Shown: positions 1 through 64,000 of the stretch, in pieces | Numbering within the stretch: position 1 is the stretch's first letter | How the letters are laid out: each line of letters opens with the position of its first letter | Assembly (NCBI GenBank): GCA_040183005.1 | Contig: JAMPIW010000004.1 | Coordinates: 1 to 64,000, forward strand | Source: Gammaproteobacteria bacterium | Lineage (GTDB): Bacteria; Pseudomonadota; Gammaproteobacteria; Ga0077554; Ga007554 | DNA: 64,000 nt | Reading direction: 5' to 3' | Position numbers and translations under genes: made by a program | The notes under the pieces: generated by a model | The model's database searches: none | Seen by the model: the letters and a program-made list of their open reading frames with translations, nothing else | What the model was told of the DNA's origin: nothing

Positions 1-74
1 GGTTTGCATTCCACTATGCGCAGTCTCACCGTAATGCCGCCCTGGGTCTTCTCGATCCGTGCAGGCAGTTTCAT
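1..74 (-). CDS. possible 5' end of an unidentified gene, cut by window edge
   Basis: On the minus strand an ATG at 74 opens a frame (MKLPARIEKTQGG...) that stays open to the window edge, about 24 codons. An AAGGG lies seven bases upstream of this ATG, which favours it over the in-frame ATG at 80. The visible residues are not enough to name a family. It may be a real gene running leftward or a chance frame; the ribosome-binding site is the only positive evidence. Confidence 0.3.
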   Translation of the reverse strand, partial: MKLPARIEKTQGGITVRLRIVECK

Positions 75-132
75 TTCCATACCCTTGGTTGAAACTACCG
101 GCTTTAGCCGGTGACTTTGACCTTAAATTTTT

Positions 133-462
133 GGCTCCTCAGCAAAATCTGTGGGCCATTAACGCGGTTTCTTCGGGTAGGAGCACGTTAGTGCCCCGGA
201 TAAAAACAGGGCATCCCGCCCAATCTCTGAGAAGATGGAGTTGCGAAACAAACATCAGCCAGAGATGGGAGGGCGGGATGCAACTCAAGACTATCCTGAA
301 TCGGGTTCAGAAGTTCAAATCGTTTGTATACGCAGCGGTGCGGCTGCGAGAGGCCGCTGGGGCGCCGCTGCTGGAGATTGACGTGGAGGCGCGTGCCAAC
401 AGCCATCCAGTCTGTTCGAAGTGCGGTCGCCCGGCCCCGGCTATGACCGCCTGGCCGCGAGG
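133..462 (+). pseudogene. left-end remnant of an ISL3-family insertion sequence
   Basis: A frame from 278 (MQLKTILNRVQKFKSF...) resembles the N-terminus of ISL3-family transposases, including the first CxxC pair (CSKCGRP, about residues 47-53). A one-base loss near 431 shifts the frame; the continuation GPGYDRLAAR is read in the next frame. The similarity stops near 462, where sequence of another gene on the opposite strand begins. A terminal-repeat-like GGCTCCTCAGCAAAATCTG at 133 resembles the ends of the complete ISL3 copy at 1514-2891. An imperfect hairpin (about 211-281, GCATCCCGCCC against GGGCGGGATGC) spans the start codon. Only the left end remains, so the element is dead. Confidence 0.6.
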
Positions 463-1465
463 CTTGAGAGGAGCGAGTTCCCGTGTTATGGAACCGTCCC
501 GGTGTTCGACCTTGCGGTGGTGTTTAAAAAAGGAAACGTCATTGGTCGTGGTTTCAATGCGCAGCACGCGTTTGAACTTGTCGTATATTTTGACGGAGGC
601 GCTGCCCATGCAATGTTTGATGCAGGTTCCCTCGATGCGGGTGGACAAGCGGGAGCCGAGTTCATGTGCAAGCTGCGGCGTGATCTTCTTGCCGAGGAAA
701 GAGGACACGTGTTCGGCCTTGACCGCGATGACCGCCTGCCGGGAGATGTTCTCGTAGAGCGTGGAGAGAATGGCATCGAAACGGAAGACCAGATCGGTTG
801 AATGCTCGGTTTGCATGAAGCTCCAGTGGTATTTTTGCTCGCACACATCGAGCACCGGGCAGCACATCATGGCGTAGCAGTCGAGAATGCGGTGCAGGTC
901 ATCGGGCTTGAATTGATCGGATAGTGGCTGTGCATTGGCAAAATCGTCGATGCGGATACACGCATTGTCGGCCATCGCATAGCCGATGCCATTTTCCGCG
1001 AGCTTGGTTTCGAGTCACGAATGGCCGTTGCAGTAAAACTGCAAACGGAAGGGGCGCCAGGTGGGCACGCGCAGGTAACACAGCCCCACCTCCTCGTCGA
1101 TAAAGTAGAAGTAATAGTGCAAGCATTTACCGGGGGTCGAACGAAGAAAGGTCATATGGGAATTCTTATCATGCCAGGGTTCATAGGCGGAACAGGCCTC
1201 CATCGCGGATGTGTGGTTTGTTGACGTGCTCTATGGACACGCCCTGCGCATTGGCGAGTTCATGCGCGTGCTTACGGATGCGCTCGCGCAAAGGGTCGGC
1301 AAAGACTTTGGCATAGTCAAATATCTTGATATGGCGGGAATACAGGAAGCTGGTCATGCCGCTCGCATAGCAGGCACCGGGCAATGTGCCCGTGATAATC
1401 ATCCGGTCATAGCAGGAAAGCACACCCAGCAGGTCTGCTTGGTAACGTTCGGTCAGCAGTCTCAT
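463..1465 (-). pseudogene. decayed gene of a widespread conserved family of unknown function
   Basis: The pieces read in order on the minus strand: MRLLTERYQADLLGVLSCYD with the motif MIITGTLPG (from 1465), then EACSAYEPWHDKNSH with GKCLHYYFYFID and VRVPTW-like segments (about 1203-1015), then IRIDDFANAQPL, KYHWSFMQ, RIEGTCIKHCMG and FFKHHRKVEHRDG down to about 463. I know this set of motifs from a common family of roughly 450-residue proteins of unknown role. Here an internal stretch is lost with a frameshift near 1200, a tryptophan codon in GHSW has become TGA at about 1015, and the C-terminus is replaced by the ISL3 remnant. An intact ISL3 element lies 40 bp upstream of the start. The gene is not functional. 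Confidence 0.65.
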
Positions 1466-1513
1466 GATCGGCGTCTCCTCGGAAGGTGGGCTACGCGGAC
1501 TTTAACCTTTTTG

Positions 1514-2891
1514 GGCTCTTCGCGTGATCGTGTGGGTAAATTTCATGTTTTTTAGAGCCTCGGGAGCATAGACGTGAGTATTTTTAGTCGCAGATATTCT
1601 TCATCGCGCAGACCATATGCACGGCGTTGGATGACGCGTATCTTATTGTTGAGCCCCTCAACAAAGCCGAGTGAAACTTTATTCTCTGGCTTGCAATAGG
1701 CTGCGATCCCATCCCAATGGCGCTCAATCATCTCGGCAAATTTCTCGTAAGGTTTCAGGCGCTGCCACTTCAGGCTGGTTTTCCAATTCTCGAAGAAACG
1801 CCGCGCCCATGCTTCGCTCCTGTAATCCCACAACTGGCCAAACGACTCTTTCAGCAGGTACGCCGTGTTCAGCCGTTTGTTCGCTGCCAGCAAAGCCTTC
1901 AAAGAACGTCTGCCGTCCAGTGTCATATTTTCGTGATTGGAAAGCAGTACGTATTTCTGCCCCTTAATGTAGCGCCTATCCTTGCCCTGAAGACGTGCAT
2001 ATTCCATCTTTCTGACTTTATCCAGAGCATCGCCGAGATGGCTCATGATGTGGAATTTGTCGAACAGGATGGCCGCCTGCGGGGCGCGTTCGTTGGTTAC
2101 GTTACGAAAGGGCTTCCACATATCCATCACTGCAAGACAAATGCCTTTGGATTTCTTCTCTCCCAGCCAGTCATAGAACTGTCGCATGCTGTCCTCCGAA
2201 CGGTCGGCACCGCCAAACCAGATGGGACGACCACGGATCAAGTCGCTGACTACAATGCGATAGGTATGTCCTTTGCGAATCGATATTTCGTCGATGCCAA
2301 TGGCCTTGGGTGCTGGCGTTCCGGCGCGTTCCAGTTGCGCGGTCATGTATTGCTTGTCCAGTTCCTTGACGGTGTGCCAGTCCAGAAGCAATTCGCGGGC
2401 AATGTCCGACACCGTGCTGGCGCGACACCGTCTGCCTACATACCAAGAAAATCGCTTTGTATAGAGTGGGTTGTCGGCGAGAAAGTCGAGTCGTTCGCGT
2501 TTCACTTTCCCGCAGTGCCGACAAAGCACCCGTCGAATTTCGATTTCCAGATAGATACGTGTGTCGCCACAGGAGAGGTCGCGAACTCGTCGAAGCCTCT
2601 TGTCGTACCAACCAGAGCGCGTTCTGCCGCAACTGTTGCAGGCCGTTTTTTTGAGCGCCGAACGAGCGTGATGATCCGTGCTTTGGAGTCGCCAAAGATG
2701 CCGCGTATCTTTTCCAGCGGGCGAAAACAGGGGAATCGGTATGCGTCGAGAATGCGTTTGGGTTTGCGTGAAATAGCCATTGAAAAAACCTCCCATTTTC
2801 TGCAACAGGTGCAGGATGCATTTTGCCTGATGCCACAAGGCTTGCGGAGGTTTTCATGTTAAATTTCACCCACTCGATTTCACGAAGACCC
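1514..2891 (-). mobile_element. complete ISL3-family insertion sequence with 8-bp target duplication
   Basis: The left end reads GGCTCTTCGCGTGATCG and the right end, on the other strand, GGGTCTTCGTGAAATCG; both continue into matching GTGGGT and AAATTT blocks, giving imperfect terminal repeats of about 35 bp. The octamer CCTTTTTG stands directly outside both ends (1506-1513 and 2892-2899), the 8-bp duplication expected for ISL3. The element is 1378 bp and carries one transposase gene. The perfect duplication indicates insertion without later rearrangement. It landed just upstream of the decayed gene at 463-1465. Confidence 0.85.
1552..2780 (-). CDS. ISL3-family transposase, probably made by -1 frameshifting
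   Basis: DDE transposase of the ISL3 (IS204/IS1001/IS1096/IS1165) family. The main frame (1552 to about 2650) shows a zinc-finger CNSCG...CRHCG, the first acidic motif IGIDEISIRKG, a second in VMDMWKPF, and the C-terminal NNKIRVIQRRAYG block typical of the family. The expected N-terminus (MAISRKPKRILDAYRF... through GIFGDSKARIITLVRR) is in a different frame that starts at 2780 and meets the main frame at a run of seven A (2646-2652). In the upstream frame the run reads tcA AAA AAA, a canonical -1 slippery heptamer, and a -1 shift there joins the two parts. An unshifted product from an ATG at 2838 would have a nonsense N-terminus. A homopolymer sequencing error is the alternative. Confidence 0.75.
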
Positions 2892-2899
2892 CCTTTTTG

Positions 2900-3170
2900 G
2901 TTCCGGCTCGTCCGGCTTAGGGTAATACAAATATCCACGGTTTTGTAATGCCATGCCTCGAAACAGGTTCTTACACTAAAATGGAAACAGGGAGTGCACT
3001 TGCGCACACGCCCTGTTGTACTGCGCACTGAAAATCGTGCAATCTACCCCGTAGCGGACCGACCAAACAGGTGAGTCTGCAGTGCATGATAAAGCCTATT
3101 TAAAACATATTGCTAACCGCCCAAAGAAGCAGTCAACTGCCGTTTTTAGGATGAAATCAGGCTGGGCTTC
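2900..3170. other. intergenic stretch with a hairpin
   Basis: About 270 bp without a convincing gene, between the ISL3 target duplication and the 3' end of ubiH. It holds the original upstream DNA of the decayed gene at 463-1465. A hairpin at 2986-3017 pairs AACAGGG with CCCTGTT, with a GTGC/GCAC inner stem. No T-run follows, so a terminator role is doubtful. Confidence 0.4.
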
Positions 3171-4403
3171 CTACAACCCCAGCCCCCTCGCCAATCTCGG
3201 CAATTTACCCACTAAACCCATGGTCTGGCGCGCCAGCAGATGTTTTAGCGGTGGCAGCAAATCCACTGCCAGCAATCCGAGGTTGCGCCCCAGCGCAAAC
3301 GGTGCAAGCGGGTTGGTGAAAATGCGTACCAGGCTGTCGGTGAAGGCAATGGCGCGCATCTGGTCAGCGCGGCGCCAGTCCGCATAGTGGTTGAGTACAT
3401 CGAGGTTGCCAATGTCGTAACCGGCGCGCTGCGCCTCGACAATGACTTGGGCAAGCGCGGCGGCGTCGCGCAGGCCGAGATTGAAGCCTTGACCTGCGAT
3501 GGGGTGCAGGGTGTGGGCGGCATTGCCAATCACAGCCAGCTGCGGGCGCACGTGTTCGAGCGCGCGGGTCAATACCAGTGGGTAGGCGTGGCGCATGCCG
3601 GTTTTTTGCAATCTGCCCAGACGGTGGCCGAAGGCATGTTGTAATCCCGCGAGGAAGGCCTCGTCGGTCAGCCTCATGACGGTGTCGGCCTGGTCGCTGG
3701 CGACCGTCCACACCACGGCGCAACGGTTGTCGCTCATCGGCAGCATGGCGATGGGGCCGGTGGAGGTGAAGCGCTCGTAGGCGATGTTGTTGTGCGGGTG
3801 CTGCGGCGTGATGTTGGTGATGATGGCGGTCTGGTGGTAATCCCAGGTGCGGGTGGGAATCTTGAGCTGTTCACGCACCGCCGATTTGCCGCCGTCCGCC
3901 GCCACAACCAGGCGCGCGGTGAGGGTGCGCTGCTCGCCGTTTTGATCCACGATCACCTGTGCGTGATCGGCACGGGTGGTGATGTTGGTCAGTTGCGCCG
4001 GGCAGATCAGCTCGACATGAGGGAGGGCGTGGAGCGCTTGCATGAGTGTTTGGCCAAGCGTTCGGCTCACCACGACATAACCCAGCGCCTCGACACCTTC
4101 ATCGGCGCAGTCGATATGCGTGACACCGAAATGGCCACGGTCGGAGACATGGATCTTTTTGATGGGGGTGGTAGCGCCCGCCAACGTAGCCCACAGCCCC
4201 ATGCCCTCGAAGATGCGCCGTGATCCGTAGGCGAGCGCCAGGGTGCGGTCATCGTAGCTGGGCTGTGCCTGCGCGGATGCGTTAAACGGCACGGCCTCAA
4301 TGATGCCGATGCGCAACGCGGTGTTGCCCAGCGCGCATGCAAGGCTCGCACCCACCATGCCGCCGCCGATGATCAGGATGTCGTAATCTATGGGTGCGGA
4401 CAT
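3171..4403 (-). CDS. ubiH: 2-octaprenyl-6-methoxyphenol hydroxylase UbiH (FAD monooxygenase)
   Basis: Flavin-dependent aromatic hydroxylase of ubiquinone synthesis. The 410 residues match the UbiH/UbiF/VisC family: GGGMVGAS for FAD binding at residues 13-20, DDRTLAL at 51-57, the ADGGKS motif near 169-174, and the second FAD motif GNAAHTLHPIAGQGFN at 293-308. It lies 5 bp downstream of pepP in the order ygfB-pepP-ubiH known from gammaproteobacteria, which favours UbiH over the paralogues UbiF and UbiI; no second hydroxylase gene follows here. The start ATG at 4403 gives the usual N-terminus just ahead of the dinucleotide-binding strand. Transcription probably comes from upstream of ygfB. Confidence 0.88.
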   Translation of the reverse strand: MSAPIDYDILIIGGGMVGASLACALGNTALRIGIIEAVPFNASAQAQPSYDDRTLALAYGSRRIFEGMGLWATLAGATTPIKKIHVSDRGHFGVTHIDCADEGVEALGYVVVSRTLGQTLMQALHALPHVELICPAQLTNITTRADHAQVIVDQNGEQRTLTARLVVAADGGKSAVREQLKIPTRTWDYHQTAIITNITPQHPHNNIAYERFTSTGPIAMLPMSDNRCAVVWTVASDQADTVMRLTDEAFLAGLQHAFGHRLGRLQKTGMRHAYPLVLTRALEHVRPQLAVIGNAAHTLHPIAGQGFNLGLRDAAALAQVIVEAQRAGYDIGNLDVLNHYADWRRADQMRAIAFTDSLVRIFTNPLAPFALGRNLGLLAVDLLPPLKHLLARQTMGLVGKLPRLARGLGL

Positions 4404-4408
4404 GATGA

Positions 4409-5725
4409 TCAGCCCGGCGCTTGAGCCATGAGGGCTTCAATGTCCGCAACCGACTTGGGCGCGGCAGCGGTAAGCACTTCGTGTCCGTCCTTTGTTACCA
4501 GCACGTCATCCTCGATGCGAATGCCGATGTTCCACCATTTTTTCGGCACACCCTTGCTTCCTGCCGGGATGTACAGGCCCGGCTCGACGGTCAGCACCAT
4601 GCCCGCTTCCAGCCTGCGCCAGTTGCCGTCCACTTTATACGCGCCTACGTCATGCACATCCATGCCCAACCAGTGGCCGGTGCGGTGCATGTAAAATTTT
4701 CGGTGGGCTTCGTCTTTGATGAGCTGCTTGGGCTTGCCTTTGAGCAGGCCCAGTTCCACCAGCCCTTCGGTCAGCACGCGCACCGCAGCCTCGTGCGGTT
4801 CGTTCCAGTGGTTGCCGGGCCGCACCTTGTCGATGGCGGCGAGCTGGGCAGCCAACACAATTTCGTAGACCGCCTTTTGTTCGGCGCTGAAACGGCCATT
4901 GACCGGAAAGGTGCGTGTGATATCGGCAGCGTAACAATCGAATTCCGCGCCCGCGTCGATCAACAGCAGGTCGCCGTCGTTGAGGCTGGCGTTGTTGTCC
5001 GTGTAGTGCAGTGTGCAAGCATTGCCGCCGCCGCCCACGATGGAGTTATAGGCTGGAAACCGGCAACCCTCGCGCACAAACTCATGCAGCAGTTCGGCCT
5101 CAACCTGGTATTCCATCATGCCCGCACGGCAGGTCTGCATGGCGCGGCGGTGGGCTGCTGTCGATACCTTGGCCGCGTAACGCATAGCGGTAATCTCGGT
5201 CTTGCTCTTGAACAGGCGCATCTCGTGCAGCGGCTCTTCCAACGCGACAAATTCCGCCGGGGCATGCACGCCGGTACGCGCCTTGTGGCGCACCTGATTC
5301 ACCCATGCCATAACCTGTTGATCGAAGGCTTGCCGCTGGCCCATTGCATAAAAGGCCCGCCGCCGGTTTTCCAGCAGGCCGGGCAGCACCTTGTCGATAT
5401 CGCCGATGGGAAATGATTCATCGGCGCCATACGCCGTGCGCGCACCTTCCTGACCCGCACGGGAGCCAGTCCATACCTCCATCTTTGGGTCACGCTCACG
5501 GCAGAACAGGATATATTCGCCTTCTTTGCGCCCCGGCACCAGCACCGCTACCGCCTCCGGCTCGGAAAAGCCCGTCAGATAATAAAAGTCGCTGTCGGGA
5601 CGGTACGAATATTCACTGTCACGGTTGCGCAGCGCGTGGGGCGCGGCGGGCAGTATGGCAACCCCGCCATGGCCGATAGTGCGCATCAGGCGTGCGCGGC
5701 GTTGTGCGAATTCTTTGGTGTTCAT
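4409..5725 (-). CDS. pepP: Xaa-Pro aminopeptidase PepP
   Basis: Dinuclear metal exopeptidase that removes N-terminal residues preceding proline. From the ATG at 5725 the protein has 438 residues: an N-terminal aminopeptidase P domain (about 1-170) and a pita-bread M24 domain. Metal ligands are visible as D257 and D268 (LIDAGAEFDCYAADITR), H351 (HRTGHWLGMDVHD), E381 (TVEPGLY) and E405 (RIEDD). A longer frame from 5752 would overlap the ygfB end by 17 bases; MNTKEFAQRR is the normal family start. Second gene of the ygfB-pepP-ubiH operon. Confidence 0.93.
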   Translation of the reverse strand: MNTKEFAQRRARLMRTIGHGGVAILPAAPHALRNRDSEYSYRPDSDFYYLTGFSEPEAVAVLVPGRKEGEYILFCRERDPKMEVWTGSRAGQEGARTAYGADESFPIGDIDKVLPGLLENRRRAFYAMGQRQAFDQQVMAWVNQVRHKARTGVHAPAEFVALEEPLHEMRLFKSKTEITAMRYAAKVSTAAHRRAMQTCRAGMMEYQVEAELLHEFVREGCRFPAYNSIVGGGGNACTLHYTDNNASLNDGDLLLIDAGAEFDCYAADITRTFPVNGRFSAEQKAVYEIVLAAQLAAIDKVRPGNHWNEPHEAAVRVLTEGLVELGLLKGKPKQLIKDEAHRKFYMHRTGHWLGMDVHDVGAYKVDGNWRRLEAGMVLTVEPGLYIPAGSKGVPKKWWNIGIRIEDDVLVTKDGHEVLTAAAPKSVADIEALMAQAPG

Positions 5726-5735
5726 GGATAGACTC

Positions 5736-6317
5736 TTAATGTACGATGACATCGTCTGGGCGCGGCTGTTTTATAGCGCGCAGTTCTTCGCGGATCAGCA
5801 ACACGCCCATGCGGACGTATTCAACGATTTCGATAAAGGCGTCTTCGTCTTCGGCAGAGGCGTCGCCGTCATCGGCGTCGATGTGGGTGATCTCGGTCAT
5901 GTCGTTGATGATCTCGGCGCTGGCTTCGGGTATCTGTTCCAGGTTTTTGAGACCACCCATGCTCAACCCGAGCAGAAAACTCTGGCACCATTCGGCCAGT
6001 GCAGCGGTGCGCAAGGCGAGGGGTTGGTCATCGTCAGGCAATAATGGCTCAAAACCATAGTCAGAATCATTCAGTTGGTCGAGCACCCGCCCGAGCAACG
6101 CGCTCAACAGAGATCTCCCTTCTTCCGTCAAGGCAACCTCTGTATCCGGCGTGCCGCCCAATACATAGGATATCCATGCGGCGCTGTCCACCGTATCCTG
6201 GGCGCAGAGCAAGCCGCTGAGCAGGCCGTGGCATTCGGCGGCATCGACCGAGGATCCGACACGATGCAGCACTTCATTGATTTGATCGAAATCGGTGGGT
6301 TGAATATCAGCAGACAT
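5736..6317 (-). CDS. ygfB: UPF0149 family protein YgfB
   Basis: 193-residue acidic protein of the UPF0149/YgfB family. Visible family features are the ECHGLLSGLLCA motif (about residues 29-40), a WCQSFLLGL segment (about 109-117) and the acidic C-terminal half with EYVRMGVLLI near the end. The biochemical role is not firmly known; in gammaproteobacteria it sits at the head of the pepP-ubiH operon and is divergent from zapA, as here. It is separated from the divergent zapB-like gene by 94 bp that must hold both promoters. Confidence 0.9.
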   Translation of the reverse strand: MSADIQPTDFDQINEVLHRVGSSVDAAECHGLLSGLLCAQDTVDSAAWISYVLGGTPDTEVALTEEGRSLLSALLGRVLDQLNDSDYGFEPLLPDDDQPLALRTAALAEWCQSFLLGLSMGGLKNLEQIPEASAEIINDMTEITHIDADDGDASAEDEDAFIEIVEYVRMGVLLIREELRAIKQPRPDDVIVH

Positions 6318-6411
6318 GAGGTGGCTCCGTATTGTTATACGCTATGCTATCATCGTACCGGCAGTATCGAAACACCTGCCTTGACCCTGTTAAATAGCAG
6401 TTCTACCATTA
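6318..6411. promoter_or_regulatory. divergent promoter region between ygfB and the zap genes
   Basis: The 94-bp gap separates outward-facing genes and is AT-richer than its surroundings (TATTGTTATACGCTATGCTA around 6331-6350, with TATACG and TATGCT as -10 candidates). No clear -35 partner or operator was identified, so the promoter call rests mainly on gene orientation. Confidence 0.4.
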
Positions 6412-6660
6412 ATGACCATGAAACCCGTGAAATCCGACAATTCAACCCGTGCCATAGAGCAGGATCTGCGCAGCCTCGAATTTCGTATTGAAGAGCTGAT
6501 TCAGGCCTGCGAGCGCCTGAAAGAAGAAAACACCCTGCTGCGCAGCCAGAACGTCAAACTGGCCGCGGAGCGCGCCGAACTGGCAAAAAAAACCGAGCTG
6601 GCCAGCACGCGGGTGGAATCCATGATCATGCGCTTCAAGTCCATGGAATATGACGCATGA
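6412..6660 (+). CDS. TIGR02449-type ZapB-like coiled-coil protein
   Basis: An 82-residue protein that is almost entirely a coiled coil (LEFRIEELIQACERLKEEN and following heptads, about residues 20-75). Small proteins of this type stand directly upstream of zapA in many gammaproteobacteria and resemble the Z-ring factor ZapB, so a structural role in division is likely but inferred. The stop overlaps the zapA start (ATGA at 6657-6660), which implies translational coupling. A second in-frame ATG at 6418 could also serve as start. Confidence 0.8.
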   Translation: MTMKPVKSDNSTRAIEQDLRSLEFRIEELIQACERLKEENTLLRSQNVKLAAERAELAKKTELASTRVESMIMRFKSMEYDA

Positions 6661-6971
6661 GTGCTGACATCGTAGCGGTAGACGTTCGTGTGCTGGATAA
6701 GGAATACCGCGTGGCATGTCCGGAGGACGAGCGTGACGAATTGCTCGCCTCGGCGCGCTACTTGAACGACAAGATGAAAGAAATACGCGATACCGGCAAG
6801 GTGATCGGTGCGGATCGCGTGGCCGTGATGGCGGCACTGAACATCGCTCACGAGCTGTTGCTGGGCAAATCCCATAAGGATGATTATGCCCAGTCGATCA
6901 CCAACCGGATAAAGCTGCTGAGCAACAAGATCGACACCGCTCTTGTCAATGGAAAGCAGATAGAGCTGTAA
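6657..6971 (+). CDS. zapA: cell division protein ZapA
   Basis: ZapA binds FtsZ and bundles protofilaments at the division site. The 104 residues show the ZapA pattern: an N-terminal beta segment (VAVDVRVLDKEYRVACPE), the helix DELLASARYLNDKM, then DRVAVMAALNIAHELL near residues 55-71 and a C-terminal coiled coil. In Escherichia coli zapA is followed by 6S RNA and 5-formyl-THF cyclo-ligase; here those two lie 7 kb further on and face the opposite way, so the ancestral cluster appears split. It is coupled to the coiled-coil gene upstream. Confidence 0.92.
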   Translation: MSADIVAVDVRVLDKEYRVACPEDERDELLASARYLNDKMKEIRDTGKVIGADRVAVMAALNIAHELLLGKSHKDDYAQSITNRIKLLSNKIDTALVNGKQIEL

Positions 6972-7019
6972 GCTGCCTTTTCGCCCAACTACCGTTGCAG
7001 CAATCCGGTACGTTGCGCA

Positions 7020-7420
7020 GCATTCATCTTGGGCGCGATATATGTCTCGAAGCCACATCACGCCAGCGATGGCGGCGTCCCTCATCATCTTTTTACAAAA
7101 AAATCCAGCGCGAATATCGAAGGCGCGCTTCTTGATAAGACCCTTCACGTTCATCGTCAAGCGCAGCTTGGTCAGGCAAGGCTGGTCGTGGGTCTCACGC
7201 AGCACCGCTTCGTTGCCATAGGCAATGTCACCGCGTAGCAAGGTGGGACGCTCCGCCTTCGGCAATGAATCCCCGTGAATGGGGCAATGTCCAGCCAGGT
7301 CCAAATCCCGGGCATGCTGTGCAGCGGCGCTGTCTCGTTGCCCGGCATCACTTCCGCCGCCAACGCCAGTCGGGTGTTTGCCACCTTTACGGTGGTAACT
7401 GTGCGAAAGGTGCCTTGGTT
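7020..7420 (-). pseudogene. transposase remnant, probably IS1380-like
   Basis: Two minus-strand frames carry adjoining pieces: TVKVANTRLALAAEVMPGNE and SMPGIW (about 7410-7290), then in the next frame TLLRGDIAYGNEAVLRE and TKLRLTMNVKGLIKK (about 7240-7120). The order, with a catalytic aspartate in RGD followed by a YLFKLR-like strand, resembles IS1380-type DDE transposases. Neither end, start nor terminal repeats can be seen and a frameshift separates the parts, so it is a dead internal fragment. It occupies most of the 625-bp gap between zapA and the DUF255 gene; I see no other gene there. Confidence 0.5.
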
Positions 7421-7596
7421 GTTGGCACGCCTCCTTTCGCTATTCAGTGATTTTCTTCGCTTGCGCCGGTACCGTGAATCAACATCCATGCCGGAAGGTT
7501 ATCTTGAATTCATCGCACATTCTCTTGCTGTGGGCTTTGATATAGATCAATATTTGATAGGAAAATCGTTGACAACACCGGAAAAACTCTTCAAAC

Positions 7597-9654
7597 ATGG
7601 TTACCAGCACCCCCACCAATCACCTGATCACAGAAACCAGCCCCTATCTACTCCAGCACGCACACAATCCAGTGGAATGGTATCCGTGGAGCCAGGAGGT
7701 GCTGGACAAGGCGCGGCGCGAGAACAAGCCGATTCTGCTTTCGATTGGTTATTCCGCGTGCCATTGGTGTCACGTGATGGCGCACGAATCGTTTGAAGAC
7801 GAAGCAACCGCCCAGGTTATGAACGCGCTATTCGTGAACATCAAGGTGGACCGCGAGGAGCGCCCCGACCTCGACAAGATCTACCAGACCGCGCACCAGT
7901 TGCTGACACAGCGCGGCGGTGGCTGGCCACTCACCGTGATTCTTACCCCGGATGATCACGCGCCATTTTTTGCCGGCACCTATTTCCCCAGAGAGCCGCG
8001 CTATGGCCTGCCGGGATTCAAAGATCTGTTGCAACGCATTGAGGCGTTTTACCGCGAACACCCGGAGGAGGTCCGGCAGCAAAATGCGTCTCTGATAAAT
8101 GCCCTGGAGAGCATGGCGCCGATGGGTGGTGGAGAAATCAATACCGCGGCACTGGACATTGCGCGCCGCCAACTTGAGCAGAGCTTCGATGCCCACTACG
8201 GCGGTTTTGGCCGTGCGCCCAAGTTTCCCCATCCCACCCATATTGAGCGTCTGCTACGCCACTGGGCCGCCACCGGCCGGGCGGACGACAAGGCGTTGTC
8301 CATGGCCCGCTTCACGCTCACCCGGATGGCACAGGGCGGCCTGTACGACCAGCTCGGCGGCGGCTTCTGCCGTTATTCGGTGGACGAGCTGTGGATGATC
8401 CCGCACTTTGAGAAAATGCTGTATGACAATGGGCCGCTGCTTGCGCTGTATAGCGAGGCATGGCTGGTCACGCGCGAGCCGTTGTTCAAACGCGTCGCGG
8501 AGGAAACCGCTGCCTGGGTGATGCGCGAGATGCAATCACCGCAAGGTGGTTATTACTCGACGCTGGATGCCGACTCCGAAGGACACGAAGGCAAGTTTTA
8601 TGCGTGGGACCGGGAGGAGGTCAAAGCGCTGCTCGATGCAGACGAATACCCTCTCTTCGCTCGCCGCTTCGGCCTCGATCAACCCGCCAATTTCGAAGGT
8701 TTGTGGCACCTGCATGTCTATCAGGACATCAGCACATTGGCGGGCGAGTTCTCCATGAGCGAGACACAAGCCGCCACGCTGCTCGATACCGCGCGCGCCA
8801 CACTGTTTGCCGCGCGTCAAAAACGCATCCACCCCGGATGCGACGAAAAGATCCTCACTGCCTGGAACGGCCTGATGATCAAAGGCATGGCCGCGGCTGG
8901 CCGTCACTTGAATCAGCCCGGCCATATCGACTCGGCACAACACGCGCTTGATTTTATCCAGGCACACTTGTGGCGCGATGGCCGGTTATTGGCGAATTAT
9001 AAAGATGGCCGGGCAACGCTTCCGGCTTATCTGGATGATTACGTCTTCCTGATCGACGGCATTCTCGAACTGCTTCAGGCACGTTGGCGCGATGGCGATC
9101 TAACCTTTGCCATCGCACTCGCCGACGCGGTGCTCACGCACTTCGAAGATAAAAAGCAGGGCGGCTTTTTCTTCACCGCCGACGACCATGAGATACTCAT
9201 CCACCGCCCCAAACCGCTGGGTGATGATGCCCTGCCCTCCGGCAATGGCATCGCCGCGTTTGTGCTGGGACGGCTGGGCCATCTGCTCGGCGAGCCCCGT
9301 TATCTCGATGCCGCCGTGCGTACCCTGAAGGCCGCCTGGCCTACCGTGACTGAAATCCCCTACGCACACAACGCACTACTACTGGCTGCGGAGGAATACC
9401 TGCACCCGCCGCAAACCATCGTCCTGCGCGGCGCATTGGATGCAATGCCTGAATGGCAGGCGATATGTGTGAAGGACTACGCCCCGCGCCGGTTTATCCT
9501 CGCCATTCCTTCAGATGCGACTGGCTTGCGGGGCGTTCTCGCGCAACGCAAACCTCGCAACGGCCTTGTTGTTTATGTCTGCGATGGCCTGGCGTGCGGC
9601 GCGCCGCTGGAGGCACTGCAGGCATTGGAGGCGGCGTTGTCTGAAAATTCCTGA
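7597..9654 (+). CDS. DUF255 thioredoxin-domain protein (YyaL/spermatogenesis-associated 20 type)
   Basis: A 685-residue protein in two parts. Residues 1-170 form the DUF255 thioredoxin-like domain with the motif SACHWCH (about 49-55), a CxxC-like pair, followed by [28 protein letters not shown] and GGWPLTV. The rest is an alpha/alpha-barrel like that of six-hairpin glycosidases and epimerases, with [28 protein letters not shown] and [13 protein letters not shown]. The family is conserved from bacteria to animals; its substrate is not established. The stop codon at 9652-9654 lies one base before the ATG of the kelch gene, suggesting one transcript. Confidence 0.88.
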
Positions 9655-9655
9655 A

Positions 9656-10996
9656 ATGAAAAACCTATTCAAAGCCATCCTGTTCAGCATGGCAATGCCT
9701 CTTGCCGCCGCCGCAACGCAAGCTCCTTCGCAACAAACCTGGGTCCCCGGCTGGCAGGATACTGCGCCGCTCACTACCCCACGGGCAGGTGCCGCAACGA
9801 TTGAGGCCAATGGAGTGATCTATGCAATCGGCGGTATTGATGGCAGGCGTTTTTTATTTTCCGCCGAATACGCCCGCATACAGCCGGACGGTTCTCTTGC
9901 CCCGTGGCGCAGCGCCCCGCGCCTGATAGAAGAGCGCGGCTTCTTTTCGGCGGTGTCGCATAACGGTTTTGTCTATGCCGTAGGCGGTGGTAATGGCCCT
10001 AACGGCAGCCATCTGCTGCGCTCCGTCGAGCGTGCGCGCATCTTGCCTAAGGGTGGACTCGGCCCCTGGAAGAAGGAAAAACACGTGCTGGTCTATCCTC
10101 GCCGCTGCGCCAAGCTGGCAGTTGCGGGGCGCTATATTTATGCGCTGGGTGGTTATAGTGGAACATTGCTGGATACGGTGGAGCGCGCGGAGATCCTGCC
10201 CGACGGCAGTCTCGGTCCGTGGACGCTGGAGCCGCAGCATCTTACCCTGCCGCGTTACGTGCATGCCGTGGCGCAGACCAGTAACGCCATGTTCGCCATC
10301 GGCGGTCATGCGCTAAACCAGGCCACTGGCCAGCCTGAGGTGGAATGGGCCGCATTGAACACTGGCGGGGCACCACTGCAATGGCGGCAATCCCCCCCTT
10401 TGGCGACCGGACGCTACGGCCTCTCGGCTATCACCCACGGCACTCATGTATATGCGATAGGCGGCATCAACAATCTTGTCTATCTCGATAGCATCGAAAA
10501 AACCAGCGTCAGTGCGGACGGCGCGCTGCAACCTTGGCAGGCCACCACGCCGCTACCGGCAACCCGCGCCGACGCCGGCGTCGTGGTGTACAAGGACTGG
10601 GTTTACCTGCTCGGCGGCACCAACGCGAGCGGCTATTACAACACTGCTTCTTACGCCACCTTCAACGATGCGGGCGACATCGGTTTTCGCGGCACGGAGG
10701 AGGCCAATAACCAACGCCAAAGCACGGCGACATCTGCGCCCGCCGCCGTCATCTCGCTGCCCAACGAAGGTGTGATATCAGAGGTGATTGACACCGCGAT
10801 GTACACTTATCTAAGAGTGACCTCGCCCTATGGCGAGGAATGGCTAGCCGCTGCCAAGGGTGGATACGCGGTCAATGCCCGCGTCCGCTACAGCGACGGG
10901 GTACAGATGACAGATTTTTACAGTAAAACCCTGCAACGGCGCTTCCCCGCGATTCGCTTTGTGGGGCGAGTTGAAATCATAGGCGCACTTCATTAA
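9656..10996 (+). CDS. exported kelch-repeat protein
   Basis: From the ATG at 9656 (446 residues) the protein begins with a signal peptide (KNLFKAILFSMAMPLAAAA). At least five kelch-type blades follow, each with a YAIGG or YALGG glycine pair (for example VIYAIGGIDG, YIYALGGYSG, HVYAIGGINN, WVYLLGGTNA), predicting a beta-propeller for binding proteins or sugars. The last 90 residues (YTYLRVTSPYGEEWLAA, then MTDFYSKTLQRRFPAIRFVG) look like the small SH3/OB-like domain found in various periplasmic proteins. A longer frame from 9515 is an overlap artefact. It directly follows the DUF255 gene; the function is unknown. Confidence 0.75.
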   Translation: MKNLFKAILFSMAMPLAAAATQAPSQQTWVPGWQDTAPLTTPRAGAATIEANGVIYAIGGIDGRRFLFSAEYARIQPDGSLAPWRSAPRLIEERGFFSAVSHNGFVYAVGGGNGPNGSHLLRSVERARILPKGGLGPWKKEKHVLVYPRRCAKLAVAGRYIYALGGYSGTLLDTVERAEILPDGSLGPWTLEPQHLTLPRYVHAVAQTSNAMFAIGGHALNQATGQPEVEWAALNTGGAPLQWRQSPPLATGRYGLSAITHGTHVYAIGGINNLVYLDSIEKTSVSADGALQPWQATTPLPATRADAGVVVYKDWVYLLGGTNASGYYNTASYATFNDAGDIGFRGTEEANNQRQSTATSAPAAVISLPNEGVISEVIDTAMYTYLRVTSPYGEEWLAAAKGGYAVNARVRYSDGVQMTDFYSKTLQRRFPAIRFVGRVEIIGALH

Positions 10997-11008
10997 AGTT
11001 TTTCACGA

Positions 11009-11254
11009 TCCACGAAAAACACGAAAGGCACGAAAAAGTGGGCTATGGTTTTCTTGATGTCCTGCTCTTCTCCGGTGCTATCCGAAAGCAATAGCCGAAT
11101 GGATTGTGCTATGAACCCAGATTGTCCATTAGCCCTGAGCCTGTCGAAGCGCCGTTCATGGTTCGACAAGCTCGCCACGAACGGCGCTGTGCGCCCTATT
11201 TCGCCTAATGGACAATCCGGGATGAATTTTAGTGCCTTTCGTGCTTTTCGTGGA
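11009..11254. repeat. nested inverted-repeat (MITE/REP-like) element
   Basis: The arms TCCACGAAAAACACGAAAGG (from 11009) and the matching CCTTTCGTGCTTTTCGTGGA (to 11254) pair with one mismatch. Inside lie ATTGTCCATTAG and CTAATGGACAAT, and a central GCCGTTCATGG...CCACGAACGGC hairpin with the motif GAGCCTGTCGAAG that recurs in repeats of many environmental proteobacteria. Short frames exist on both strands, as expected for a palindrome, but none looks like a gene. It fills the gap between the kelch gene and ilvA. Confidence 0.75.
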
Positions 11255-11286
11255 CGGTGCATAACATCAAGTGATAAGTTATAGCC

Positions 11287-12798
11287 ATGAAAAATTATAT
11301 TGAAAAAATTCTCACCGCGCGCGTCTACGATGTGGCGCAGGAAACGCCGCTGGATTTGATGCGCACACTGTCGCAGCGACTGGGTAACCGGGTAATGCTC
11401 AAGCGCGAGGATCTACAGCCGGTGTTTTCCTTCAAGCTGCGCGGCGCATACAACAAGATCGTCAATCTGCCACCGGGCGCGGCGCAAAACGGCGTGATCA
11501 CCGCCTCGGCGGGCAATCACGCCCAAGGGGTAGCGCTGGCGGCGCTCAAGCTGGGCATTCCGGCGTTGATCGTCATGCCACGCACCACCCCGGATATCAA
11601 GGTGGCCTCGGTGCGCAGCCTGGGTGCGACTATTGCGCTGCATGGCGACACGTATGACGAAGCCTACCAGCATGCGGCGCAGCTTGCCGAGGATAATGGT
11701 ATGGTGTTTATACACCCTTACGACGATCCTGATGTCATCGCAGGGCAAGGTACCATCGGCGTGGAGATCCTGCGCCAGCACACCGATCCGTTGCACGCCA
11801 TTTTCATCCCGGTGGGCGGCGGCGGGCTGATTGCCGGGGTATCCGCATATGTGAAATACCTCTGGCCGGAGATCAAGATCATTGGCGTCGAGCCGGAGGA
11901 TGCGGCAAGCATGTACCACGCGCTGCGCACCGGCGAACGCGTGACGCTGGACCATGTCGGGATCTTCGCCGACGGTGTGGCAGTGCGTCAGGCAGGCGCC
12001 GAGACCTTCCGCATTGCACGTCAGTGCGTCGACGAAATCATCCTCGTTAGTACCGATGAGATCTGCGCCGCGATCAAGGATATCTTTGACGATACCCGTT
12101 CCATCGCCGAACCCGCCGGTGCGCTGGCTGTGGCAGGGCTCAAAAAGTATGTGGCGAGAGAGAGATTGGTGAACCAGAATATGGTGGCCATCGACAGTGG
12201 TGCCAATATGAATTTTGATCGGCTGCGCCACATCGCAGAACGCGCCGAAGTGGGTGAACACCACGAGGCGATCATCGCAGTGACGATCCCTGAACGTCCC
12301 GGCAGCTTCCGGCAGTTCTGCGAATCCCTCGGCGAGCGCAGCATCACTGAATTCAACTATCGTTATTCCGACCCCGGCCAGGCCCACGTGTTTGCGGGCA
12401 TAAAGCTGGGCCATGGCGAAGCGGAGAAGAGCGACATCATCGAGCAGCTGCGGGCGCAAGGTTATCCTGTTACCGACATGACGGATAACGAAGTGGCGAA
12501 GCTGCATGTGCGTTACATGGTGGGCGGACACCCCCCCGCTGTGGAGCACGAAGTCATTTACCGTTTCGAATTCCCGGAGCGGCCTGGTGCCCTGCTGCGG
12601 TTTCTCAACAAGATGGGGTGTCGCTGGAACATCAGCATGTTTCATTACCGCAATCACGGCGCGGCGTATGGGCGGGTATTGGTGGGTGTTCAAGTGCCTC
12701 CTGAAGAGATGCCCAGCTTTAAGTCTTTTCTCGCGGAGGTGGGCTACGAGCACCAGGACGAAACCAGCAATCCTGCGTATAAGTTATTTCTTAGTTAA
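11287..12798 (+). CDS. ilvA: biosynthetic threonine ammonia-lyase IlvA
   Basis: PLP-dependent enzyme converting threonine to 2-oxobutanoate, the first committed step to isoleucine. The 503-residue length fits the long biosynthetic form. SFKLRGAYNK at 48-57 carries the PLP lysine K50, ASAGNHAQGVA lies near 76-86, and the glycine-rich phosphate loop PVGGGGLIAGVSAY near 176-189. Two ACT-like regulatory domains follow (IPERPGSFRQFCESLG, then FPERPGALLRFLNKMG), consistent with feedback by isoleucine and valine. It has no operon partner; a strong terminator follows at 12810-12850. Confidence 0.95.
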   Translation: MKNYIEKILTARVYDVAQETPLDLMRTLSQRLGNRVMLKREDLQPVFSFKLRGAYNKIVNLPPGAAQNGVITASAGNHAQGVALAALKLGIPALIVMPRTTPDIKVASVRSLGATIALHGDTYDEAYQHAAQLAEDNGMVFIHPYDDPDVIAGQGTIGVEILRQHTDPLHAIFIPVGGGGLIAGVSAYVKYLWPEIKIIGVEPEDAASMYHALRTGERVTLDHVGIFADGVAVRQAGAETFRIARQCVDEIILVSTDEICAAIKDIFDDTRSIAEPAGALAVAGLKKYVARERLVNQNMVAIDSGANMNFDRLRHIAERAEVGEHHEAIIAVTIPERPGSFRQFCESLGERSITEFNYRYSDPGQAHVFAGIKLGHGEAEKSDIIEQLRAQGYPVTDMTDNEVAKLHVRYMVGGHPPAVEHEVIYRFEFPERPGALLRFLNKMGCRWNISMFHYRNHGAAYGRVLVGVQVPPEEMPSFKSFLAEVGYEHQDETSNPAYKLFLS

Positions 12799-12809
12799 TC
12801 AGCTCTCCG

Positions 12810-12850
12810 ACAAATAAAAAGGCCCGCAAAAGCGGGCCTTTTTATTTGTC
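12810..12850. terminator. bidirectional intrinsic terminator
   Basis: A near-perfect palindrome: GACAAATAAAAAGGCCCGC, loop AAAA, then GCGGGCCTTTTTATTTGTC. The GC stem GGCCCGC/GCGGGCC is followed by a T-run on both strands, so it can end ilvA (plus) and the histone-like gene (minus), which converge here. Confidence 0.92.
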
Positions 12851-12864
12851 GACTGAACCCAGAG

Positions 12865-13113
12865 CTACTTCTTCTTGGGTGCAGCTTTCTTCTTGGGCGC
12901 TGCTTTCTTGGCTGGGGCTGCCTTCTTGACGGCTGCCTTTTTGACTACGGCCTTTTTAGCAGGTGCTGCTTTCTTTGCAGGAACTGCCTTTTTAGCTGGC
13001 GCTGCTTTCTTTACAGGAGCCGCCTTCTTGGCAGGCGCCACCTTCTTTTTTGCGGGCGCTGCTTTTTTGGCGGGCGCTGCTTTCTTTTTTACTGCGGCTT
13101 TTTTTACGGCCAT
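12865..13113 (-). CDS. Lys/Ala/Pro-rich histone H1-like protein
   Basis: From the ATG at 13113, preceded by a strong GGAGGAAGC ribosome-binding site, the protein has 82 residues made almost wholly of repeats of the type KKAAPAKKAAP. Such low-complexity basic proteins resemble the C-terminal tail of histone H1 and the bacterial AlgP/HctB-type nucleoid proteins; they bind DNA non-specifically. The repeat DNA is prone to length change by slippage, so the exact length may vary between strains. A longer frame starting at 13140 lacks a good ribosome-binding site. Confidence 0.8.
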   Translation of the reverse strand: MAVKKAAVKKKAAPAKKAAPAKKKVAPAKKAAPVKKAAPAKKAVPAKKAAPAKKAVVKKAAVKKAAPAKKAAPKKKAAPKKK

Positions 13114-13244
13114 CTTGCTTCCTCCATGTTGGATGTACATAAATGTACGGAGCTAAGTATAAACAAGTTTGCACGAACTTCTAAAGTGCTAACGCTACAT
13201 ATATCGTACTTTCAGTCAAATCACTTTAGTTTTTGTGAACGAAT

Positions 13245-13703
13245 TCATTCCAATTTCAAAATATAATCCCAATCTTGCGCGCTTACAGGCATAACAGAGA
13301 GCCGGCAGCCGCGCTGCAGCAGCGGCATATTATGCAGTGCGGCATGCTCTTTGAGTTCGCCGAGACTGATAACGCGACTGAAGGAAAGCGCATAACGCAC
13401 ATCCACCATATACCACTGCGGACGCGCCGGATTGCTCTTCGGATCATAATGCGGATCGTTGGGGTCGAAGGCCGTGAAGTCGGGGTAGCCTTCCCTGACG
13501 ATTTCCGCAATGCCCACGATGCCGGGCGTCTTGCAGTTGGAGTGATAGAAAAATGCCTGGTCTCCCAGCTTCATCTGGTCACGCAACATATTGCGTGCCT
13601 GATAATTGCGCACGCCGTCCCAGTGCTCGGTTTGTTGCGGCCTGTCTTTAAGCATATCCAGGCTGAATGCGTCGGGTTCAGATTTCATGAGCCAGTAGTT
13701 CAT
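13245..13703 (-). CDS. EVE domain-containing protein
   Basis: A 152-residue protein that begins MNYWLMKSEPDAFSLDML, the classic start of the EVE/PUA-like family (thymocyte nuclear protein 1 type). WDGVRNYQARNML (about 30-42), GDQAFFYHSN (about 48-57) and the RPQWYMVDVRY strand complete the fold. Members bind modified bases in DNA or RNA; the exact ligand here cannot be read. Start ATG at 13703 lies 11 bp after the 5-FCL stop on the minus strand, so it is the distal gene behind 6S RNA and 5-FCL. Confidence 0.88.
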   Translation of the reverse strand: MNYWLMKSEPDAFSLDMLKDRPQQTEHWDGVRNYQARNMLRDQMKLGDQAFFYHSNCKTPGIVGIAEIVREGYPDFTAFDPNDPHYDPKSNPARPQWYMVDVRYALSFSRVISLGELKEHAALHNMPLLQRGCRLSVMPVSAQDWDYILKLE

Positions 13704-13714
13704 GTCTTTTCTCT

Positions 13715-14341
13715 TTACGTAGGAAGGTATAGTCCGGTCTCGGTAGCTACCGCATAAAGCGGCACGTCCCACTCGCAGCTCTGCAGCTTGACCACCCGTT
13801 GAAAGTCGTAGGCAATACCCAGCAGGCGGGGCTTGCGCCAGTGATGGCGTCGCCTGAGAAATGAAAAAGTTTGATCATAAAAACCGCCGCCCATGCCGAG
13901 ACGGTTGCCATGTTCATCGAAGGCAACCAGCGGCGTGAGAACAAGATCCAGCGCGCAGGCGGGCGTTCGGTTGCGGATAGACAGGCGCGGCTCGGGAATG
14001 CCAAAACGATTGGGAATGAGCGGGTCGCCTTCAACATACGGTACAAACCACAGCCGGTTGGCGTGCAGGGTGTTCAGCACCGGCAGGTAACAGATCTTGC
14101 CCATGGCCCAGGCGCGCCGCATTAATGGCGTGGGATCAAGCTCGCCGTTCTGGGGAAGATAGCAGGCGATGTGGCGGCTGCGCTGAAAAATCTTGAAGCG
14201 GGTGACCCGGTGTGCCACCTGAAATGCCGCAGCATCACGCTCCGTGGCGCTGAGCGCGGCGCGCCTGGCGCGCATCTGCTTGCGTATCTCGGGTCGGAGC
14301 GGGGTAGAAGCAGAAGATGGGGTGGGGTTCAAAGCGGCCAC
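13715..14341 (-). CDS. 5-formyltetrahydrofolate cyclo-ligase
   Basis: Converts 5-formyl-THF to 5,10-methenyl-THF with ATP. The 208 residues include the substrate/ATP motif LGMGGGFYDQTF (about 148-159), an upstream basic segment RKQMRARRAALS (about 20-31) and LVLTPLVAFDEHGNRLG. The gene starts 22 bp downstream of the 3' end of 6S RNA on the same strand, the same linkage as ssrS-ygfA in enterobacteria, so it may be transcribed by read-through from the 6S promoter. Confidence 0.9.
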   Translation of the reverse strand: MAALNPTPSSASTPLRPEIRKQMRARRAALSATERDAAAFQVAHRVTRFKIFQRSRHIACYLPQNGELDPTPLMRRAWAMGKICYLPVLNTLHANRLWFVPYVEGDPLIPNRFGIPEPRLSIRNRTPACALDLVLTPLVAFDEHGNRLGMGGGFYDQTFSFLRRRHHWRKPRLLGIAYDFQRVVKLQSCEWDVPLYAVATETGLYLPT

Positions 14342-14363
14342 CGCAATGAGTTGAAGTAAAGGA

Positions 14364-14554
14364 GGACATCCTCCGCCTGTGACGTTATGAGCCTTCGTTC
14401 TTGAACCAAAGGTTCAAGTGGGTACCTGTGCGATGCATCAGGCGTCCCGCTCGGAGGCGGGCATGCACACCAACATCAAGCAAACAAGTTCCCGGGGTCC
14501 TAAAATAGGCTCAAGAAATGACCCAGCCCAGCACGGGCACCGCAGGGGATGTCC
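14364..14554 (-). ncRNA. ssrS: 6S RNA
   Basis: On the minus strand the 191-nt segment opens with GGACATCC and closes with GGATGTCC, forming the terminal stem. Near the 3' side it carries CTTGAACCTTTGGTTCAAG, the counterpart of the TTGAACCAAGGGTTCAAG hairpin in Escherichia coli 6S RNA, and the middle has the paired CCCGCCTCCGAGCGGG region. The length (184 nt in E. coli) and the position directly upstream of 5-formyl-THF cyclo-ligase match. 6S RNA mimics an open promoter and sequesters sigma-70 RNA polymerase. Ends are inferred from the closing stem and may be off by a few bases. Confidence 0.9.
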
Positions 14555-14797
14555 AAACTTAATTCTAACTGAAAATCATAGCTAGTGCCATGATCAGCCG
14601 CGCCATTTTCGTCTATGCGAGAATCACGCAGATAATGGATTATTTGGGTTCATATCAAGCTATATTGGATACCCAAAGCGGATAATCACCGGGAAATGCG
14701 TTGCTTGCATGCTATGTGCGGCAACACGCCTAAGGGGAATGGCGTGTATACTATTCGTCATGTTTATGCCGCCTAGGCGATCATTCGGAGACCGCTT
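14555..14797. other. intergenic region with divergent promoters
   Basis: About 240 bp separating 6S RNA (minus) from the truncated Crp/Fnr gene (plus). It must hold the 6S promoter. A TATACT (about 14746) upstream of the Crp/Fnr fragment is a -10 candidate. No open frame here looks real. Confidence 0.4.
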
Positions 14798-15076
14798 ATG
14801 GATAGCCCGCAGAGTCCCAATCAAAACCATCTTCTCGCCGCATTGCCCACGGCTGAATTCGAGCGTATCTTTCCCCATCTAGAGTTGGTCGCGATGCCGC
14901 TGGGCAATGTCCTTTATGAATCCAGCAGTCAGTTGCAGCACGTCCATTTTCCGACGACCGCCATCGTGTCCATACACTACGTGATGGAGAACGGTGATTC
15001 GTCCGAAATCGCGGGGGTGTGCAATGAGGGCGTAGTCGGCATTTCCACCACCGCCAGCCTCACCGTACACCGATAA
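14798..15076 (+). pseudogene. truncated Crp/Fnr-family regulator (N-terminal half only)
   Basis: The 92-residue frame starts MDSPQSPNQNHLLAALPTAE and continues through the cyclic-nucleotide-binding-like fold (FPHLELVAMPLGNVLYESS, VHFPTTAIVSIHYVMENG, EGVVGIS). After that the frame ends in an unrelated tail (TTASLTVHR) and the dimer helix and helix-turn-helix are missing. Relatives I recall have about 230 residues. It stands 12 bp upstream of gspF, where a type II secretion operon would normally carry gspE; a deletion that fused this gene to the operon is one explanation. The ribosome-binding site GGAGAC is intact, so a short protein may be made. Confidence 0.7.
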
Positions 15077-15088
15077 GGTTAAATATTG

Positions 15089-16306
15089 ATGGCCGCATTT
15101 GAATTTACAGCGTTGGATGCCTTGGGCCGCGAGCGCAAGGGTGTGCTGGAGGGTGATACGCCGCGTCAGGTGCGTCAGCAGTTGCGCGAGCAGGGTCTGG
15201 CGCCGCTTGCCGTGGCCGAGGTGCGCAGCAGTGAGAAACACCGCGCCGCCTCGCGCCTGTCATTCCAGCGCGGCATTTCTGCCACTGACCTGGCGCTGAT
15301 TACACGCCAGTTCGCCACGCTGGTACGCTCCGGCCTGCCCATCGAAGAAGCGTTACAGGTGGTGTCGCAGCAGACCGAAAAGCCGCGTCTGCGCAATATG
15401 CTGATGGGGGTGCGCGCCCGGGTGATGGAAGGCCATACACTGGCTACTGCGCTACGCGACTTTCCGCACATCTTCTCCGATCTATTCAGCGCTACCGTAT
15501 CGGCAGGCGAGCAGTCCGGCCATCTTGAAGTGGTGCTGGAACGGCTCGCCGACTACACTGAGACGCGCCAGGCGTTGCGGCAAAAGATCATGCTGGCGCT
15601 GATTTATCCGGTGGTGGTGACGGGCGTGGCGATTCTGGTGGTGACGGCGCTGCTCGCCTTTGTAGTGCCGCAGGTGGTGCAGGTGTTCGAAAATACTGGC
15701 CAGCAATTGCCGATATTGACGCGGCTACTGATTGCAGTGAGCGGTTTTATACGCGATTATGGCGTGCTGTTGCTGGTAATATTGGCAGTTCTGGGCGTGA
15801 TGACTGGCAGCCTGTTGCGCCGCCCCGGTCCCAAGCTGCGCTTTCATCAGTTGCTATTGTCGCTGCCGTTGATCGCGCGTCTGGTGCGCAGCATGAACAC
15901 GGCGCGCTTCATGCGTACTTTCAGTATTCTCACCGCCAGTGGCGTGCCGGTGATCGAGGCGATGCGCATCTCTGCGCAGGTGATGTCGAACCTGGTGATG
16001 CGCGCGGCGGTCGAAGAGGCATCGAGGCGTGTGCGCGAGGGCGCGAACCTGCACAAATCGCTGGAACGCAGTGGCTATTTTCCGCCGATTGCCATCCACC
16101 TCGTCGCCAGCGGCGAGACCAGCGGCAAACTGGAACAGATGCTGGATCGTGCTGCGGTGAGCCAGGAGCGTGAAATAGAAACCTTGCTGGCCGCCATCCT
16201 GGGGCTGTTCGAGCCGTTGCTGATTCTTGGCATGGGTGGCATGGTGCTGGTGATTGTGCTCGCCATCCTGCTGCCGATTTTTGATTTGAACCAATTAGTG
16301 AAATAA
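15089..16306 (+). CDS. gspF: type II secretion inner-membrane protein GspF
   Basis: Polytopic platform protein of the type II secretion system. The 405 residues show two T2SSF domains (about 70-195 and 270-395), each with a conserved cytosolic helix bundle (ITRQFATLVRSGLPIEEAL, MNTARFMRTFSILTASGVPV) and hydrophobic segments (VVVTGVAILVVTALLAFVV, GMGGMVLVIVLAILLPIF). The ATG at 15089 is preferred to the TTG three bases upstream. It is the first gene of a tight gspF-N operon; gspC, D and E are not beside it. Confidence 0.93.
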   Translation: MAAFEFTALDALGRERKGVLEGDTPRQVRQQLREQGLAPLAVAEVRSSEKHRAASRLSFQRGISATDLALITRQFATLVRSGLPIEEALQVVSQQTEKPRLRNMLMGVRARVMEGHTLATALRDFPHIFSDLFSATVSAGEQSGHLEVVLERLADYTETRQALRQKIMLALIYPVVVTGVAILVVTALLAFVVPQVVQVFENTGQQLPILTRLLIAVSGFIRDYGVLLLVILAVLGVMTGSLLRRPGPKLRFHQLLLSLPLIARLVRSMNTARFMRTFSILTASGVPVIEAMRISAQVMSNLVMRAAVEEASRRVREGANLHKSLERSGYFPPIAIHLVASGETSGKLEQMLDRAAVSQEREIETLLAAILGLFEPLLILGMGGMVLVIVLAILLPIFDLNQLVK

Positions 16307-16319
16307 CACAGGAACAGTT

Positions 16320-16760
16320 ATGAAATTTGCTATACGAAATCCAAAGCGCAACCAACGCGGCTTCACGCTCATCGAAGTAATGATCGTGGTGGTCATTCTC
16401 GGCATTCTTGCGGCGCTGGTGGTGCCGCGCCTGATGGGCCGCCCTGACGAGGCGCGCGTCATCAAGGCCAAGCAGGACATCCGCACCCTGGTAAGCTCAT
16501 TGAATCTCTACAAACTGGACAACTTCAACTACCCCACCACCGACCAAGGCCTGGAGGCGCTGGTGAAGAAGCCGCCTGACGTGAAAAACTGGAAAACGGG
16601 GGGGTACATCGACCGCCTGCCGAACGATCCATGGGGCAAACCGTATCAATACCTGCGCCCCGGCACTCGCGGCGAGATCGACGTTTTCACCCTGGGAGCC
16701 GACGGCCAGCCGGGCGGTGAAGGCACGGACGCGGATATCGGCAATTGGAATCTTGAATAA
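16320..16760 (+). CDS. gspG: major pseudopilin GspG
   Basis: Forms the shaft of the type II secretion pseudopilus. The 146-residue prepilin has a short basic leader cut by prepilin peptidase before the phenylalanine in RGFTLIEVMIVVVILGIL (about 14-31). The C-terminal part shows the GspG signature: PTTDQGLEALVKKP, IDRLPNDPWGKPYQY and a calcium-binding-loop-like end GADGQPGGEGTDADIGNW. The gene follows gspF by 13 bp, with AGGAACAG as ribosome-binding site. Confidence 0.95.
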   Translation: MKFAIRNPKRNQRGFTLIEVMIVVVILGILAALVVPRLMGRPDEARVIKAKQDIRTLVSSLNLYKLDNFNYPTTDQGLEALVKKPPDVKNWKTGGYIDRLPNDPWGKPYQYLRPGTRGEIDVFTLGADGQPGGEGTDADIGNWNLE

Positions 16761-17310
16761 AATCGGGAAAAGTAGAAGCTGGAGCATCAAAAAGCCGCGA
16801 GGTAACGGTTTCACCCTCCTGGAAATTCTGGTGGTGATCGTGATCATCGGCATCATCCTGAGTTTCGCCAGCCTGTCCATAGGGCGGAGCACGGACCGTG
16901 TTGTTGAGGAAGAGAGCCGGCGACTGGCGGGGCTGATTACACTGGCGGCGCAGGAGGCGGTGATGCAATCGCGTGAGCTGGCCGTGCAATTTACGCCGGG
17001 TGGTTATGAGTTTGTGGTTTTCGACAAGGATCAATGGCGTCGTATTACCGGCGATGATACGTTGCGTGCGCGGCGGCTGCCTGATGAGGTGCGCCTCAAT
17101 ATAAACGTCGAAGGTGAAGCGGTGGCGCTAGGCAAAACCGATGCGGATAAATCCGCATCCCAGCCCCGTATCTATCTCCTGTCGAGCGGGGAAGTAACAC
17201 CTTTTCAGATCACCTTGCAGAACAAGGCCAGTGGCGGGAGTTATCAGCTTAAAGGCGATGTTGGCGGTAAAGTTGAAATGAGTGAAACGGCAAATGCGGC
17301 TAAAAGGTAA
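16753..17310 (+). CDS. gspH: minor pseudopilin GspH
   Basis: Prepilin-like protein with the cleavage motif GNGFTLLEILVVIVIIGIIL and a GspH-type globular domain (SRRLAGLITLAAQEAVMQS, then ELAVQFTPGGYEFVVFD). The start is uncertain: a TTG at 16753 overlaps the gspG stop and gives a 24-residue leader region ahead of FTLLE, while a GTG at 16717 would overlap gspG by 44 bases. No ATG is suitably placed. Translational coupling to gspG is likely. Confidence 0.85.
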   Translation: MNKIGKSRSWSIKKPRGNGFTLLEILVVIVIIGIILSFASLSIGRSTDRVVEEESRRLAGLITLAAQEAVMQSRELAVQFTPGGYEFVVFDKDQWRRITGDDTLRARRLPDEVRLNINVEGEAVALGKTDADKSASQPRIYLLSSGEVTPFQITLQNKASGGSYQLKGDVGGKVEMSETANAAKR

Positions 17311-17677
17311 CCGCACCCAGCGCGGCTTTACCCTGATTGAAGTGCTGGTGGCCCTCGCGGTGCTGGCGATCAGCCTGGCGGCAGTGATTAACGGCATCAG
17401 CGCCAATGTCAGTAATGCCGCCCATTTGCGTGACCGCACTTTGGCGCACTGGGTGGCGATGAACAAGGTGGCGGAAGTGCAGACGGGCGGGATATTCCCG
17501 GACACTGGCGTTACCAAGGGCGAGGCGATGCTCGCCGAGCGCGCCTGGTATTGGAGTATGACGGTGGCGGGCACTGCCGACGCCAATGTGCGGCGCCTCG
17601 ATGTGGAGGTGCGCACCCGCCAGGATGGCGGCCAATCCCTGGCCCGCCTGGTGGCCTATGCCGGGCGTCCGCTGTGA
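17282..17677 (+). CDS. gspI: minor pseudopilin GspI
   Basis: A 131-residue prepilin with the leader ending RTQRG and the N-terminal helix FTLIEVLVALAVLAISLAA. The following HLRDRTLAHWVAMNKVAEV and the ERAWYWSMTVAGTAD strand are typical of GspI, which with GspJ and GspK forms the pseudopilus tip. The reading frame overlaps the gspH end by 29 bases from the GTG at 17282; an in-frame ATG at 17294 is the alternative start. Confidence 0.88.
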   Translation: MKRQMRLKGNRTQRGFTLIEVLVALAVLAISLAAVINGISANVSNAAHLRDRTLAHWVAMNKVAEVQTGGIFPDTGVTKGEAMLAERAWYWSMTVAGTADANVRRLDVEVRTRQDGGQSLARLVAYAGRPL

Positions 17678-18324
17678 GAAAAGCACGGCAAGGCTTTACG
17701 CTGATCGAGCTGGTAGTGGCGCTGGCGATCTTCGCGGTGGTGTCGGCGCTGGTCTATGGCGGACTGCGCAGTGTACTCGATACACGCAATCGCGTTGAAG
17801 AACAGGCGGCGCGCCTGGCCGGGCTGCAAACCGCCTTTGTGCTGATGGCAAGAGACGCCGAGCAGGCCACCGCGCGGCGCATCCGCGACGACGCGGGCGG
17901 TCCTCAGCCGGCCATGAGGGGCGCTACAAGCAATGGCAACGGCGCGCTGGAATTTACCCGCACAGGCTGGAATAATCCGGCAGGGCGGGCGCGCAGCACC
18001 CTACAACGTGCAGGCTATTTGGTGCGTGATGGAAAGCTGCTGCGCGTGGCCTGGACGATGCTTGACCGCGGGCCGGGAGACCGTCCGCAGGAGACAGTGC
18101 TGCTCGACAAGGTGAAGGGTTTCGAGATGCGTTTTCTCGATCCGCAAATGAAATGGCAACTGCAATGGCCGCTCGCCACCACCGACAACAGCTCGCAAGT
18201 GATGCTGCCGCGTGCTATTGAGGTCAGTGTTGATGTCGAGGGTTGGGGGCGCATTCCTCGTCTGTTCCGCGTGCCGGGCGCTATTGCAGCGGCCCCGGCC
18301 GCACCGGCGGGTGTGGTGCGGTGA
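17674..18324 (+). CDS. gspJ: minor pseudopilin GspJ
   Basis: From the GTG at 17674, which overlaps the gspI stop, the protein has 216 residues and starts with a very short leader (VRKARQG) before FTLIELVVALAIFAVVSAL. GspJ features include ARLAGLQTAFVLMARDAEQ, the RTGWNNPAGRARSTLQRAGY block and a C-terminal beta region (VEVSVDVEGWGRI-like). It is part of the GspI-J-K tip complex. The frame is open upstream to 17551, but that portion lies inside gspI and is not prepilin-like. Confidence 0.9.
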   Translation: MRKARQGFTLIELVVALAIFAVVSALVYGGLRSVLDTRNRVEEQAARLAGLQTAFVLMARDAEQATARRIRDDAGGPQPAMRGATSNGNGALEFTRTGWNNPAGRARSTLQRAGYLVRDGKLLRVAWTMLDRGPGDRPQETVLLDKVKGFEMRFLDPQMKWQLQWPLATTDNSSQVMLPRAIEVSVDVEGWGRIPRLFRVPGAIAAAPAAPAGVVR

Positions 18325-19256
18325 TGCGCAGCATGAGATCTCAATCAGGTGTCGCACTGATCACTGCGATGCTGGTGACCGCCATCGTCGTGGTGATTGC
18401 GGTGAGCATGGCTACGCGCCAGCAGCTCGACATCCGCCGCAGCGCCAATGTGCTGGAGGGTGACCAGGCTTACCTGTTCGCGCTGGGGGTGGAAAGCTGG
18501 GCGCTGGGCATACTGGCGCAAGACCGGCGTGACAACACATCGGACAACCTGGGTGAAACCTGGGCGACGGTGCTGCCGCCGCTGGATGTGGAGGGCGGCA
18601 AGGTCGCGGGACGGATAGAGGATATGCAGGGGCGCTTCAATCTCAACAATCTGGTCAGTGCTGACGGTAAGCCAGGCGCGCCGGATATAGCGCGTTTCCA
18701 ACGCCTGTTGCGGGCGTTGCAGCTCGATCCGGCGCTGGCACAGCCCATCGTGGACTGGATTGATCCCGACAGCGAGAAGGTATCGCTGGACGGCGCCGAG
18801 GACAACGACTATCTGTTGCGCGCCCCGCCCTACCGGGCTGCCAATGCGCCGCTGTCCAGCGTCAGCGAGCTACGGCTGATCAAGGGGTTTACCGCCGAGG
18901 CCGTGACGCGTCTGACACCGTTTGTCTGCGCCTTGCCGGTGCGTACCGATATCAACATTAATACTGCAAAGGCCGAGGTACTGATGACGCTGGCGGACAA
19001 TATATCCAAGGCCGATGCCGATGGCATGGTGCAGGATCGCGGCCTGAAAGGGTATCCTGACATACAAAAATTCCTGGATAGCCCGATGGTGAAAAGCCGT
19101 AACATCCAGCAGGCAGGTTTTGCGGTGGCGAGCAGCTATTTTCTGATTGACGCCGCCGCTCAATACGGGCGTGGCCAGGCGCGGCTGTTCAGCTTGATCT
19201 CACGCACGACGGATGGTAAGACGCAAGTGGTCATGCGTGGACAAGGGGCATATTGA
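18324..19256 (+). CDS. gspK: minor pseudopilin GspK
   Basis: Start ATG at 18324 overlaps the gspJ stop by one base. The 310-residue protein has a leader followed by a hydrophobic helix (GVALITAMLVTAIVVVIAVS) with glycine at the cleavage site but no glutamate at +5, as is usual for GspK. The large insert domain is recognisable from QGRFNLNNLV, IVDWIDPDSE and the helix-hairpin-helix-like DININTAKAEVLMTL. GspK caps the pseudopilus. Confidence 0.92.
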   Translation: MRSMRSQSGVALITAMLVTAIVVVIAVSMATRQQLDIRRSANVLEGDQAYLFALGVESWALGILAQDRRDNTSDNLGETWATVLPPLDVEGGKVAGRIEDMQGRFNLNNLVSADGKPGAPDIARFQRLLRALQLDPALAQPIVDWIDPDSEKVSLDGAEDNDYLLRAPPYRAANAPLSSVSELRLIKGFTAEAVTRLTPFVCALPVRTDININTAKAEVLMTLADNISKADADGMVQDRGLKGYPDIQKFLDSPMVKSRNIQQAGFAVASSYFLIDAAAQYGRGQARLFSLISRTTDGKTQVVMRGQGAY

Positions 19257-20500
19257 TGCGCGTGAAATTATTTATACGCTTTAATCCATCCAGCCCGGAC
19301 GAGGTGGACTGGCTACGTATGGACGAATCGGCCAGGCATGATCTCGCTGTGCATCACGATCCCCTGCCGGACATCGCCGCCGCTGCGGCAGCCTGCCGTG
19401 TCATCCTGCTGGTGCCGGGCGCGGAGGTGCTGCTGACCAGCGCTGCCGTGCCGGGCGGCAACCGCCAGAAAATCGCCAGTGCCGTGCCTTATGCGCTGGA
19501 AGAACAACTGGCCAGCGATGTCGATAACCTGCACTTCGCGCTGGGCGAGCGCCGCGACGACGGACGTATCAGTGCTGCGGTGGCGGTCAAGACGCAACTC
19601 GACGCGTGGCTGGAACGCCTGCGACAGGCCGGCATCGAGCCGGATGCCGTCGTGCCGGATATCCTGGCGCTGCCTTGGGCCAGCGGGACATGGACGGTAC
19701 TCATGGACGGGGACAGGGCGCTGGTGCGCACCGCGCGTCAGGCCGGCTTCGTGGCCGATGGCGACAATCTCGACACGCTGCTGCGGCTGGCGTTGAATGA
19801 GGCGGGTGACGCACGGCCTGAACGGATCCGCATTATTCACCCGCTGGCCGCTCCTGCGCAGTCGGAAAACAGCCCATCCGAACTGTCGTATGACTTGGAC
19901 GTGACTGTCGACACCGAAACCGTTGGTGAACCCGTCTTCGCCATACTCTGCCGTGGTTATGACGAGCCAGACGCCCTCAACATGCTGCAGGGCGCATACA
20001 GCCGCCGCGAGCAACTGGGCAAGCTATGGCGGCCTTGGCGGCCTGTAGCCGCCCTGGCGGCGGTATTGCTGCTTATCCAGGGCAGCATGATGGTGACTGA
20101 CTACATGCGCCTCAACAGCGAGCGGCAAGTCCTGGCGCAACAAATCGAGCAGGTTTATCTGCAAACCTTCCCTGATGCGCGCAAGGTGGTCAATGCGCGC
20201 GTGCAGATGGAGGAGCGTCTGAAGGAGTTGCGGGGTGGTGGCGCGGATGAGGCTGGTTTCATGGGGCTGCTCGCCGATATCGGCCCAGGCCTCAAGGAAA
20301 CCCCCAGTGTGGAAGTGCAGCGCATCAGCTATAACGAAGGAAAAATCGACCTCGCCCTGCTCATCGCTGATCTGCAAAGCCTGGACAAGCTCAAGCAGCG
20401 ACTGACAACGCAACGCGGATTGAATGTCGACATCCAGTCCGCTGCCAGCCGCGACGGCAGGGTGGAAGCACTGCTCCAGATCAAGGGTAAGGCATCATGA
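19256..20500 (+). CDS. gspL: type II secretion protein GspL
   Basis: A bitopic inner-membrane protein that links the GspE ATPase to the pseudopilus. The 414 residues comprise an actin-like cytoplasmic domain (about 1-260, with AVPYALEEQLASDVDNLHFA near 80-100), one transmembrane helix (VAALAAVLLLIQGSMMV, about 265-285) and a periplasmic ferredoxin-like domain. Start ATG at 19256 shares a base with the gspK stop. Its cytoplasmic partner gspE is not encoded in the window. Confidence 0.9.
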   Translation: MRVKLFIRFNPSSPDEVDWLRMDESARHDLAVHHDPLPDIAAAAAACRVILLVPGAEVLLTSAAVPGGNRQKIASAVPYALEEQLASDVDNLHFALGERRDDGRISAAVAVKTQLDAWLERLRQAGIEPDAVVPDILALPWASGTWTVLMDGDRALVRTARQAGFVADGDNLDTLLRLALNEAGDARPERIRIIHPLAAPAQSENSPSELSYDLDVTVDTETVGEPVFAILCRGYDEPDALNMLQGAYSRREQLGKLWRPWRPVAALAAVLLLIQGSMMVTDYMRLNSERQVLAQQIEQVYLQTFPDARKVVNARVQMEERLKELRGGGADEAGFMGLLADIGPGLKETPSVEVQRISYNEGKIDLALLIADLQSLDKLKQRLTTQRGLNVDIQSAASRDGRVEALLQIKGKAS

Positions 20501-20994
20501 AGGCATGGTTCGCAAGCCTCGATCCGCGCGAGCGCAACGCCCTGATCCTCGGCGGCGCACTGCTTATCCTGATTCTGGCCTATGTCCTGCTGTGGCAGCC
20601 GTTCAGCACGCGCGCCGCACGGCTGGAGCAGACCGTCCAGGAACAGCGGGCGCTCAAGCAGTGGATGCAAAACGCCGCTCTGGAAGCGCAACGCCTGCGG
20701 ATGACCCAGGTGCCGGCGAGCATGAGGGCAGGCATGGGCGGGCAGTCGCTGCTCGCAGTGGTGGATCAGGCAGCCCGCAAAGACCGGCTGGGCGCGGTAC
20801 TCAAGCGCATTGAGCCGGAAGGTACCAGCATCGTGCGCGTCTGGTTTGAGCAGGCCATCTTTGACGATGTGCTGCTGTGGCTGGGTGATCTGCAAAATAG
20901 CTACGGCGTGCGCATCACCAGCATCAGCATCGACCATCAAGACGGCAGCGCTGGTTCGGTCAACGCCCGCGTAGAGCTGGAAGGTGGCGGATAA
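20497..20994 (+). CDS. gspM: type II secretion protein GspM
   Basis: A 165-residue single-span inner-membrane protein: short cytoplasmic head with the characteristic LDPRERNALILGG, one transmembrane helix (ALLILILAYVLLWQPF), then a coiled coil and small periplasmic domain. GspM dimerises and stabilises GspL. The start overlaps the gspL stop by ATGA, so the two are translationally coupled. Confidence 0.9.
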   Translation: MKAWFASLDPRERNALILGGALLILILAYVLLWQPFSTRAARLEQTVQEQRALKQWMQNAALEAQRLRMTQVPASMRAGMGGQSLLAVVDQAARKDRLGAVLKRIEPEGTSIVRVWFEQAIFDDVLLWLGDLQNSYGVRITSISIDHQDGSAGSVNARVELEGGG

Positions 20995-20995
20995 A

Positions 20996-21814
20996 ATGAA
21001 ATCCTTCCGCTTTAGCGGGTTTCAACTGGGTGCAGTGCGCGCTTTTGCTTTTATAGCTCGCGCCTGGCGCTATGCCGCATTCGCGCTGCTGATCTATCTG
21101 GCATTTCTGCTGATCACAATGCCCGCCGCGCGCGCCTATGCGCTGCTCAAGGAGCGAATCGCCCCGCTCCAGCTTTATGAACTTGAGGGTACGGCATGGT
21201 CAGGAAAAGCGGCGCTGGCGGTAGCAGGTGCGCGACAATTTCAGGCGGTGAGTTGGCATGTTCATCCATGGGCGCTGCTGCTGGGGCACACTGAAGTTGC
21301 CCTGGACTTTGACGAGGCGGGCCGCCACACACAGGCTGTCGCCGGGCGCACGCTGGGCGGTGGCATCTACCTGCGCGACATTGAAACCCGCCTGCCCGCA
21401 ACAGCGCTGGAAAACATGCTGAATATCAGCGGCACCGGCCTGGACGGCACGCTGAACATCGCCCTGGCGGAGGTCGCGTTTGCGGACAAAAAATTGTCTA
21501 CGGTAAATGGCACGCTCACTTGGAGCAACGCCGGCCTGATGTCGCCCAAAACCGCGCTGGGCAATTTCGTAATGACGCTGGAGACCAGCGGCCAGGAGAT
21601 TAAAGGCGTGCTCAAGGACAGCCCCGGCAGCCCGCTGCGCGCCGAAGGTCTGTTGCGCCTCAAGCCCGATGGCGCTTATCAATTCACCGGCAACCTGTCC
21701 CTGCGCGACCCCGGACGCCCCGACCTGGAACAGGCCCTGCGCTTCTTCGGCAGTCCCGGCCCGGGAGGCAAGGTAGCCATCTCGACGCAGGGGATGATGC
21801 CGTTGCCTCTGTGA
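20996..21814 (+). CDS. gspN: type II secretion protein GspN
   Basis: Last gene of the operon. From the ATG at 20996, with GGTGG upstream, the protein has 272 residues: an N-terminal membrane anchor (FALLIYLAFLLITMPAARAY) and a long beta-rich periplasmic part (YELEGTAWSGKAALAVAG, NISGTGLDGTLNIALAEVAF). This matches the GspN family, an accessory component that is not universal. A GTG at 20984 inside gspM is a weaker start. It converges with ald 18 bp further on. Confidence 0.85.
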   Translation: MKSFRFSGFQLGAVRAFAFIARAWRYAAFALLIYLAFLLITMPAARAYALLKERIAPLQLYELEGTAWSGKAALAVAGARQFQAVSWHVHPWALLLGHTEVALDFDEAGRHTQAVAGRTLGGGIYLRDIETRLPATALENMLNISGTGLDGTLNIALAEVAFADKKLSTVNGTLTWSNAGLMSPKTALGNFVMTLETSGQEIKGVLKDSPGSPLRAEGLLRLKPDGAYQFTGNLSLRDPGRPDLEQALRFFGSPGPGGKVAISTQGMMPLPL

Positions 21815-21832
21815 CAAGGTGTGGCGGCATTT

Positions 21833-22945
21833 TTACACTTTGAGTGCCGTCTCCACCTCTGTATAAGGCATCCCCAAGCTCTCCGCTACGCCACGACAGG
21901 TTAGTGCGCCAGCATGGGTATTGAGCCCCGCGCGCAAGGCTGCGTCGCCGCGTAAGGCGCTCAAGCCGATGTCCGCCAGCGCAATGATGTAAGGCAAAGT
22001 CTGATTGACCAGCGCAAACGTGCTGGTGCGCGGCACCGCACCCGGCATGTTGGCAACGCAGTAATGCACCACGCCGTCGACGATATACGTGGGATCATGA
22101 TGGGTGGTGGGATGGGTGGTTTCCACGCAGCCGCCCTGGTCGACCGAGACATCCACAATCACACTGCCGGGGCGCATGCCCTGCAGCATGTCGCGCGTTA
22201 CCAGCCACGGTGCGCGGTGGCCGGCGATCAGTACCGCGCCGATCACCAGGTCGGCATGGAACACGGCATCTTCGATATTTGTCTCGTTGCTGGTGCGGGT
22301 CTGCAGCCGTCCCATGAAAATGTCATCCAGATATTGCAGACGCTCGTGGCGCGTGTCGAGGATGGTTACCTGCGCACCCATGCCCACGGCGATTCTGGCC
22401 GCGTTGAGGCCCACCACGCCACCGCCCAGAATCGCCACCTGCCCCGGCGATACCCCCGGCACTCCGCCTAGCAGTACACCACGTCCGCCCATATGCTTCT
22501 CAAGGCAGATTGCACCCACCTGAGTAGCCATGCGTCCAGCCACTTCGCTCATCGGCGCAAGCAGGGGAAGATGACCGTTGGAGGTCGTCACGGTTTCATA
22601 GGCAATGCCGGTAACGCCTGACGCCAGCATGCGCTCGGTCAGCGTGCGATTGGCGGCCAGGTGCAGGCAGGTGAAAAGCGTGAGATCCTGGCGCAAAAAG
22701 GCGTATTCGGACGCAATCGGCTCCTTCACCTTCACAACCATCTGCGCTGACCACGCCGCCGCAGCGTTGGGCACAATTTCGCCACCCGCGGCATGATATT
22801 CGCCATCCATGATGCCGCTCCCCAAACCCGCGCCTCTTTGCACTAAAACGCGGTGACCGCGGCGGGAGAGTGTTTGCACCACGCCGGGCGTCATCCCAAC
22901 CCGGTTTTCGTCGTCTTTGATCTCTTTGGGAAGGCCGATAAGCAT
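21833..22945 (-). CDS. ald: alanine dehydrogenase
   Basis: Catalyses reversible NAD-dependent oxidative deamination of alanine to pyruvate. From the ATG at 22945, with AAGGAG nine bases upstream, the protein has 370 residues, the family's usual length. It shows [17 protein letters not shown] at the start, KVKEP (about 73-77), the substrate-site region TCLHLAANR, the Rossmann motif [15 protein letters not shown] (about 171-185) and [13 protein letters not shown] (about 267-279). A frame starting at 22981 adds 12 residues without support. Monocistronic. Confidence 0.94.
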
Positions 22946-23712
22946 GGGGAACTCCTTGTGAAATTTACGTATAGCCAGCAAAGTCGGCGCGCACCTCTAG
23001 ATGCATCATGATGCAGCCCTTTGCGGCGGCTTCGAGAAAGACGCGGGCGACGCCGCCTGAACCAAAGAAAAACTATCCACGACAGCCAAAAAAATGCCGA
23101 GAGACTGATGGCAGTATAAGTCGCGGGCTTGGGATCATCCAGCGTGCTGATTGAACCGGCATATGCCGCGATTGCGACATAAGGATAAGAGCTTAGAAGC
23201 CGTCGCACAATAATTTCACCGTAATTTGCCCAGTACCAGCCGAAGCATGGTGATTCTGATCATGTTTTCAGCGGTTGCGGTGAGGATTTCAACACGCGGG
23301 TAGGTTACATGTCTGAAGTTGTATTTAATAAGGCGCTTAGGTGCGAACTGGGCGTTCTGCCTGGGGAGTTTCGGCGTAATCTGAATAGCGTATGAATCAG
23401 CGCTATATCGAGAGTAGTATTCGGGTCATATCTCGTGCTTGGCCATTTCTGCTTCTTTGGCAAAGGTGGTTATGGTGTTTTCTCATCGAGCATCAGCGCA
23501 ATGGCTTTGGCGCTGCTCAGCAGTGCTGCGCTGTTCATCAGCAAAGGCGTGCGATGAGGTCGTCACGAGGCTTCGATCTCGACGCGTACCCGTCGCTGCG
23601 ATATCCTCAACGCGTGAAGCGTGAGATGTGGCCTCATGATCCTCATTTAAATACACATAAAATATGTTGCGCCAATTATTCCCTGGCATGTTCTATATGG
23701 GTCAGCCTATGA
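22946..23712. other. gene-poor region with a possible protein-end remnant
   Basis: About 770 bp between ald and pilQ without a convincing gene. A minus-strand fragment at 23216-23340 encodes a run ending YPRVEILTATAENMIRITML and LVLGKLR before a stop; this looks like the C-terminus of a protein, perhaps a transposase, whose upstream part is gone. A second minus-strand frame at 22985-23208 has one hydrophobic stretch (SLSAFFWLSWIVFLWF) but runs into ald out of frame. Both are likely relics. Confidence 0.4.
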
Positions 23713-25905
23713 TCAACGCACGCTCACAGCATCATTCACAACCTTTGGCGTGACAAAGATCAACAGCTCGACCTTGTCGTCCACGTTTCCGGTATTTCTG
23801 AACAAGTAGCCAATACCGGGCAGCTCGCTGAGGAAGGGAATTCCGGTGACTTTCTTGCTGCGCACTGTCTCGTAAACCCCGCCCAGCACCACGGTTTCGC
23901 CATTGGCAATCAGAACTTGGGTACTGACTTCCTTTTTGTCGATACTGGGCACGCCATTGAGTATTTGCCCCACCGTGTCTTTGGTGACCAGCAGGTCCAT
24001 AATGATATGATTATCCGGGGTGATTTGCGGCTTTACCTTGAGGCTAAGCAGCGCATCCTTGAACTCCACGGTCGATGTACCACCTATGCCGCCCGGGCGA
24101 ATGTATGCGATTTGGGTACCCTGCTTGATGGTCGCCTCTTTGCGGTCGGCGGTAATGACTCGCGGGCTAGATACAACCTCGCCGCGCCCTTCGGCTTGCA
24201 TGGCAGACAACTCCAGATCAAGCAGATAATCGGATCCCAGGATGGCGAGCGCCAGCCTGCCTGCCGAGGGATTGAGTACCGGGAAATTTACGTTTAACCG
24301 GTTTGGCAGAGACGGCATACCTACGGGGAAGGGCTGGCCGCTCGACTGCAGGTTTCCCAAGGCACTCGACACAACAGTGTCCGTACCGGCAGCGCTTCCC
24401 GAGGTGGTGATGACGCCGTTATTGCCATTGGCTTTCACCCCGCTGGCCCCGAAGCGTACGCCCAGATCCTTGCTGAAGGTGTCGTTGGCGATGACAACCC
24501 GTGCCTCAATCAGCACTTGGCGTATTGGCACATCCAGCTTGACAAGAAGCCTGCGGATTTCCGCCAGCTTGTCGGCGACATCCTGCACCAACAAGGCGTT
24601 GGTGCGTTCGTCGATGGTAACGTTGCCGCGATCTTTGGTAAGAAGTGAATTTTCTTTTGATTTCAGGATATTCGCAAGGTCTGCCGCCTTGGCGTAATTG
24701 ATCTGAATCAGTTCGGAACGCAGGGGTTCCAGCTCCTCTATCTGTTTCTTGGATTCCAGCTCCTGTTTTTCACGCGCCGAAACTTCCTCGCTGGGCGCTA
24801 CGAGAATCACATTGCCCGTTTGACGCATTGCCAGGCCCTTGCTTTTGAGTACGATATCCAACGCCTGGTCCCAAGGTACGTTTTGCAGCCGCAATGTCAG
24901 ATTGCCGGTGACAGTATCGCTGGTGACCATATTCAGCTTGGTAAAGTCGGCGATAATTTGCAGGACTGCGCGCACCTCAATGTTCTGGAAGTTGAGCGAG
25001 AGTCTTTCACCTTTGTAGGTAGGCTGTTGCTTTTCCTTGATGTCTTGCTCTTCTTTGGAGATGCCTTTTACCTCGATGGTGAATCGTGTATCGGCTTGAT
25101 AGGCAATGTGATCATAATTTCCCGCTGCGGAGATAACCATCCGCACGTTTCTGCCCTGCGCCGAAGTTTCGATATTTTGCACAGGCGTGGCGAAATCCGT
25201 TACATCAAGGCGTTGTTCAAGATTTGGCGGTAAACGCGTATTCGAAAAATCGACGATGATTTTTCCGCCCTCTTTACGCACGTCTACTACGGTGGCAGGG
25301 TCAGACAGGTTCGCTATTACGCGGCCTTCGCCTTTGGGGCCGCGCTGGAAATCAATCTTGCTTATGTCATGAGCTGGTGCTGAGGAGGTCGCTCCAGTGG
25401 CGCCCTGGGCGGCGTTTGCCATTGCCGGATTTGCGTTGTCTTCTTTTAATGTTACATAGAAGTTGCTGCCCTCAGTGCGGGTTTCATAAGGCGCCATCTT
25501 GACAAGGTTAAGTACCGCACGGGTACGTCCATTGACTTCAACGGTGTTGATGCTTTTGACCATGCCCAGTCCGACAGGCTGATTTTTTGGACTGATCTTG
25601 TTGGCAGTGTCAGGAAAATCAAAAGCTATGCGCGCCGGATTATCTGTGCTAAAGCTAAGCGGTTGCGTGACGGGAGAGGAAAGTGCGAATTTGATCTGCA
25701 CCTGATTTCCCGGTAGCGATGAAAAGCTCACTGCGTTCATCGAAGTGGACGGTGCCGGACGTGTGTCGGCGGCAGTGGCGGCGCCATGGATCAAGAAAAG
25801 ACCCATGAGGATATTCATTCCGGCGGTGCGGATAGATATCCTGGTGTGCCTCGGTGCGCCGATGGGTGTTTTGAAGGTATTAACCATTTTTGATTCCTGA
25901 ATCAT
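23713..25905 (-). CDS. pilQ: type IV pilus secretin PilQ
   Basis: Outer-membrane secretin through which the pilus passes. The 730 residues contain a signal sequence (NILMGLFLIHGAATA), two AMIN domains for peptidoglycan binding (about 55-150 and 180-275), an STN/N0 domain (LSLNFQNIEVRAVLQIIADF), a secretin_N domain with LEPLRSELIQINYAKAADLA, and the secretin barrel (VVSSPRVITADRKEATIKQG, ETVVLGGVYE, LPGIGYLFRN). The start at 25905 has GGGAG eight bases upstream. Last gene of pilMNOPQ; no aroK or aroB follows. Confidence 0.95.
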   Translation of the reverse strand: MIQESKMVNTFKTPIGAPRHTRISIRTAGMNILMGLFLIHGAATAADTRPAPSTSMNAVSFSSLPGNQVQIKFALSSPVTQPLSFSTDNPARIAFDFPDTANKISPKNQPVGLGMVKSINTVEVNGRTRAVLNLVKMAPYETRTEGSNFYVTLKEDNANPAMANAAQGATGATSSAPAHDISKIDFQRGPKGEGRVIANLSDPATVVDVRKEGGKIIVDFSNTRLPPNLEQRLDVTDFATPVQNIETSAQGRNVRMVISAAGNYDHIAYQADTRFTIEVKGISKEEQDIKEKQQPTYKGERLSLNFQNIEVRAVLQIIADFTKLNMVTSDTVTGNLTLRLQNVPWDQALDIVLKSKGLAMRQTGNVILVAPSEEVSAREKQELESKKQIEELEPLRSELIQINYAKAADLANILKSKENSLLTKDRGNVTIDERTNALLVQDVADKLAEIRRLLVKLDVPIRQVLIEARVVIANDTFSKDLGVRFGASGVKANGNNGVITTSGSAAGTDTVVSSALGNLQSSGQPFPVGMPSLPNRLNVNFPVLNPSAGRLALAILGSDYLLDLELSAMQAEGRGEVVSSPRVITADRKEATIKQGTQIAYIRPGGIGGTSTVEFKDALLSLKVKPQITPDNHIIMDLLVTKDTVGQILNGVPSIDKKEVSTQVLIANGETVVLGGVYETVRSKKVTGIPFLSELPGIGYLFRNTGNVDDKVELLIFVTPKVVNDAVSVR

Positions 25906-25927
25906 TTCTGTTACTCCCTGTAGGGGG

Positions 25928-26461
25928 TTATTCGGCCATTACCAGAGATGTTGAATTTTCCTGCCAACCCCCCATCCCGTCAGGCACTACTTCAATGAAC
26001 TCGGTTTTGGTATCGGTGATCTGGGTGATTTTCCCGTTATTCTGGCCAATATAGTTGCCGCGCTTTACCCAATAAACATTCCCGTCGGAAGCCTTGATGA
26101 TCACCCATCTTTCGCCGCCACGCTCCAGTGTCCCCGTCATTTTCAGCGCGTCTAGCGGAAATCCTTCAAGCGGCTCTTTGCGGCGTGTGCTATCAAGCTC
26201 GACGGCGGGAGCGCTGGAGGCGGCTCCTGGGACAGCTTTTGCCGATGTTGGGCCAAAGGGGTCGCGCCGGTCGTTTGCCTGGTACTCATAGGGAACGAAT
26301 GGCTCGATTTTGGGCATCTTTTCTATGGGGCCTTTGTGCTTGGCCTTGACCTGCGCAACATATTGGCGCAAATCCTCGACATGATCGGTGCTGCATGCCG
26401 CCAACAAAAAGGCGGTCATTGTTAATGCAGCCGTGCGGTTGCGCAGCCTTGCGTAGCTCAC
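25928..26461 (-). CDS. pilP: type IV pilus lipoprotein PilP
   Basis: A 177-residue lipoprotein with the lipobox FLLAACS (cysteine near residue 23), a flexible linker and a small beta-sandwich (about 95-160: LDALKMTGTLERGGERWVII, GNVYWVKRGNYIGQNNGKI). PilP connects PilN/PilO in the inner membrane to PilQ. The start is a GTG that overlaps the pilO stop by GTGA (26458-26461). Confidence 0.92.
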   Translation of the reverse strand: MSYARLRNRTAALTMTAFLLAACSTDHVEDLRQYVAQVKAKHKGPIEKMPKIEPFVPYEYQANDRRDPFGPTSAKAVPGAASSAPAVELDSTRRKEPLEGFPLDALKMTGTLERGGERWVIIKASDGNVYWVKRGNYIGQNNGKITQITDTKTEFIEVVPDGMGGWQENSTSLVMAE

Positions 26462-27071
26462 TTCGATTCCTCCTCGAGGTAGCGATAGGTTTTTGCGGTT
26501 GCTTCCATAACCAATGAGCCCTTCAGATCTTTTTTGTCTTTGCTGTCTTTGTTTCCCGATAAGGGAGTTATGGATATGTCGTGCAGCGTGACGATACGAG
26601 GCAAGGCGGCGACCCCGCTCACGAAATCGCCAAATTCATTGTAGTTTCCCGCTACCCTGATTTTTATCGGCAATTCCGCATAAAACTCAACGGGGGATTC
26701 CTGTTCTGGCTTGAAAAGATCAAATTGCAGTCCGCTATTGATCCCTTTCTGTGATACGTCGTCTATCAGACCTTCCACCTCTGTTTTTCCGGGCAACTGG
26801 CGCAGCATGGTGCCGAAGGATTTTTTGATGTCCACCAGTTGCTTCCGGTAAACATCAAGATTGGCGGCCTTGTTTTGTTTTTGCTCGAAGACACTTTTTA
26901 ATTCCTTTTCTTTTTCCTCGGCTTGTCCCAGCACTTTGATCTGTTCCTGCGTATCAAACCAAAAGCCAGCGGCAAGCACGACGACGCACACAATCGCTAT
27001 CGCCGCCACCTTGGTGGGCAGGGGCCACTTGCCAACATTGTTGAAGTCCAGTTGACTCAAGTCGGAGATTT

Positions 27072-27075
<4 letters not shown>
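26458..27075 (-). CDS. pilO: type IV pilus inner-membrane protein PilO
   Basis: A 205-residue single-span protein: N-terminal segment (NNVGKWPLPTKVAAIAIVCV) with a transmembrane helix, a coiled coil (QAEEKEKELKSVFEQKQNKA) and a ferredoxin-like periplasmic domain (EFYAELPIKIRVAGNYNEFG, TLHDISITPL). It dimerises with PilN. The start overlaps the pilN stop by ATGA. Confidence 0.92.
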
Positions 27076-28783
<1,708 letters not shown>

Positions 28784-28807
28784 TTACGAGTAAAGTTACA
28801 AGGGGTG

Positions 28808-28837
28808 TTGGTCTAACACCGTTAAAGGCTTTATAAT
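28808..28837 (+). promoter_or_regulatory. probable sigma-70 promoter of mrcA
   Basis: TTGGTC (28808-28813) and a perfect TATAAT (28832-28837) stand 18 bp apart, about 57 bp before the mrcA ATG. The -35 box overlaps a small palindrome GGTGTTGGTCTAACACC (28804-28820) that could be an operator; this is a guess. Confidence 0.55.
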
Positions 28838-28893
28838 TACGCCTCATCCTCTTACATGCCTTATCGGCACCCGATTTCCCTTCCTTGAGTTCA

Positions 28894-31260
28894 ATGAACG
28901 ATTTCTTTAAAAAATTGCGTATCGTGTTACTGGTGTTGTTGGGCCTGTTTGCCGTGAGCGGTCTGGCTGCCGGAGGAATCTACTCCTACCTTGCGCCCAA
29001 GCTCCCCTCCACCGAGCACCTCAAGGATGTGCGCCTGCAAGTGCCACTGCGGGTGTATACCCATGACGGCAAACTGATCGGCGAGTTTGGCGAGATGAAA
29101 CGTATCCCGCTGAAATATGCCGAGGTGCCTGACCTCATGGTCAAGGCCGTGCTGGCGGCGGAGGATGACCGCTACTTCCAGCACCACGGTGTTGATTACC
29201 AGGGGCTGCTGCGTGCCTCGTGGTATCTGCTCACCACCGGTGAAAAAGGGCAGGGCGGCAGTACCATCACCATGCAGGTGGCGCGCAACTTCTTCCTAAG
29301 CTCGGAAAAGACCTATTCGCGCAAAATCAGTGAAATAATGCTGGCGATGAAGATTGACCGTGAGCTGACCAAGGAAGAAATTCTTGAGCTTTATCTGAAC
29401 AAAATCTATCTGGGCAATCGTGCCTACGGCCTTGGCGCCGCCGCGCAGGTCTATTACGGCACGGATCTCAAGCACCTCAGCGTGGCGCAGATGGCGATGC
29501 TCGCCGGCTTGCCCAAGGCGCCTTCTCGATTCAATCCTATCATCGCCCCGGCTCGTGCTTTGGAGCGGAGGAACTACGTGCTACGGCGCTTGCACGAGTT
29601 GGGCAACATTACTGATGACGTATTTCAAGCATCTCTCGCCGAGCCGGACCGGTCGTTTTTGCACGCGTTGATACCTGAAGTTGAGGCGCCGGATATCGCT
29701 GAAATGGCGCGTGCTGTGGTGGTTGAACGCTATGGCGAGGCAGCATACACCTCCGGCATGAGGGTTTACACCACGCTGGACTCCCGCCTTCAGCGTGCTG
29801 CGACTACGGCGTTGCGCAGCGCCGTGCTGGCCTATGATGGGCGGCATGGTTATCGTGGGCCAGAGCGCCACGTTAATTTAAGTGCATCGGCGGGGCCGCA
29901 GGAGTGGCGCAAGGCGCTGGAGGGTTTGTCGACCATGGGTGGCTTGCCGCCAGGCGTGGTGATCGGCGTGCAACCGCAAGCTATTTCGGTCGCACTGGCC
30001 GATGGCAGCAAGGTTCAGATACCTTGGGCTGGTTTGTCTTGGGCGCAGGGTTACCGTGCTTCGCCCCGGGCTGTGGCAGCGTCAGCCGGCAGCGCGGCGA
30101 TGTTCCGTACAGGTGATGTGGTGCGCCTGCAATCCGTGCAGGGCGGTCAATGGCGGTTGGCGCAGCTCCCCAAGGTTGAAGGGGCGATGGTTGCGATCAA
30201 GCCGGATGATGGCGCGATAGTCTCTCTGGCGGGTGGCTTTGATTTCGCCCGAAGCAAATTCAACCGCGTCACGCAAGCCTCTCGTCAGCCCGGCTCCAGC
30301 TTTAAACCGTTCCTCTACTCTGCCGCGCTGGAGCATGGCTACACCCCCGCCAGCCTGATCAATGACGCCCCGCTGATGTTTGGTGATGCCACTGATCCCA
30401 ATGCCTGGCGCCCGCAAAACTATAACGAGGAATTTCTCGGCCCCATGCGCTTGCGCGAGGCGCTGGTGCTCTCACGCAACCTGGTCTCGATACGCTTGCT
30501 ACAGGCGGTGGGCCTTGAAACCGCGCTCAATCATGTTTCCCGTTTCGGCTTTCAGACCCAGAACTGGCCGCGCAACCTGTCGCTGGCGCTGGGCAGCATG
30601 AGCGTCACGCCGCTCGACCTGGCCCGTGCCTACACCGTATTTGCCAATGGCGGTTACCGCGTGCAGCCATACTACATCGAACGCATCGAGGACATAAATG
30701 GCGCGGTATTGATGCAGGCCAAGCCCGCCAGGGTGTGTCCCACCTGCACGGATGCCACTGCCGCGCCACGTGTCATTTCAGCGCAGAATGTCTACCTCAT
30801 GACCTCTATGATGCAAGACGTGATCCGTCGCGGCACCGCCAAGCGCGCGATGCAGCTTGGCCGTCAGGATCTGGCGGGCAAGACCGGCACTACCAACGAA
30901 CAACGCGATACGTGGTTCGCCGGATATAATCCCGGCATCGTGGCGGTTAGCTGGTTGGGATTCGATACCCCCACGCCGATGGGCGCACAAGAAACAGGTG
31001 GCTCTGCCGCGTTGCCGATGTGGATGAGCTTCATGACGGTGGCGCTTAATGGTGTGCCGGAACGTCCTATCGAACAGCCTCCCGGCCTGGTGTCGGTGCG
31101 CATCAATCCCGCCACGGGATTGCTTGCCGGCGCGAACGATCCGAACGCGATTTTTGAGACTTTCCCTGAAAATGCTGTGCCCGCCGAGGGTGAAGCCCAA
31201 CCTGCGGTACTTGATGGCGGTGCGGAAGGCGGCGCAGCCGCGCCTGAGCAATTGTTCTGA
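28894..31260 (+). CDS. mrcA: penicillin-binding protein 1A (bifunctional)
   Basis: Class A PBP that polymerises and cross-links peptidoglycan. The 788 residues from the ATG at 28894 carry an N-terminal transmembrane anchor (IVLLVLLGLFAVSGLAAGG), the GT51 glycosyltransferase domain (EDDRYFQHHGVD with the catalytic glutamate, GGSTITMQVARNFFL, KEEILELYLNKIYLG), an OB-like insert, and a transpeptidase domain with SSFK (RQPGSSFKPFLY), SRN (LSRNLVSIRL) and KTGTTN. The divergent position next to pilM is the usual gammaproteobacterial arrangement. An upstream TTG at 28885 is less likely as start. Confidence 0.95.
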   Translation: MNDFFKKLRIVLLVLLGLFAVSGLAAGGIYSYLAPKLPSTEHLKDVRLQVPLRVYTHDGKLIGEFGEMKRIPLKYAEVPDLMVKAVLAAEDDRYFQHHGVDYQGLLRASWYLLTTGEKGQGGSTITMQVARNFFLSSEKTYSRKISEIMLAMKIDRELTKEEILELYLNKIYLGNRAYGLGAAAQVYYGTDLKHLSVAQMAMLAGLPKAPSRFNPIIAPARALERRNYVLRRLHELGNITDDVFQASLAEPDRSFLHALIPEVEAPDIAEMARAVVVERYGEAAYTSGMRVYTTLDSRLQRAATTALRSAVLAYDGRHGYRGPERHVNLSASAGPQEWRKALEGLSTMGGLPPGVVIGVQPQAISVALADGSKVQIPWAGLSWAQGYRASPRAVAASAGSAAMFRTGDVVRLQSVQGGQWRLAQLPKVEGAMVAIKPDDGAIVSLAGGFDFARSKFNRVTQASRQPGSSFKPFLYSAALEHGYTPASLINDAPLMFGDATDPNAWRPQNYNEEFLGPMRLREALVLSRNLVSIRLLQAVGLETALNHVSRFGFQTQNWPRNLSLALGSMSVTPLDLARAYTVFANGGYRVQPYYIERIEDINGAVLMQAKPARVCPTCTDATAAPRVISAQNVYLMTSMMQDVIRRGTAKRAMQLGRQDLAGKTGTTNEQRDTWFAGYNPGIVAVSWLGFDTPTPMGAQETGGSAALPMWMSFMTVALNGVPERPIEQPPGLVSVRINPATGLLAGANDPNAIFETFPENAVPAEGEAQPAVLDGGAEGGAAAPEQLF

Positions 31261-31874
31261 TGATTTCTCGCGCCAGCAGCGCCACCGATAAGCGCATGCG
31301 CCAGCGTCTCGCCATGGAAGCCGCGCGCATCATGGCCGAAGAAGGTGTCGACGATTACGGCGCGGCCAAGCGCAAGGCGGCCACCCGCCTCGGCGCCGCC
31401 GACACGCGTAACCTGCCGCGCAATGACGAGATCGAGCAGGCGCTGGAGGAGTACTTGCGTCTATTCAAGTCCGATACGCAGCCCGCCAAACTCAAGCAGT
31501 TGCGCCAAACCGCTGTGCAGGCGATGCGCTTTGTGGAGCAATTCAATCCGCGCCTCGTCGGCCCGGTGTTGCACGGTACCGCCGCCGAACATAGCGGCGT
31601 CAATCTGCATGTGTTCACGGATGTCCCCGAGGAAGTGGGATTATTTCTGGGCCACAAACACATCCCCCATGAGCTGGCGGACAAGCACCTGACCTTGATG
31701 GATGGCAGCCCGGCCAGTTATCCCATCTACCGTTTTGTGGCCCAGGATGTAGCGATTGAGCTGGTGGTGTTCCCCGTGGACGGCATTCGCCAGGCACCGC
31801 GCAGCCCAACCGATGGGCGCCCGATACGGCGCGCGGCTGTCACGGCGGTAGAGAAGTTGCTGGCAGGGTCTTGA
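31260..31874 (+). CDS. conserved protein with nucleotidyltransferase-like core, function unknown
   Basis: A 204-residue protein whose ATG overlaps the mrcA stop by one base (TGATG). The N-terminal half is helical and basic (KRMRQRLAMEAARIMAEEG, DDYGAAKRKAATRLG). The middle GPVLHGTAAEHSGVNLHVFT looks like the glycine/serine loop and first acidic strand of a small nucleotidyltransferase fold, but a complete triad is not obvious. I do not recognise a named family. Coupling to mrcA suggests co-expression, not necessarily a shared role. Confidence 0.65.
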   Translation: MISRASSATDKRMRQRLAMEAARIMAEEGVDDYGAAKRKAATRLGAADTRNLPRNDEIEQALEEYLRLFKSDTQPAKLKQLRQTAVQAMRFVEQFNPRLVGPVLHGTAAEHSGVNLHVFTDVPEEVGLFLGHKHIPHELADKHLTLMDGSPASYPIYRFVAQDVAIELVVFPVDGIRQAPRSPTDGRPIRRAAVTAVEKLLAGS

Positions 31875-31896
31875 GTGCCCCTGATGGAAAAGGATG

Positions 31897-31926
31897 ACCG
31901 CGTGCCGACGCTTACCGGCACGCGGT
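31897..31926. terminator. strong hairpin between convergent genes
   Basis: ACCGCGTGCCG pairs perfectly with CGGCACGCGGT around an 8-base loop. It lies between the stop of the 31260 gene and the stop of gatB, which converge. No T-run follows immediately on either strand, so termination is inferred from position. Confidence 0.5.
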
Positions 31927-31932
31927 GCTTGC

Positions 31933-33375
31933 TCAGGAAGAAAGCTTTTTCTTTAGCAGATCATTAAGTAGCGCCGGGTTGGCCTTGCCTTGGGTGGCTT
32001 TCATTACCTGGCCGACGAAGAAGCCAAACAGCTTTTCCTGGCCGCTGCGGTATTGTTCAAGCTGCTTGGGATTGCCCGCGATCACCGCGTCGATGGCCTG
32101 CTCGATGGCGCCGGTGTCGGTGACCTGCTTGAGTCCCTTCTTCTCGATGATGGCATCGGCATCGCCCTCGCCATTCCACATCGCTTCGAACACTTCCTTG
32201 GCGATTTTGCCGGAGATGGTGTCGTCGGCGATACGCTGGATCATGCCGCCTAGCATTTGCGCGGTGACGGGGCTGTTGGCGATTTCCAGATTTGCCTTGT
32301 TGAGGGAGGCGGAGAGGTCGCCCATTACCCAATTGGCGGATTGCTTGGCCTCGCCATCAGAGGCTTTCTCGACCGCCTCGAAAAAATCCGCCAGTTCGCG
32401 GCTGGCTGTGAGGACGCTGGCGTCATAGGGCGTCAGCCCGTATTCATAAACGAAACGTTCACGCTTTTCGTCCGGCAGCTCGGGCAAGGTACGGCGCACC
32501 TCTGCGATGAATGCATCATCCACATCCAGAGGCAGCAGGTCGGGATCGGGAAAATAGCGGTAATCGAAGGCCTCTTCCTTGCTGCGCATGGAGCGGGTTT
32601 CGTCCTTGTCGGCATCGTACAGGCGGGTCTCCTGAACTACTGTGCCGCCGCTTTCGAGCAGCTCGATCTGCCGCTCCACTTCGTAATTGATGGCCTTTTC
32701 CACGAATCGGAAGGAGTTGATGTTCTTGATCTCGGCGCGGGTGCCGAATTTTTCACGCCCCTTGGGACGCACCGACACGTTGGCGTCACAGCGGAACGAG
32801 CCTTCCTGCATATTGCCGTCGCAGATTTCCAGGTAGCGTACCAGCGAGTGGATCTTTTTCATGTAGGCCACGGCCTCTTTGGCCGAACGCATATCCGGCT
32901 CGGAGACAATCTCCAGCAGTGGTGTGCCGGCGCGGTTGAGGTCAATGCCGGTCAGGCCGTGAAAGTCTTCGTGCAGCGACTTGCCGGCGTCTTCTTCCAG
33001 GTGGGCGCGGGTGATGCCGATGGTTTTGGTGACGCCATCGTCGAGTTCAATTTGAATCGAGCCCTGGCCGACGATAGGCAGCTCGTATTGACTGATTTGA
33101 TAGCCCTTGGGCAGGTCGGGATAGAAATAATTCTTGCGTGCGAACACCGAGCGCGGCGCTATTTTGGCGCCGGTCGCCAGACCGAATTTGACCGCCATGC
33201 GCGTCACTTCACCGTTCAACACCGGCAGCACGCCGGGCAAGCCCAAATCCACCGCGCAGGCCTGCGTATTGGGCGCCGCGCCATAGGCGGTGGCGGCGCC
33301 GGAGAAAATCTTGGTCTTGGTGGCAAGCTGGGCGTGGATCTCAAGACCGATGACTACTTCCCATTCCATTCTCAT
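31933..33375 (-). CDS. gatB: Asp-tRNA(Asn)/Glu-tRNA(Gln) amidotransferase subunit B
   Basis: GatB phosphorylates the mischarged glutamyl or aspartyl group on tRNA and passes it to ammonia from GatA. The 480 residues have the catalytic cradle start [14 protein letters not shown], the signature [14 protein letters not shown] (about 82-95), [17 protein letters not shown] and the YqeY-like C-terminal tail domain. The frame begins at 33375, but the ATG at 33369 has a better-spaced GAGGA. It follows gatA by about 100 bp. Its presence implies indirect Gln- or Asn-tRNA synthesis. Confidence 0.95.
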
Positions 33376-33476
33376 TCCTCAATGTAATCTCAGCACAGGC
33401 TGGACTGAGCGATTGCGAAGTCCAGCATTTTACGAAACAGCGTTGGGCTTCATGCCTCAGCCCAACCTTCATATTT

Positions 33477-34934
33477 TTATTCAAACCCCTGTGGCACGCG
33501 ACCGTGCCAGTCCGTCGCCTGCTGATATTTATGCGCGACGTTGAGCAGGCGTGCCTCGGCGAAATAATTGCCGATGAGCTGCAAGCCCACCGGGCGCTTG
33601 CCGACAAATCCCGCCGGGATGGACATGCCGGGTAGGCCGGCGAGGTTGACGGCGATGGTATAGATGTCTGACAGATACATGGTGACCGGATCGGCGACCT
33701 TTTCGCCGATATTAAACGCCACCGTCGGCGAGGTGGGGCCCATGATCACGTCCACCTGCTTGAAGGCCTGTATGAAGTCATCGCTGATCAGGCGCCGCAA
33801 CTGCTGGGCTTTGATGTAGTAAGCATCGTAGTAACCGGCGGATAGCGCGTAGGTGCCGATCATGATGCGGCGTTTGACCTCGGGGCCAAAGCCTTCGCCA
33901 CGCGAGCGTTTGTAGAGATCGAGCAGGTCATGCGGATTTTCGCAACGGTAGCCGAAGCGCACGCCGTCGAAACGCGACAGATTAGACGAGCATTCGGCGG
34001 GCGCGACCACATAATAGGTAGGCACGGCAAGCTGGGTATTGGGCAGGCTGATCTCCACCACCTCCGCGCCCAGCGCGCGGTATTGCTTGATGGCGTTGTC
34101 AATCACTTGCGCGACCTGAGCATCAAGACCTTCGCCGAAATACTCTTTGGGCAGGCCGATTTTCAAGCCCTGTATCGAGTCATTGAGCGTGGCGCGATAG
34201 TCCGGCACCGGCATGTCCACGCTGGTGGAATCACGCTCGTCGAATCCGGCCATTGCCTCGAGCACCAGCGCGCAATCCTCGGCGGTGCGCGCCATCGGCC
34301 CGCCCTGATCGAGACTGGAGGCAAATGCGATCATGCCGTAACGCGACACCCGCCCATAGGTGGGCTTGATTCCGGTGATGCCGCACAGCGCGGCGGGCTG
34401 ACGGATCGAGCCACCGGTGTCGGTGCCAGTGGCTACCGGCGCCAGGCGCGCCGCGACCGCTGCGGCAGAGCCACCGCTGGAGCCACCGGGCACAGCGGCG
34501 GTATCCCACGGATTCTTCACTGGACCGTAGAAGCTCGTCTCGTTGCTTGATCCCATGGCGAACTCATCCATATTGGCCTTACCCACCATCACCATGCCCG
34601 CGTCTTTCAGCTTGATAACGGTGGTAGCGTCGTAGGGGGCAATGAAGTTGTCCAGCATCCTGGAACCACAACTGGTCTTGACACCCTTGGTACAGAAGAT
34701 GTCCTTCTGCACGAGCGGAATGCCGGTGAGCGGCCCGGCAGTACCGGCCTTCAGTCGTGCGTCGGCGACACGCGCCTCGGCAAGGGCCTGTTCGGCGGTC
34801 ACGGTGACGAGGGCGTTAAGCTGTGGGTTGAACTGCTCGATGCGCGCAAGAAAGGCGCGCGTCAGATCTTCACTGGAATATTTACCTGCATGCAGGTCGG
34901 CGGATAATTCGGCGATGGTTTTATTGTGCAACAT
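33477..34934 (-). CDS. gatA: Asp-tRNA(Asn)/Glu-tRNA(Gln) amidotransferase subunit A
   Basis: Amidase-signature glutaminase that supplies ammonia to GatB. The 485 residues include the catalytic lysine region [14 protein letters not shown] (about 71-84), and the glycine/serine-rich signature [20 protein letters not shown] with [12 protein letters not shown] (about 149-183) holding the cis-Ser and nucleophile Ser. The C-terminal part carries [12 protein letters not shown]. It lies 50 bp behind gatC. Confidence 0.96.
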
Positions 34935-34984
34935 AACTTTCCAATTCAGGGTGGCGGATTACGGCTATGACCTGTAACCATTTG

Positions 34985-35272
34985 TTATTCAATCACCTTA
35001 GGCACCAGATACAGCCCCGCTTCGACCTGTGGCGCGATGGACTGGAACAGTTCGCGCTGGTTGGTTTCGGTGACGATGTCGGGGCGCAGGCGCTGGCTGG
35101 CGGCCAGCGGGTGCGCCATGGGTTCGACGCCGGCGGTGTCTATGGCGCTCATTTGCTCAACGAAGCTGAGGATGTTCGTCAAATTATTGGCGTAGTGTGG
35201 GATGTCCGCCTCGTTGATTTCCAGCCGCGCCAAGTGCGCGATTTTTTCTACGTCGGATTTGTTCAGGGCCAT
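34985..35272 (-). CDS. gatC: Asp-tRNA(Asn)/Glu-tRNA(Gln) amidotransferase subunit C
   Basis: A 95-residue adaptor that holds GatA and GatB together. It shows the family start [17 protein letters not shown], then [20 protein letters not shown] and the conserved VEPMAHPL. First gene of gatCAB, divergent from mreB across a 156-bp gap. Confidence 0.93.
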
Positions 35273-35333
35273 AAAAACTTTCTCCGCATTGCGGTTCTAC
35301 AGTGTAAGTGCGAAACTTACCACACTTACCGGC

Positions 35334-35362
35334 TTGCTCAAAACCCTCCCGGTTGATAAATT
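35334..35362 (+). promoter_or_regulatory. candidate promoter of mreB
   Basis: TTGCTC (35334-35339) and TAAATT (35357-35362) are 17 bp apart in the divergent gatC/mreB gap, about 67 bp before the mreB start. A short palindrome GTAAGTGCGAAACTTAC lies upstream (about 35304-35320). Both matches are imperfect, so this is tentative. Confidence 0.4.
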
Positions 35363-35419
35363 ATGGCGTTATTGTTGCATGTATCTCGCCAGCCTCTCTT
35401 CAACTCCATCATGGAATGA

Positions 35420-36481
<1,062 letters not shown>

Positions 36482-36568
36482 GGCGTAGGGGTTGTCCCCG
36501 GAGTTGCCCGGACAGGGCATCCACACAGGGGGCTTCCCTGCGAGCCATTACCTGACAAGAGGCACGCC

Positions 36569-37639
36569 ATAAAACCCTTATTTTTACGAGGCCCCTCTCT
36601 AGCCACCCGTCTGGTTGTGTTTGTGTTTGCCTCGCTGATCATGATGACGGTGGATCACCGCCAGAATTATCTGGAAAGTGTGCGGACGGCATTGTCGGCG
36701 GTGATTTATCCGCTCTACTATGTCGTCAACCTACCGGTGTCTGCGGGGGGATGGTTGCAGGACAACTTTACCACGCGCAAATCCCTGATGGCGGAAAATA
36801 CCCGCCTGCACGCACAAGACCTCCTGCTCAAGGCGCAGGTGCAGAAGATGGCGGCGCTGGAGATGGAAAACATGCGCCTTCGCGAACTGCTGGGCGCCTC
36901 CCCCAAGGTGAGCGAACATGTGCTGGCAGCGGAGTTGCTGGCGGTGGATATTGACCCATACGCACGCAAGGTTGTGATCGACAAGGGTAGCCGCGATGGT
37001 GTCTATGAGGGGCAGCCGTTGATAGACGCCCGTGGCGTGATGGGGCAGGTCATTAAAGTTGGCCCGCTGTCCAGCACCGCTATGCTGATTACCGACACCA
37101 CCCACGCCCTGCCGGTGATGGTTACGCGTACCGGCCTGCGCACCATAGCAGCCGGTATGGGTGCGGCAGGGTTGCTCGATTTGCAGAATCTGCCCAGCAA
37201 TACCGATATCAAGCGGGGCGATTTACTTGTTACCTCTGGCCTGGATGGGCGTTTCCCGCCCAATTATCCGGTCGCGACGGTCACACTCGTGAAACAACAG
37301 CAGGGACAGTATTTTATCCAGGTGAGGGCCATGCCCAGCGCGCGTCTCGAACATAACCGGGAGGTATTGCTGGTGTGGCCACAGGCCGGGGGGCAGACGC
37401 CAGGGGGGGCGGTTGTTCAGAAACCGGTGGGCGCTGAACAGGAAAAACAGCCCCAAGCCACGCCCACACCCTCTGCGGCGCAAATCACGCCAGCCAAACC
37501 GGAGACGCCGGCAGGGGCAATTATTAAACCTGCTCCTGCTGTTTCACCTCCTGCGGCGGTGGCGCCTGCACCAACAGCGCCGCTCCCAAAACCAGCGGCA
37601 CCCGTATCCCCGCAATCGCCCTCGGACATCATTGAGTGA
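36569..37639 (+). CDS. mreC: rod shape-determining protein MreC, apparent ATA start
   Basis: Periplasmic scaffold of the elongasome: an N-terminal membrane helix (LVVFVFASLIMMTVDHR), a coiled coil (MAENTRLHAQDLLLKAQVQK) and two beta-barrel subdomains (DKGSRDGVYEGQPLIDARGV, SGLDGRFPPNYPVATV). The C-terminal 90 residues are an unusual Pro/Ala-rich tail. The expected family start (KPLFLRGPSLATRL) is encoded directly after an ATA at 36569, with AAGAGG six bases upstream, so ATA appears to be the initiator. The nearest standard codon, GTG at 36617, would remove 16 residues including part of the membrane helix. Confidence 0.88.
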   Translation: MKPLFLRGPSLATRLVVFVFASLIMMTVDHRQNYLESVRTALSAVIYPLYYVVNLPVSAGGWLQDNFTTRKSLMAENTRLHAQDLLLKAQVQKMAALEMENMRLRELLGASPKVSEHVLAAELLAVDIDPYARKVVIDKGSRDGVYEGQPLIDARGVMGQVIKVGPLSSTAMLITDTTHALPVMVTRTGLRTIAAGMGAAGLLDLQNLPSNTDIKRGDLLVTSGLDGRFPPNYPVATVTLVKQQQGQYFIQVRAMPSARLEHNREVLLVWPQAGGQTPGGAVVQKPVGAEQEKQPQATPTPSAAQITPAKPETPAGAIIKPAPAVSPPAAVAPAPTAPLPKPAAPVSPQSPSDIIE

Positions 37640-37647
37640 TCGGCACC

Positions 37648-38130
37648 ATGGATCGAACACAATCCCCCGTCAACGGCTGGTTCATTTTAATGACCCTGTT
37701 CGCCGCCTTTGCCCTGACCATCATTCCCTTGCCGACAGAAATCGAGGCGTTTCGTCCCGAATGGGTGGCGCTGGCGGTCACTTATTGGTGTTTGGCGCAA
37801 CCCCAGCGCGTCGGCGTGGGTGTGGCCTGGTTGCTGGGAATGATGCTCGATGCCGTGCAGGGGGTGCTGCTCGGCCAGCATGCGCTGGGCATGACACTTA
37901 TTGCCTATTTCGTTGTCAAATTCCATCAACGCATACGTGCCTACCCACTCTGGCAGCAACTCCTGATCGTGCTGATGCTGATTGTCCTATACAAATTACT
38001 GACGCTGTGGATTATGGGCATCCTCGGGCGGTCGCCAGACACCTGGCTGTACTGGTCGTCGGCATTGAGCAGCATGCTGTTGTGGCCCTTGCTGTCCTCC
38101 ATCCTGCGCAGCCGCAGCGAGACATCGTAG
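37648..38130 (+). CDS. mreD: rod shape-determining protein MreD
   Basis: A 160-residue integral membrane protein with about five hydrophobic helices (WFILMTLFAAFALTIIPL, PEWVALAVTYWCLAQPQRVG, GVAWLLGMMLDAVQGVLLGQ). The motif WLLGMMLDAVQG..LG is typical of MreD. The ATG at 37648 follows the mreC stop by 8 bp; a GTG at 37636 overlapping mreC is an alternative. It is the membrane partner of MreC. Confidence 0.92.
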   Translation: MDRTQSPVNGWFILMTLFAAFALTIIPLPTEIEAFRPEWVALAVTYWCLAQPQRVGVGVAWLLGMMLDAVQGVLLGQHALGMTLIAYFVVKFHQRIRAYPLWQQLLIVLMLIVLYKLLTLWIMGILGRSPDTWLYWSSALSSMLLWPLLSSILRSRSETS

Positions 38131-38164
38131 AAATGCAGGGGCGCCTTCCCTGCATGATTTTCAT

Positions 38165-40147
38165 ATGACCAAGACCCACCTTAAAGATTATTTCCACGAA
38201 AGCGAGATGTTCAATACTCGCGTGATCGTGGCTATCGTTGTCATTCTGGTGTTGACGGGGGTGGTCATCGCGCGGCTGGTTTTTCTCCAGATCATAAATC
38301 ACGCGCATTACACCACGCTATCGCAGGAGAACCGCGTCACTCTTGTGCCTATCCCTCCGCCGCGCGGCATCATCTATGATCGCAACGGCATTGTGCTGGC
38401 ACAAAACTCACCCTCCTTCAGCCTGGAAATCACCCCGGACGAAGCTGGCGATATGGAGACCACGCTGCGCGAATTGGGTGAGCTGGTCGCACTCAGCGAA
38501 CGCGACCTCAAGCGCTTTCGCCGGGAGATCGCCCAGAAACGCCGTTTCGAGGCCGCCCCGTTGCGCTTTAATCTGACCGAGGAAGAAATGGCGCGCCTGG
38601 CCGTCAACCGTTACCGCTTTCCGGGCGTGGAGGTGGTGGCGCGTATGACGCGCGAGTACCCGCTGGGCAGTCTTGCCGTGCATGCCATCGGCTATGTGGG
38701 GCGCATCAACGAGGCTGAACTGAAAAATCTCGACACCAATTACAGCGGCACCACGCACATGGGCAAGCTGGGTGTTGAAAAGACCTACGAGGATATACTG
38801 CACGGCACCGTCGGCGTTGAGCAGGTCGAGACCACCGCACGGGGGCGCGCCCTGCGTGTGCTGGGGCGCACCCCACCCACCGCGGGCAAGAATCTTTATT
38901 TGACGATAGATATCAGGCTCCAGGCGGCGATTGAGGGCGTACTTGGCGACCGGCGCGGCGCTGTGGTGGCGATCGAACCCAAAACCGGCGAGGTGCTGGC
39001 CTTTGCCAGTACGCCGGGCTATGACCCCAACCTGTTCGTCAACGGCATTTCCTCGGAGGATTACAAGGCCCTGCAAACCTCGCTGGACAAGCCCATGATC
39101 AACCGCGCCCTGCAGGGCCAATATCCACCCGGCTCCACGGTCAAGCCTTTTTATGCCTTGGCGGGCCTGGAATACAATAAGGTGTCGGCCGATGACACGG
39201 TTACTTGTCGCGGCCATTTTCAGCTTCCGGGCGTCGCCCACCAATACCGCGACTGGAAAAAAGAGGGGCATGGCGTTATCAATCTCGAACATGCCGTCGA
39301 GCAGTCCTGCGACGTGTATTTCTATACGCTGGCACTCAAGCTGGGCATAGACAATATGGCCGAGTTCATGACACGTTTTGGCCTGGGCCACAAAACCGGC
39401 ATCGACCTCCCCGGCGAGATGGCGGGTGCAATGCCTTCGTCGGCCTGGAAGCGCAAAAGATATAATCAGCCTTGGTATGGCGGTGAAACCCTGATTGCGG
39501 GTATCGGACAGGGTTATGTGCTGACCACCCCCTTGCAACTGGCAACAATCACCGCCACGATGGCCAATCAGGGCGTGCAAATGAAGCCGCATATGCTGCA
39601 TGCGATTCAAGAACCCGGCAGTGCCACCATCACCGAGCAAAAGCCGCAGATGAACGTGCGGGTGCCTGTGGTCAACGAGGAAAACTGGCGCACCGCCGTC
39701 AACGCCATGGTGAGCGTTGTGCATGGAGCACGCGGCACGGCTTATGCCAGTATAGGGCGTACCGCCACCTATAAAATTGCCGGCAAAACGGGTACGGCAC
39801 AGGTGGCAGGGATTAAACAGGGCGCAAAATACAACGAAAGCCAAACCCCGGAGCGATTGCGCGACCACGCACTGTTCGTGGCCTTCGCCCCCGCCGAAGC
39901 CCCGCAGATCGCCATGGGCGTGATCGTGGAAAACGGTGGGCACGGCAGCAGCACGGCAGCGCCGGTGGCACGCATAGCGATGGACTATTACCTGAAGGAT
40001 TTGCTCGGCATGGAATCGGCAGCCAAGGCTCCAGAGGCCGAGACCAAGCCTGGTGGTGTTGCTCCCGTTGATGGGGCAAAAAAGATCGGACCAACGTCTT
40101 CTCCCGCCGCACCGGAGGCCTCTCAGGGGATTACTCAAGATGAGTGA
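38165..40147 (+). CDS. mrdA: penicillin-binding protein 2
   Basis: Class B transpeptidase of cell elongation, 660 residues. A membrane anchor (VIVAIVVILVLTGVVIARL) precedes the pedestal with PPPRGIIYDRNG. The transpeptidase domain has STVK in PPGSTVKPFYA, the SxN-equivalent SCD in EQSCDVYFYTLA, and KTG in AGKTGTAQVAG. The C-terminal tail (about 625-660) is Ala/Pro-rich. It follows mreD by 34 bp and precedes its partner rodA. Confidence 0.96.
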   Translation: MTKTHLKDYFHESEMFNTRVIVAIVVILVLTGVVIARLVFLQIINHAHYTTLSQENRVTLVPIPPPRGIIYDRNGIVLAQNSPSFSLEITPDEAGDMETTLRELGELVALSERDLKRFRREIAQKRRFEAAPLRFNLTEEEMARLAVNRYRFPGVEVVARMTREYPLGSLAVHAIGYVGRINEAELKNLDTNYSGTTHMGKLGVEKTYEDILHGTVGVEQVETTARGRALRVLGRTPPTAGKNLYLTIDIRLQAAIEGVLGDRRGAVVAIEPKTGEVLAFASTPGYDPNLFVNGISSEDYKALQTSLDKPMINRALQGQYPPGSTVKPFYALAGLEYNKVSADDTVTCRGHFQLPGVAHQYRDWKKEGHGVINLEHAVEQSCDVYFYTLALKLGIDNMAEFMTRFGLGHKTGIDLPGEMAGAMPSSAWKRKRYNQPWYGGETLIAGIGQGYVLTTPLQLATITATMANQGVQMKPHMLHAIQEPGSATITEQKPQMNVRVPVVNEENWRTAVNAMVSVVHGARGTAYASIGRTATYKIAGKTGTAQVAGIKQGAKYNESQTPERLRDHALFVAFAPAEAPQIAMGVIVENGGHGSSTAAPVARIAMDYYLKDLLGMESAAKAPEAETKPGGVAPVDGAKKIGPTSSPAAPEASQGITQDE

Positions 40148-40219
40148 AGTTGGAATGCCCACACAGGAACTTACAGCTTGGACGTGGAGCTCGCTTACTA
40201 TGCCTGACCCCCGACGCCT

Positions 40220-41356
40220 ATGAACCAAAAAGCCATCCCCGTCTATGCACGGCCCAAGGAACAGGGTTTTTTGTTCCGCTTATTGCAGCGTATCCATGTT
40301 GATATACCGCTGCTGTGTGGCCTGCTGCTGCTCTCGGCAGCGGGGTTGGTGGTGCTGTACAGCGCGGGCGGACAAAGCCTGGAGGTGCTGACGCGCCAGG
40401 TGATGCGGCTCGCGCTTGCCTTTACCGTGATGCTGGTGCTTGCCCAGGTTCACCCGCAGCACTTGCAGCGCTGGGCGCCATGGTTGTTCGGTGCGGGAAT
40501 CCTGCTGCTGGTGGCGGTATTATTGGTGGGCGACATCGGCAAGGGTGCGCGGCGCTGGCTGGAGCTTGGCGCATTCCGCTTTCAACCCTCCGAAATGATG
40601 CGTATCGCCGTACCCGCGATGGTCGCCTGGTATCTGGCGAACAGCCCGCTACCCCCTCGCCCGCTAAAGCTGATTATCGCCGGTGTGCTGGCGATAACGC
40701 CCACGCTGCTCATCGCCAAACAGCCTGATTTGGGTACGTCGTTGCTGATTGCCTGCTCGGGGGTGTTTGTGATTTTTCTGGGCGGCGTGCGCTGGCGTTA
40801 TATCATCGCGGTCGGGGCGCTGGTGGCGGCATTCATCCCCATCGCCTGGTCGCTGATGCACGACTATCAGCGGCAGCGCGTGCTCACCTTCCTTGACCCG
40901 GAGAGCGACCCGCTGGGCACCGGCTATCACATCATTCAGTCGAAAATCGCCATCGGCTCCGGCGGCCTGTACGGCAAGGGCTGGCTGAACGGCACGCAGT
41001 CCTACCTCGACTTTATTCCCGAGCGCTCCACCGACTTCATCTTCGCCGTGCTGAGCGAGGAGTTCGGCCTGATCGGTATTCTGGTGGTACTGGCGATCTA
41101 TCTGTTCATCGTCATGCGCGGACTGTATATCGCCTCCCAGGCGCACGACACCTTCACTCGCCTGCTCGCGGGTAGCCTGATCCTGACGTTCTCCGTATAT
41201 ATCTTCGTCAACATCGGCATGGTCACCGCACTGCTGCCGGTGGTGGGCGTTCCCCTGCCGCTGATCAGCTATGGCGGAACATCAATGGTGACGGTGATGG
41301 CCGGGTTCGGTATCCTGATGTCCATCCACACTCATCGCAAACTGGTACCAACATGA
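40220..41356 (+). CDS. mrdB: rod shape-determining protein RodA (SEDS glycosyltransferase)
   Basis: Ten-helix SEDS protein that polymerises lipid II together with PBP2. The 378 residues include KPLKLIIAGVLAITPTLL-like helices, the loop AKQPDLGTSLLIACSGVFVI with the conserved PDLGTS, WNGTQSYLDFIPERSTDFIF-type segment (GTQSYLDFIPERSTDFIFAV) and the C-terminal signature LLPVVGVPLPLISYGGTSM. It overlaps mltB by ATGA. Confidence 0.96.
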   Translation: MNQKAIPVYARPKEQGFLFRLLQRIHVDIPLLCGLLLLSAAGLVVLYSAGGQSLEVLTRQVMRLALAFTVMLVLAQVHPQHLQRWAPWLFGAGILLLVAVLLVGDIGKGARRWLELGAFRFQPSEMMRIAVPAMVAWYLANSPLPPRPLKLIIAGVLAITPTLLIAKQPDLGTSLLIACSGVFVIFLGGVRWRYIIAVGALVAAFIPIAWSLMHDYQRQRVLTFLDPESDPLGTGYHIIQSKIAIGSGGLYGKGWLNGTQSYLDFIPERSTDFIFAVLSEEFGLIGILVVLAIYLFIVMRGLYIASQAHDTFTRLLAGSLILTFSVYIFVNIGMVTALLPVVGVPLPLISYGGTSMVTVMAGFGILMSIHTHRKLVPT

Positions 41357-42414
41357 TCAACAACATCAGTTTCACGCACGCAAAGGTACGGTCTCTTGCG
41401 TTCTTGGCAGCACTGCTGTTCGTGCCCATTCAGCCCGCCCTGGCCGATGGCATTGCATTGCGTCCCGAAGTGCGCCAGTTTGTTGACGACATGGTCATCC
41501 GCAACCAATTCAACCGCGACGAACTGACCGTGCTGCTCAGCCAGGCCGAAACACGCCCAGAGATCATCGCCGCCATTACCAAGCCCGCCGAGGCCAAGCC
41601 ATGGTTTCAATACCGGCAAATATTCCTCAACGAAGCGCGCATCCGGGGCGGCGTGGAGTTCTGGGACAAACACGCCGACCTTCTGGCGCGTGCGCAGACC
41701 GCCTACGGCGTACCACCCGAAATCATCACCGCTATCATTGGCGTGGAGACAGGCTATGGTAAGCGTACCGGCTCCTACCGCGTGCTGGATGCGCTCAGTA
41801 CGCTAGGGTTCGATTATCCGCCGCGCAGCAAATTCTTTCTTGGCGAACTGGAAAATTTTCTGCTGATGGCGCGCGAAGAGAAGCTTGACCCTCTCGTTCC
41901 CCAAGGCTCCTATGCCGGCGCAATGGGCATGCCGCAATTCATGCCCAGCAGCTTTCGCAGGTTTGCGGTGGACTTTGACGCCGATGGTTCGCGTGACCTG
42001 TGGAACAATGTGGCAGACGTGATCGGCAGTGTTGGATATTATTTTTTCGCCAACGGCTGGCAGCCTGATCAGCCCGTAGCGAGCCGGGCGAAGGTCGATG
42101 GCGAGAATTTCAAGGCGCTGCTGACCGGGAATATGAAACCCAGTGCCAGCCTGAGCAAGCTCAAGGAAAACGGCGTCACCATTGCAGATACCCTCCCCGA
42201 TGATCAACCTGGCGCCCTGCTGGAATTCCAGACAGAGAACGGACCGGAGTACTGGGTCGGCCTGCAGAATTTTTATGCCATCACCCGTTACAACCGCAGC
42301 CCCTTGTATGCAATGGCGGTATATCAGCTCAGCCAGGAAATCCGTGCATTGCGCAATGCACGGCGGGTGAGTGACAATAGTGTGTCGCTTCTGACAGTCA
42401 ACGCCAAGGATTGA
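41353..42414 (+). CDS. mltB: lytic murein transglycosylase B
   Basis: Cleaves glycan strands of peptidoglycan with formation of 1,6-anhydroMurNAc. The 353 residues begin with a signal peptide (SLAFLAALLFVPIQPALADG). The catalytic glutamate lies in IIGVETGYGKRTGSYRVLDA (about 131-150); QGSYAGAMGMPQFMPSSFR (about 181-199) is the MltB substrate-binding signature. There is no lipobox, so the protein is probably periplasmic and soluble. The gene is coupled to rodA and reaches the rlpA start. Confidence 0.94.
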   Translation: MINNISFTHAKVRSLAFLAALLFVPIQPALADGIALRPEVRQFVDDMVIRNQFNRDELTVLLSQAETRPEIIAAITKPAEAKPWFQYRQIFLNEARIRGGVEFWDKHADLLARAQTAYGVPPEIITAIIGVETGYGKRTGSYRVLDALSTLGFDYPPRSKFFLGELENFLLMAREEKLDPLVPQGSYAGAMGMPQFMPSSFRRFAVDFDADGSRDLWNNVADVIGSVGYYFFANGWQPDQPVASRAKVDGENFKALLTGNMKPSASLSKLKENGVTIADTLPDDQPGALLEFQTENGPEYWVGLQNFYAITRYNRSPLYAMAVYQLSQEIRALRNARRVSDNSVSLLTVNAKD

Positions 42415-42419
42415 CCGGC

Positions 42420-43268
42420 ATGAATATCCGCCCACTGCTGTTGCCTCTTGCAATATCGGTTTTCTTGAGCGCCTGCGGCACCGTGCCTGACCGGGCAAGC
42501 GGACCGAGAGGCGGCGTGATACCGACGCCAGACAAAGATGGCGCGCCGCCGCGCGGTGCGGTGGACATCGCGTCCATCCCCGATATCGTGCCGCGCGAGG
42601 AGCCGCGCAGCAAGTTCGGCAACCCGGCAATTTACACGGTGGCCGGCACAAGTTACCGCCCCATGGCCAGCAGCGAAGGCCATGTGGAACGCGGCCTTGC
42701 CTCGTGGTATGGCACCAAGTTCCACGGTCGCCGCACCTCCAGCGGCGAACCGTATGACATGTACAGCATGACCGCCGCCCACAAGACCTTGCCCCTGCCC
42801 ACCTATGTCGAGGTCACCAACATCAAGAACGGCCGTAAACTGGTCGTAAAGGTGAATGACCGTGGGCCGTTTCACGAAGGCCGCATCATCGACCTGTCCT
42901 ACGCCGCCGCGCAAAAGCTTGGCATTACCAGCACCGGGGCCGTCGAAATCCGCGCCATTACACCCGGCTCACCACCCTCCGCGCAAATGGCCGACCAACT
43001 CAGCAGTGAGCCATCTCCCACAGGCGCGCGGGACACAAAACTCTACCTGCAAGCCGGTGCATTTGCTGAGCGCGGCAAGGCCGAACAACTGCGTTCGCGC
43101 CTGCAGGAGCAAGTATCCGGCAATATAAAAATTTCCCCCAGCAAAAAAGCGCAAAACACCATCTATCGCGTGCGCATCGGCCCACTGGCCAGCGTGGAAG
43201 AGACCGACCAGATGGCAGCCAAACTCGTTGATCTGGGGATTCGGGAAAGTCAGGTTGTTAGCGATTAA
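42420..43268 (+). CDS. rlpA: septal ring lytic transglycosylase RlpA (lipoprotein)
   Basis: From the ATG at 42420, with AAGGA nine bases upstream, the protein has 282 residues: lipobox FLSACGT (about 15-21), a double-psi beta-barrel (GLASWYGTKFHGRRTSSGE, YDMYSMTAAHKTLPLPTYVE, VKVNDRGPFHEGRIIDLSY) and a C-terminal SPOR domain (KLYLQAGAFAERGKAEQL, YRVRIGPLASVEETDQMAAK) that binds denuded glycans at septa. RlpA acts on stem-peptide-free strands. A TTG at 42411 overlapping the mltB end is less likely as start. Confidence 0.94.
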   Translation: MNIRPLLLPLAISVFLSACGTVPDRASGPRGGVIPTPDKDGAPPRGAVDIASIPDIVPREEPRSKFGNPAIYTVAGTSYRPMASSEGHVERGLASWYGTKFHGRRTSSGEPYDMYSMTAAHKTLPLPTYVEVTNIKNGRKLVVKVNDRGPFHEGRIIDLSYAAAQKLGITSTGAVEIRAITPGSPPSAQMADQLSSEPSPTGARDTKLYLQAGAFAERGKAEQLRSRLQEQVSGNIKISPSKKAQNTIYRVRIGPLASVEETDQMAAKLVDLGIRESQVVSD

Positions 43269-43283
43269 TCATCAGGAGAAAAC

Positions 43284-43730
43284 ATGATGCGTAGCAGTAT
43301 AGGAAAATTGGTATTGATTATGGGTTTGTCTGTATCGTCAGCCGCTTTTGCTGAAGAACACAAGGTTCAGATGTCAAACGGTGGTGACGATGGCGTGATG
43401 TTGTTCGAGCCGGGCTATATCAAAGTAAATGTTGGAGATACGGTCACATTTGTAGCAAAAGATCCAGGTCATAATGTTATTTCCCTTCACGTTCCGGAGG
43501 GCGCCAATAGCTGGAAAGGCAAGGTCAGCACGGGTCTCTCTGTGACCCTGAATAAAGAAGGGGTTTATTTATACGAGTGCGACCTGCATAAAATGATCGG
43601 CATGGTGGGCGTAATCCAGGTTGGCAAGCCCGTCAATCTTGAGGCCGCCAAGAAGGCTGCCGATGACATTTCCAAAAAAATGGCGATGGGCGCGGAAATT
43701 TTCGGTGGGTATCTGGCAAAGGTTAAATAA
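43284..43730 (+). CDS. pseudoazurin-type blue copper protein
   Basis: Periplasmic type I copper protein that carries electrons, in many organisms to nitrite or nitrous oxide reductase. The 148 residues have a signal peptide (LVLIMGLSVSSAAFA) and the ligand set H63 (PGHNV), C99, H102 and M107 (YECDLHKMIGM); the C-x2-H-x4-M spacing is exactly that of pseudoazurin. A good AGGAG site precedes the ATG. No respiratory reductase gene is adjacent, so its partner is unknown. Confidence 0.92.
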   Translation: MMRSSIGKLVLIMGLSVSSAAFAEEHKVQMSNGGDDGVMLFEPGYIKVNVGDTVTFVAKDPGHNVISLHVPEGANSWKGKVSTGLSVTLNKEGVYLYECDLHKMIGMVGVIQVGKPVNLEAAKKAADDISKKMAMGAEIFGGYLAKVK

Positions 43731-43749
43731 ATTCAACAGGCTTCAAAAT

Positions 43750-43777
43750 GGCGCGCGGTTGATCGTCACCGCGCGCC
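43750..43777. terminator. hairpin between convergent genes
   Basis: GGCGCGCGGT and ACCGCGCGCC pair perfectly around an 8-base loop. On the minus strand the stem is followed by ATTTTG, so it best fits termination of the LolA-like gene, whose stop codon lies within the hairpin; it may also end the pseudoazurin transcript. Confidence 0.6.
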
Positions 43778-44563
43778 CTCTTGCCTGAGCGCCCGCTGAT
43801 TAAAGTCGTCGTCTTTCAGGCCGACGTTGACCTCCACCTGCTCCATGTCGTAAACAACCGTGGCCTTGCTTAGCATGTTCTGTGCCACGGCGGTTTTCCA
43901 CGCCCAGGCGCCTTTGATCTTCTGCCACCGCACAGTCTGCTTCTTGATCAGGGTGTTCTGTTTGTCGTAGTAGTCGACGCGGCTTTCCACGCAATCTTCC
44001 CAATCCAGTGTCTTGCTGAACCAGCTAACGCGTCTGCTGTATGAGGAGTTGCCTTTGGGGGTGCTCTCCACCAAGTAGTATTGCTGGCTTTCCTGGCTGA
44101 TGGTGCCCAGGTAGCGGTGGGCGTCTTCATCCAGAGTCCGAATACGCAGGTCCTCGTCGGTATAGCCCCAATCCATGTTCTCGGGGTCGCGCTGGGAGAT
44201 ACGCCGCGCCATTCTGAGCTCGGGCAGGTAGACCCACTGATCCGGCACCTTGCTTTCCGAGACGTAAGACCAGCGCATGAAATTGAGGCCGCGGCTGTCA
44301 GGTGGGTAAGTCATATAGAGAATCGTCTTGTCAACGAGGCCATTCTGCCCCTTGTAGTCTTTCCACAGGCGCGTGAACTCGTTGCTGATCTTTTTGCCGA
44401 CGGGATCGTTGAGGGTGATGCGCAGCTGCGAGCGCTGGTCATCGCCAGCGTATTTGTAATAACAATGCTGCACGATCTCGGAGGGAGTGGGCTCAGCGGC
44501 GCTGGCAGCGGCAGCGCAGGCCATCAAGTGCAGGGCCACAGGCGCGATAATTTTTAGGCTCAT
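43766..44563 (-). CDS. periplasmic LolA-like lipoprotein-sorting family protein
   Basis: From the ATG at 44563 the protein has 265 residues with a signal peptide (LKIIAPVALHLMACAAAASA). The rest matches the outer-membrane lipoprotein-sorting/LolA-like family often annotated in proteobacteria: RSQLRITLNDPVGKKIS, FLYMTYPPDSRG-like strand (ILYMTYPPDSRGLNFMRW), DQWVYLPELRMARRIS and DEDLRIRTLDEDAHRYLG. These proteins often neighbour RND-type MmpL exporters, which are absent here. The true substrate is unknown. A frame from 44602 adds residues with no signal-peptide logic. Confidence 0.78.
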   Translation of the reverse strand: MSLKIIAPVALHLMACAAAASAAEPTPSEIVQHCYYKYAGDDQRSQLRITLNDPVGKKISNEFTRLWKDYKGQNGLVDKTILYMTYPPDSRGLNFMRWSYVSESKVPDQWVYLPELRMARRISQRDPENMDWGYTDEDLRIRTLDEDAHRYLGTISQESQQYYLVESTPKGNSSYSRRVSWFSKTLDWEDCVESRVDYYDKQNTLIKKQTVRWQKIKGAWAWKTAVAQNMLSKATVVYDMEQVEVNVGLKDDDFNQRALRQEGAR

Positions 44564-44753
44564 GATTTTCTGTGCTTGGTCAGATAACAACGGGAATGCC
44601 AATAAAGTATTATTTCATACATGCGCTGCCAAGGGGATGGGGTTTTTCAGGCAGCCGTTAAGCGCTACAATACGCACACCATCTCCATGTAGCCCATGCC
44701 GTACCGCTGTTCCATCTTTTTCATCGACGCAAGCCCTAGAGGAAGTACCCGCT

Positions 44754-45959
44754 GTGAATAATATGTTTCATCTCCGTCTTTCCCGTCTCTCCGCATCCGG
44801 GCAACTGCTTCACCTTCCACTATCGCGTGGCCGCCTGTTAATAGCCGCCCTGCTGTTGACGCTTAGTGCCATCGGGATCACCGCACAGGCGCAGGTTCCG
44901 CCCGCTCCCCAGATCGCCGCGCGCGGCTATATCCTGCAGGACTTCCAGAGCGGCAGCGTGCTGGCGGCGTTGAACGCCGATCTGCGCATGGAACCGGCCA
45001 GTCTCACCAAGCTAATGACCGCCTACCTGGTGTTCGATGAGCTGCGTTCCGGCAAGATCAAGCTCAGCGATATGGTTACCATCAGCGAAGCGGCATGGCG
45101 CACCGAAGGGTCGCGCACCTTCGCCCAGGTGGGCACGCAAATCGCTGTGGAGAACCTGATCAAGGGCATGATCGTGCAGTCCGGCAATGACGCCACGGTG
45201 GCGCTTGCCGAGCAGGTGGCGGGCACCGAGCCGGTGTTCGCCGCGATGATGAACCAGCGCGCGCAAAAACTGGGCATGACCAATACCCACTTCGTGAATA
45301 GCACCGGCCTGCCCGATCCGCAGCACTACACCACGGCGCGCGATCTGGCGACACTGGCGCGCGTTGTGATCCGTGACTTCCCGGAATATTACAAGTGGTA
45401 CTCGCTACGTGAATTCACCTTCAACGGCATCACCCAGCACAACCGCAACCTGTTGTTGTACCGCGACCCCACGGTGGATGGCATGAAGACTGGCCATACC
45501 GAGAGCGCTGGATTCTGTCTGGTATCCTCCGCATTGCGTGACAATATGCGCCTGATCTCCGTGGTGCTGGGCACAGAGAGCGAAAACGCCCGCGCCCGTG
45601 AAAGCCAGACCCTGCTCAATTACGGTTTCCGCTTCTATGAAACCCACCGCGTTTACGCAGCAAACAAACCGCTCACCACGGTGCGTGCCTGGAAAGGCGC
45701 GACCGAAAACCTGCCATTGGGATTAAACAAGGATCTCTATCTCACCATCCCGCGTGGCCAGTACAAAAAACTGACCGCCTCAATGAGTGTCACGCCGTTG
45801 ATCACTGCGCCGGTTAAAAAGGGCCAGCCCTATGGCACAGTTTCTATCGCCCTTGATGGCAAGGTGATCAGCAAGCAACCACTGGTTGCCCTGCAGGGCA
45901 TCGAGGAAGGTGGGGTGTGGCGGCGTTTTGTCGACTGGATTTTACTCCTCGTTAAATAA
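44754..45959 (+). CDS. dacA: D-alanyl-D-alanine carboxypeptidase (PBP5/6 type)
   Basis: Removes the terminal D-Ala from pentapeptides. From the GTG at 44754, with GAGGA upstream, the protein has 401 residues; an ATG at 44763 is an alternative. A signal peptide (LLIAALLLTLSAIGITAQA) precedes the S11 domain with SLTK (EPASLTKLMTAY), SGN (VQSGNDATVALAE) and KTG (DGMKTGHTESAGFC). The C-terminal domain ends in an amphipathic helix (WRRFVDWILLLVK) that anchors the enzyme to the membrane. Order dacA-dat-ybeD fits the gammaproteobacterial operon. Confidence 0.93.
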   Translation: MNNMFHLRLSRLSASGQLLHLPLSRGRLLIAALLLTLSAIGITAQAQVPPAPQIAARGYILQDFQSGSVLAALNADLRMEPASLTKLMTAYLVFDELRSGKIKLSDMVTISEAAWRTEGSRTFAQVGTQIAVENLIKGMIVQSGNDATVALAEQVAGTEPVFAAMMNQRAQKLGMTNTHFVNSTGLPDPQHYTTARDLATLARVVIRDFPEYYKWYSLREFTFNGITQHNRNLLLYRDPTVDGMKTGHTESAGFCLVSSALRDNMRLISVVLGTESENARARESQTLLNYGFRFYETHRVYAANKPLTTVRAWKGATENLPLGLNKDLYLTIPRGQYKKLTASMSVTPLITAPVKKGQPYGTVSIALDGKVISKQPLVALQGIEEGGVWRRFVDWILLLVK

Positions 45960-45972
45960 TCGGGACTGCATC

Positions 45973-46842
45973 ATGACTGATCAAATCCAAACCGTTTATC
46001 TCAACGGCAAGTTCATGCCCATCGAGCAAGCCTACGTGCCGGTGCTGGATCGTGGTTTCATCTTCGGCGATGGGGTTTATGAGGTGATCCCCGTCTACTC
46101 GCGCCGCCCGTTCCGGCTCCCGGAACACCTGCGGCGCTTGCAGCACAGCCTCGACGGCATCCGCCTGATAAATCCGCACACCGATGCAGCATGGGCGGAT
46201 TTGTTTGAACAGCTGATCGCACGCAGTGAGGGCGAAGACCAGTACCTTTACCTGCAGATCACACGCGGCGTAGCCAAGCGCGACCATGCTTTTCCGGTGA
46301 ATGTGCCCCCTACCATCTTCATGATGAGTAGCCCGCTGGCCACCCCGCCTGAAGCGCTGCGTGCCACTGGCGTCGCGGCAGTCAGCGCACTGGACAACCG
46401 CTGGCTGCGCTGCGACATCAAGGCCATTGCGCTGCTGCCCAACGTGCTGCTGCGCCAACTGGCCATCGACGCCGGAGCAGCGGAAACGCTTCTGCTGCGC
46501 GACGGGTTTCTCACCGAGGGGGCGGCCAGCAACATCTTCGTGGTGGCCAACAACACCCTGCTCGCACCACCCAAAACCCACCTCATGCTGCCCGGCATCA
46601 CCTACGACGTGATCCTGGAACTCGCTGCCGCGCATGGCATCCCCCACCAGGTGCGCGAAATCACCGAGCACGAAGTGCGCACCGCCCAGGAGCTGTGGCA
46701 GACCTCCTCCACCCGCGAGGTCGTACCCATCACCACGCTCGACGGCAAACCGGTGGGCAACGGCAAGCCTGGGCCGCTGTTTCATAAAATGTACGCGCTG
46801 TATCAGGACTATAAACGGGCCGTGCGCGCAGGCGGAGCGTAA
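45973..46842 (+). CDS. dat: D-amino-acid aminotransferase
   Basis: PLP-dependent class IV transaminase, probably making D-Glu or D-Ala. From the ATG at 45973 the protein has 289 residues, with DRGFIFGDGVYEVIPVY (about 26-42), the PLP lysine in DIKAIALLPNVL (about 149-160), LTEGAASNIFVV (about 176-187) and TSSTREVVPI near the C-terminus. Branched-chain aminotransferases share this fold; the length and the dacA neighbour favour D-amino-acid specificity. It lies 13 bp after dacA. Confidence 0.88.
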   Translation: MTDQIQTVYLNGKFMPIEQAYVPVLDRGFIFGDGVYEVIPVYSRRPFRLPEHLRRLQHSLDGIRLINPHTDAAWADLFEQLIARSEGEDQYLYLQITRGVAKRDHAFPVNVPPTIFMMSSPLATPPEALRATGVAAVSALDNRWLRCDIKAIALLPNVLLRQLAIDAGAAETLLLRDGFLTEGAASNIFVVANNTLLAPPKTHLMLPGITYDVILELAAAHGIPHQVREITEHEVRTAQELWQTSSTREVVPITTLDGKPVGNGKPGPLFHKMYALYQDYKRAVRAGGA

Positions 46843-46852
46843 GAAGCCCCCT

Positions 46853-47032
46853 CTTTTTAACCTAAAAAAGCTATTGAACCGCGGAGAACGCAGAGGACGC
46901 AAAGAAATTCAGGGGGGTTAGCGTAACAAGAACACCCACCCAGCGGGTGACTCGGTACACCTTGCCAAGATCTTGTTTTTCCTCTGCGTTCTCTGTGCGC
47001 TCCGCGGTGAATCGCCGTTTTTAGGTTTAAAG
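46853..47032. repeat. palindromic MITE-like element
   Basis: Outer arms CTTTTTAACCTAAAAA and TTTTTAGGTTTAAAG are inverted copies; next come AACCGCGGAGAACGCAGAGG and, on the far side, CCTCTGCGTTCTC...CCGCGG. The CGCGGAGAACGCAGAGGACGCA motif is widespread in environmental proteobacterial repeats. The 180-bp element directly follows dat and may act as its terminator. Confidence 0.75.
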
Positions 47033-47080
47033 AAGATGTGTAGGTTGGGTTAGGCGAAGCCGTAACCCAACAAACCATAC

Positions 47081-48401
47081 CAGAAGTGTCCGGTAATTTA
47101 ATTGAATAGATTCAATTGGTTATTGTCTTTCTGCATGCTCATTTGCGTCTCCGCATTTTTAAGTAATTGATCGAGTGGCGTTTTCTCGAAAAGAGTCAGG
47201 CTCAAAATCTGTAGGATTGTGTAAAGCGAAGCCTCGGTATTGAGCCGCTTTTTCACGATGGCGACCACGACGTAAACCGCGATGGCGATCCATATTTGCG
47301 TCTTGACTGCATTCTCGGTGGTGCCATAGAACCGCTTGATTCGAAGATGCTGTTTGATCCACTTGAAGAATAGCTCGACCTGCCAGCGGCAACGATAAAG
47401 CTGAGCGATGGTCAGCGCAGGCAGGTCGAAGTTGTTGGTCAGAAAGACCAGAAACCTGTCGTGTTCGGCATCGTAGAACTTGATGCGTCGCAGGTGCTGC
47501 GGGTAATCCTTGCTGGCCTTGCGAGCAGTCAATGCAATGGTCTGGTCGCAGCGCAGTCCAGTGGACTTGTCCACGGTGCGAGAGTAGACGCGACGAAAGA
47601 GCAGATTGGATTTGCCACGGATGACAAAGAACGCCTGTGCTTGATGCAGGGTGAACCAGCGAGCGAAGTCGGTGAAGCCACGATCCATGATGTAAAAGCT
47701 GCCGGCTTCGGGTATCAGGATATCGAGCACATTGACCTCGTGCATCTTGCCATCGCTGATGTGGATGAAGGTTGGAATGTTGCCGCGCAGGTCGAGCAGC
47801 GTATGCATCTTGACGGCAGCTTTGGTGGAGCGGAAGCGTGCCCACGGAAAGACGCTCAAGCACAGGTCGATGGTCGTGGTATCGAGTGCGTAGACCGTCT
47901 GTTCCAGTTCGACCGCAAAGCTGTCGCTGGCGTAAAGCTTTCTGGCGGTCTGGATTAAGCTCATCGCGAAATCCGCGTAGATGCGACAGTCGCGTTGCTC
48001 GTTGGCATCGGCCAGCGTGCTCTTGGCGATGTTGCCTCGTATGCCCAAGTGATAGAGCTTGGCTTGGTGGGCGCGCAGACAGGTTTCGATGTCGCGCAGG
48101 CTTTCGCGGTAAGTCAGCTGCGCGAACGCCATGCAGAGAAATTGATCGAGATGCGAAAAAGTCTTGGTGGGATATTTGGAAGGGTAGCGCTGCACGCAGC
48201 GACGGAATGTGTGAAGGGGCAAATGCTCCATGAGTTGTGCGAACACCAACTGGCCTGAATACATGACGGAAACTCCTGGGGGGAAAGCCCCAGTTTCCCA
48301 AAAAATTCACGTTCAAGTCGGTGACACCCCTAAACACACACTTTCCTATTCAACATCATCATGTTATATAGCCGTCTTTGCGAAATTGCCGGACACTTCT
48401 G
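47081..48401 (-). mobile_element. complete IS4-family insertion sequence with 9-bp target duplication
   Basis: Terminal repeats CAGAAGTGTCCGGTAATTT (from 47081) and, inverted, CAGAAGTGTCCGGCAATTT (to 48401) differ at one base. The nonamer AAACCATAC flanks both ends directly (47072-47080 and 48402-48410). The 1321-bp element separates dat from ybeD, which starts 30 bp past the right end. Precise flanks indicate a recent, unrearranged insertion. Confidence 0.92.
47098..48264 (-). CDS. IS4-family transposase
   Basis: A 388-residue DDE transposase. The N-terminal helical domain (FRRCVQRYPSKYPTKTFSHL, FAQLTYRESLRDIETCL) is of the DUF4372 kind found in one IS4 group. Catalytic aspartates lie in YALDTTTIDLCLSVFPWA (about 122-139) and YIMDRGFTDFARW (about 186-198); the glutamate lies in the YREK-like motif YRCRWQVELFFKWIKQHLRI (about 281-300). 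The gene fills the element and ends just inside the left terminal repeat; it appears intact. Confidence 0.93.
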   Translation of the reverse strand: MYSGQLVFAQLMEHLPLHTFRRCVQRYPSKYPTKTFSHLDQFLCMAFAQLTYRESLRDIETCLRAHQAKLYHLGIRGNIAKSTLADANEQRDCRIYADFAMSLIQTARKLYASDSFAVELEQTVYALDTTTIDLCLSVFPWARFRSTKAAVKMHTLLDLRGNIPTFIHISDGKMHEVNVLDILIPEAGSFYIMDRGFTDFARWFTLHQAQAFFVIRGKSNLLFRRVYSRTVDKSTGLRCDQTIALTARKASKDYPQHLRRIKFYDAEHDRFLVFLTNNFDLPALTIAQLYRCRWQVELFFKWIKQHLRIKRFYGTTENAVKTQIWIAIAVYVVVAIVKKRLNTEASLYTILQILSLTLFEKTPLDQLLKNAETQMSMQKDNNQLNLFN

Positions 48402-48431
48402 AAACCATACTTAAAACGAGATATTTCCCAC

Positions 48432-48701
48432 ATGAACAGCGAGCAAGAATCCCCGCTCACGTTTCCAACCGAATTCCCCATCAAGGCAATGGGGCTTGCA
48501 AGCCCTGTATTTGAAGCGTCGGTGATTGAGATTATCCGGCGTCACGCGCCGGATCTTGGCGAGAGCGCCGTATACAGCCGCACCAGCAAAAGCGGCAAAT
48601 ACCTCTCCGTCACCGTCACCATCCAGGCCACCAGCCGCGCCCAGCTTGATGCCATTTACCGTGATGTAACCGCGTGCCCTGAGGTTTTATGGGCGCTGTG
48701 A
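48432..48701 (+). CDS. ybeD: YbeD/DUF493 family protein
   Basis: An 89-residue ferredoxin-like protein. Family features: FPTEFPIKAMGLASP near 10-24, the helix FEASVIEIIRRHAPD, the SRTSKSGKYLSVTVTIQATS strand and the C-terminal IYRDVTACPEVLWAL. YbeD lies between dacA and lipB in gammaproteobacteria; its role is regulatory but unclear. Here the IS4 element separates it from dat, so it may rely on a promoter in or near that element. lipB does not follow; an RHS island does, and the last 57 bp of this locus recur at 59302-59358. Confidence 0.92.
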   Translation: MNSEQESPLTFPTEFPIKAMGLASPVFEASVIEIIRRHAPDLGESAVYSRTSKSGKYLSVTVTIQATSRAQLDAIYRDVTACPEVLWAL

Positions 48702-48737
48702 TGCCGCTGCGCCGATGAAACCGCCTGTGCTACCTAG

Positions 48738-49700
48738 GTGGCAGGCGGCGAAACCACCGTCTACCTCAACCCGCGCTGGGGCGACGGCATTCATTACGAA
48801 AAAACCACCAAAGCCAGCGGCCTCATCGAACACCGCCATTACCTCTACGCCACCGCGCCCATCGCAGCCGCAACCACCCACCACGGCTACACCGGCCACG
48901 AACACCTCGACGGCCTGGGTTTGATCCACATGAATGCGCGGGTGTATGATCCGGCTATTGGACGCTTCCTCCAGGCGGATCCGATTGGGTTTGAGGGGGG
49001 ATTGAATCTTTATGGGTATGCGGACGGCAATCCAACCTCAATGGTTGATCTTTCCGGCCAGGAAACCGGATATGTTTCCAACTGTTCACAGCGAGGTACT
49101 TGCGCCACACCACAGACAAGTTTCAGCGTAGTTGCATCGATAATCGACTTCTTTACAGGATCAAACGTAAATCGCGTATCAATTGGATGCTGCGGGCCGC
49201 AATTTGATAGATCGATAGAGCGCTTAACGCCGGAGCTTTGGCTCCTGATGCCGATTAGGGCGGGAACATTTGCGAGCGGTGTTGCAAGGGGAGCATCCGA
49301 ACTCGCAGCCTTTGAGGCCTATGGAATCAAAGCAGAGCGAGTTCTGTCTGGTGCCAACGACAAAGTGGCAGTGATTGGCAGGACAATGGGCAATGCCGAG
49401 ACCAAGGGGGTTCGTGGCTATGCCGAAGCACTGCGAAATCAGGGTTACAATGTTGATATTTTTGACGGTAGTTTAGTCTCAGATGCGGCTCAGCGTGAGT
49501 TTGCTCAGCTAACCGCCGGAGGCAGGCGGCTCACAAATCAAGAGTTGTTTCAAACTCAAATGTATCAAGAAAACAAACTGTGGGCGGCAAAGATCAAAAC
49601 CGAAGGATACACGGTTATTGATCTTGGATACCCAAGCATGTATAGCTTCAGTCCGTTTTACACAATGGAGAAGCAAACTATTTTCTCGGGTGGGAAATAG
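48738..49700 (+). pseudogene. RHS-family C-terminal fragment with toxin tip A
   Basis: The frame opens after a TAG and a GTG at 48738. It starts inside the RHS core (GGETTVYLNPRW), passes the RHS repeats-associated core end (HMNARVYDPAIGRFLQADP, FEGGLNLYGYADGNP) and then a unique tip of about 210 residues with KVAVIGRTMGNAETKGVRGY, NQGYNVDIFDGSLVSDAAQR and FSPFYTMEKQ. Compared with the copy at 56503 it lacks about 60 core residues between HYLYA and TAPI. The missing N-terminus makes secretion unlikely, so it is probably a silent cassette. The tip's activity cannot be read from motifs I know. Confidence 0.7.
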
Positions 49701-49702
49701 CG

Positions 49703-50140
49703 ATGGATTACTCAAACGCCCTTACTGTGTTCGATGTAGGCCTTCATTTCATGCAAGGCCTAGGTTTCAAAGGGCCACAAGTTTGTATGGAAACCTCAAA
49801 GCTGGCTGGCGACAGTTTATTATTAACGTACGATTCTGAAACGGCCGGAAGACAGGTTGAAGTCTCCTACCTCCGCGCTCAGCGTGGCCGCCCAGCTGCG
49901 ATAGTTGTCTTTATAGTCGCCAACAGTGGTAAGCGATTTTCTGTTGAGGATTGGTTGGCTGTTAATGGAAAGGCTAATGCGATTGAATTCTCAACACTCA
50001 ATAATCCCGGACTCTCCGAAAGCCTATTCATCGAGCGGTTCTGCCATGATTTCATGGAGATCTGCGACCAAAAGTTGCGAGATATTCTCACAGGCACGGT
50101 TTGGCAAGATGTTCCCATTGACTGGAAGGGTTATCGTTAA
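49703..50140 (+). CDS. candidate immunity protein A
   Basis: A 145-residue soluble protein, starting 3 bp after the RHS tip A stop (start MDYSNALTVFDVGLHFMQGL). Its position directly behind an RHS tip is the usual place for the cognate immunity gene. I recognise no family. It is lower in GC than the RHS core, as is common for tip and immunity genes. Function is inferred from position only. Confidence 0.6.
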   Translation: MDYSNALTVFDVGLHFMQGLGFKGPQVCMETSKLAGDSLLLTYDSETAGRQVEVSYLRAQRGRPAAIVVFIVANSGKRFSVEDWLAVNGKANAIEFSTLNNPGLSESLFIERFCHDFMEICDQKLRDILTGTVWQDVPIDWKGYR

Positions 50141-50181
50141 CGCGGTAAGTTGGGCTGGTAGGTTGGCGCTGAGCTTGCGAA

Positions 50182-50303
50182 GCGAGGTAGCCCGGATGAC
50201 AATCCGGGGAACCCCGCGTCGGGGTAATACGGCTATTGGATTGGATGCTGATGTTGGGTGGTTGTTCCCCGGATTGCGCTCTGCTTCATCCGGGCTACTT
50301 GCT
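50182..50303. repeat. REP/RAYT-derived element R1 (right part only)
   Basis: Begins GAGGTAGCCCGGATGACAAT and ends GCTTCATCCGGGCTACTTGCT, i.e. two REP palindromes in inverted orientation around a 60-bp spacer. It matches the right part of R2 and R3. It is joined directly to the RHS core of the next cassette, replacing about 155 bp of core that is present in the copy at 56503. Confidence 0.85.
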
Positions 50304-51093
50304 ATGCCTACGACGCCACCGGCAACCTCACCTCGCGCAAGGACAACGTCCAGAGCCTCACCGAAAGCTTCGGTTACGACGAACTCAACCGCCTCACCAG
50401 CGTCACCGGCCCCGCGTCCAAGAGCTATGCCTATTCGGCGGACGGCAACATCACCGCCAAATCCGACATGGGGGATCAATATCTCTACGGCGAAACCACC
50501 CCCGCCGGTCCCCACGCCGTCACCAGTATCAAAAAAGCCGGTGCGTTGATCGGCAGCTACAGTTACGACGCCAACGGCAACCTGCGTACCGGCGGCGGCC
50601 GTAGCTTCGCCTACACCTCCTTCAACCTCCCCAGCGCCATCACCCAAGGCACAGCGACGTCCACCTTCACCTACGACGCCGACCACGCCCGCGCCACCCA
50701 GGTGGCAGGCGGCGAAACCACCGTCTACCTCAACCCGCGCTGGGACGACGGCATCCACTTTGAGAAGACTACCAAAGCCAGCGGCCTCATCGAACACCGC
50801 CATTACCTCTACGCCGGCAACACCCCCATCGCCCTCTACACCACGCGGAGCGACAACACCAGCAGCACAAGATACCTGCACAAAGACCACCTCGGCTCGG
50901 TGGATGCCATCACCAACGAAACCGGCGCGTTAGTGGAGCGCCTCAGCTACGACGCCTGGGGCAAACGCCGCCAAGGCAACTGGCTCGACGCCACAGCGCC
51001 CATTACAGGCGCAACCACCCACCACGGCTATACCGGGCACGAACACCTCGACGGCCTGGGTTTGATCCACATGAACGCGCGGGTGTATGATCC
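50304..51093 (+). pseudogene. RHS core fragment without start or tip
   Basis: A 263-codon piece of RHS core with YD repeats (YAYDATGNLTSRKDN, YSYDANGNLRTGGG, DHLGSVDAITNETGALVERL) and the core end GLIHMNARVYDPA. By eye it is nearly identical at the DNA level to 56669-57462. R1 cuts it on the left, and R2 cuts it on the right inside the conserved VYDPAIGRF motif, where the REP end adds SSK and a stop. No tip follows in frame. Confidence 0.85.
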
Positions 51094-51407
51094 AGCAAGT
51101 AGCAAGTAGCCTGGGTTGAGCGTTTTTGCGAAACCCGGGGATAATGGTTTCGAATTGTCCCCATGAATTTGGATTGCCACTGTAATGGTCGCCTATCGCC
51201 GCAACTTCATTCCTGGAGGAAGTTATTTTTTCACGGTGACGCTGCTGGATCGTGCATCGCGGTTGTTGATCGAATGCATTGACGAGCGAGGTAGCCCGGA
51301 TGACAATCCGGGGAACCCCGCGTCGGGGCAATACGGCTATTGGATTGGATGCTGATGTTGGGTGGTTGTTCCCCGGATTGCGCTCTGCTTCATCCGGGCT
51401 ACTTGCT
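51094..51407. repeat. REP/RAYT-derived element R2 (full length)
   Basis: 314 bp with inverted ends AGCAAGTAGCC and GGCTACTTGCT. Order inside: a REP-like hairpin (CTGGGTT...AACCCGGGG), the first 104 bp of a RAYT gene (51185-51288, encoding MVAYRRNFIPGGSYFFTVTL then LLDRASRLLIE), then two inverted REPs. The RAYT frame runs into the REP and stops at 51355, giving a 56-residue product at most. This looks like a non-autonomous derivative of a RAYT-REP unit. R3 appears identical over about 300 bp. Confidence 0.88.
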
Positions 51408-51784
51408 ATCTGGTTATAAGTGCTGGGCCAGAATTTTCTGGATTTAATGTGTTGAGGAGCGGTCTATTTCGAGATACGGATACCCCAAGTAAAAATGCAA
51501 TTTATGACGTCTTTATTCCCCCAAAAAATGTGACTGACACAGAAGCCGCAAAGAGATTTATCGCCGCGTATGAATCTTATAATGAGCGTGCGCCTTATGA
51601 TTTTATACGATTCACCCCTTCATCTCTTGGTCTAAGCGGATGGAACTCTAACTCCTTTCTTTCCGCTATACCGCGAGTTGCGGGTTTCGAGTGGTCTCCG
51701 CCGCCTCTTGAGAAATATAATATATATTTCCCGGAAATTAATAACCCGGTTCCGGCGAAATATTTTCCGGCTTTTAAGCCATGA
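51408..51784 (+). pseudogene. orphan RHS-type toxin tip B
   Basis: A frame of about 125 codons that begins inside element R2 and has no RHS core: ISAGPEFSGFNVLRSGLF, KNVTDTEAAKRFIAAYESYN, LGLSGWNSNSFLSAIPRVAG. The NSNSF motif near an AG-rich helix recalls cysteine-peptidase-like tips of polymorphic toxins, but no complete triad is visible. It lies where a tip would be and overlaps the next gene by ATGA, as tip and immunity genes often do. Without a core or secretion signal it should be silent. Confidence 0.55.
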
Positions 51785-51984
51785 GGGTTCCATATGCTAA
51801 TGGGTTGTTGATAGCGTCCGCGCTTTATTTTTTTATTGTTTTGCTGTTTGGTTTATTCGGCATTCTTGAACAAGAAGCCGTCGGCATGATTGTAGTGATT
51901 TTTTTTCCAGGGATAATCATTTCTTGGCTTACTATCTTTTTTGTTTTTAAGATTTTTCATTACTATAAGCGGGCGGTTTCAATG
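51781..51984 (+). pseudogene. membrane protein (candidate immunity B), 5' part, interrupted by IS30
   Basis: Starts by ATGA overlap with tip B and encodes two membrane helices (GLLIASALYFFIVLLFGLFG and VIFFPGIIISWLTIFFVFKI). After residue 68 the frame runs into the IS30 element and ends at an unrelated stop (52071). The likely continuation is at 53085-53297. Immunity function is inferred from position behind a tip. Confidence 0.5.
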
Positions 51985-53049
51985 ACCAAGTGCAAAAAGC
52001 GCAGCGTGATGCTGCCTGAAATCGAAAGAGTCTGGTGTAAACAACTCGGCTGGGCATTTGAAGCCCAGTGACTTGCGTGGTCGGGTATTGAGTTGCCAGG
52101 CAATCGCATCCAGCTCCTCCTGCGTGAAACCACTCAAGTCACTCCCCTTGGGCAGGTACTGCCGCAACAGACCATTGGTATTCTCGTTGATGCCGCGCTG
52201 CCAGGGGCTGTGTGGATCGGCAAAATATACTTTCACCCCTGTGGTTTCTGTCAGCCGTTGGTGTGCCGCCATTTCCCTGCCTTGATCGTACGTCAACGAG
52301 AGGCGCTTTTGCGCATCAATGCGGTTGAGCACATGACTGAAGCCGGTCAACGTCGCCTCAGCAGTGGCATTTTCCATTTTTGCCAGTACCGTGAACAGCG
52401 TGGTCCGTTCCACCAGCGTACCGACAGATGAGCGATTATGCGCGCCCTTGATGAAGTCACCCTCCCAGTGGCCCGGGATCAACCGCTCTTCAATCTCAGG
52501 CGGACGGTCATGAATGCTGACCATGTCAGGAATCCGTCCGCGCCGGTCTTCGCCACGCGCACGGGGACGGCGCTTGGCATGGCCGAAACGCAACCAGCCA
52601 ATCACTTCCGTGTGCAGTTCGCCACGCGGCATGGCGTAGATGGCGGTGTAGATGGTCTCATGGGAAACCTGCAAGGTAGGGGTATCTGGATGCACAAGCG
52701 CCAGTGTGCCAGCAATCTGCTCCGGTGAGTAGCCTGCTTTCAGGTGGCGCATGACTGAATCCCACAGCGTGGTTCCCAGTCGCAGGCGACCCTCAACACG
52801 CGGCTTGATCGTGCAGCCATGCGCACGTTTGTGGGCTGCCTCGGCACGATAGCCTCCCGCCACAGCCGGTCGTCCAGGGCCGCGAGGCGTTTTCGGGCGG
52901 CTCCAGCCATTGCGCCGAAGTTCACGTGAGACGGTAGAGGCTGACCGGGTTATGGACTTGGCAATTGCGGCAGGTTTGACCCCCATCTCCAGTTGCGTTT
53001 GTATCATTGCCCGCTCTTCAATACTCAATTGATCGTAGTTTTTTCCCAT
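51979..53049 (-). CDS. IS30-family transposase
   Basis: A 356-residue transposase: N-terminal helix-turn-helix (QLSIEERAMIQTQLEMGVKP, IAKSITRSASTVSRELRRNG), then the rve-type DDE domain with the first D in GHWEGDFIKGAHNRSSVGTL, the second in LTYDQGREMAAHQ, and the E in HSPWQRGINENTNGLLRQYLP. All three are present, and the gene looks intact. Its stop overlaps the left end of the element. Confidence 0.93.
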   Translation of the reverse strand: MGKNYDQLSIEERAMIQTQLEMGVKPAAIAKSITRSASTVSRELRRNGWSRPKTPRGPGRPAVAGGYRAEAAHKRAHGCTIKPRVEGRLRLGTTLWDSVMRHLKAGYSPEQIAGTLALVHPDTPTLQVSHETIYTAIYAMPRGELHTEVIGWLRFGHAKRRPRARGEDRRGRIPDMVSIHDRPPEIEERLIPGHWEGDFIKGAHNRSSVGTLVERTTLFTVLAKMENATAEATLTGFSHVLNRIDAQKRLSLTYDQGREMAAHQRLTETTGVKVYFADPHSPWQRGINENTNGLLRQYLPKGSDLSGFTQEELDAIAWQLNTRPRKSLGFKCPAELFTPDSFDFRQHHAALFALGH

Positions 53050-53082
53050 GCAACATTATCCCCTAAAAATGTTGCACTTGGT
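51985..53082 (-). mobile_element. IS30-family insertion sequence
   Basis: The inverted ends ACCAAGTGCAA (51985-51995) and TTGCACTTGGT (53072-53082) bound the transposase gene. The repeats may extend a few bases further out (TCAATG and TCAAAA). I could not find a clean 2-3 bp target duplication, so the exact ends are uncertain. It splits a small membrane-protein gene. Confidence 0.8.
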
Positions 53083-53084
53083 TT

Positions 53085-53297
53085 TTGAGCGCGCCGCGTA
53101 ATAAAATCTATATTGATATTTTAATTGGTGTCATAGAAATACCAATTGCATTCTGGTTTAGTCAATACATTCGTTTTGAGGTAAAGGAAGCCGAATTTTT
53201 AATTGTATTCGCATTTTTTTTGATAAAAGTAGTGGCTATAGTCGTTATATGGCGGCTAGCTTTACTTGTTATTTTAACTGGCCCACATAGCGAGTAG
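53085..53297 (+). pseudogene. membrane protein (candidate immunity B), 3' part
   Basis: Immediately right of the IS30 element a frame encodes two more hydrophobic segments (IDILIGVIEIPIAFWFSQYI and FLIVFAFFLIKVVAIVVIWR) and ends at 53297. It is AT-rich like the segment left of the IS. Together the two parts would form a four-helix protein of about 135 residues. Alternatively this is the tail of a different small membrane protein. Confidence 0.4.
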
Positions 53298-53326
53298 CCA
53301 GCGTAAGCATTGTCCAATGGGGTTTG

Positions 53327-53633
53327 AGCAAGTAGCCTGGGTTGAGCGTTTTTGCGAAACCCGGGGATAATGGTTTCGAATTGTCCCCATGAATTTGGAT
53401 TGCCACTGTAATGGTCGCCTATCGCCGCAACTTCATTCCTGGAGGAAGTTATTTTTTCACGGTGACGCTGCTGGATCGTGCATCGCGGTTGTTGATCGAA
53501 TGCATTGACGAGCGAGGTAGCCCGGATGACAATCCGGGGAACCCCGCGTCGGGGCAATACGGCTATTGGATTGGATGCTGATGTTGGGTGGTTGTTCCCC
53601 GGATTGCGCTCTGCTTCATCCGGGCTACTTGCT
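53327..53633. repeat. REP/RAYT-derived element R3 (full length)
   Basis: Same structure as R2 and by eye the same sequence: AGCAAGTAGCCTGGG at the left, a RAYT 5' fragment from ATG 53411, inverted REPs, and CCGGGCTACTTGCT at the right. Toxin tip C begins at the next base. Confidence 0.88.
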
Positions 53634-53822
53634 CTTGCTTTACCACCAGGCAATAAGGCTACGATGATTCAAGAGGTGCTCGTTCCTAATGGGACGCTCT
53701 TGGAACGATCACGCGCCATTCCGATGCCTGAATGGGGTCGGATGCGCGGAGGTGCTGAGCAGTTCAAGTTGCTTGATGAAATTCCGCGTCAGAACTTTGG
53801 GCCGGGGAGGCCTCTACCATGA
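53634..53822 (+). pseudogene. orphan RHS-type toxin tip C
   Basis: About 62 codons (LALPPGNKATMIQEVLVPNG, LERSRAIPMPEWGRMRGGAE, QFKLLDEIPRQNFGPGRPLP). The GGAEQF...FGPGRPL ending resembles the C-termini of ADP-ribosyltransferase or TNT-like polymorphic toxin tips, but the fragment is too short to assign. It reads in frame out of element R3 and overlaps the next gene by ATGA. The core and most of the tip are missing. Confidence 0.5.
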
Positions 53823-54178
53823 GCGTGTCTTTTCAAGGTAAGACGTTACTGATTGATGCCCAATCAGTTCAAATGCCCTGGTCTGTGCTTGATGCAATTG
53901 AGCAAGGAGATAAGGTTTTTGTATTGCTTGATCCAGACTCGTATCTTTTGGATCCAAACTACAAAATAATGCGGAGGCAAGGAGCGCCAGCCATTAGAAA
54001 TCTTATCGCCGTTACGAAGACAGGTGCAACGTTATGGGAGGCAGAGATGCCGGAGACTTCTGATTATTACTACCGACTTAGTTCTGCCATGCCGCTAATC
54101 GCAAACTCATTCTCGTCTTACCGATGTGAGATCGATCCGAGCAACGGGGCCATCAAGAATAAGGAGTTTTTGAAGTAG
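53819..54178 (+). CDS. candidate immunity protein C
   Basis: A 119-residue protein (start MSVSFQGKTLLIDAQSVQMP) coupled to tip C by ATGA, the usual toxin-immunity overlap. It contains VFVLLDPDSYLLDPNYKIMR and NLIAVTKTGATLWEAEMPE. I recognise no named family. The stop TAG and the last codons fall at the start of element R4, so the natural C-terminus may have been altered by it. Confidence 0.55.
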   Translation: MSVSFQGKTLLIDAQSVQMPWSVLDAIEQGDKVFVLLDPDSYLLDPNYKIMRRQGAPAIRNLIAVTKTGATLWEAEMPETSDYYYRLSSAMPLIANSFSSYRCEIDPSNGAIKNKEFLK

Positions 54179-54400
54179 CAAGTAGCAAGTAGCCTGGGTT
54201 GAGCGTTTTTGCGAAACACGGGATAATGGGTTCGAATTGTCCCCATGAATTTGGATTGCCACTGTATGGTCGCAACTTCATTCCTGGAGGGAGTTATTTT
54301 TTCACGGTGACGTTGTTGGATCGTGCATCGCGGTTGTTGATCGAACGCATCGACGAGCGAGGTAGCGAGGTAGCCCGGATGACAATCCGGGGAACCCCGC
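54178..54400. repeat. REP/RAYT-derived element R4 (left part)
   Basis: Starts with a tandem AGCAAGTAGCAAGTAGCC and follows R2/R3 through the RAYT 5' fragment (ATG at 54266), but with a 10-base loss right after the start codon and several substitutions. It breaks off after the first REP (ACAATCCGGGGAACCCCGC), where tip D sequence begins; the second REP is missing. Confidence 0.82.
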
Positions 54401-54497
54401 TGGAACCAGAGCGTTGGAGTCCCTTGGGATCACTCCGACCGGATACAGGTTTGAGGTTGTTCGAGGAAAACTAAATCTTGTTATCGATACGAAATAG
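54401..54497 (+). pseudogene. orphan tail of toxin tip D
   Basis: In one frame the sequence reads AGTRALESLGITPTGYRFEV then VRGKLNLVIDTK and a stop, which looks like the C-terminal end of a tip protein. It has no upstream body, being fused directly to R4. It is recognisable mainly by position: a candidate immunity gene starts 7 bp later. Confidence 0.4.
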
Positions 54498-54503
54498 AGC
54501 ACT

Positions 54504-54863
54504 ATGAGTTCTGAATCATTATTTGTGGGCGAAGATTTGCGGTTAATCGAATTGCTCACTTATAAGCCAAGTCTAAAGCCGTCGTATGATCACATAAAGA
54601 ATTGTCTTGTGTGGGATGACGAACGTGCTGATGGCCTCACTCCGGCAGGTTATGAAATTTTATGCGACCTTTGGATTGCACGGTCATTCATACATCGTGG
54701 ATTAAGTTTTTCGACACACGAACTCGATCCAAACTACTTCAGAGTGGTATGGGAACGGGCGCTTGGGGAAAAATTCAAGTGGCCCGGATTTCAGAGGTTA
54801 ACTTTAAGCGAGGAAGACAAGATCTATTTCGAAAGGATGCGCTCGGAGGCGGGTGTGATCTGA
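54504..54863 (+). CDS. candidate immunity protein D
   Basis: A 119-residue soluble protein (start MSSESLFVGEDLRLIELLTY; later GLTPAGYEILCDLWIARSFI). The pattern GLTPAGYE resembles small proteins found downstream of polymorphic toxins, but I cannot name the family. GC content is lower than in the RHS core. Its stop TGA overlaps the first bases of element R5. Confidence 0.5.
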   Translation: MSSESLFVGEDLRLIELLTYKPSLKPSYDHIKNCLVWDDERADGLTPAGYEILCDLWIARSFIHRGLSFSTHELDPNYFRVVWERALGEKFKWPGFQRLTLSEEDKIYFERMRSEAGVI

Positions 54864-54971
54864 GCGAGGTACCGGGGAACCTCGCGTCGGGGCAATACGG
54901 CTATTGGATTGGATGCTGATGTTGGGTGGTTGTTCCCCGGATTGCGCTCTGCTTCATCCGGGCTACTTGCT
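54862..54971. repeat. REP/RAYT-derived element R5 (right part, decayed)
   Basis: Matches the right part of R1-R3, with a small loss in the first REP (GAGGTACCGGGGAACCTCG) and an intact second REP ending CCGGGCTACTTGCT. Its right end overlaps the last codons of hicA on the other strand. Confidence 0.82.
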
Positions 54972-55187
54972 CAAAAACTCCTCCGTCTCAACCCCCGCCT
55001 GCTTGAGAATGGCCCGGAGCGTCCCTTCCGGCATATCGCCGGGATGATTGGGAATGGTCGTGTAGCAGTTGGTGTGTGGGTTGAACCAGATTTCATGGCT
55101 ACCCGCCGCCTGGCGGTCGAACTCAAACCCCAACTGTTTTAACCGCTTGACGATCTCGCGGTAACGAAAGCCTGCCAGTCGTCCCAT
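54963..55187 (-). CDS. hicA: HicA-type mRNA interferase toxin
   Basis: A 74-residue double-stranded-RNA-binding-fold ribonuclease. The HicA signature is clear: FRYREIVKRLKQLGFEFDRQ, the catalytic histidine in GSHEIWFN, and TIPNHPGDMPEGTLRAILKQ. The last codons (LSK and stop) are supplied by the end of element R5. It overlaps hicB by one base; the toxin comes second in this operon. Confidence 0.9.
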   Translation of the reverse strand: MGRLAGFRYREIVKRLKQLGFEFDRQAAGSHEIWFNPHTNCYTTIPNHPGDMPEGTLRAILKQAGVETEEFLSK

Positions 55188-55417
55188 TAGCCGCTCACCA
55201 CCAGCGGGTAATCGAAAGAGTCCTCGGTTTCTTTGAGGTGGACGGCGCCTTGGCGCTCGGCTTGCGCTTCCAGAAGTTTCTTGGCCACATCGCGGGCGAT
55301 TTCCAAGGTCTCGGTCACGGTGCGCCCTTGAGCCACCAAGCCCGGAATGTCATCGGATGTCGCCAGGTAGACGCCTTCCGGCAAGTGTTCAATATGTAAA
55401 TTAACGATCTGTTCCAT
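55187..55417 (-). CDS. hicB: HicB-type antitoxin
   Basis: A 76-residue partner of HicA with the partial RNase-H-like fold: LHIEHLPEGVYLATSDDIPG, then LVAQGRTVTETLEIARDVAK. It lacks a C-terminal DNA-binding domain, so autoregulation by HicB alone is doubtful. First gene of the hicBA pair. Confidence 0.85.
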   Translation of the reverse strand: MEQIVNLHIEHLPEGVYLATSDDIPGLVAQGRTVTETLEIARDVAKKLLEAQAERQGAVHLKETEDSFDYPLVVSG

Positions 55418-55523
55418 AGCTTACCTCTGTGCGTTAAACGGCGGCCTTGTTCCGGCGCCACGATTCATACTTGATGATCATCCATTCGATCAATTCCTTA
55501 CGCTTTACCCATCCACCGCACTT

Positions 55524-55826
55524 CTATCCATCCTCCCACGGCTTCTTCTCCCGCCCCGCGACATCGCGGCTGCCGTGCATGACGGCGAGGATCAATACGC
55601 GGTTCGGCTCCAGACGGTACATCACGCGATAGCCTTGCACGATAATTTCCCGCAGAGTTTTGTCCTCGGCCTCTGGAATCATGCGCCCGCTTTCCGAGAA
55701 GTCCCCGAGCCGCCGGGTAGCGAGCACGACCTTTTCACCGAAACGCTGAGCATAAAACGCCGAGTCGCGGCTGATGTAATGCACGATGTCATCGAGATCG
55801 TCGCGCGCGTTATTCAGACCACTCAA
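55524..55826 (-). CDS. ParE/RelE-family toxin, possibly frameshifted at its start
   Basis: A 100-residue protein with the ParE fold: LDDIVHYISRDSAFYAQRF, VVLATRRLGDFSESGRMIPE, and IIVQGYRVMYRLEPNRVLIL. The normal family start (MRVEWSE...) is encoded from an ATG at 55834 but runs into TAA after seven codons; the toxin frame continues one base out of phase. It could be rescued by the TTG at 55826, which overlaps the antitoxin stop as TTGA. Thus it is either a pseudogene or a gene with a TTG start. Confidence 0.75.
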   Translation of the reverse strand: MSGLNNARDDLDDIVHYISRDSAFYAQRFGEKVVLATRRLGDFSESGRMIPEAEDKTLREIIVQGYRVMYRLEPNRVLILAVMHGSRDVAGREKKPWEDG

Positions 55827-56008
55827 CGCGCATGGTTCAAGTATCGCTTTTCCATCTCCTCCTGCGAGGTGATCTTGCCCTCTTCAGCCGCCTGGAGCGA
55901 ACGCTCCAGCTTCTGGCGCACATAGAGGGCGTGCATAGCATCGTCAAAAGTGGCCTGCTCGGGCAGGTGATCGACGACGTCCTGGATGATCTGTTTAACG
56001 GTTTGCAT
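55823..56008 (-). CDS. antitoxin partner of the ParE-type toxin
   Basis: A 61-residue helical protein (VKQIIQDVVDHLPEQATFDD, MHALYVRQKLERSLQAAEEG) directly upstream of and overlapping the toxin. Small proteins of this sequence type commonly precede RelE/ParE toxins. It has no obvious ribbon-helix-helix at the start. Confidence 0.78.
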   Translation of the reverse strand: MQTVKQIIQDVVDHLPEQATFDDAMHALYVRQKLERSLQAAEEGKITSQEEMEKRYLNHAR

Positions 56009-56013
56009 GATGA

Positions 56014-56435
56014 TCTCTCCTCACGACGCTTGTTGAATCACGGTATCCAGCAGCCTGTCGGACTTAGGTCGAATCTACTGCGAAAGTGGGAGAGCGGCCC
56101 ACTTTTCCGCCATTTTTTGTCGAATAGTGCCAGCTATTTTCCTCAAAATAGCGGAAAATTGTCCTCGCTCTCCCGCTACGATCCCCTAAGTCCGACAGGC
56201 TGCTAGCATCTCCATTACAAAACAAACTTCTGCTTGGCCCGTGGCAGCTGGCTGATCTGCTCGATCTGTTTCTCCAGTGTTGAGGCGGGGCCGCACTTAC
56301 TCTTAGCCGTCTTCGAGCCGCCCCTCGACGGTAATCTCCAGGCTCTTGGTGCCACCGCGATCCGCTGCCGTCCCGCCTCATAGTGAATCATGGTTTGCTG
56401 CGAGATCCCCAGTATATCAAAGACCCGGCTGGCCG
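56014..56435 (-). pseudogene. XRE-family regulator, broken and split by a MITE
   Basis: On the minus strand the pieces LGISQQTMIHYEAGRQRIAV (about 56420-56360), LEKQIEQISQLPRAKQKFVL (about 56280-56222) and, beyond the MITE, DTVIQQAS with a stop (56014-56041) form the end of a known type of helix-turn-helix regulator (consensus end ...FVLEMLDTVIQQAS). Frameshifts lie between the first two pieces and before the MITE. Removing 56049-56204 restores an in-frame MLDT. Confidence 0.65.
56049..56204. mobile_element. 156-bp MITE with 20-bp perfect terminal inverted repeats
   Basis: AGCAGCCTGTCGGACTTAGG (56049-56068) and its exact reverse complement (56185-56204) bound an insert with no coding capacity. 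The insert is itself partly palindromic (GCGGGAGAGCGAGGAC-like arms). It interrupts the regulator pseudogene inside a leucine codon. The parent transposon is not in the window. Confidence 0.82.
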
Positions 56436-56502
56436 CGAGACCTTCATGGTCTATGATGTGCGCGGGCGCCGTACCCTATTAAATGCGGTGGGTTGGTGCT
56501 GA

Positions 56503-58122
56503 GCTTGCGAAGTCCAACGCCTCACCGTCTACAACAGCTTCACCACCGACGCAGAAGGCCGCATCACCCAGGAAGCGCTGGGCAACGGCCTCGCCACCAC
56601 ACGCAGCTTCGACCCCCTGGGCCGAGTCAAGAGCATCGCCACCGGCAGCACCATCCAAAACCTGGCCTATGCCTACGACGCCACCGGCAACCTCACCTCG
56701 CGCAAGGACAACGTCCAGAGCCTCACCGAAAGCTTCGGTTACGACGAACTCAACCGCCTCACCAGCGTCACCGGCCCCGCGTCCAAGAGCTATGCCTATT
56801 CGGCGGACGGCAACATCACCGCCAAATCCGACATGGGGGATCAATATCTCTACGGCGAAACCACCCCCGCCGGTCCCCACGCCGTCACCAGTATCAAAAA
56901 AGCCGGTGCGTTGATCGGCAGCTACAGTTACGACGCCAACGGCAACCTGCGTACCGGCGGCGGCCGTAGCTTCGCCTACACCTCCTTCAACCTCCCCAGC
57001 GCCATCACCCAAGGCACAGCGACGTCCACCTTCACCTACGACGCCGACCACGCCCGCGCCACCCAGGTGGCAGGCGGCGAAACCACCGTCTACCTCAACC
57101 CGCGCTGGGACGACGGCATTCATTACGAAAAAACCACCAAAGCCAGCGGCCTCATCGAACACCGCCATTACCTCTACGCCGGCAACATCCCCATCGCCCT
57201 CTACACCACGCGTAGCGACAACACCAGCAGCACCCGATACCTGCACAAAGACCACCTCGGCTCGGTGGATGCCATTACCAACGAAACCGGCGCGTTAGCA
57301 GAACGCTTCAGCTACGACGCCTGGGGCAAGCGCCGCCAAGGCAACTGGCTCGACGCCACCGCGCCCATCGCAGGCGCAACCACCCACCACGGCTACACCG
57401 GCCACGAACACCTCGACGGCCTGGGTTTGATCCACATGAACGCGCGGGTGTATGATCCAGCCATTGGGCGTTTCCTCCAGGCGGATCCGATTGGGTTTGA
57501 GGGGGGGTTGAATCTTTACACCTATGTTGAGAATAACCCAGGTACGCTCGTTGATCTGGCTGGAACTGAAACGGGTTACGTTTCATATTGCGCAGGCAAG
57601 GGAACGTGCGACTCTATCGCCGCCTCCTTCCCATCCTCCGGTACCATACTTGGCCGATTGTGGAACACGCTGTCTACCGGGCTGTTTATACTGGGAATGG
57701 CGTCTGATAGCATCCCTCCCATCTTGGCGACAGAGGGGCGGGTGCTTTCGACGGGGGTTGCAAAGGGAATACCCGGAATCGATAAACCGTTTAGAGCTGC
57801 GAATTCTGCGCATCCACCAAATGCATCTCTTGTAGAACAAATGAATAACATGAGGATCTGTAGTGGAACTGATTGTTCTGAGATAGCAGAAAAATTGTTT
57901 AATGCATCCGGTGGAAATGGAAAGATTTTGAGGGTGACTGGAGCAAATGGAAGCGATTTAAACCTTCTTGAATACGGAAAGGTCGGCGGAGGATTTAAGT
58001 ATCACGAAGTGTTTACTGATGGGAAATATCTCTACGATCCACGTTTAAGCAGTTCTCCGGTACCTAAAGGTGACTGGCAGCAAATGATCAATGGTTTGAA
58101 TCCCGGAGCAACCATCAAATGA
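56503..58122 (+). pseudogene. RHS-family fragment with papain-like toxin tip F
   Basis: An open frame of 539 codons following a TGA at 56500, with no start codon until GTG/ATG positions deep in the core. The core shows YD repeats (YAYDATGNLTSRKDN, YSYDANGNLRTGGG, YTGHEHLDGLGLIHM) and the end motif ARVYDPAIGRFLQADPIGFE at about 57446. The tip (about 57550-58122) contains SGTDCSEIAEKLFNASGG, FKYHEVFTDGKYLYDPRLS and VPKGDWQQMINGLNPGATIK; C, H and D in these motifs fit a papain-like cysteine-peptidase or deamidase fold. The N-terminal RHS shell is missing, so it is probably a cassette, not a working effector. It overlaps its downstream gene by ATGA. Confidence 0.75.
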
Positions 58123-58529
58123 CAGGTAGAGAAATCATCGATGTATTAGAACGGTTTTTTGTGCTTGCATGGTTTCGTTACGGTGCGTTAAAGAGCCCTG
58201 ATCAAAATCAGTACCCACCAATAATTATTTGGAGATATGACGCTGATGTAATGGCGGCCGATGATATAAGATTAGCCGAAAGTGCGATTACGATGGCAGT
58301 CGAATCTTTCCTAGGTAATGTAAATTGGGTTTTATATTTCAGTGGTAGAAATTGGGTGTTGGTACCGAAACGTGTCAAAGATTTGGAAGACGCTGGTGAA
58401 TATAGAAGTGATACAGAAATATTGACAATGCTAGCGGAGAATGACCCCAGCTTTGGTTTTAAGGCTAATAGCGATTTGCCAGCGTTAGCAAAATGTATCG
58501 AAGGGTATTTGTCGCAAAATAGTGGATAG
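58119..58529 (+). CDS. candidate immunity protein F
   Basis: A 136-residue protein coupled to tip F by ATGA (start MTGREIIDVLERFFVLAWFR; later SAITMAVESFLGNVNWVLYF). Acidic and AT-rich. The position makes it the likely immunity partner of the papain-like tip; no family is recognised. Confidence 0.65.
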   Translation: MTGREIIDVLERFFVLAWFRYGALKSPDQNQYPPIIIWRYDADVMAADDIRLAESAITMAVESFLGNVNWVLYFSGRNWVLVPKRVKDLEDAGEYRSDTEILTMLAENDPSFGFKANSDLPALAKCIEGYLSQNSG

Positions 58530-58613
58530 CTGTAGCGCGGTAGGATGGGTGTGTCCTGAATTTTGTGTAAACGGAATTCATTAATGTTGCGGCATCCGCT
58601 CATCAAACTGGAT

Positions 58614-58711
58614 AGCAAGTAGCCCGGATGGAATGAAATGAAATCCGGGGTTTTCGGTTGTCTGAGCCAGCGCCGCCCTTGATTACGCTTCGCTTCATCG
58701 GGGCTGCATGG
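58614..58711. repeat. REP pair upstream of the RAYT gene
   Basis: Starts AGCAAGTAGCCCGGATGG, shows the palindrome CCCGGAT...ATCCGGGG, and ends with an inverted partner CGCTTCATCGGGGCTGCATG. The first eleven bases match the left end of R2-R4. RAYT genes are normally flanked by the REPs they act on. Confidence 0.8.
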
Positions 58712-58739
58712 TTGCTCATTATGCGGTTAAACTCTGTCG

Positions 58740-59264
58740 ATGGTCATGTATCGGCGCAATCGGGTTCCCGGTGGGACCTATTTCTTTACGGTCACATTGC
58801 GTGATCGGTCGTCGTCGATCTTGGTGGATCGGATTGATGATCTACGCAAGGTGTTGTCGTCGGTGGTGCGCGCACGTCCGTTTGAAATCGCGGCGATGGT
58901 GGTGCTGCCGGAACATTTTCATGCGCTGTGGACACTGCCGCCGGGGGATGACGACTATCCGGGGCGGATACGCCTGTTGAAAAGCCGGTTTACGCGATGC
59001 GCCGTAGCGGCGGGGGTGGTCACGCGGCGCAATGCCAAGGGTGAGTACGATCTCTGGCAACGACGCTATTGGGAACACACCATCCGCGACGACCGGGATT
59101 TTGAAAAACACGTTGATTACATTCACTGGAATCCCGTGAAACATGGGCATGTCACGCGCGTGGCGGACTGGCCGTATTCCACATTTCACCGCTATGCGGC
59201 GCGGGGTGTGTACCCGCTTGACTGGGCGGGCGATCATGCCCAGGGGGATTCCTTTGACGAATAA
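58740..59264 (+). CDS. REP-associated tyrosine transposase (RAYT)
   Basis: A 174-residue Y1 HUH single-strand transposase. RNRVPGGTYFFTVTLRDRSS at the start is the RAYT signature, the HUH motif is PEHFHALWTLP (about 60-70), and the catalytic-tyrosine helix is FEKHVDYIHWNPVKHG (about 120-135). REPs flank it on both sides. The RAYT fragments in R2-R4 come from a related but different gene (about two thirds identical over the shared 34 residues by eye). It appears intact. Confidence 0.93.
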   Translation: MVMYRRNRVPGGTYFFTVTLRDRSSSILVDRIDDLRKVLSSVVRARPFEIAAMVVLPEHFHALWTLPPGDDDYPGRIRLLKSRFTRCAVAAGVVTRRNAKGEYDLWQRRYWEHTIRDDRDFEKHVDYIHWNPVKHGHVTRVADWPYSTFHRYAARGVYPLDWAGDHAQGDSFDE

Positions 59265-59301
59265 CCCCGGAATCCGTTTCACTCCTTCCGGGCTACCTCG
59301 C
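59264..59301. repeat. REP downstream of the RAYT gene
   Basis: CCCCGGAATCCGTTTCACTC leads into CTTCCGGGCTACCTCGCT: the inverted counterpart of the upstream REP. It abuts the ybeD-end copy at 59302. Confidence 0.75.
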
Positions 59302-59358
59302 TACCGTGATTTAACAGCGTGCCCCGAGGTTTTATGGGCGTTGTGATGCCGTTGTGTC
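59302..59358 (+). pseudogene. second copy of the ybeD 3' end
   Basis: TACCGTGATTTAACAGCGTG and the following bases match 48657-48713 at about 50 of 57 positions. The match covers the last 45 bp of ybeD (YRDLTACPEVLWAL and stop) and 12 bp beyond. It begins exactly at the end of the RAYT downstream REP. Together the two copies bracket the RHS/REP island. Confidence 0.85.
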
Positions 59359-59389
59359 GTGGCGCAGCGCGCCCTATGGGATTGCGGCA

Positions 59390-59770
59390 CTATTCATCCA
59401 GCACAAGTAACATCTTATATTCATGCGCATCAAAGATCATCTCTAGTGTCTTGATTTTTCCATCCTGGACATTAGCCCAAAACACCAGCGTACTTGAACG
59501 CTTTTCCGAGATCTGAGAAGTGACGTTGAGAATATGGCAAACGTCATCGCCGTTTACAAAAACTTTGCGCGACTCCACCCGCTGCACAATGGGTGACGCC
59601 AGTTCGGCATAAGCAATAAATTGGTCGGCAGATTCGAATTCATTTAATGGGGTGACGTAGTGAAAGCCCTCATCGGCAAGATAAGTACGGGCACGCGCAT
59701 AATCGAAAGCTATCGCCGCCTCCAGGTATGCATTAACGATATCCAGTGGTTTTAGCAGCTCCGTAGTCAA
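59390..59770 (-). CDS. NTF2-like (SnoaL/limonene-epoxide-hydrolase fold) protein
   Basis: A 126-residue single-domain protein with the cone-shaped NTF2 fold: VNAYLEAAIAFDYARARTYL, FHYVTPLNEFESADQFIAYA, and the closing strands TLVFWANVQDGKIKTLEMIF. Such proteins include isomerases, hydrolases and dimerisation modules; nothing fixes the substrate. It lies just right of the island and reads toward it. Confidence 0.7.
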   Translation of the reverse strand: MTTELLKPLDIVNAYLEAAIAFDYARARTYLADEGFHYVTPLNEFESADQFIAYAELASPIVQRVESRKVFVNGDDVCHILNVTSQISEKRSSTLVFWANVQDGKIKTLEMIFDAHEYKMLLVLDE

Positions 59771-60034
59771 CAGTGCGATCCCTTATGCTTTCGTCATCCT
59801 GACGGTAAAAGTGGCGATGAGCCAATCTGGCGGGGCTGGTTGTTGTCAGCGCCCGGCCATTAAACTGAATAGTAGACCGATTCAGGGCGTCTTTCTATCC
59901 CTTTTGCGTTATCGTCCCAATTCCCGGCTGGTCTTTTTAATACGGCTGGCCGTGTAATATGATGGCTTATATATACGTGGTCAGGTCTGCGAGAAGGCGG
60001 GTGATTTACCGTCATGTTCTGAAGATATAGGAGT
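59771..60034. other. intergenic region with divergent promoters expected
   Basis: About 260 bp between divergent genes. No gene, RNA or repeat was recognised; an AT-rich stretch (TAATATGATGGCTTATATAT, around 59956-59975) could hold promoter elements. Confidence 0.35.
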
Positions 60035-60040
60035 TTGCCG

Positions 60041-60526
60041 GTGAAAGAGTCTTTAAAAGCGGGTTTTACCTTCGGTCTGATTTCCGGGGTCATAACGACG
60101 CTTGGGCTGATGGTGGGTCTGCATTCCGGCACTCATTCCAGACTGGCAGTGATGGGCGGAGTTTTGACCATAGCGATAGCCGATGCCTTCTCCGACGCGT
60201 TGGGGGTGCATGTCTCCGAGGAATACAAGAACAAATCCTCCGCGCGCGAGGTATGGGAGGCGACGCTGGCAACATTAGCGTCGAAAGCGGTGTTTGCCCT
60301 TACCTTTCTGGTGCCTGTCCTGCTGTTGGATCTACCCACTGCCATCATCGCCGCTGTCGTCTGGGGATTAAGTCTGATCTGTATTCTGAGTTATGCCATC
60401 GCGCGGGCGGTCGGCGAAAAACCGATCAAGGTGGTGATGGAGCACCTGACGATTGCCGTTGCAGTGATTGTCATGACCCATTACCTGGGGGACTGGGTGG
60501 CGGCAACGTTTGGCGAGGTGCGATAG
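60041..60526 (+). CDS. VIT/CCC1-type membrane protein
   Basis: From the GTG at 60041, with TAGGAG seven bases upstream, the protein has 161 residues with about four to five membrane helices (FTFGLISGVITTLGLMVGL, LASKAVFALTFLVPVLLLDL, TIAVAVIVMTHYLGDWVA). IAIADAFSDALGVHVSEEYK near residues 46-65 resembles the D/S-rich first helices of vacuolar iron transporter relatives. Shorter than typical VIT proteins (about 230), so metal transport is only a suggestion. A TTG at 60035 is an alternative start. Confidence 0.65.
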   Translation: MKESLKAGFTFGLISGVITTLGLMVGLHSGTHSRLAVMGGVLTIAIADAFSDALGVHVSEEYKNKSSAREVWEATLATLASKAVFALTFLVPVLLLDLPTAIIAAVVWGLSLICILSYAIARAVGEKPIKVVMEHLTIAVAVIVMTHYLGDWVAATFGEVR

Positions 60527-60686
60527 GGGAAAAACTTGCGCGATGCCTGGTGTTTGCCGCGCCATACATAACAAAACCTTATACAATAGATAGATATTGT
60601 TGACTTTTACTTATGCAACGATTTGATTATCGTTACGCTCTGCGTTAATCACAGTGCAGCAAACAAAATACACAAGGTGAAATAGC

Positions 60687-61649
60687 ATGGAGATGCAGTC
60701 GATCGGTTCCTGGTGGATGTGGGCGGGCTTTATTGTCCTTGTGCTGGTGATGCTGGCGGTGGACATGTTTCTGCTCGGTAGGCAGGGCGCGCACAAGGTG
60801 TCTGTGAAGGAGGCGCTGGGATGGTCCATCGTCTGGGTATCTACGGCGATGATCTTCAATGGCGCGCTGTGGTGGTATCTCGATGGTCAGATGGGGCGGG
60901 AAATCGCCAACCAAAAGGCGCTGGAGTTTTTCACCGGTTATCTGATCGAAAAATCCCTCGCAGTCGACAACATTTTTGTCTTCCTGATGATCTTCAGCTA
61001 TTTTGCCGTGCCCCCCGAATACCAGCGCCGCGTGCTGCTCTATGGTGTGCTGGGGGCGATTATCATGCGTGCGGTGATGATCCTGCTCGGTGCGATGCTC
61101 ATCGCAAAATTCCACTGGATTTTATATTTATTCGGAATGTTTCTGCTGGTTACCGGCATCAAGATGTTTTTCTTCGCCGACGCAAAGCCGAACCTGGAGA
61201 AGAATCCCTTGCTGCGTTGGATGCGCAGCCATATGAAAATCACCAACGAATATCATGGGGAAAAATTCTTCGTGATGAAGGAAGGTATCCGTTACGCCAC
61301 GCCAATGTTTCTGGTGCTGATGTTGATCGAGTTTAGCGATTTGATATTCGCCGTGGATAGTATCCCGGCGATTTTCGCGGTGACGGAAGATCCGTTTATC
61401 GTCTTCACCTCAAACATCTTCGCCATTCTCGGCCTGCGCGCCATGTATTTTCTGCTGGCCGATGTTGCCGAGCGCTTTCATCTGCTTAAGTACGGTTTGG
61501 CGTTGGTGCTGATGTTCATTGGCGTCAAGATGCTGATCGTGGAGTTATATAAAATCCCTGTGCTGCTTGCGCTGGGTGTGGTCGCGGCAATTTTGGCGAC
61601 ATCGGTGATACTGAGCCTTGCGAGCACGAAGAACCTGAAAAAGGGCTAG
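60687..61649 (+). CDS. terC: TerC/Alx-family membrane protein
   Basis: A 320-residue polytopic protein. Family motifs: FFTGYLIEKSLAVDNIFVFL (about 76-95) and LIEFSDLIFAVDSIPAIFAV (about 212-231), the two acidic half-repeats thought to bind metal, plus LRAMYFLLADVAERFHLLKY. Relatives export manganese or calcium or are linked to tellurite resistance. I looked for a yybP-ykoY manganese riboswitch upstream and saw none. Its stop TAG shares bases with the hrpA stop on the other strand (CTAG at 61646-61649). Confidence 0.93.
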   Translation: MEMQSIGSWWMWAGFIVLVLVMLAVDMFLLGRQGAHKVSVKEALGWSIVWVSTAMIFNGALWWYLDGQMGREIANQKALEFFTGYLIEKSLAVDNIFVFLMIFSYFAVPPEYQRRVLLYGVLGAIIMRAVMILLGAMLIAKFHWILYLFGMFLLVTGIKMFFFADAKPNLEKNPLLRWMRSHMKITNEYHGEKFFVMKEGIRYATPMFLVLMLIEFSDLIFAVDSIPAIFAVTEDPFIVFTSNIFAILGLRAMYFLLADVAERFHLLKYGLALVLMFIGVKMLIVELYKIPVLLALGVVAAILATSVILSLASTKNLKKG

Positions 61650-64000
61650 ACCTTCTGCGATTGCAGCTCCTGCCACATCTTCTGCAACCGCTTCGCCGAG
61701 ACAGGTGCCGCTGTTTTGAGTTCTTGCGCGAACAGCGATACCCGCAGCTCTTCCAGCAGCCAGCGGTATTCCTCCAGAGTGGCAGCAGAAGCATGTTGCC
61801 AGTATGTTTGCCAGAGGGGCGCGAGTTCACCTTGAAGCTGTTGATCGCGCGCGGGGTTGCGCGGCAGTTTTTCCAGGCGCAGGCGGGTGGCTTTGAGGTA
61901 ACGCGGCAGGTGCTGTAGTCGCGGCCAGGAGGTTCGTGTGACGAAACCTGGGTAGATCAGGCGTTGCAGTTGGTCCTTGATGTCGGTCAATGCGGGCTGG
62001 CAGGCGGGTGGTAGCGGGGCCTTGAGGCCTTTTTGTATCGCTGCATATTCGGCGAGTGTAGCCTGGATGCAGGTGCAAATCTCATTGGCGAGAGTGGGCA
62101 GGCGTGCCTTGCCTTGTTCCTTGCGTTGCTCGAAGGCTTGCTGGGTACGCGGCAGGCTAGTGTCGAGAAAGGCGCGTGTAACGGCGGCAGCGACCAGATC
62201 TTGCTTGAGTTCTTCGCAACGCCCGAGCGGCACATAGTGCAGGCACATGGTCTGCAGTCCGGGCAGGTTCTTTTCCAGATATTTGATTTGTTGTGGTAGT
62301 TGCGTCATGTACAGGCGCAGTAGGCCGCGCTGCATGGCGTGGTGTGCGGCCTCGCGGGTATCGAACAGGCGCAATGCCACGGCATCACCTTCCTCGGCCA
62401 GGGCGGGGTAGCCGATGAGGGTCAGGCCATCGCGCTGGAATTCGATCTGCTCAGGCAACTCGCCGAAGTCCCAGGCGGTAATCCCACTGCGGCCGAAGGT
62501 GTTGCGCGGCAATTCGGCAAACGCGGCCTGGGCCTGCGCGCGATGGCCCTGTTGCAGCTTGGCCAGGTCGCGGCCGATGGCAATCACCTGGCCGTTAGCG
62601 TCCACCACCTTGAAATTCATGCGCAGGTGCGCGGGTAGCGCATCCGCGCGCCAGGCCTCGGCGGGAATTTCTATTCCTGTGATTTTGCCCAGAATGGCAG
62701 TGATGGATTGAATCAGGGTTGGCGTGCCAGGTGTCAGGGTTTGCAGGCAGATGTCGGCATAGTTGGGCACGGGTACGAAGTGGCGGCGCAGTCCTTGCGG
62801 CAGGGACTTCAGCAGCGCTGTGACCTTTTCGCGCAGCAGCCCAGGCACCAGCCAATCGAAGCGGGCGGGCTGGAGCTGGTTAAGCACCGAGACGGGGACG
62901 ATAACGGTGACGCCGTCTTCTTCATGGCCTGGCTCGAAGCGGTATTCCAACTGCAAGCGCAGGCCTTGCAGCTCCAGATGCGCAGGAAACTGCTCCGAGC
63001 TCGCGGCCACCGCGCCCTCAGTCATAAGATCTTCGCGGGTCAGGAACAGCAGACGCGGATTGGTGCGCTCCTGTTCCTTGTGCCAGCGTTCGAACAGCGG
63101 GCCGTTATAGATCCCCGCAGGAATGCGCGCATCGTAAAATGCATAGAGCTGATGCTCGTCGATGACAAGATCACGCCGCCGTTGTTTGTGCTCCAGCTCC
63201 TCGACTTCCGTCAGTAAATCGCGGTTGTGCGTGAAGAACGGCGCATTGGTGCGGTACTCGCCCTCGACCAAGGCGGCACGGATGAAGATCTCGCGCGCCG
63301 TTACCGGATCAATGGGGCCAAAGACTATACGACGTTTTTCAACCACAGTGAGGCCGAACAGTACGACACGTTCGTAGGCCACCACCTGGGCGCTGCCCTT
63401 CTCCCAGTGCGGCTCAAAATGGCTGCGCCGCAACAGATGCGCGCCGACGCGCTCCAGCCACTCGGGTTCGATGCGCGCCACGGTGCGGGCATAGAGGCGC
63501 GCGGTCTCCACCAGTTCGGCGGCCATGATCCACTTGGGCGGTTTTTTGTGGAGTGCAGAGCCGGGAAAAATCGCAAGCTTGGTGTTGCGCGCCCCCAGGT
63601 ATTCGCGATCGTCGCCCTTGACGGCGATATTGCCAAGCAACCCCGCCAGCAGCGCGCGATGGATGGCGGCATAATCGGCGGGGATGTCGTTGAGGCGCAG
63701 CCCAATTTCCTTGGCCACGGTATAAAGCTGGGTATGGATGTCGCGCCACTCGCGCATGCGCACATAAGACAGGTAGCGCTCAGCGCACCAGCGGCGCAGC
63801 TTGGCTTGGGACAAGTGGCGCGCCTGTTCTTCGTAGGCGTCCCACAGCCTGAGATAACTCAGGAAGTCCGAGCGCTCGTCGCTGAAAGCACGGTGGCAGG
63901 TATCGGCCTGTTGTTGAGACTCCAAAGGACGCTCGCGCGGATCGGCGATGCTCAAGGCGGCCGCGATGATCAAGGCCTCGCTCAGACAGTGTTCGTCGCG
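61646..64000 (-). CDS. hrpA: ATP-dependent RNA helicase HrpA, C-terminal part
   Basis: The frame is open to the right edge, so only about the last 784 residues are visible. They begin in the helicase-associated region (DEHCLSEALIIAAALSIADP) and include the HrpA/HrpB OB-like segment (LGNIAVKGDDREYLGARNTK, LAIFPGSALHKKPPKWIMAA) and the long DUF3418 C-terminal domain found in HrpA (IFIRAALVEGEYRTNAPFFT, ARIPAGIYNGPLFERWHKEQ). DEAH motifs I-VI lie outside the window. HrpA rescues stalled ribosomes and remodels mRNA in Escherichia coli. Confidence 0.93.
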   Translation of the reverse strand, partial: RDEHCLSEALIIAAALSIADPRERPLESQQQADTCHRAFSDERSDFLSYLRLWDAYEEQARHLSQAKLRRWCAERYLSYVRMREWRDIHTQLYTVAKEIGLRLNDIPADYAAIHRALLAGLLGNIAVKGDDREYLGARNTKLAIFPGSALHKKPPKWIMAAELVETARLYARTVARIEPEWLERVGAHLLRRSHFEPHWEKGSAQVVAYERVVLFGLTVVEKRRIVFGPIDPVTAREIFIRAALVEGEYRTNAPFFTHNRDLLTEVEELEHKQRRRDLVIDEHQLYAFYDARIPAGIYNGPLFERWHKEQERTNPRLLFLTREDLMTEGAVAASSEQFPAHLELQGLRLQLEYRFEPGHEEDGVTVIVPVSVLNQLQPARFDWLVPGLLREKVTALLKSLPQGLRRHFVPVPNYADICLQTLTPGTPTLIQSITAILGKITGIEIPAEAWRADALPAHLRMNFKVVDANGQVIAIGRDLAKLQQGHRAQAQAAFAELPRNTFGRSGITAWDFGELPEQIEFQRDGLTLIGYPALAEEGDAVALRLFDTREAAHHAMQRGLLRLYMTQLPQQIKYLEKNLPGLQTMCLHYVPLGRCEELKQDLVAAAVTRAFLDTSLPRTQQAFEQRKEQGKARLPTLANEICTCIQATLAEYAAIQKGLKAPLPPACQPALTDIKDQLQRLIYPGFVTRTSWPRLQHLPRYLKATRLRLEKLPRNPARDQQLQGELAPLWQTYWQHASAATLEEYRWLLEELRVSLFAQELKTAAPVSAKRLQKMWQELQSQKV

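Follow-up and report, generated by a model that had tools for sequence, protein, structure and literature searches.

Rod-shaped bacteria build their cell wall with the help of mreC. In the window, the whole 64,000-nucleotide stretch of gammaproteobacterial DNA analysed here, this gene carries an ATA codon where its start codon is expected. Comparison across the class makes it likely that translation of mreC begins at a near-cognate AUH codon, that this start has been selectively kept in a large part of the Gammaproteobacteria, and that MreC synthesis is thereby low next to that of MreB. Here AUH stands for AUA, AUC or AUU, and ATG, GTG and TTG are called canonical. The features of the locus are listed in Table 1.

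Table 1. Features of the mreB-mreC-mreD region, in window coordinates.
Feature	Position	Strand	Remarks
mreB	35429..36481	+	ATG start, TAA stop; NF010539 and TIGR00904 above cut-off
mreB-mreC spacer	36482..36568	+	87 nt; mreC frame without ATG, GTG or TTG
Shine-Dalgarno AAGAGG	36557..36562	+	6 nt before ATA; duplex of -5.8 kcal/mol with the anti-SD core
Inferred mreC start codon ATA	36569..36571	+	
mreC CDS	36569..37639	+	356 codons and TGA stop; matches to TIGR00219 and PF04085
Codons of the conserved MreC N-terminus KPLFLRGPSLATRL	36572..36613	+	Residue 1 aligns with E. coli MreC (7eft)
GTG, first canonical in-frame codon	36617..36619	+	Start of the listed ORF; not likely the true start
mreD	37648..38130	+	ATG start; listed ORF from in-frame GTG 37636; named by place and sequence
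mrdA (PBP2)-like gene	38165..40147	+	ATG start; named by sequence and operon order

The product of the window gene scored above the cut-off of both profiles (206.1 bits against 92.75 for TIGR00219, and 139.4 against 28 for PF04085), and the gene sits between mreB and mreD. The codons for KPLFLRGPSL follow directly 3' of the ATA, and in the alignment with E. coli MreC, residue 1 of the predicted protein falls on Met1. The original prediction placed the start of mreC at this ATA, behind a well-spaced AAGAGG and with no ATG, GTG or TTG nearby upstream in frame. The motif was found at that distance. The 29 open codons of the mreC frame back to the mreB TAA (36479-36481), which stands in the same reading frame, contained no ATG, GTG, TTG, CTG, ATT or ATC and no further ATA. 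Downstream of the ATA, the first canonical in-frame codons are GTGs at 36617 and 36623; both fall in a hydrophobic stretch that we take for a membrane helix. A search for a structured RNA leader showed a folding energy that was not unusual (z -1.38) and no Rfam match at the gathering score.

Close relatives, which the original prediction had named as a check, agree with the position of the start. The mreC loci of the window's family were placed by tblastn, and the aligned codon was ATA in four, ATC in two and ATT in two of the eight genomes, the window's own included. MAG loci, several of them near-identical to the surveyed family genomes, showed ATA in seven, ATC in two and ATT in one at the same codon (10/10). 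The original prediction had also allowed for a sequencing error or a single change from ATG. ATA and ATG do differ by one base, and this rival reading also covers misassembly and a point change that arose lately in a single strain. This explanation is refuted by the relatives: all eight family genomes keep AUH at this codon, as do 131 of 202 others, and the probability left to it is negligible. Judged from these alignments, the AUH start can be put down neither to a sequence error nor to a mutation confined to this genome. Nor is it the local rarity for which the ATA had been taken, since AUH starts were read in those 131 genomes of the class outside the family.

The class search covered 370 genomes, of which 338 had an mreC match, 333 of them outside the window's family. 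The start was read in 202 of the 333, and the other 131 were mostly weaker matches. The read set comprised the 144 best matches, 31 genomes added through an E. coli MreC query, and 27 added through a distant MreC or as weaker matches. The third, more distant query was added because the first tallies leaned to window-like genomes; it moved the AUH count from 126/175 to 131/202. For starts off the aligned codon, a rule made the choice in the first set, and inspection by eye did so in the other two. The final tally was 131 AUH starts (58 ATC, 47 ATT, 26 ATA), 66 canonical starts (46 ATG, 16 GTG, 4 TTG) and five that were not called (L088, L128, L155, L214, L215), which remain in the denominators. 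L213 (G062) was left out, as its contig ends within about 200 bases. By family code, AUH starts occurred in 62 of 100 families, 57 of which had AUH only, and 36 families had canonical starts only. The AUH share was 113/144 among the best matches, 13/31 among the E. coli-query additions and 5/27 among the weaker ones, and it declines with growing distance from the window. Loci outside the main draw comprised 17 class loci, with 11 AUH and six canonical starts, and three further loci, all canonical. Most mreC matches in other classes of the phylum begin well within the protein.

Some loci showed variants of the start region. In L155 an ATG stands one codon past the aligned place, and its start may be a canonical one. 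In L128 (G363) the aligned start codon reads GTT and is preceded by GGAGG; the nearest upstream ATG, GTG or TTG is at least 28 codons off, and the start may be GUU. Two members of family f117 (L040/L043; G367, G123) have ATA as the apparent start and additional codons behind it (ATA GCC CCG GCC AAG), and two others (G302 and G223) have ATC three codons ahead of the aligned place. In family f143, four genomes have ATC and one has ATT.

ATA, ATC and ATT are exactly the codons of isoleucine. The aligned codon could therefore be an internal conserved isoleucine, with translation coming from upstream through an unrecognised start, mreB read-through or frameshifting. The arrangement in the window would allow this, with mreB and mreC in one frame and the mreB TAA as the sole stop between them. 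In the first 175 genomes, however, the AUH codon lay exactly at the aligned place in 111 and a few codons upstream in 15, and 111 of these 126 genes had no in-frame ATG, GTG or TTG back to the stop. A canonical codon was present within 20 codons upstream in 13 of them and further off in two. Of the first 100 aligned AUH genes, 28 had an in-frame stop between one and five codons upstream, and the same aligned place was held by ATG in 23, TTG in two and GTG in two of the 175 genomes.

Start codons were also compared with the internal isoleucine codons of the same genes. The usage of ATA/ATC/ATT was 21/41/38 at the start and 48/365/148 at internal positions (p 4e-6). The mean Shine-Dalgarno duplex energy was -7.65 at AUH (n 113) and -2.14 at internal isoleucine codons (n 537; p 2e-49). 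Because the codon usage differs and the internal codons are without a Shine-Dalgarno, the AUH codon is best read as the initiator, and an internal isoleucine is very unlikely. Of the 111 aligned AUH genes, 88 had G at position -10, which places the Shine-Dalgarno at initiation distance. Within codons 2-13, Phe5 was present in 111/111 genes and Lys2 in 101, while third bases were free, a pattern that indicates constraint at the protein level. Taken together, these alignments strongly support the AUH codon as the start position. C was favoured directly before the AUH (70/111 at -2 and 61/111 at -1).

Gene callers make another choice. The window ORF is listed from the GTG at 36617, and the deposited P. 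aeruginosa mreC (CP123788.1) likewise begins at a GTG, 16 codons past the second ATC of its start region (TAG GAG CGG ATC ATC AAA CCG). A true start at such a GTG, 16-18 codons downstream, is nevertheless highly improbable. The segment that would be skipped is protein-like, conserved and aligned with E. coli MreC from residue 1. Of 126 genes, 124 had a stronger Shine-Dalgarno at the AUH than at the nearest downstream canonical codon (means -7.56 and -1.06). The shorter product would presumably lose its basic tail together with some of the hydrophobic stretch. Given an AUC start, the P. aeruginosa mreC appears to be annotated 16 codons late. PMC8137920 describes a construct MreCPa(97-258). With the 6zm0 chain taken as this construct, it corresponds to residues 113-274 counted from the second ATC, again an offset of 16. 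These cases show that mreC can be misannotated, in the P. aeruginosa record and in the equally shifted construct numbering. A full-length MreC construct that followed the deposited numbering would miss the N-terminal tail, and start prediction confined to three codons is blind to AUH starts.

The mreC start is ATG in E. coli, Klebsiella, Salmonella, Proteus and Aeromonas and GTG in A. baumannii. Legionella adelaidensis mreC has a longer N-terminus and GTG as annotated. Some records were unusual in themselves. CP123788.1, in which the P. aeruginosa mreC start was read (L201:219-1131), is a 1131-base 'plasmid' record that resembles a chromosomal mreB-mreC fragment, and chromosome-sized records of 3.7-5.4 Mb (L203, L206 and others, from Aeromonas, Proteus, E. 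coli, Acinetobacter and Klebsiella) were filed as plasmids.

AUH and canonical mreC starts differ in their Shine-Dalgarno. The mean duplex energy was -7.64 for AUH starts (n 131) and -3.46 for canonical starts (n 66; p 2e-14). The difference persisted between family means (62 vs 40; p 1.5e-8) and when only aligned positions of the first 175 genomes were used (p 6e-9), and three alternative anti-SD cores agreed. For mreB the Shine-Dalgarno averaged -4.08 (65 loci). Three families contained both kinds of start: f30 fits the trend, and in f105 and f116 the Shine-Dalgarno of the ATG gene was equal or stronger. Strong Shine-Dalgarno sequences were also found before some canonical genes (L338 -10.5, L339 -9.6, L258 -8.4).

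A rapid tree was built from 72 MreC proteins (49 AUH, 23 canonical), with several long branches on which placements are unsure. The start labels changed at least 10 times on the tree compared with a mean of 19.7 after shuffling, and none of 500 shuffles was as low. AUH starts stood on either side of the midpoint root, a root that serves for drawing only. A clade of 11 rows with E. coli, Proteus and Aeromonas was entirely canonical (SH-aLRT 96), and its duplex energies ranged from 0.4 to -5.9. The tree-based pair test of the link between start and Shine-Dalgarno had one usable independent pair on starred branches, and this link may rest on few lineages and on shared descent. The Shine-Dalgarno of the canonical lineages, E. 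coli and its relatives included, is mostly weak, as if the same low rate had been reached differently.

The neighbouring genes did not share the unusual start. mreB had a canonical start close to its conserved N-terminus in 65 of 65 placed loci (62 ATG and 3 TTG; a few genomes counted twice). For mreD, a canonical codon lay within 12 codons of the aligned start in 38 of 38 placed loci, which is a loose test. As these loci indicate, the AUH start is a property of mreC and is absent from mreB and mreD.

The candidate that the feature is infC proper was rejected, because the product is MreC and infC lies elsewhere in the genome (G000:C7). That infC (G000:C7:1349941-1350444, L168) has an ATC start one codon past an in-frame TAG that follows GGAGGG, and it is the second AUH start seen in the window's genome. 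In the window's family, infC starts with ATC in 7 of 7 loci. Among 28 infC loci of the class, 27 had an in-frame ATH ahead of the conserved part, and 24 had no ATG, GTG or TTG in the open stretch.

infC is the classic gene with a non-AUG start, and it itself serves translation. It encodes IF3 from an AUU or AUC start and, like mreC, has a conserved AUH codon behind a Shine-Dalgarno. By sequence, the window mreC would belong to the same type: its ATA is the sole in-frame start near the N-terminus, the AUH is conserved and the Shine-Dalgarno is properly spaced. The two genes differ in that the product of infC regulates its own gene, whereas MreC is not an initiation factor. They also differ in the use of ATA, which makes up 26 of the 131 AUH starts of mreC and was never the nearest ATH in the 28 infC loci.

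The pcnB gene of E. coli starts with AUU and, like mreC, is a gene outside translation with a near-cognate start. E. coli mreC encodes the same protein from the same residue and at the same place in the operon as the window mreC; unlike it, it has an ATG start and a weak Shine-Dalgarno (-3.0). According to PMC5472188, the bacterial genes known to have conserved a start codon that is not AUG, GUG or UUG are few in number. The paper reports experiments showing that Streptomyces sigR starts with GTC and is repressed by IF3. On that account, sigR resembles mreC in having a conserved non-canonical start, in lying outside the translation machinery and in being misannotated in genomes. The GTC of sigR belongs to one genus and has experimental support, whereas the AUH of mreC extends over many families and is known from sequence evidence. 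Among the open-access PMC matches listed, none described mreC as starting with a non-AUG codon; the start may be known elsewhere.

We propose that the AUH start works as follows. The strong Shine-Dalgarno would recruit 30S subunits to the mreC start. The fMet-tRNA would pair with the A and U of the AUH codon and leave the third base unpaired; this base varies between A, C and U across the mreC genes. IF3 would then reject most of the AUH initiation complexes. The outcome would be a low rate of MreC synthesis from the same operon mRNA that gives MreB from AUG. We infer this low dosage from the codon and its Shine-Dalgarno, and the AUH start probably serves to keep MreC scarce.

The AUH start might instead be a regulatory gate and not a fixed brake, so that MreC output tracks the ratio of IF3 to ribosomes and couples wall elongation to the state of translation. 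PMC5472188 describes repression of near-cognate starts by IF3 in infC of E. coli and sigR of Streptomyces. The infC of the window's family also starts with ATC. AUH has moreover persisted, whereas for a fixed low rate an AUG behind a weaker Shine-Dalgarno would presumably suffice. On the other side, E. coli and others use ATG, and canonical starts were found in 66 of 202 genomes. We regard such a gate as possible but rather unlikely, and likely the better account is the low, selectively kept near-cognate start.

The finding concerns a core cell-shape gene with an AUH start in 62 of 100 sampled families, which makes the reason for this start testable, whether it is the MreC:MreB dosage or IF3 control. 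Only tentatively do we suggest that, in a large part of the Gammaproteobacteria, MreC, the scaffold of the Rod complex, may be under IF3 control through its conserved AUH start, which would hard-wire the initiation machinery to wall elongation and would be absent in E. coli and its relatives. If true, the absence of an IF3-MreC link from E. coli would explain why it has gone unnoticed in that model.
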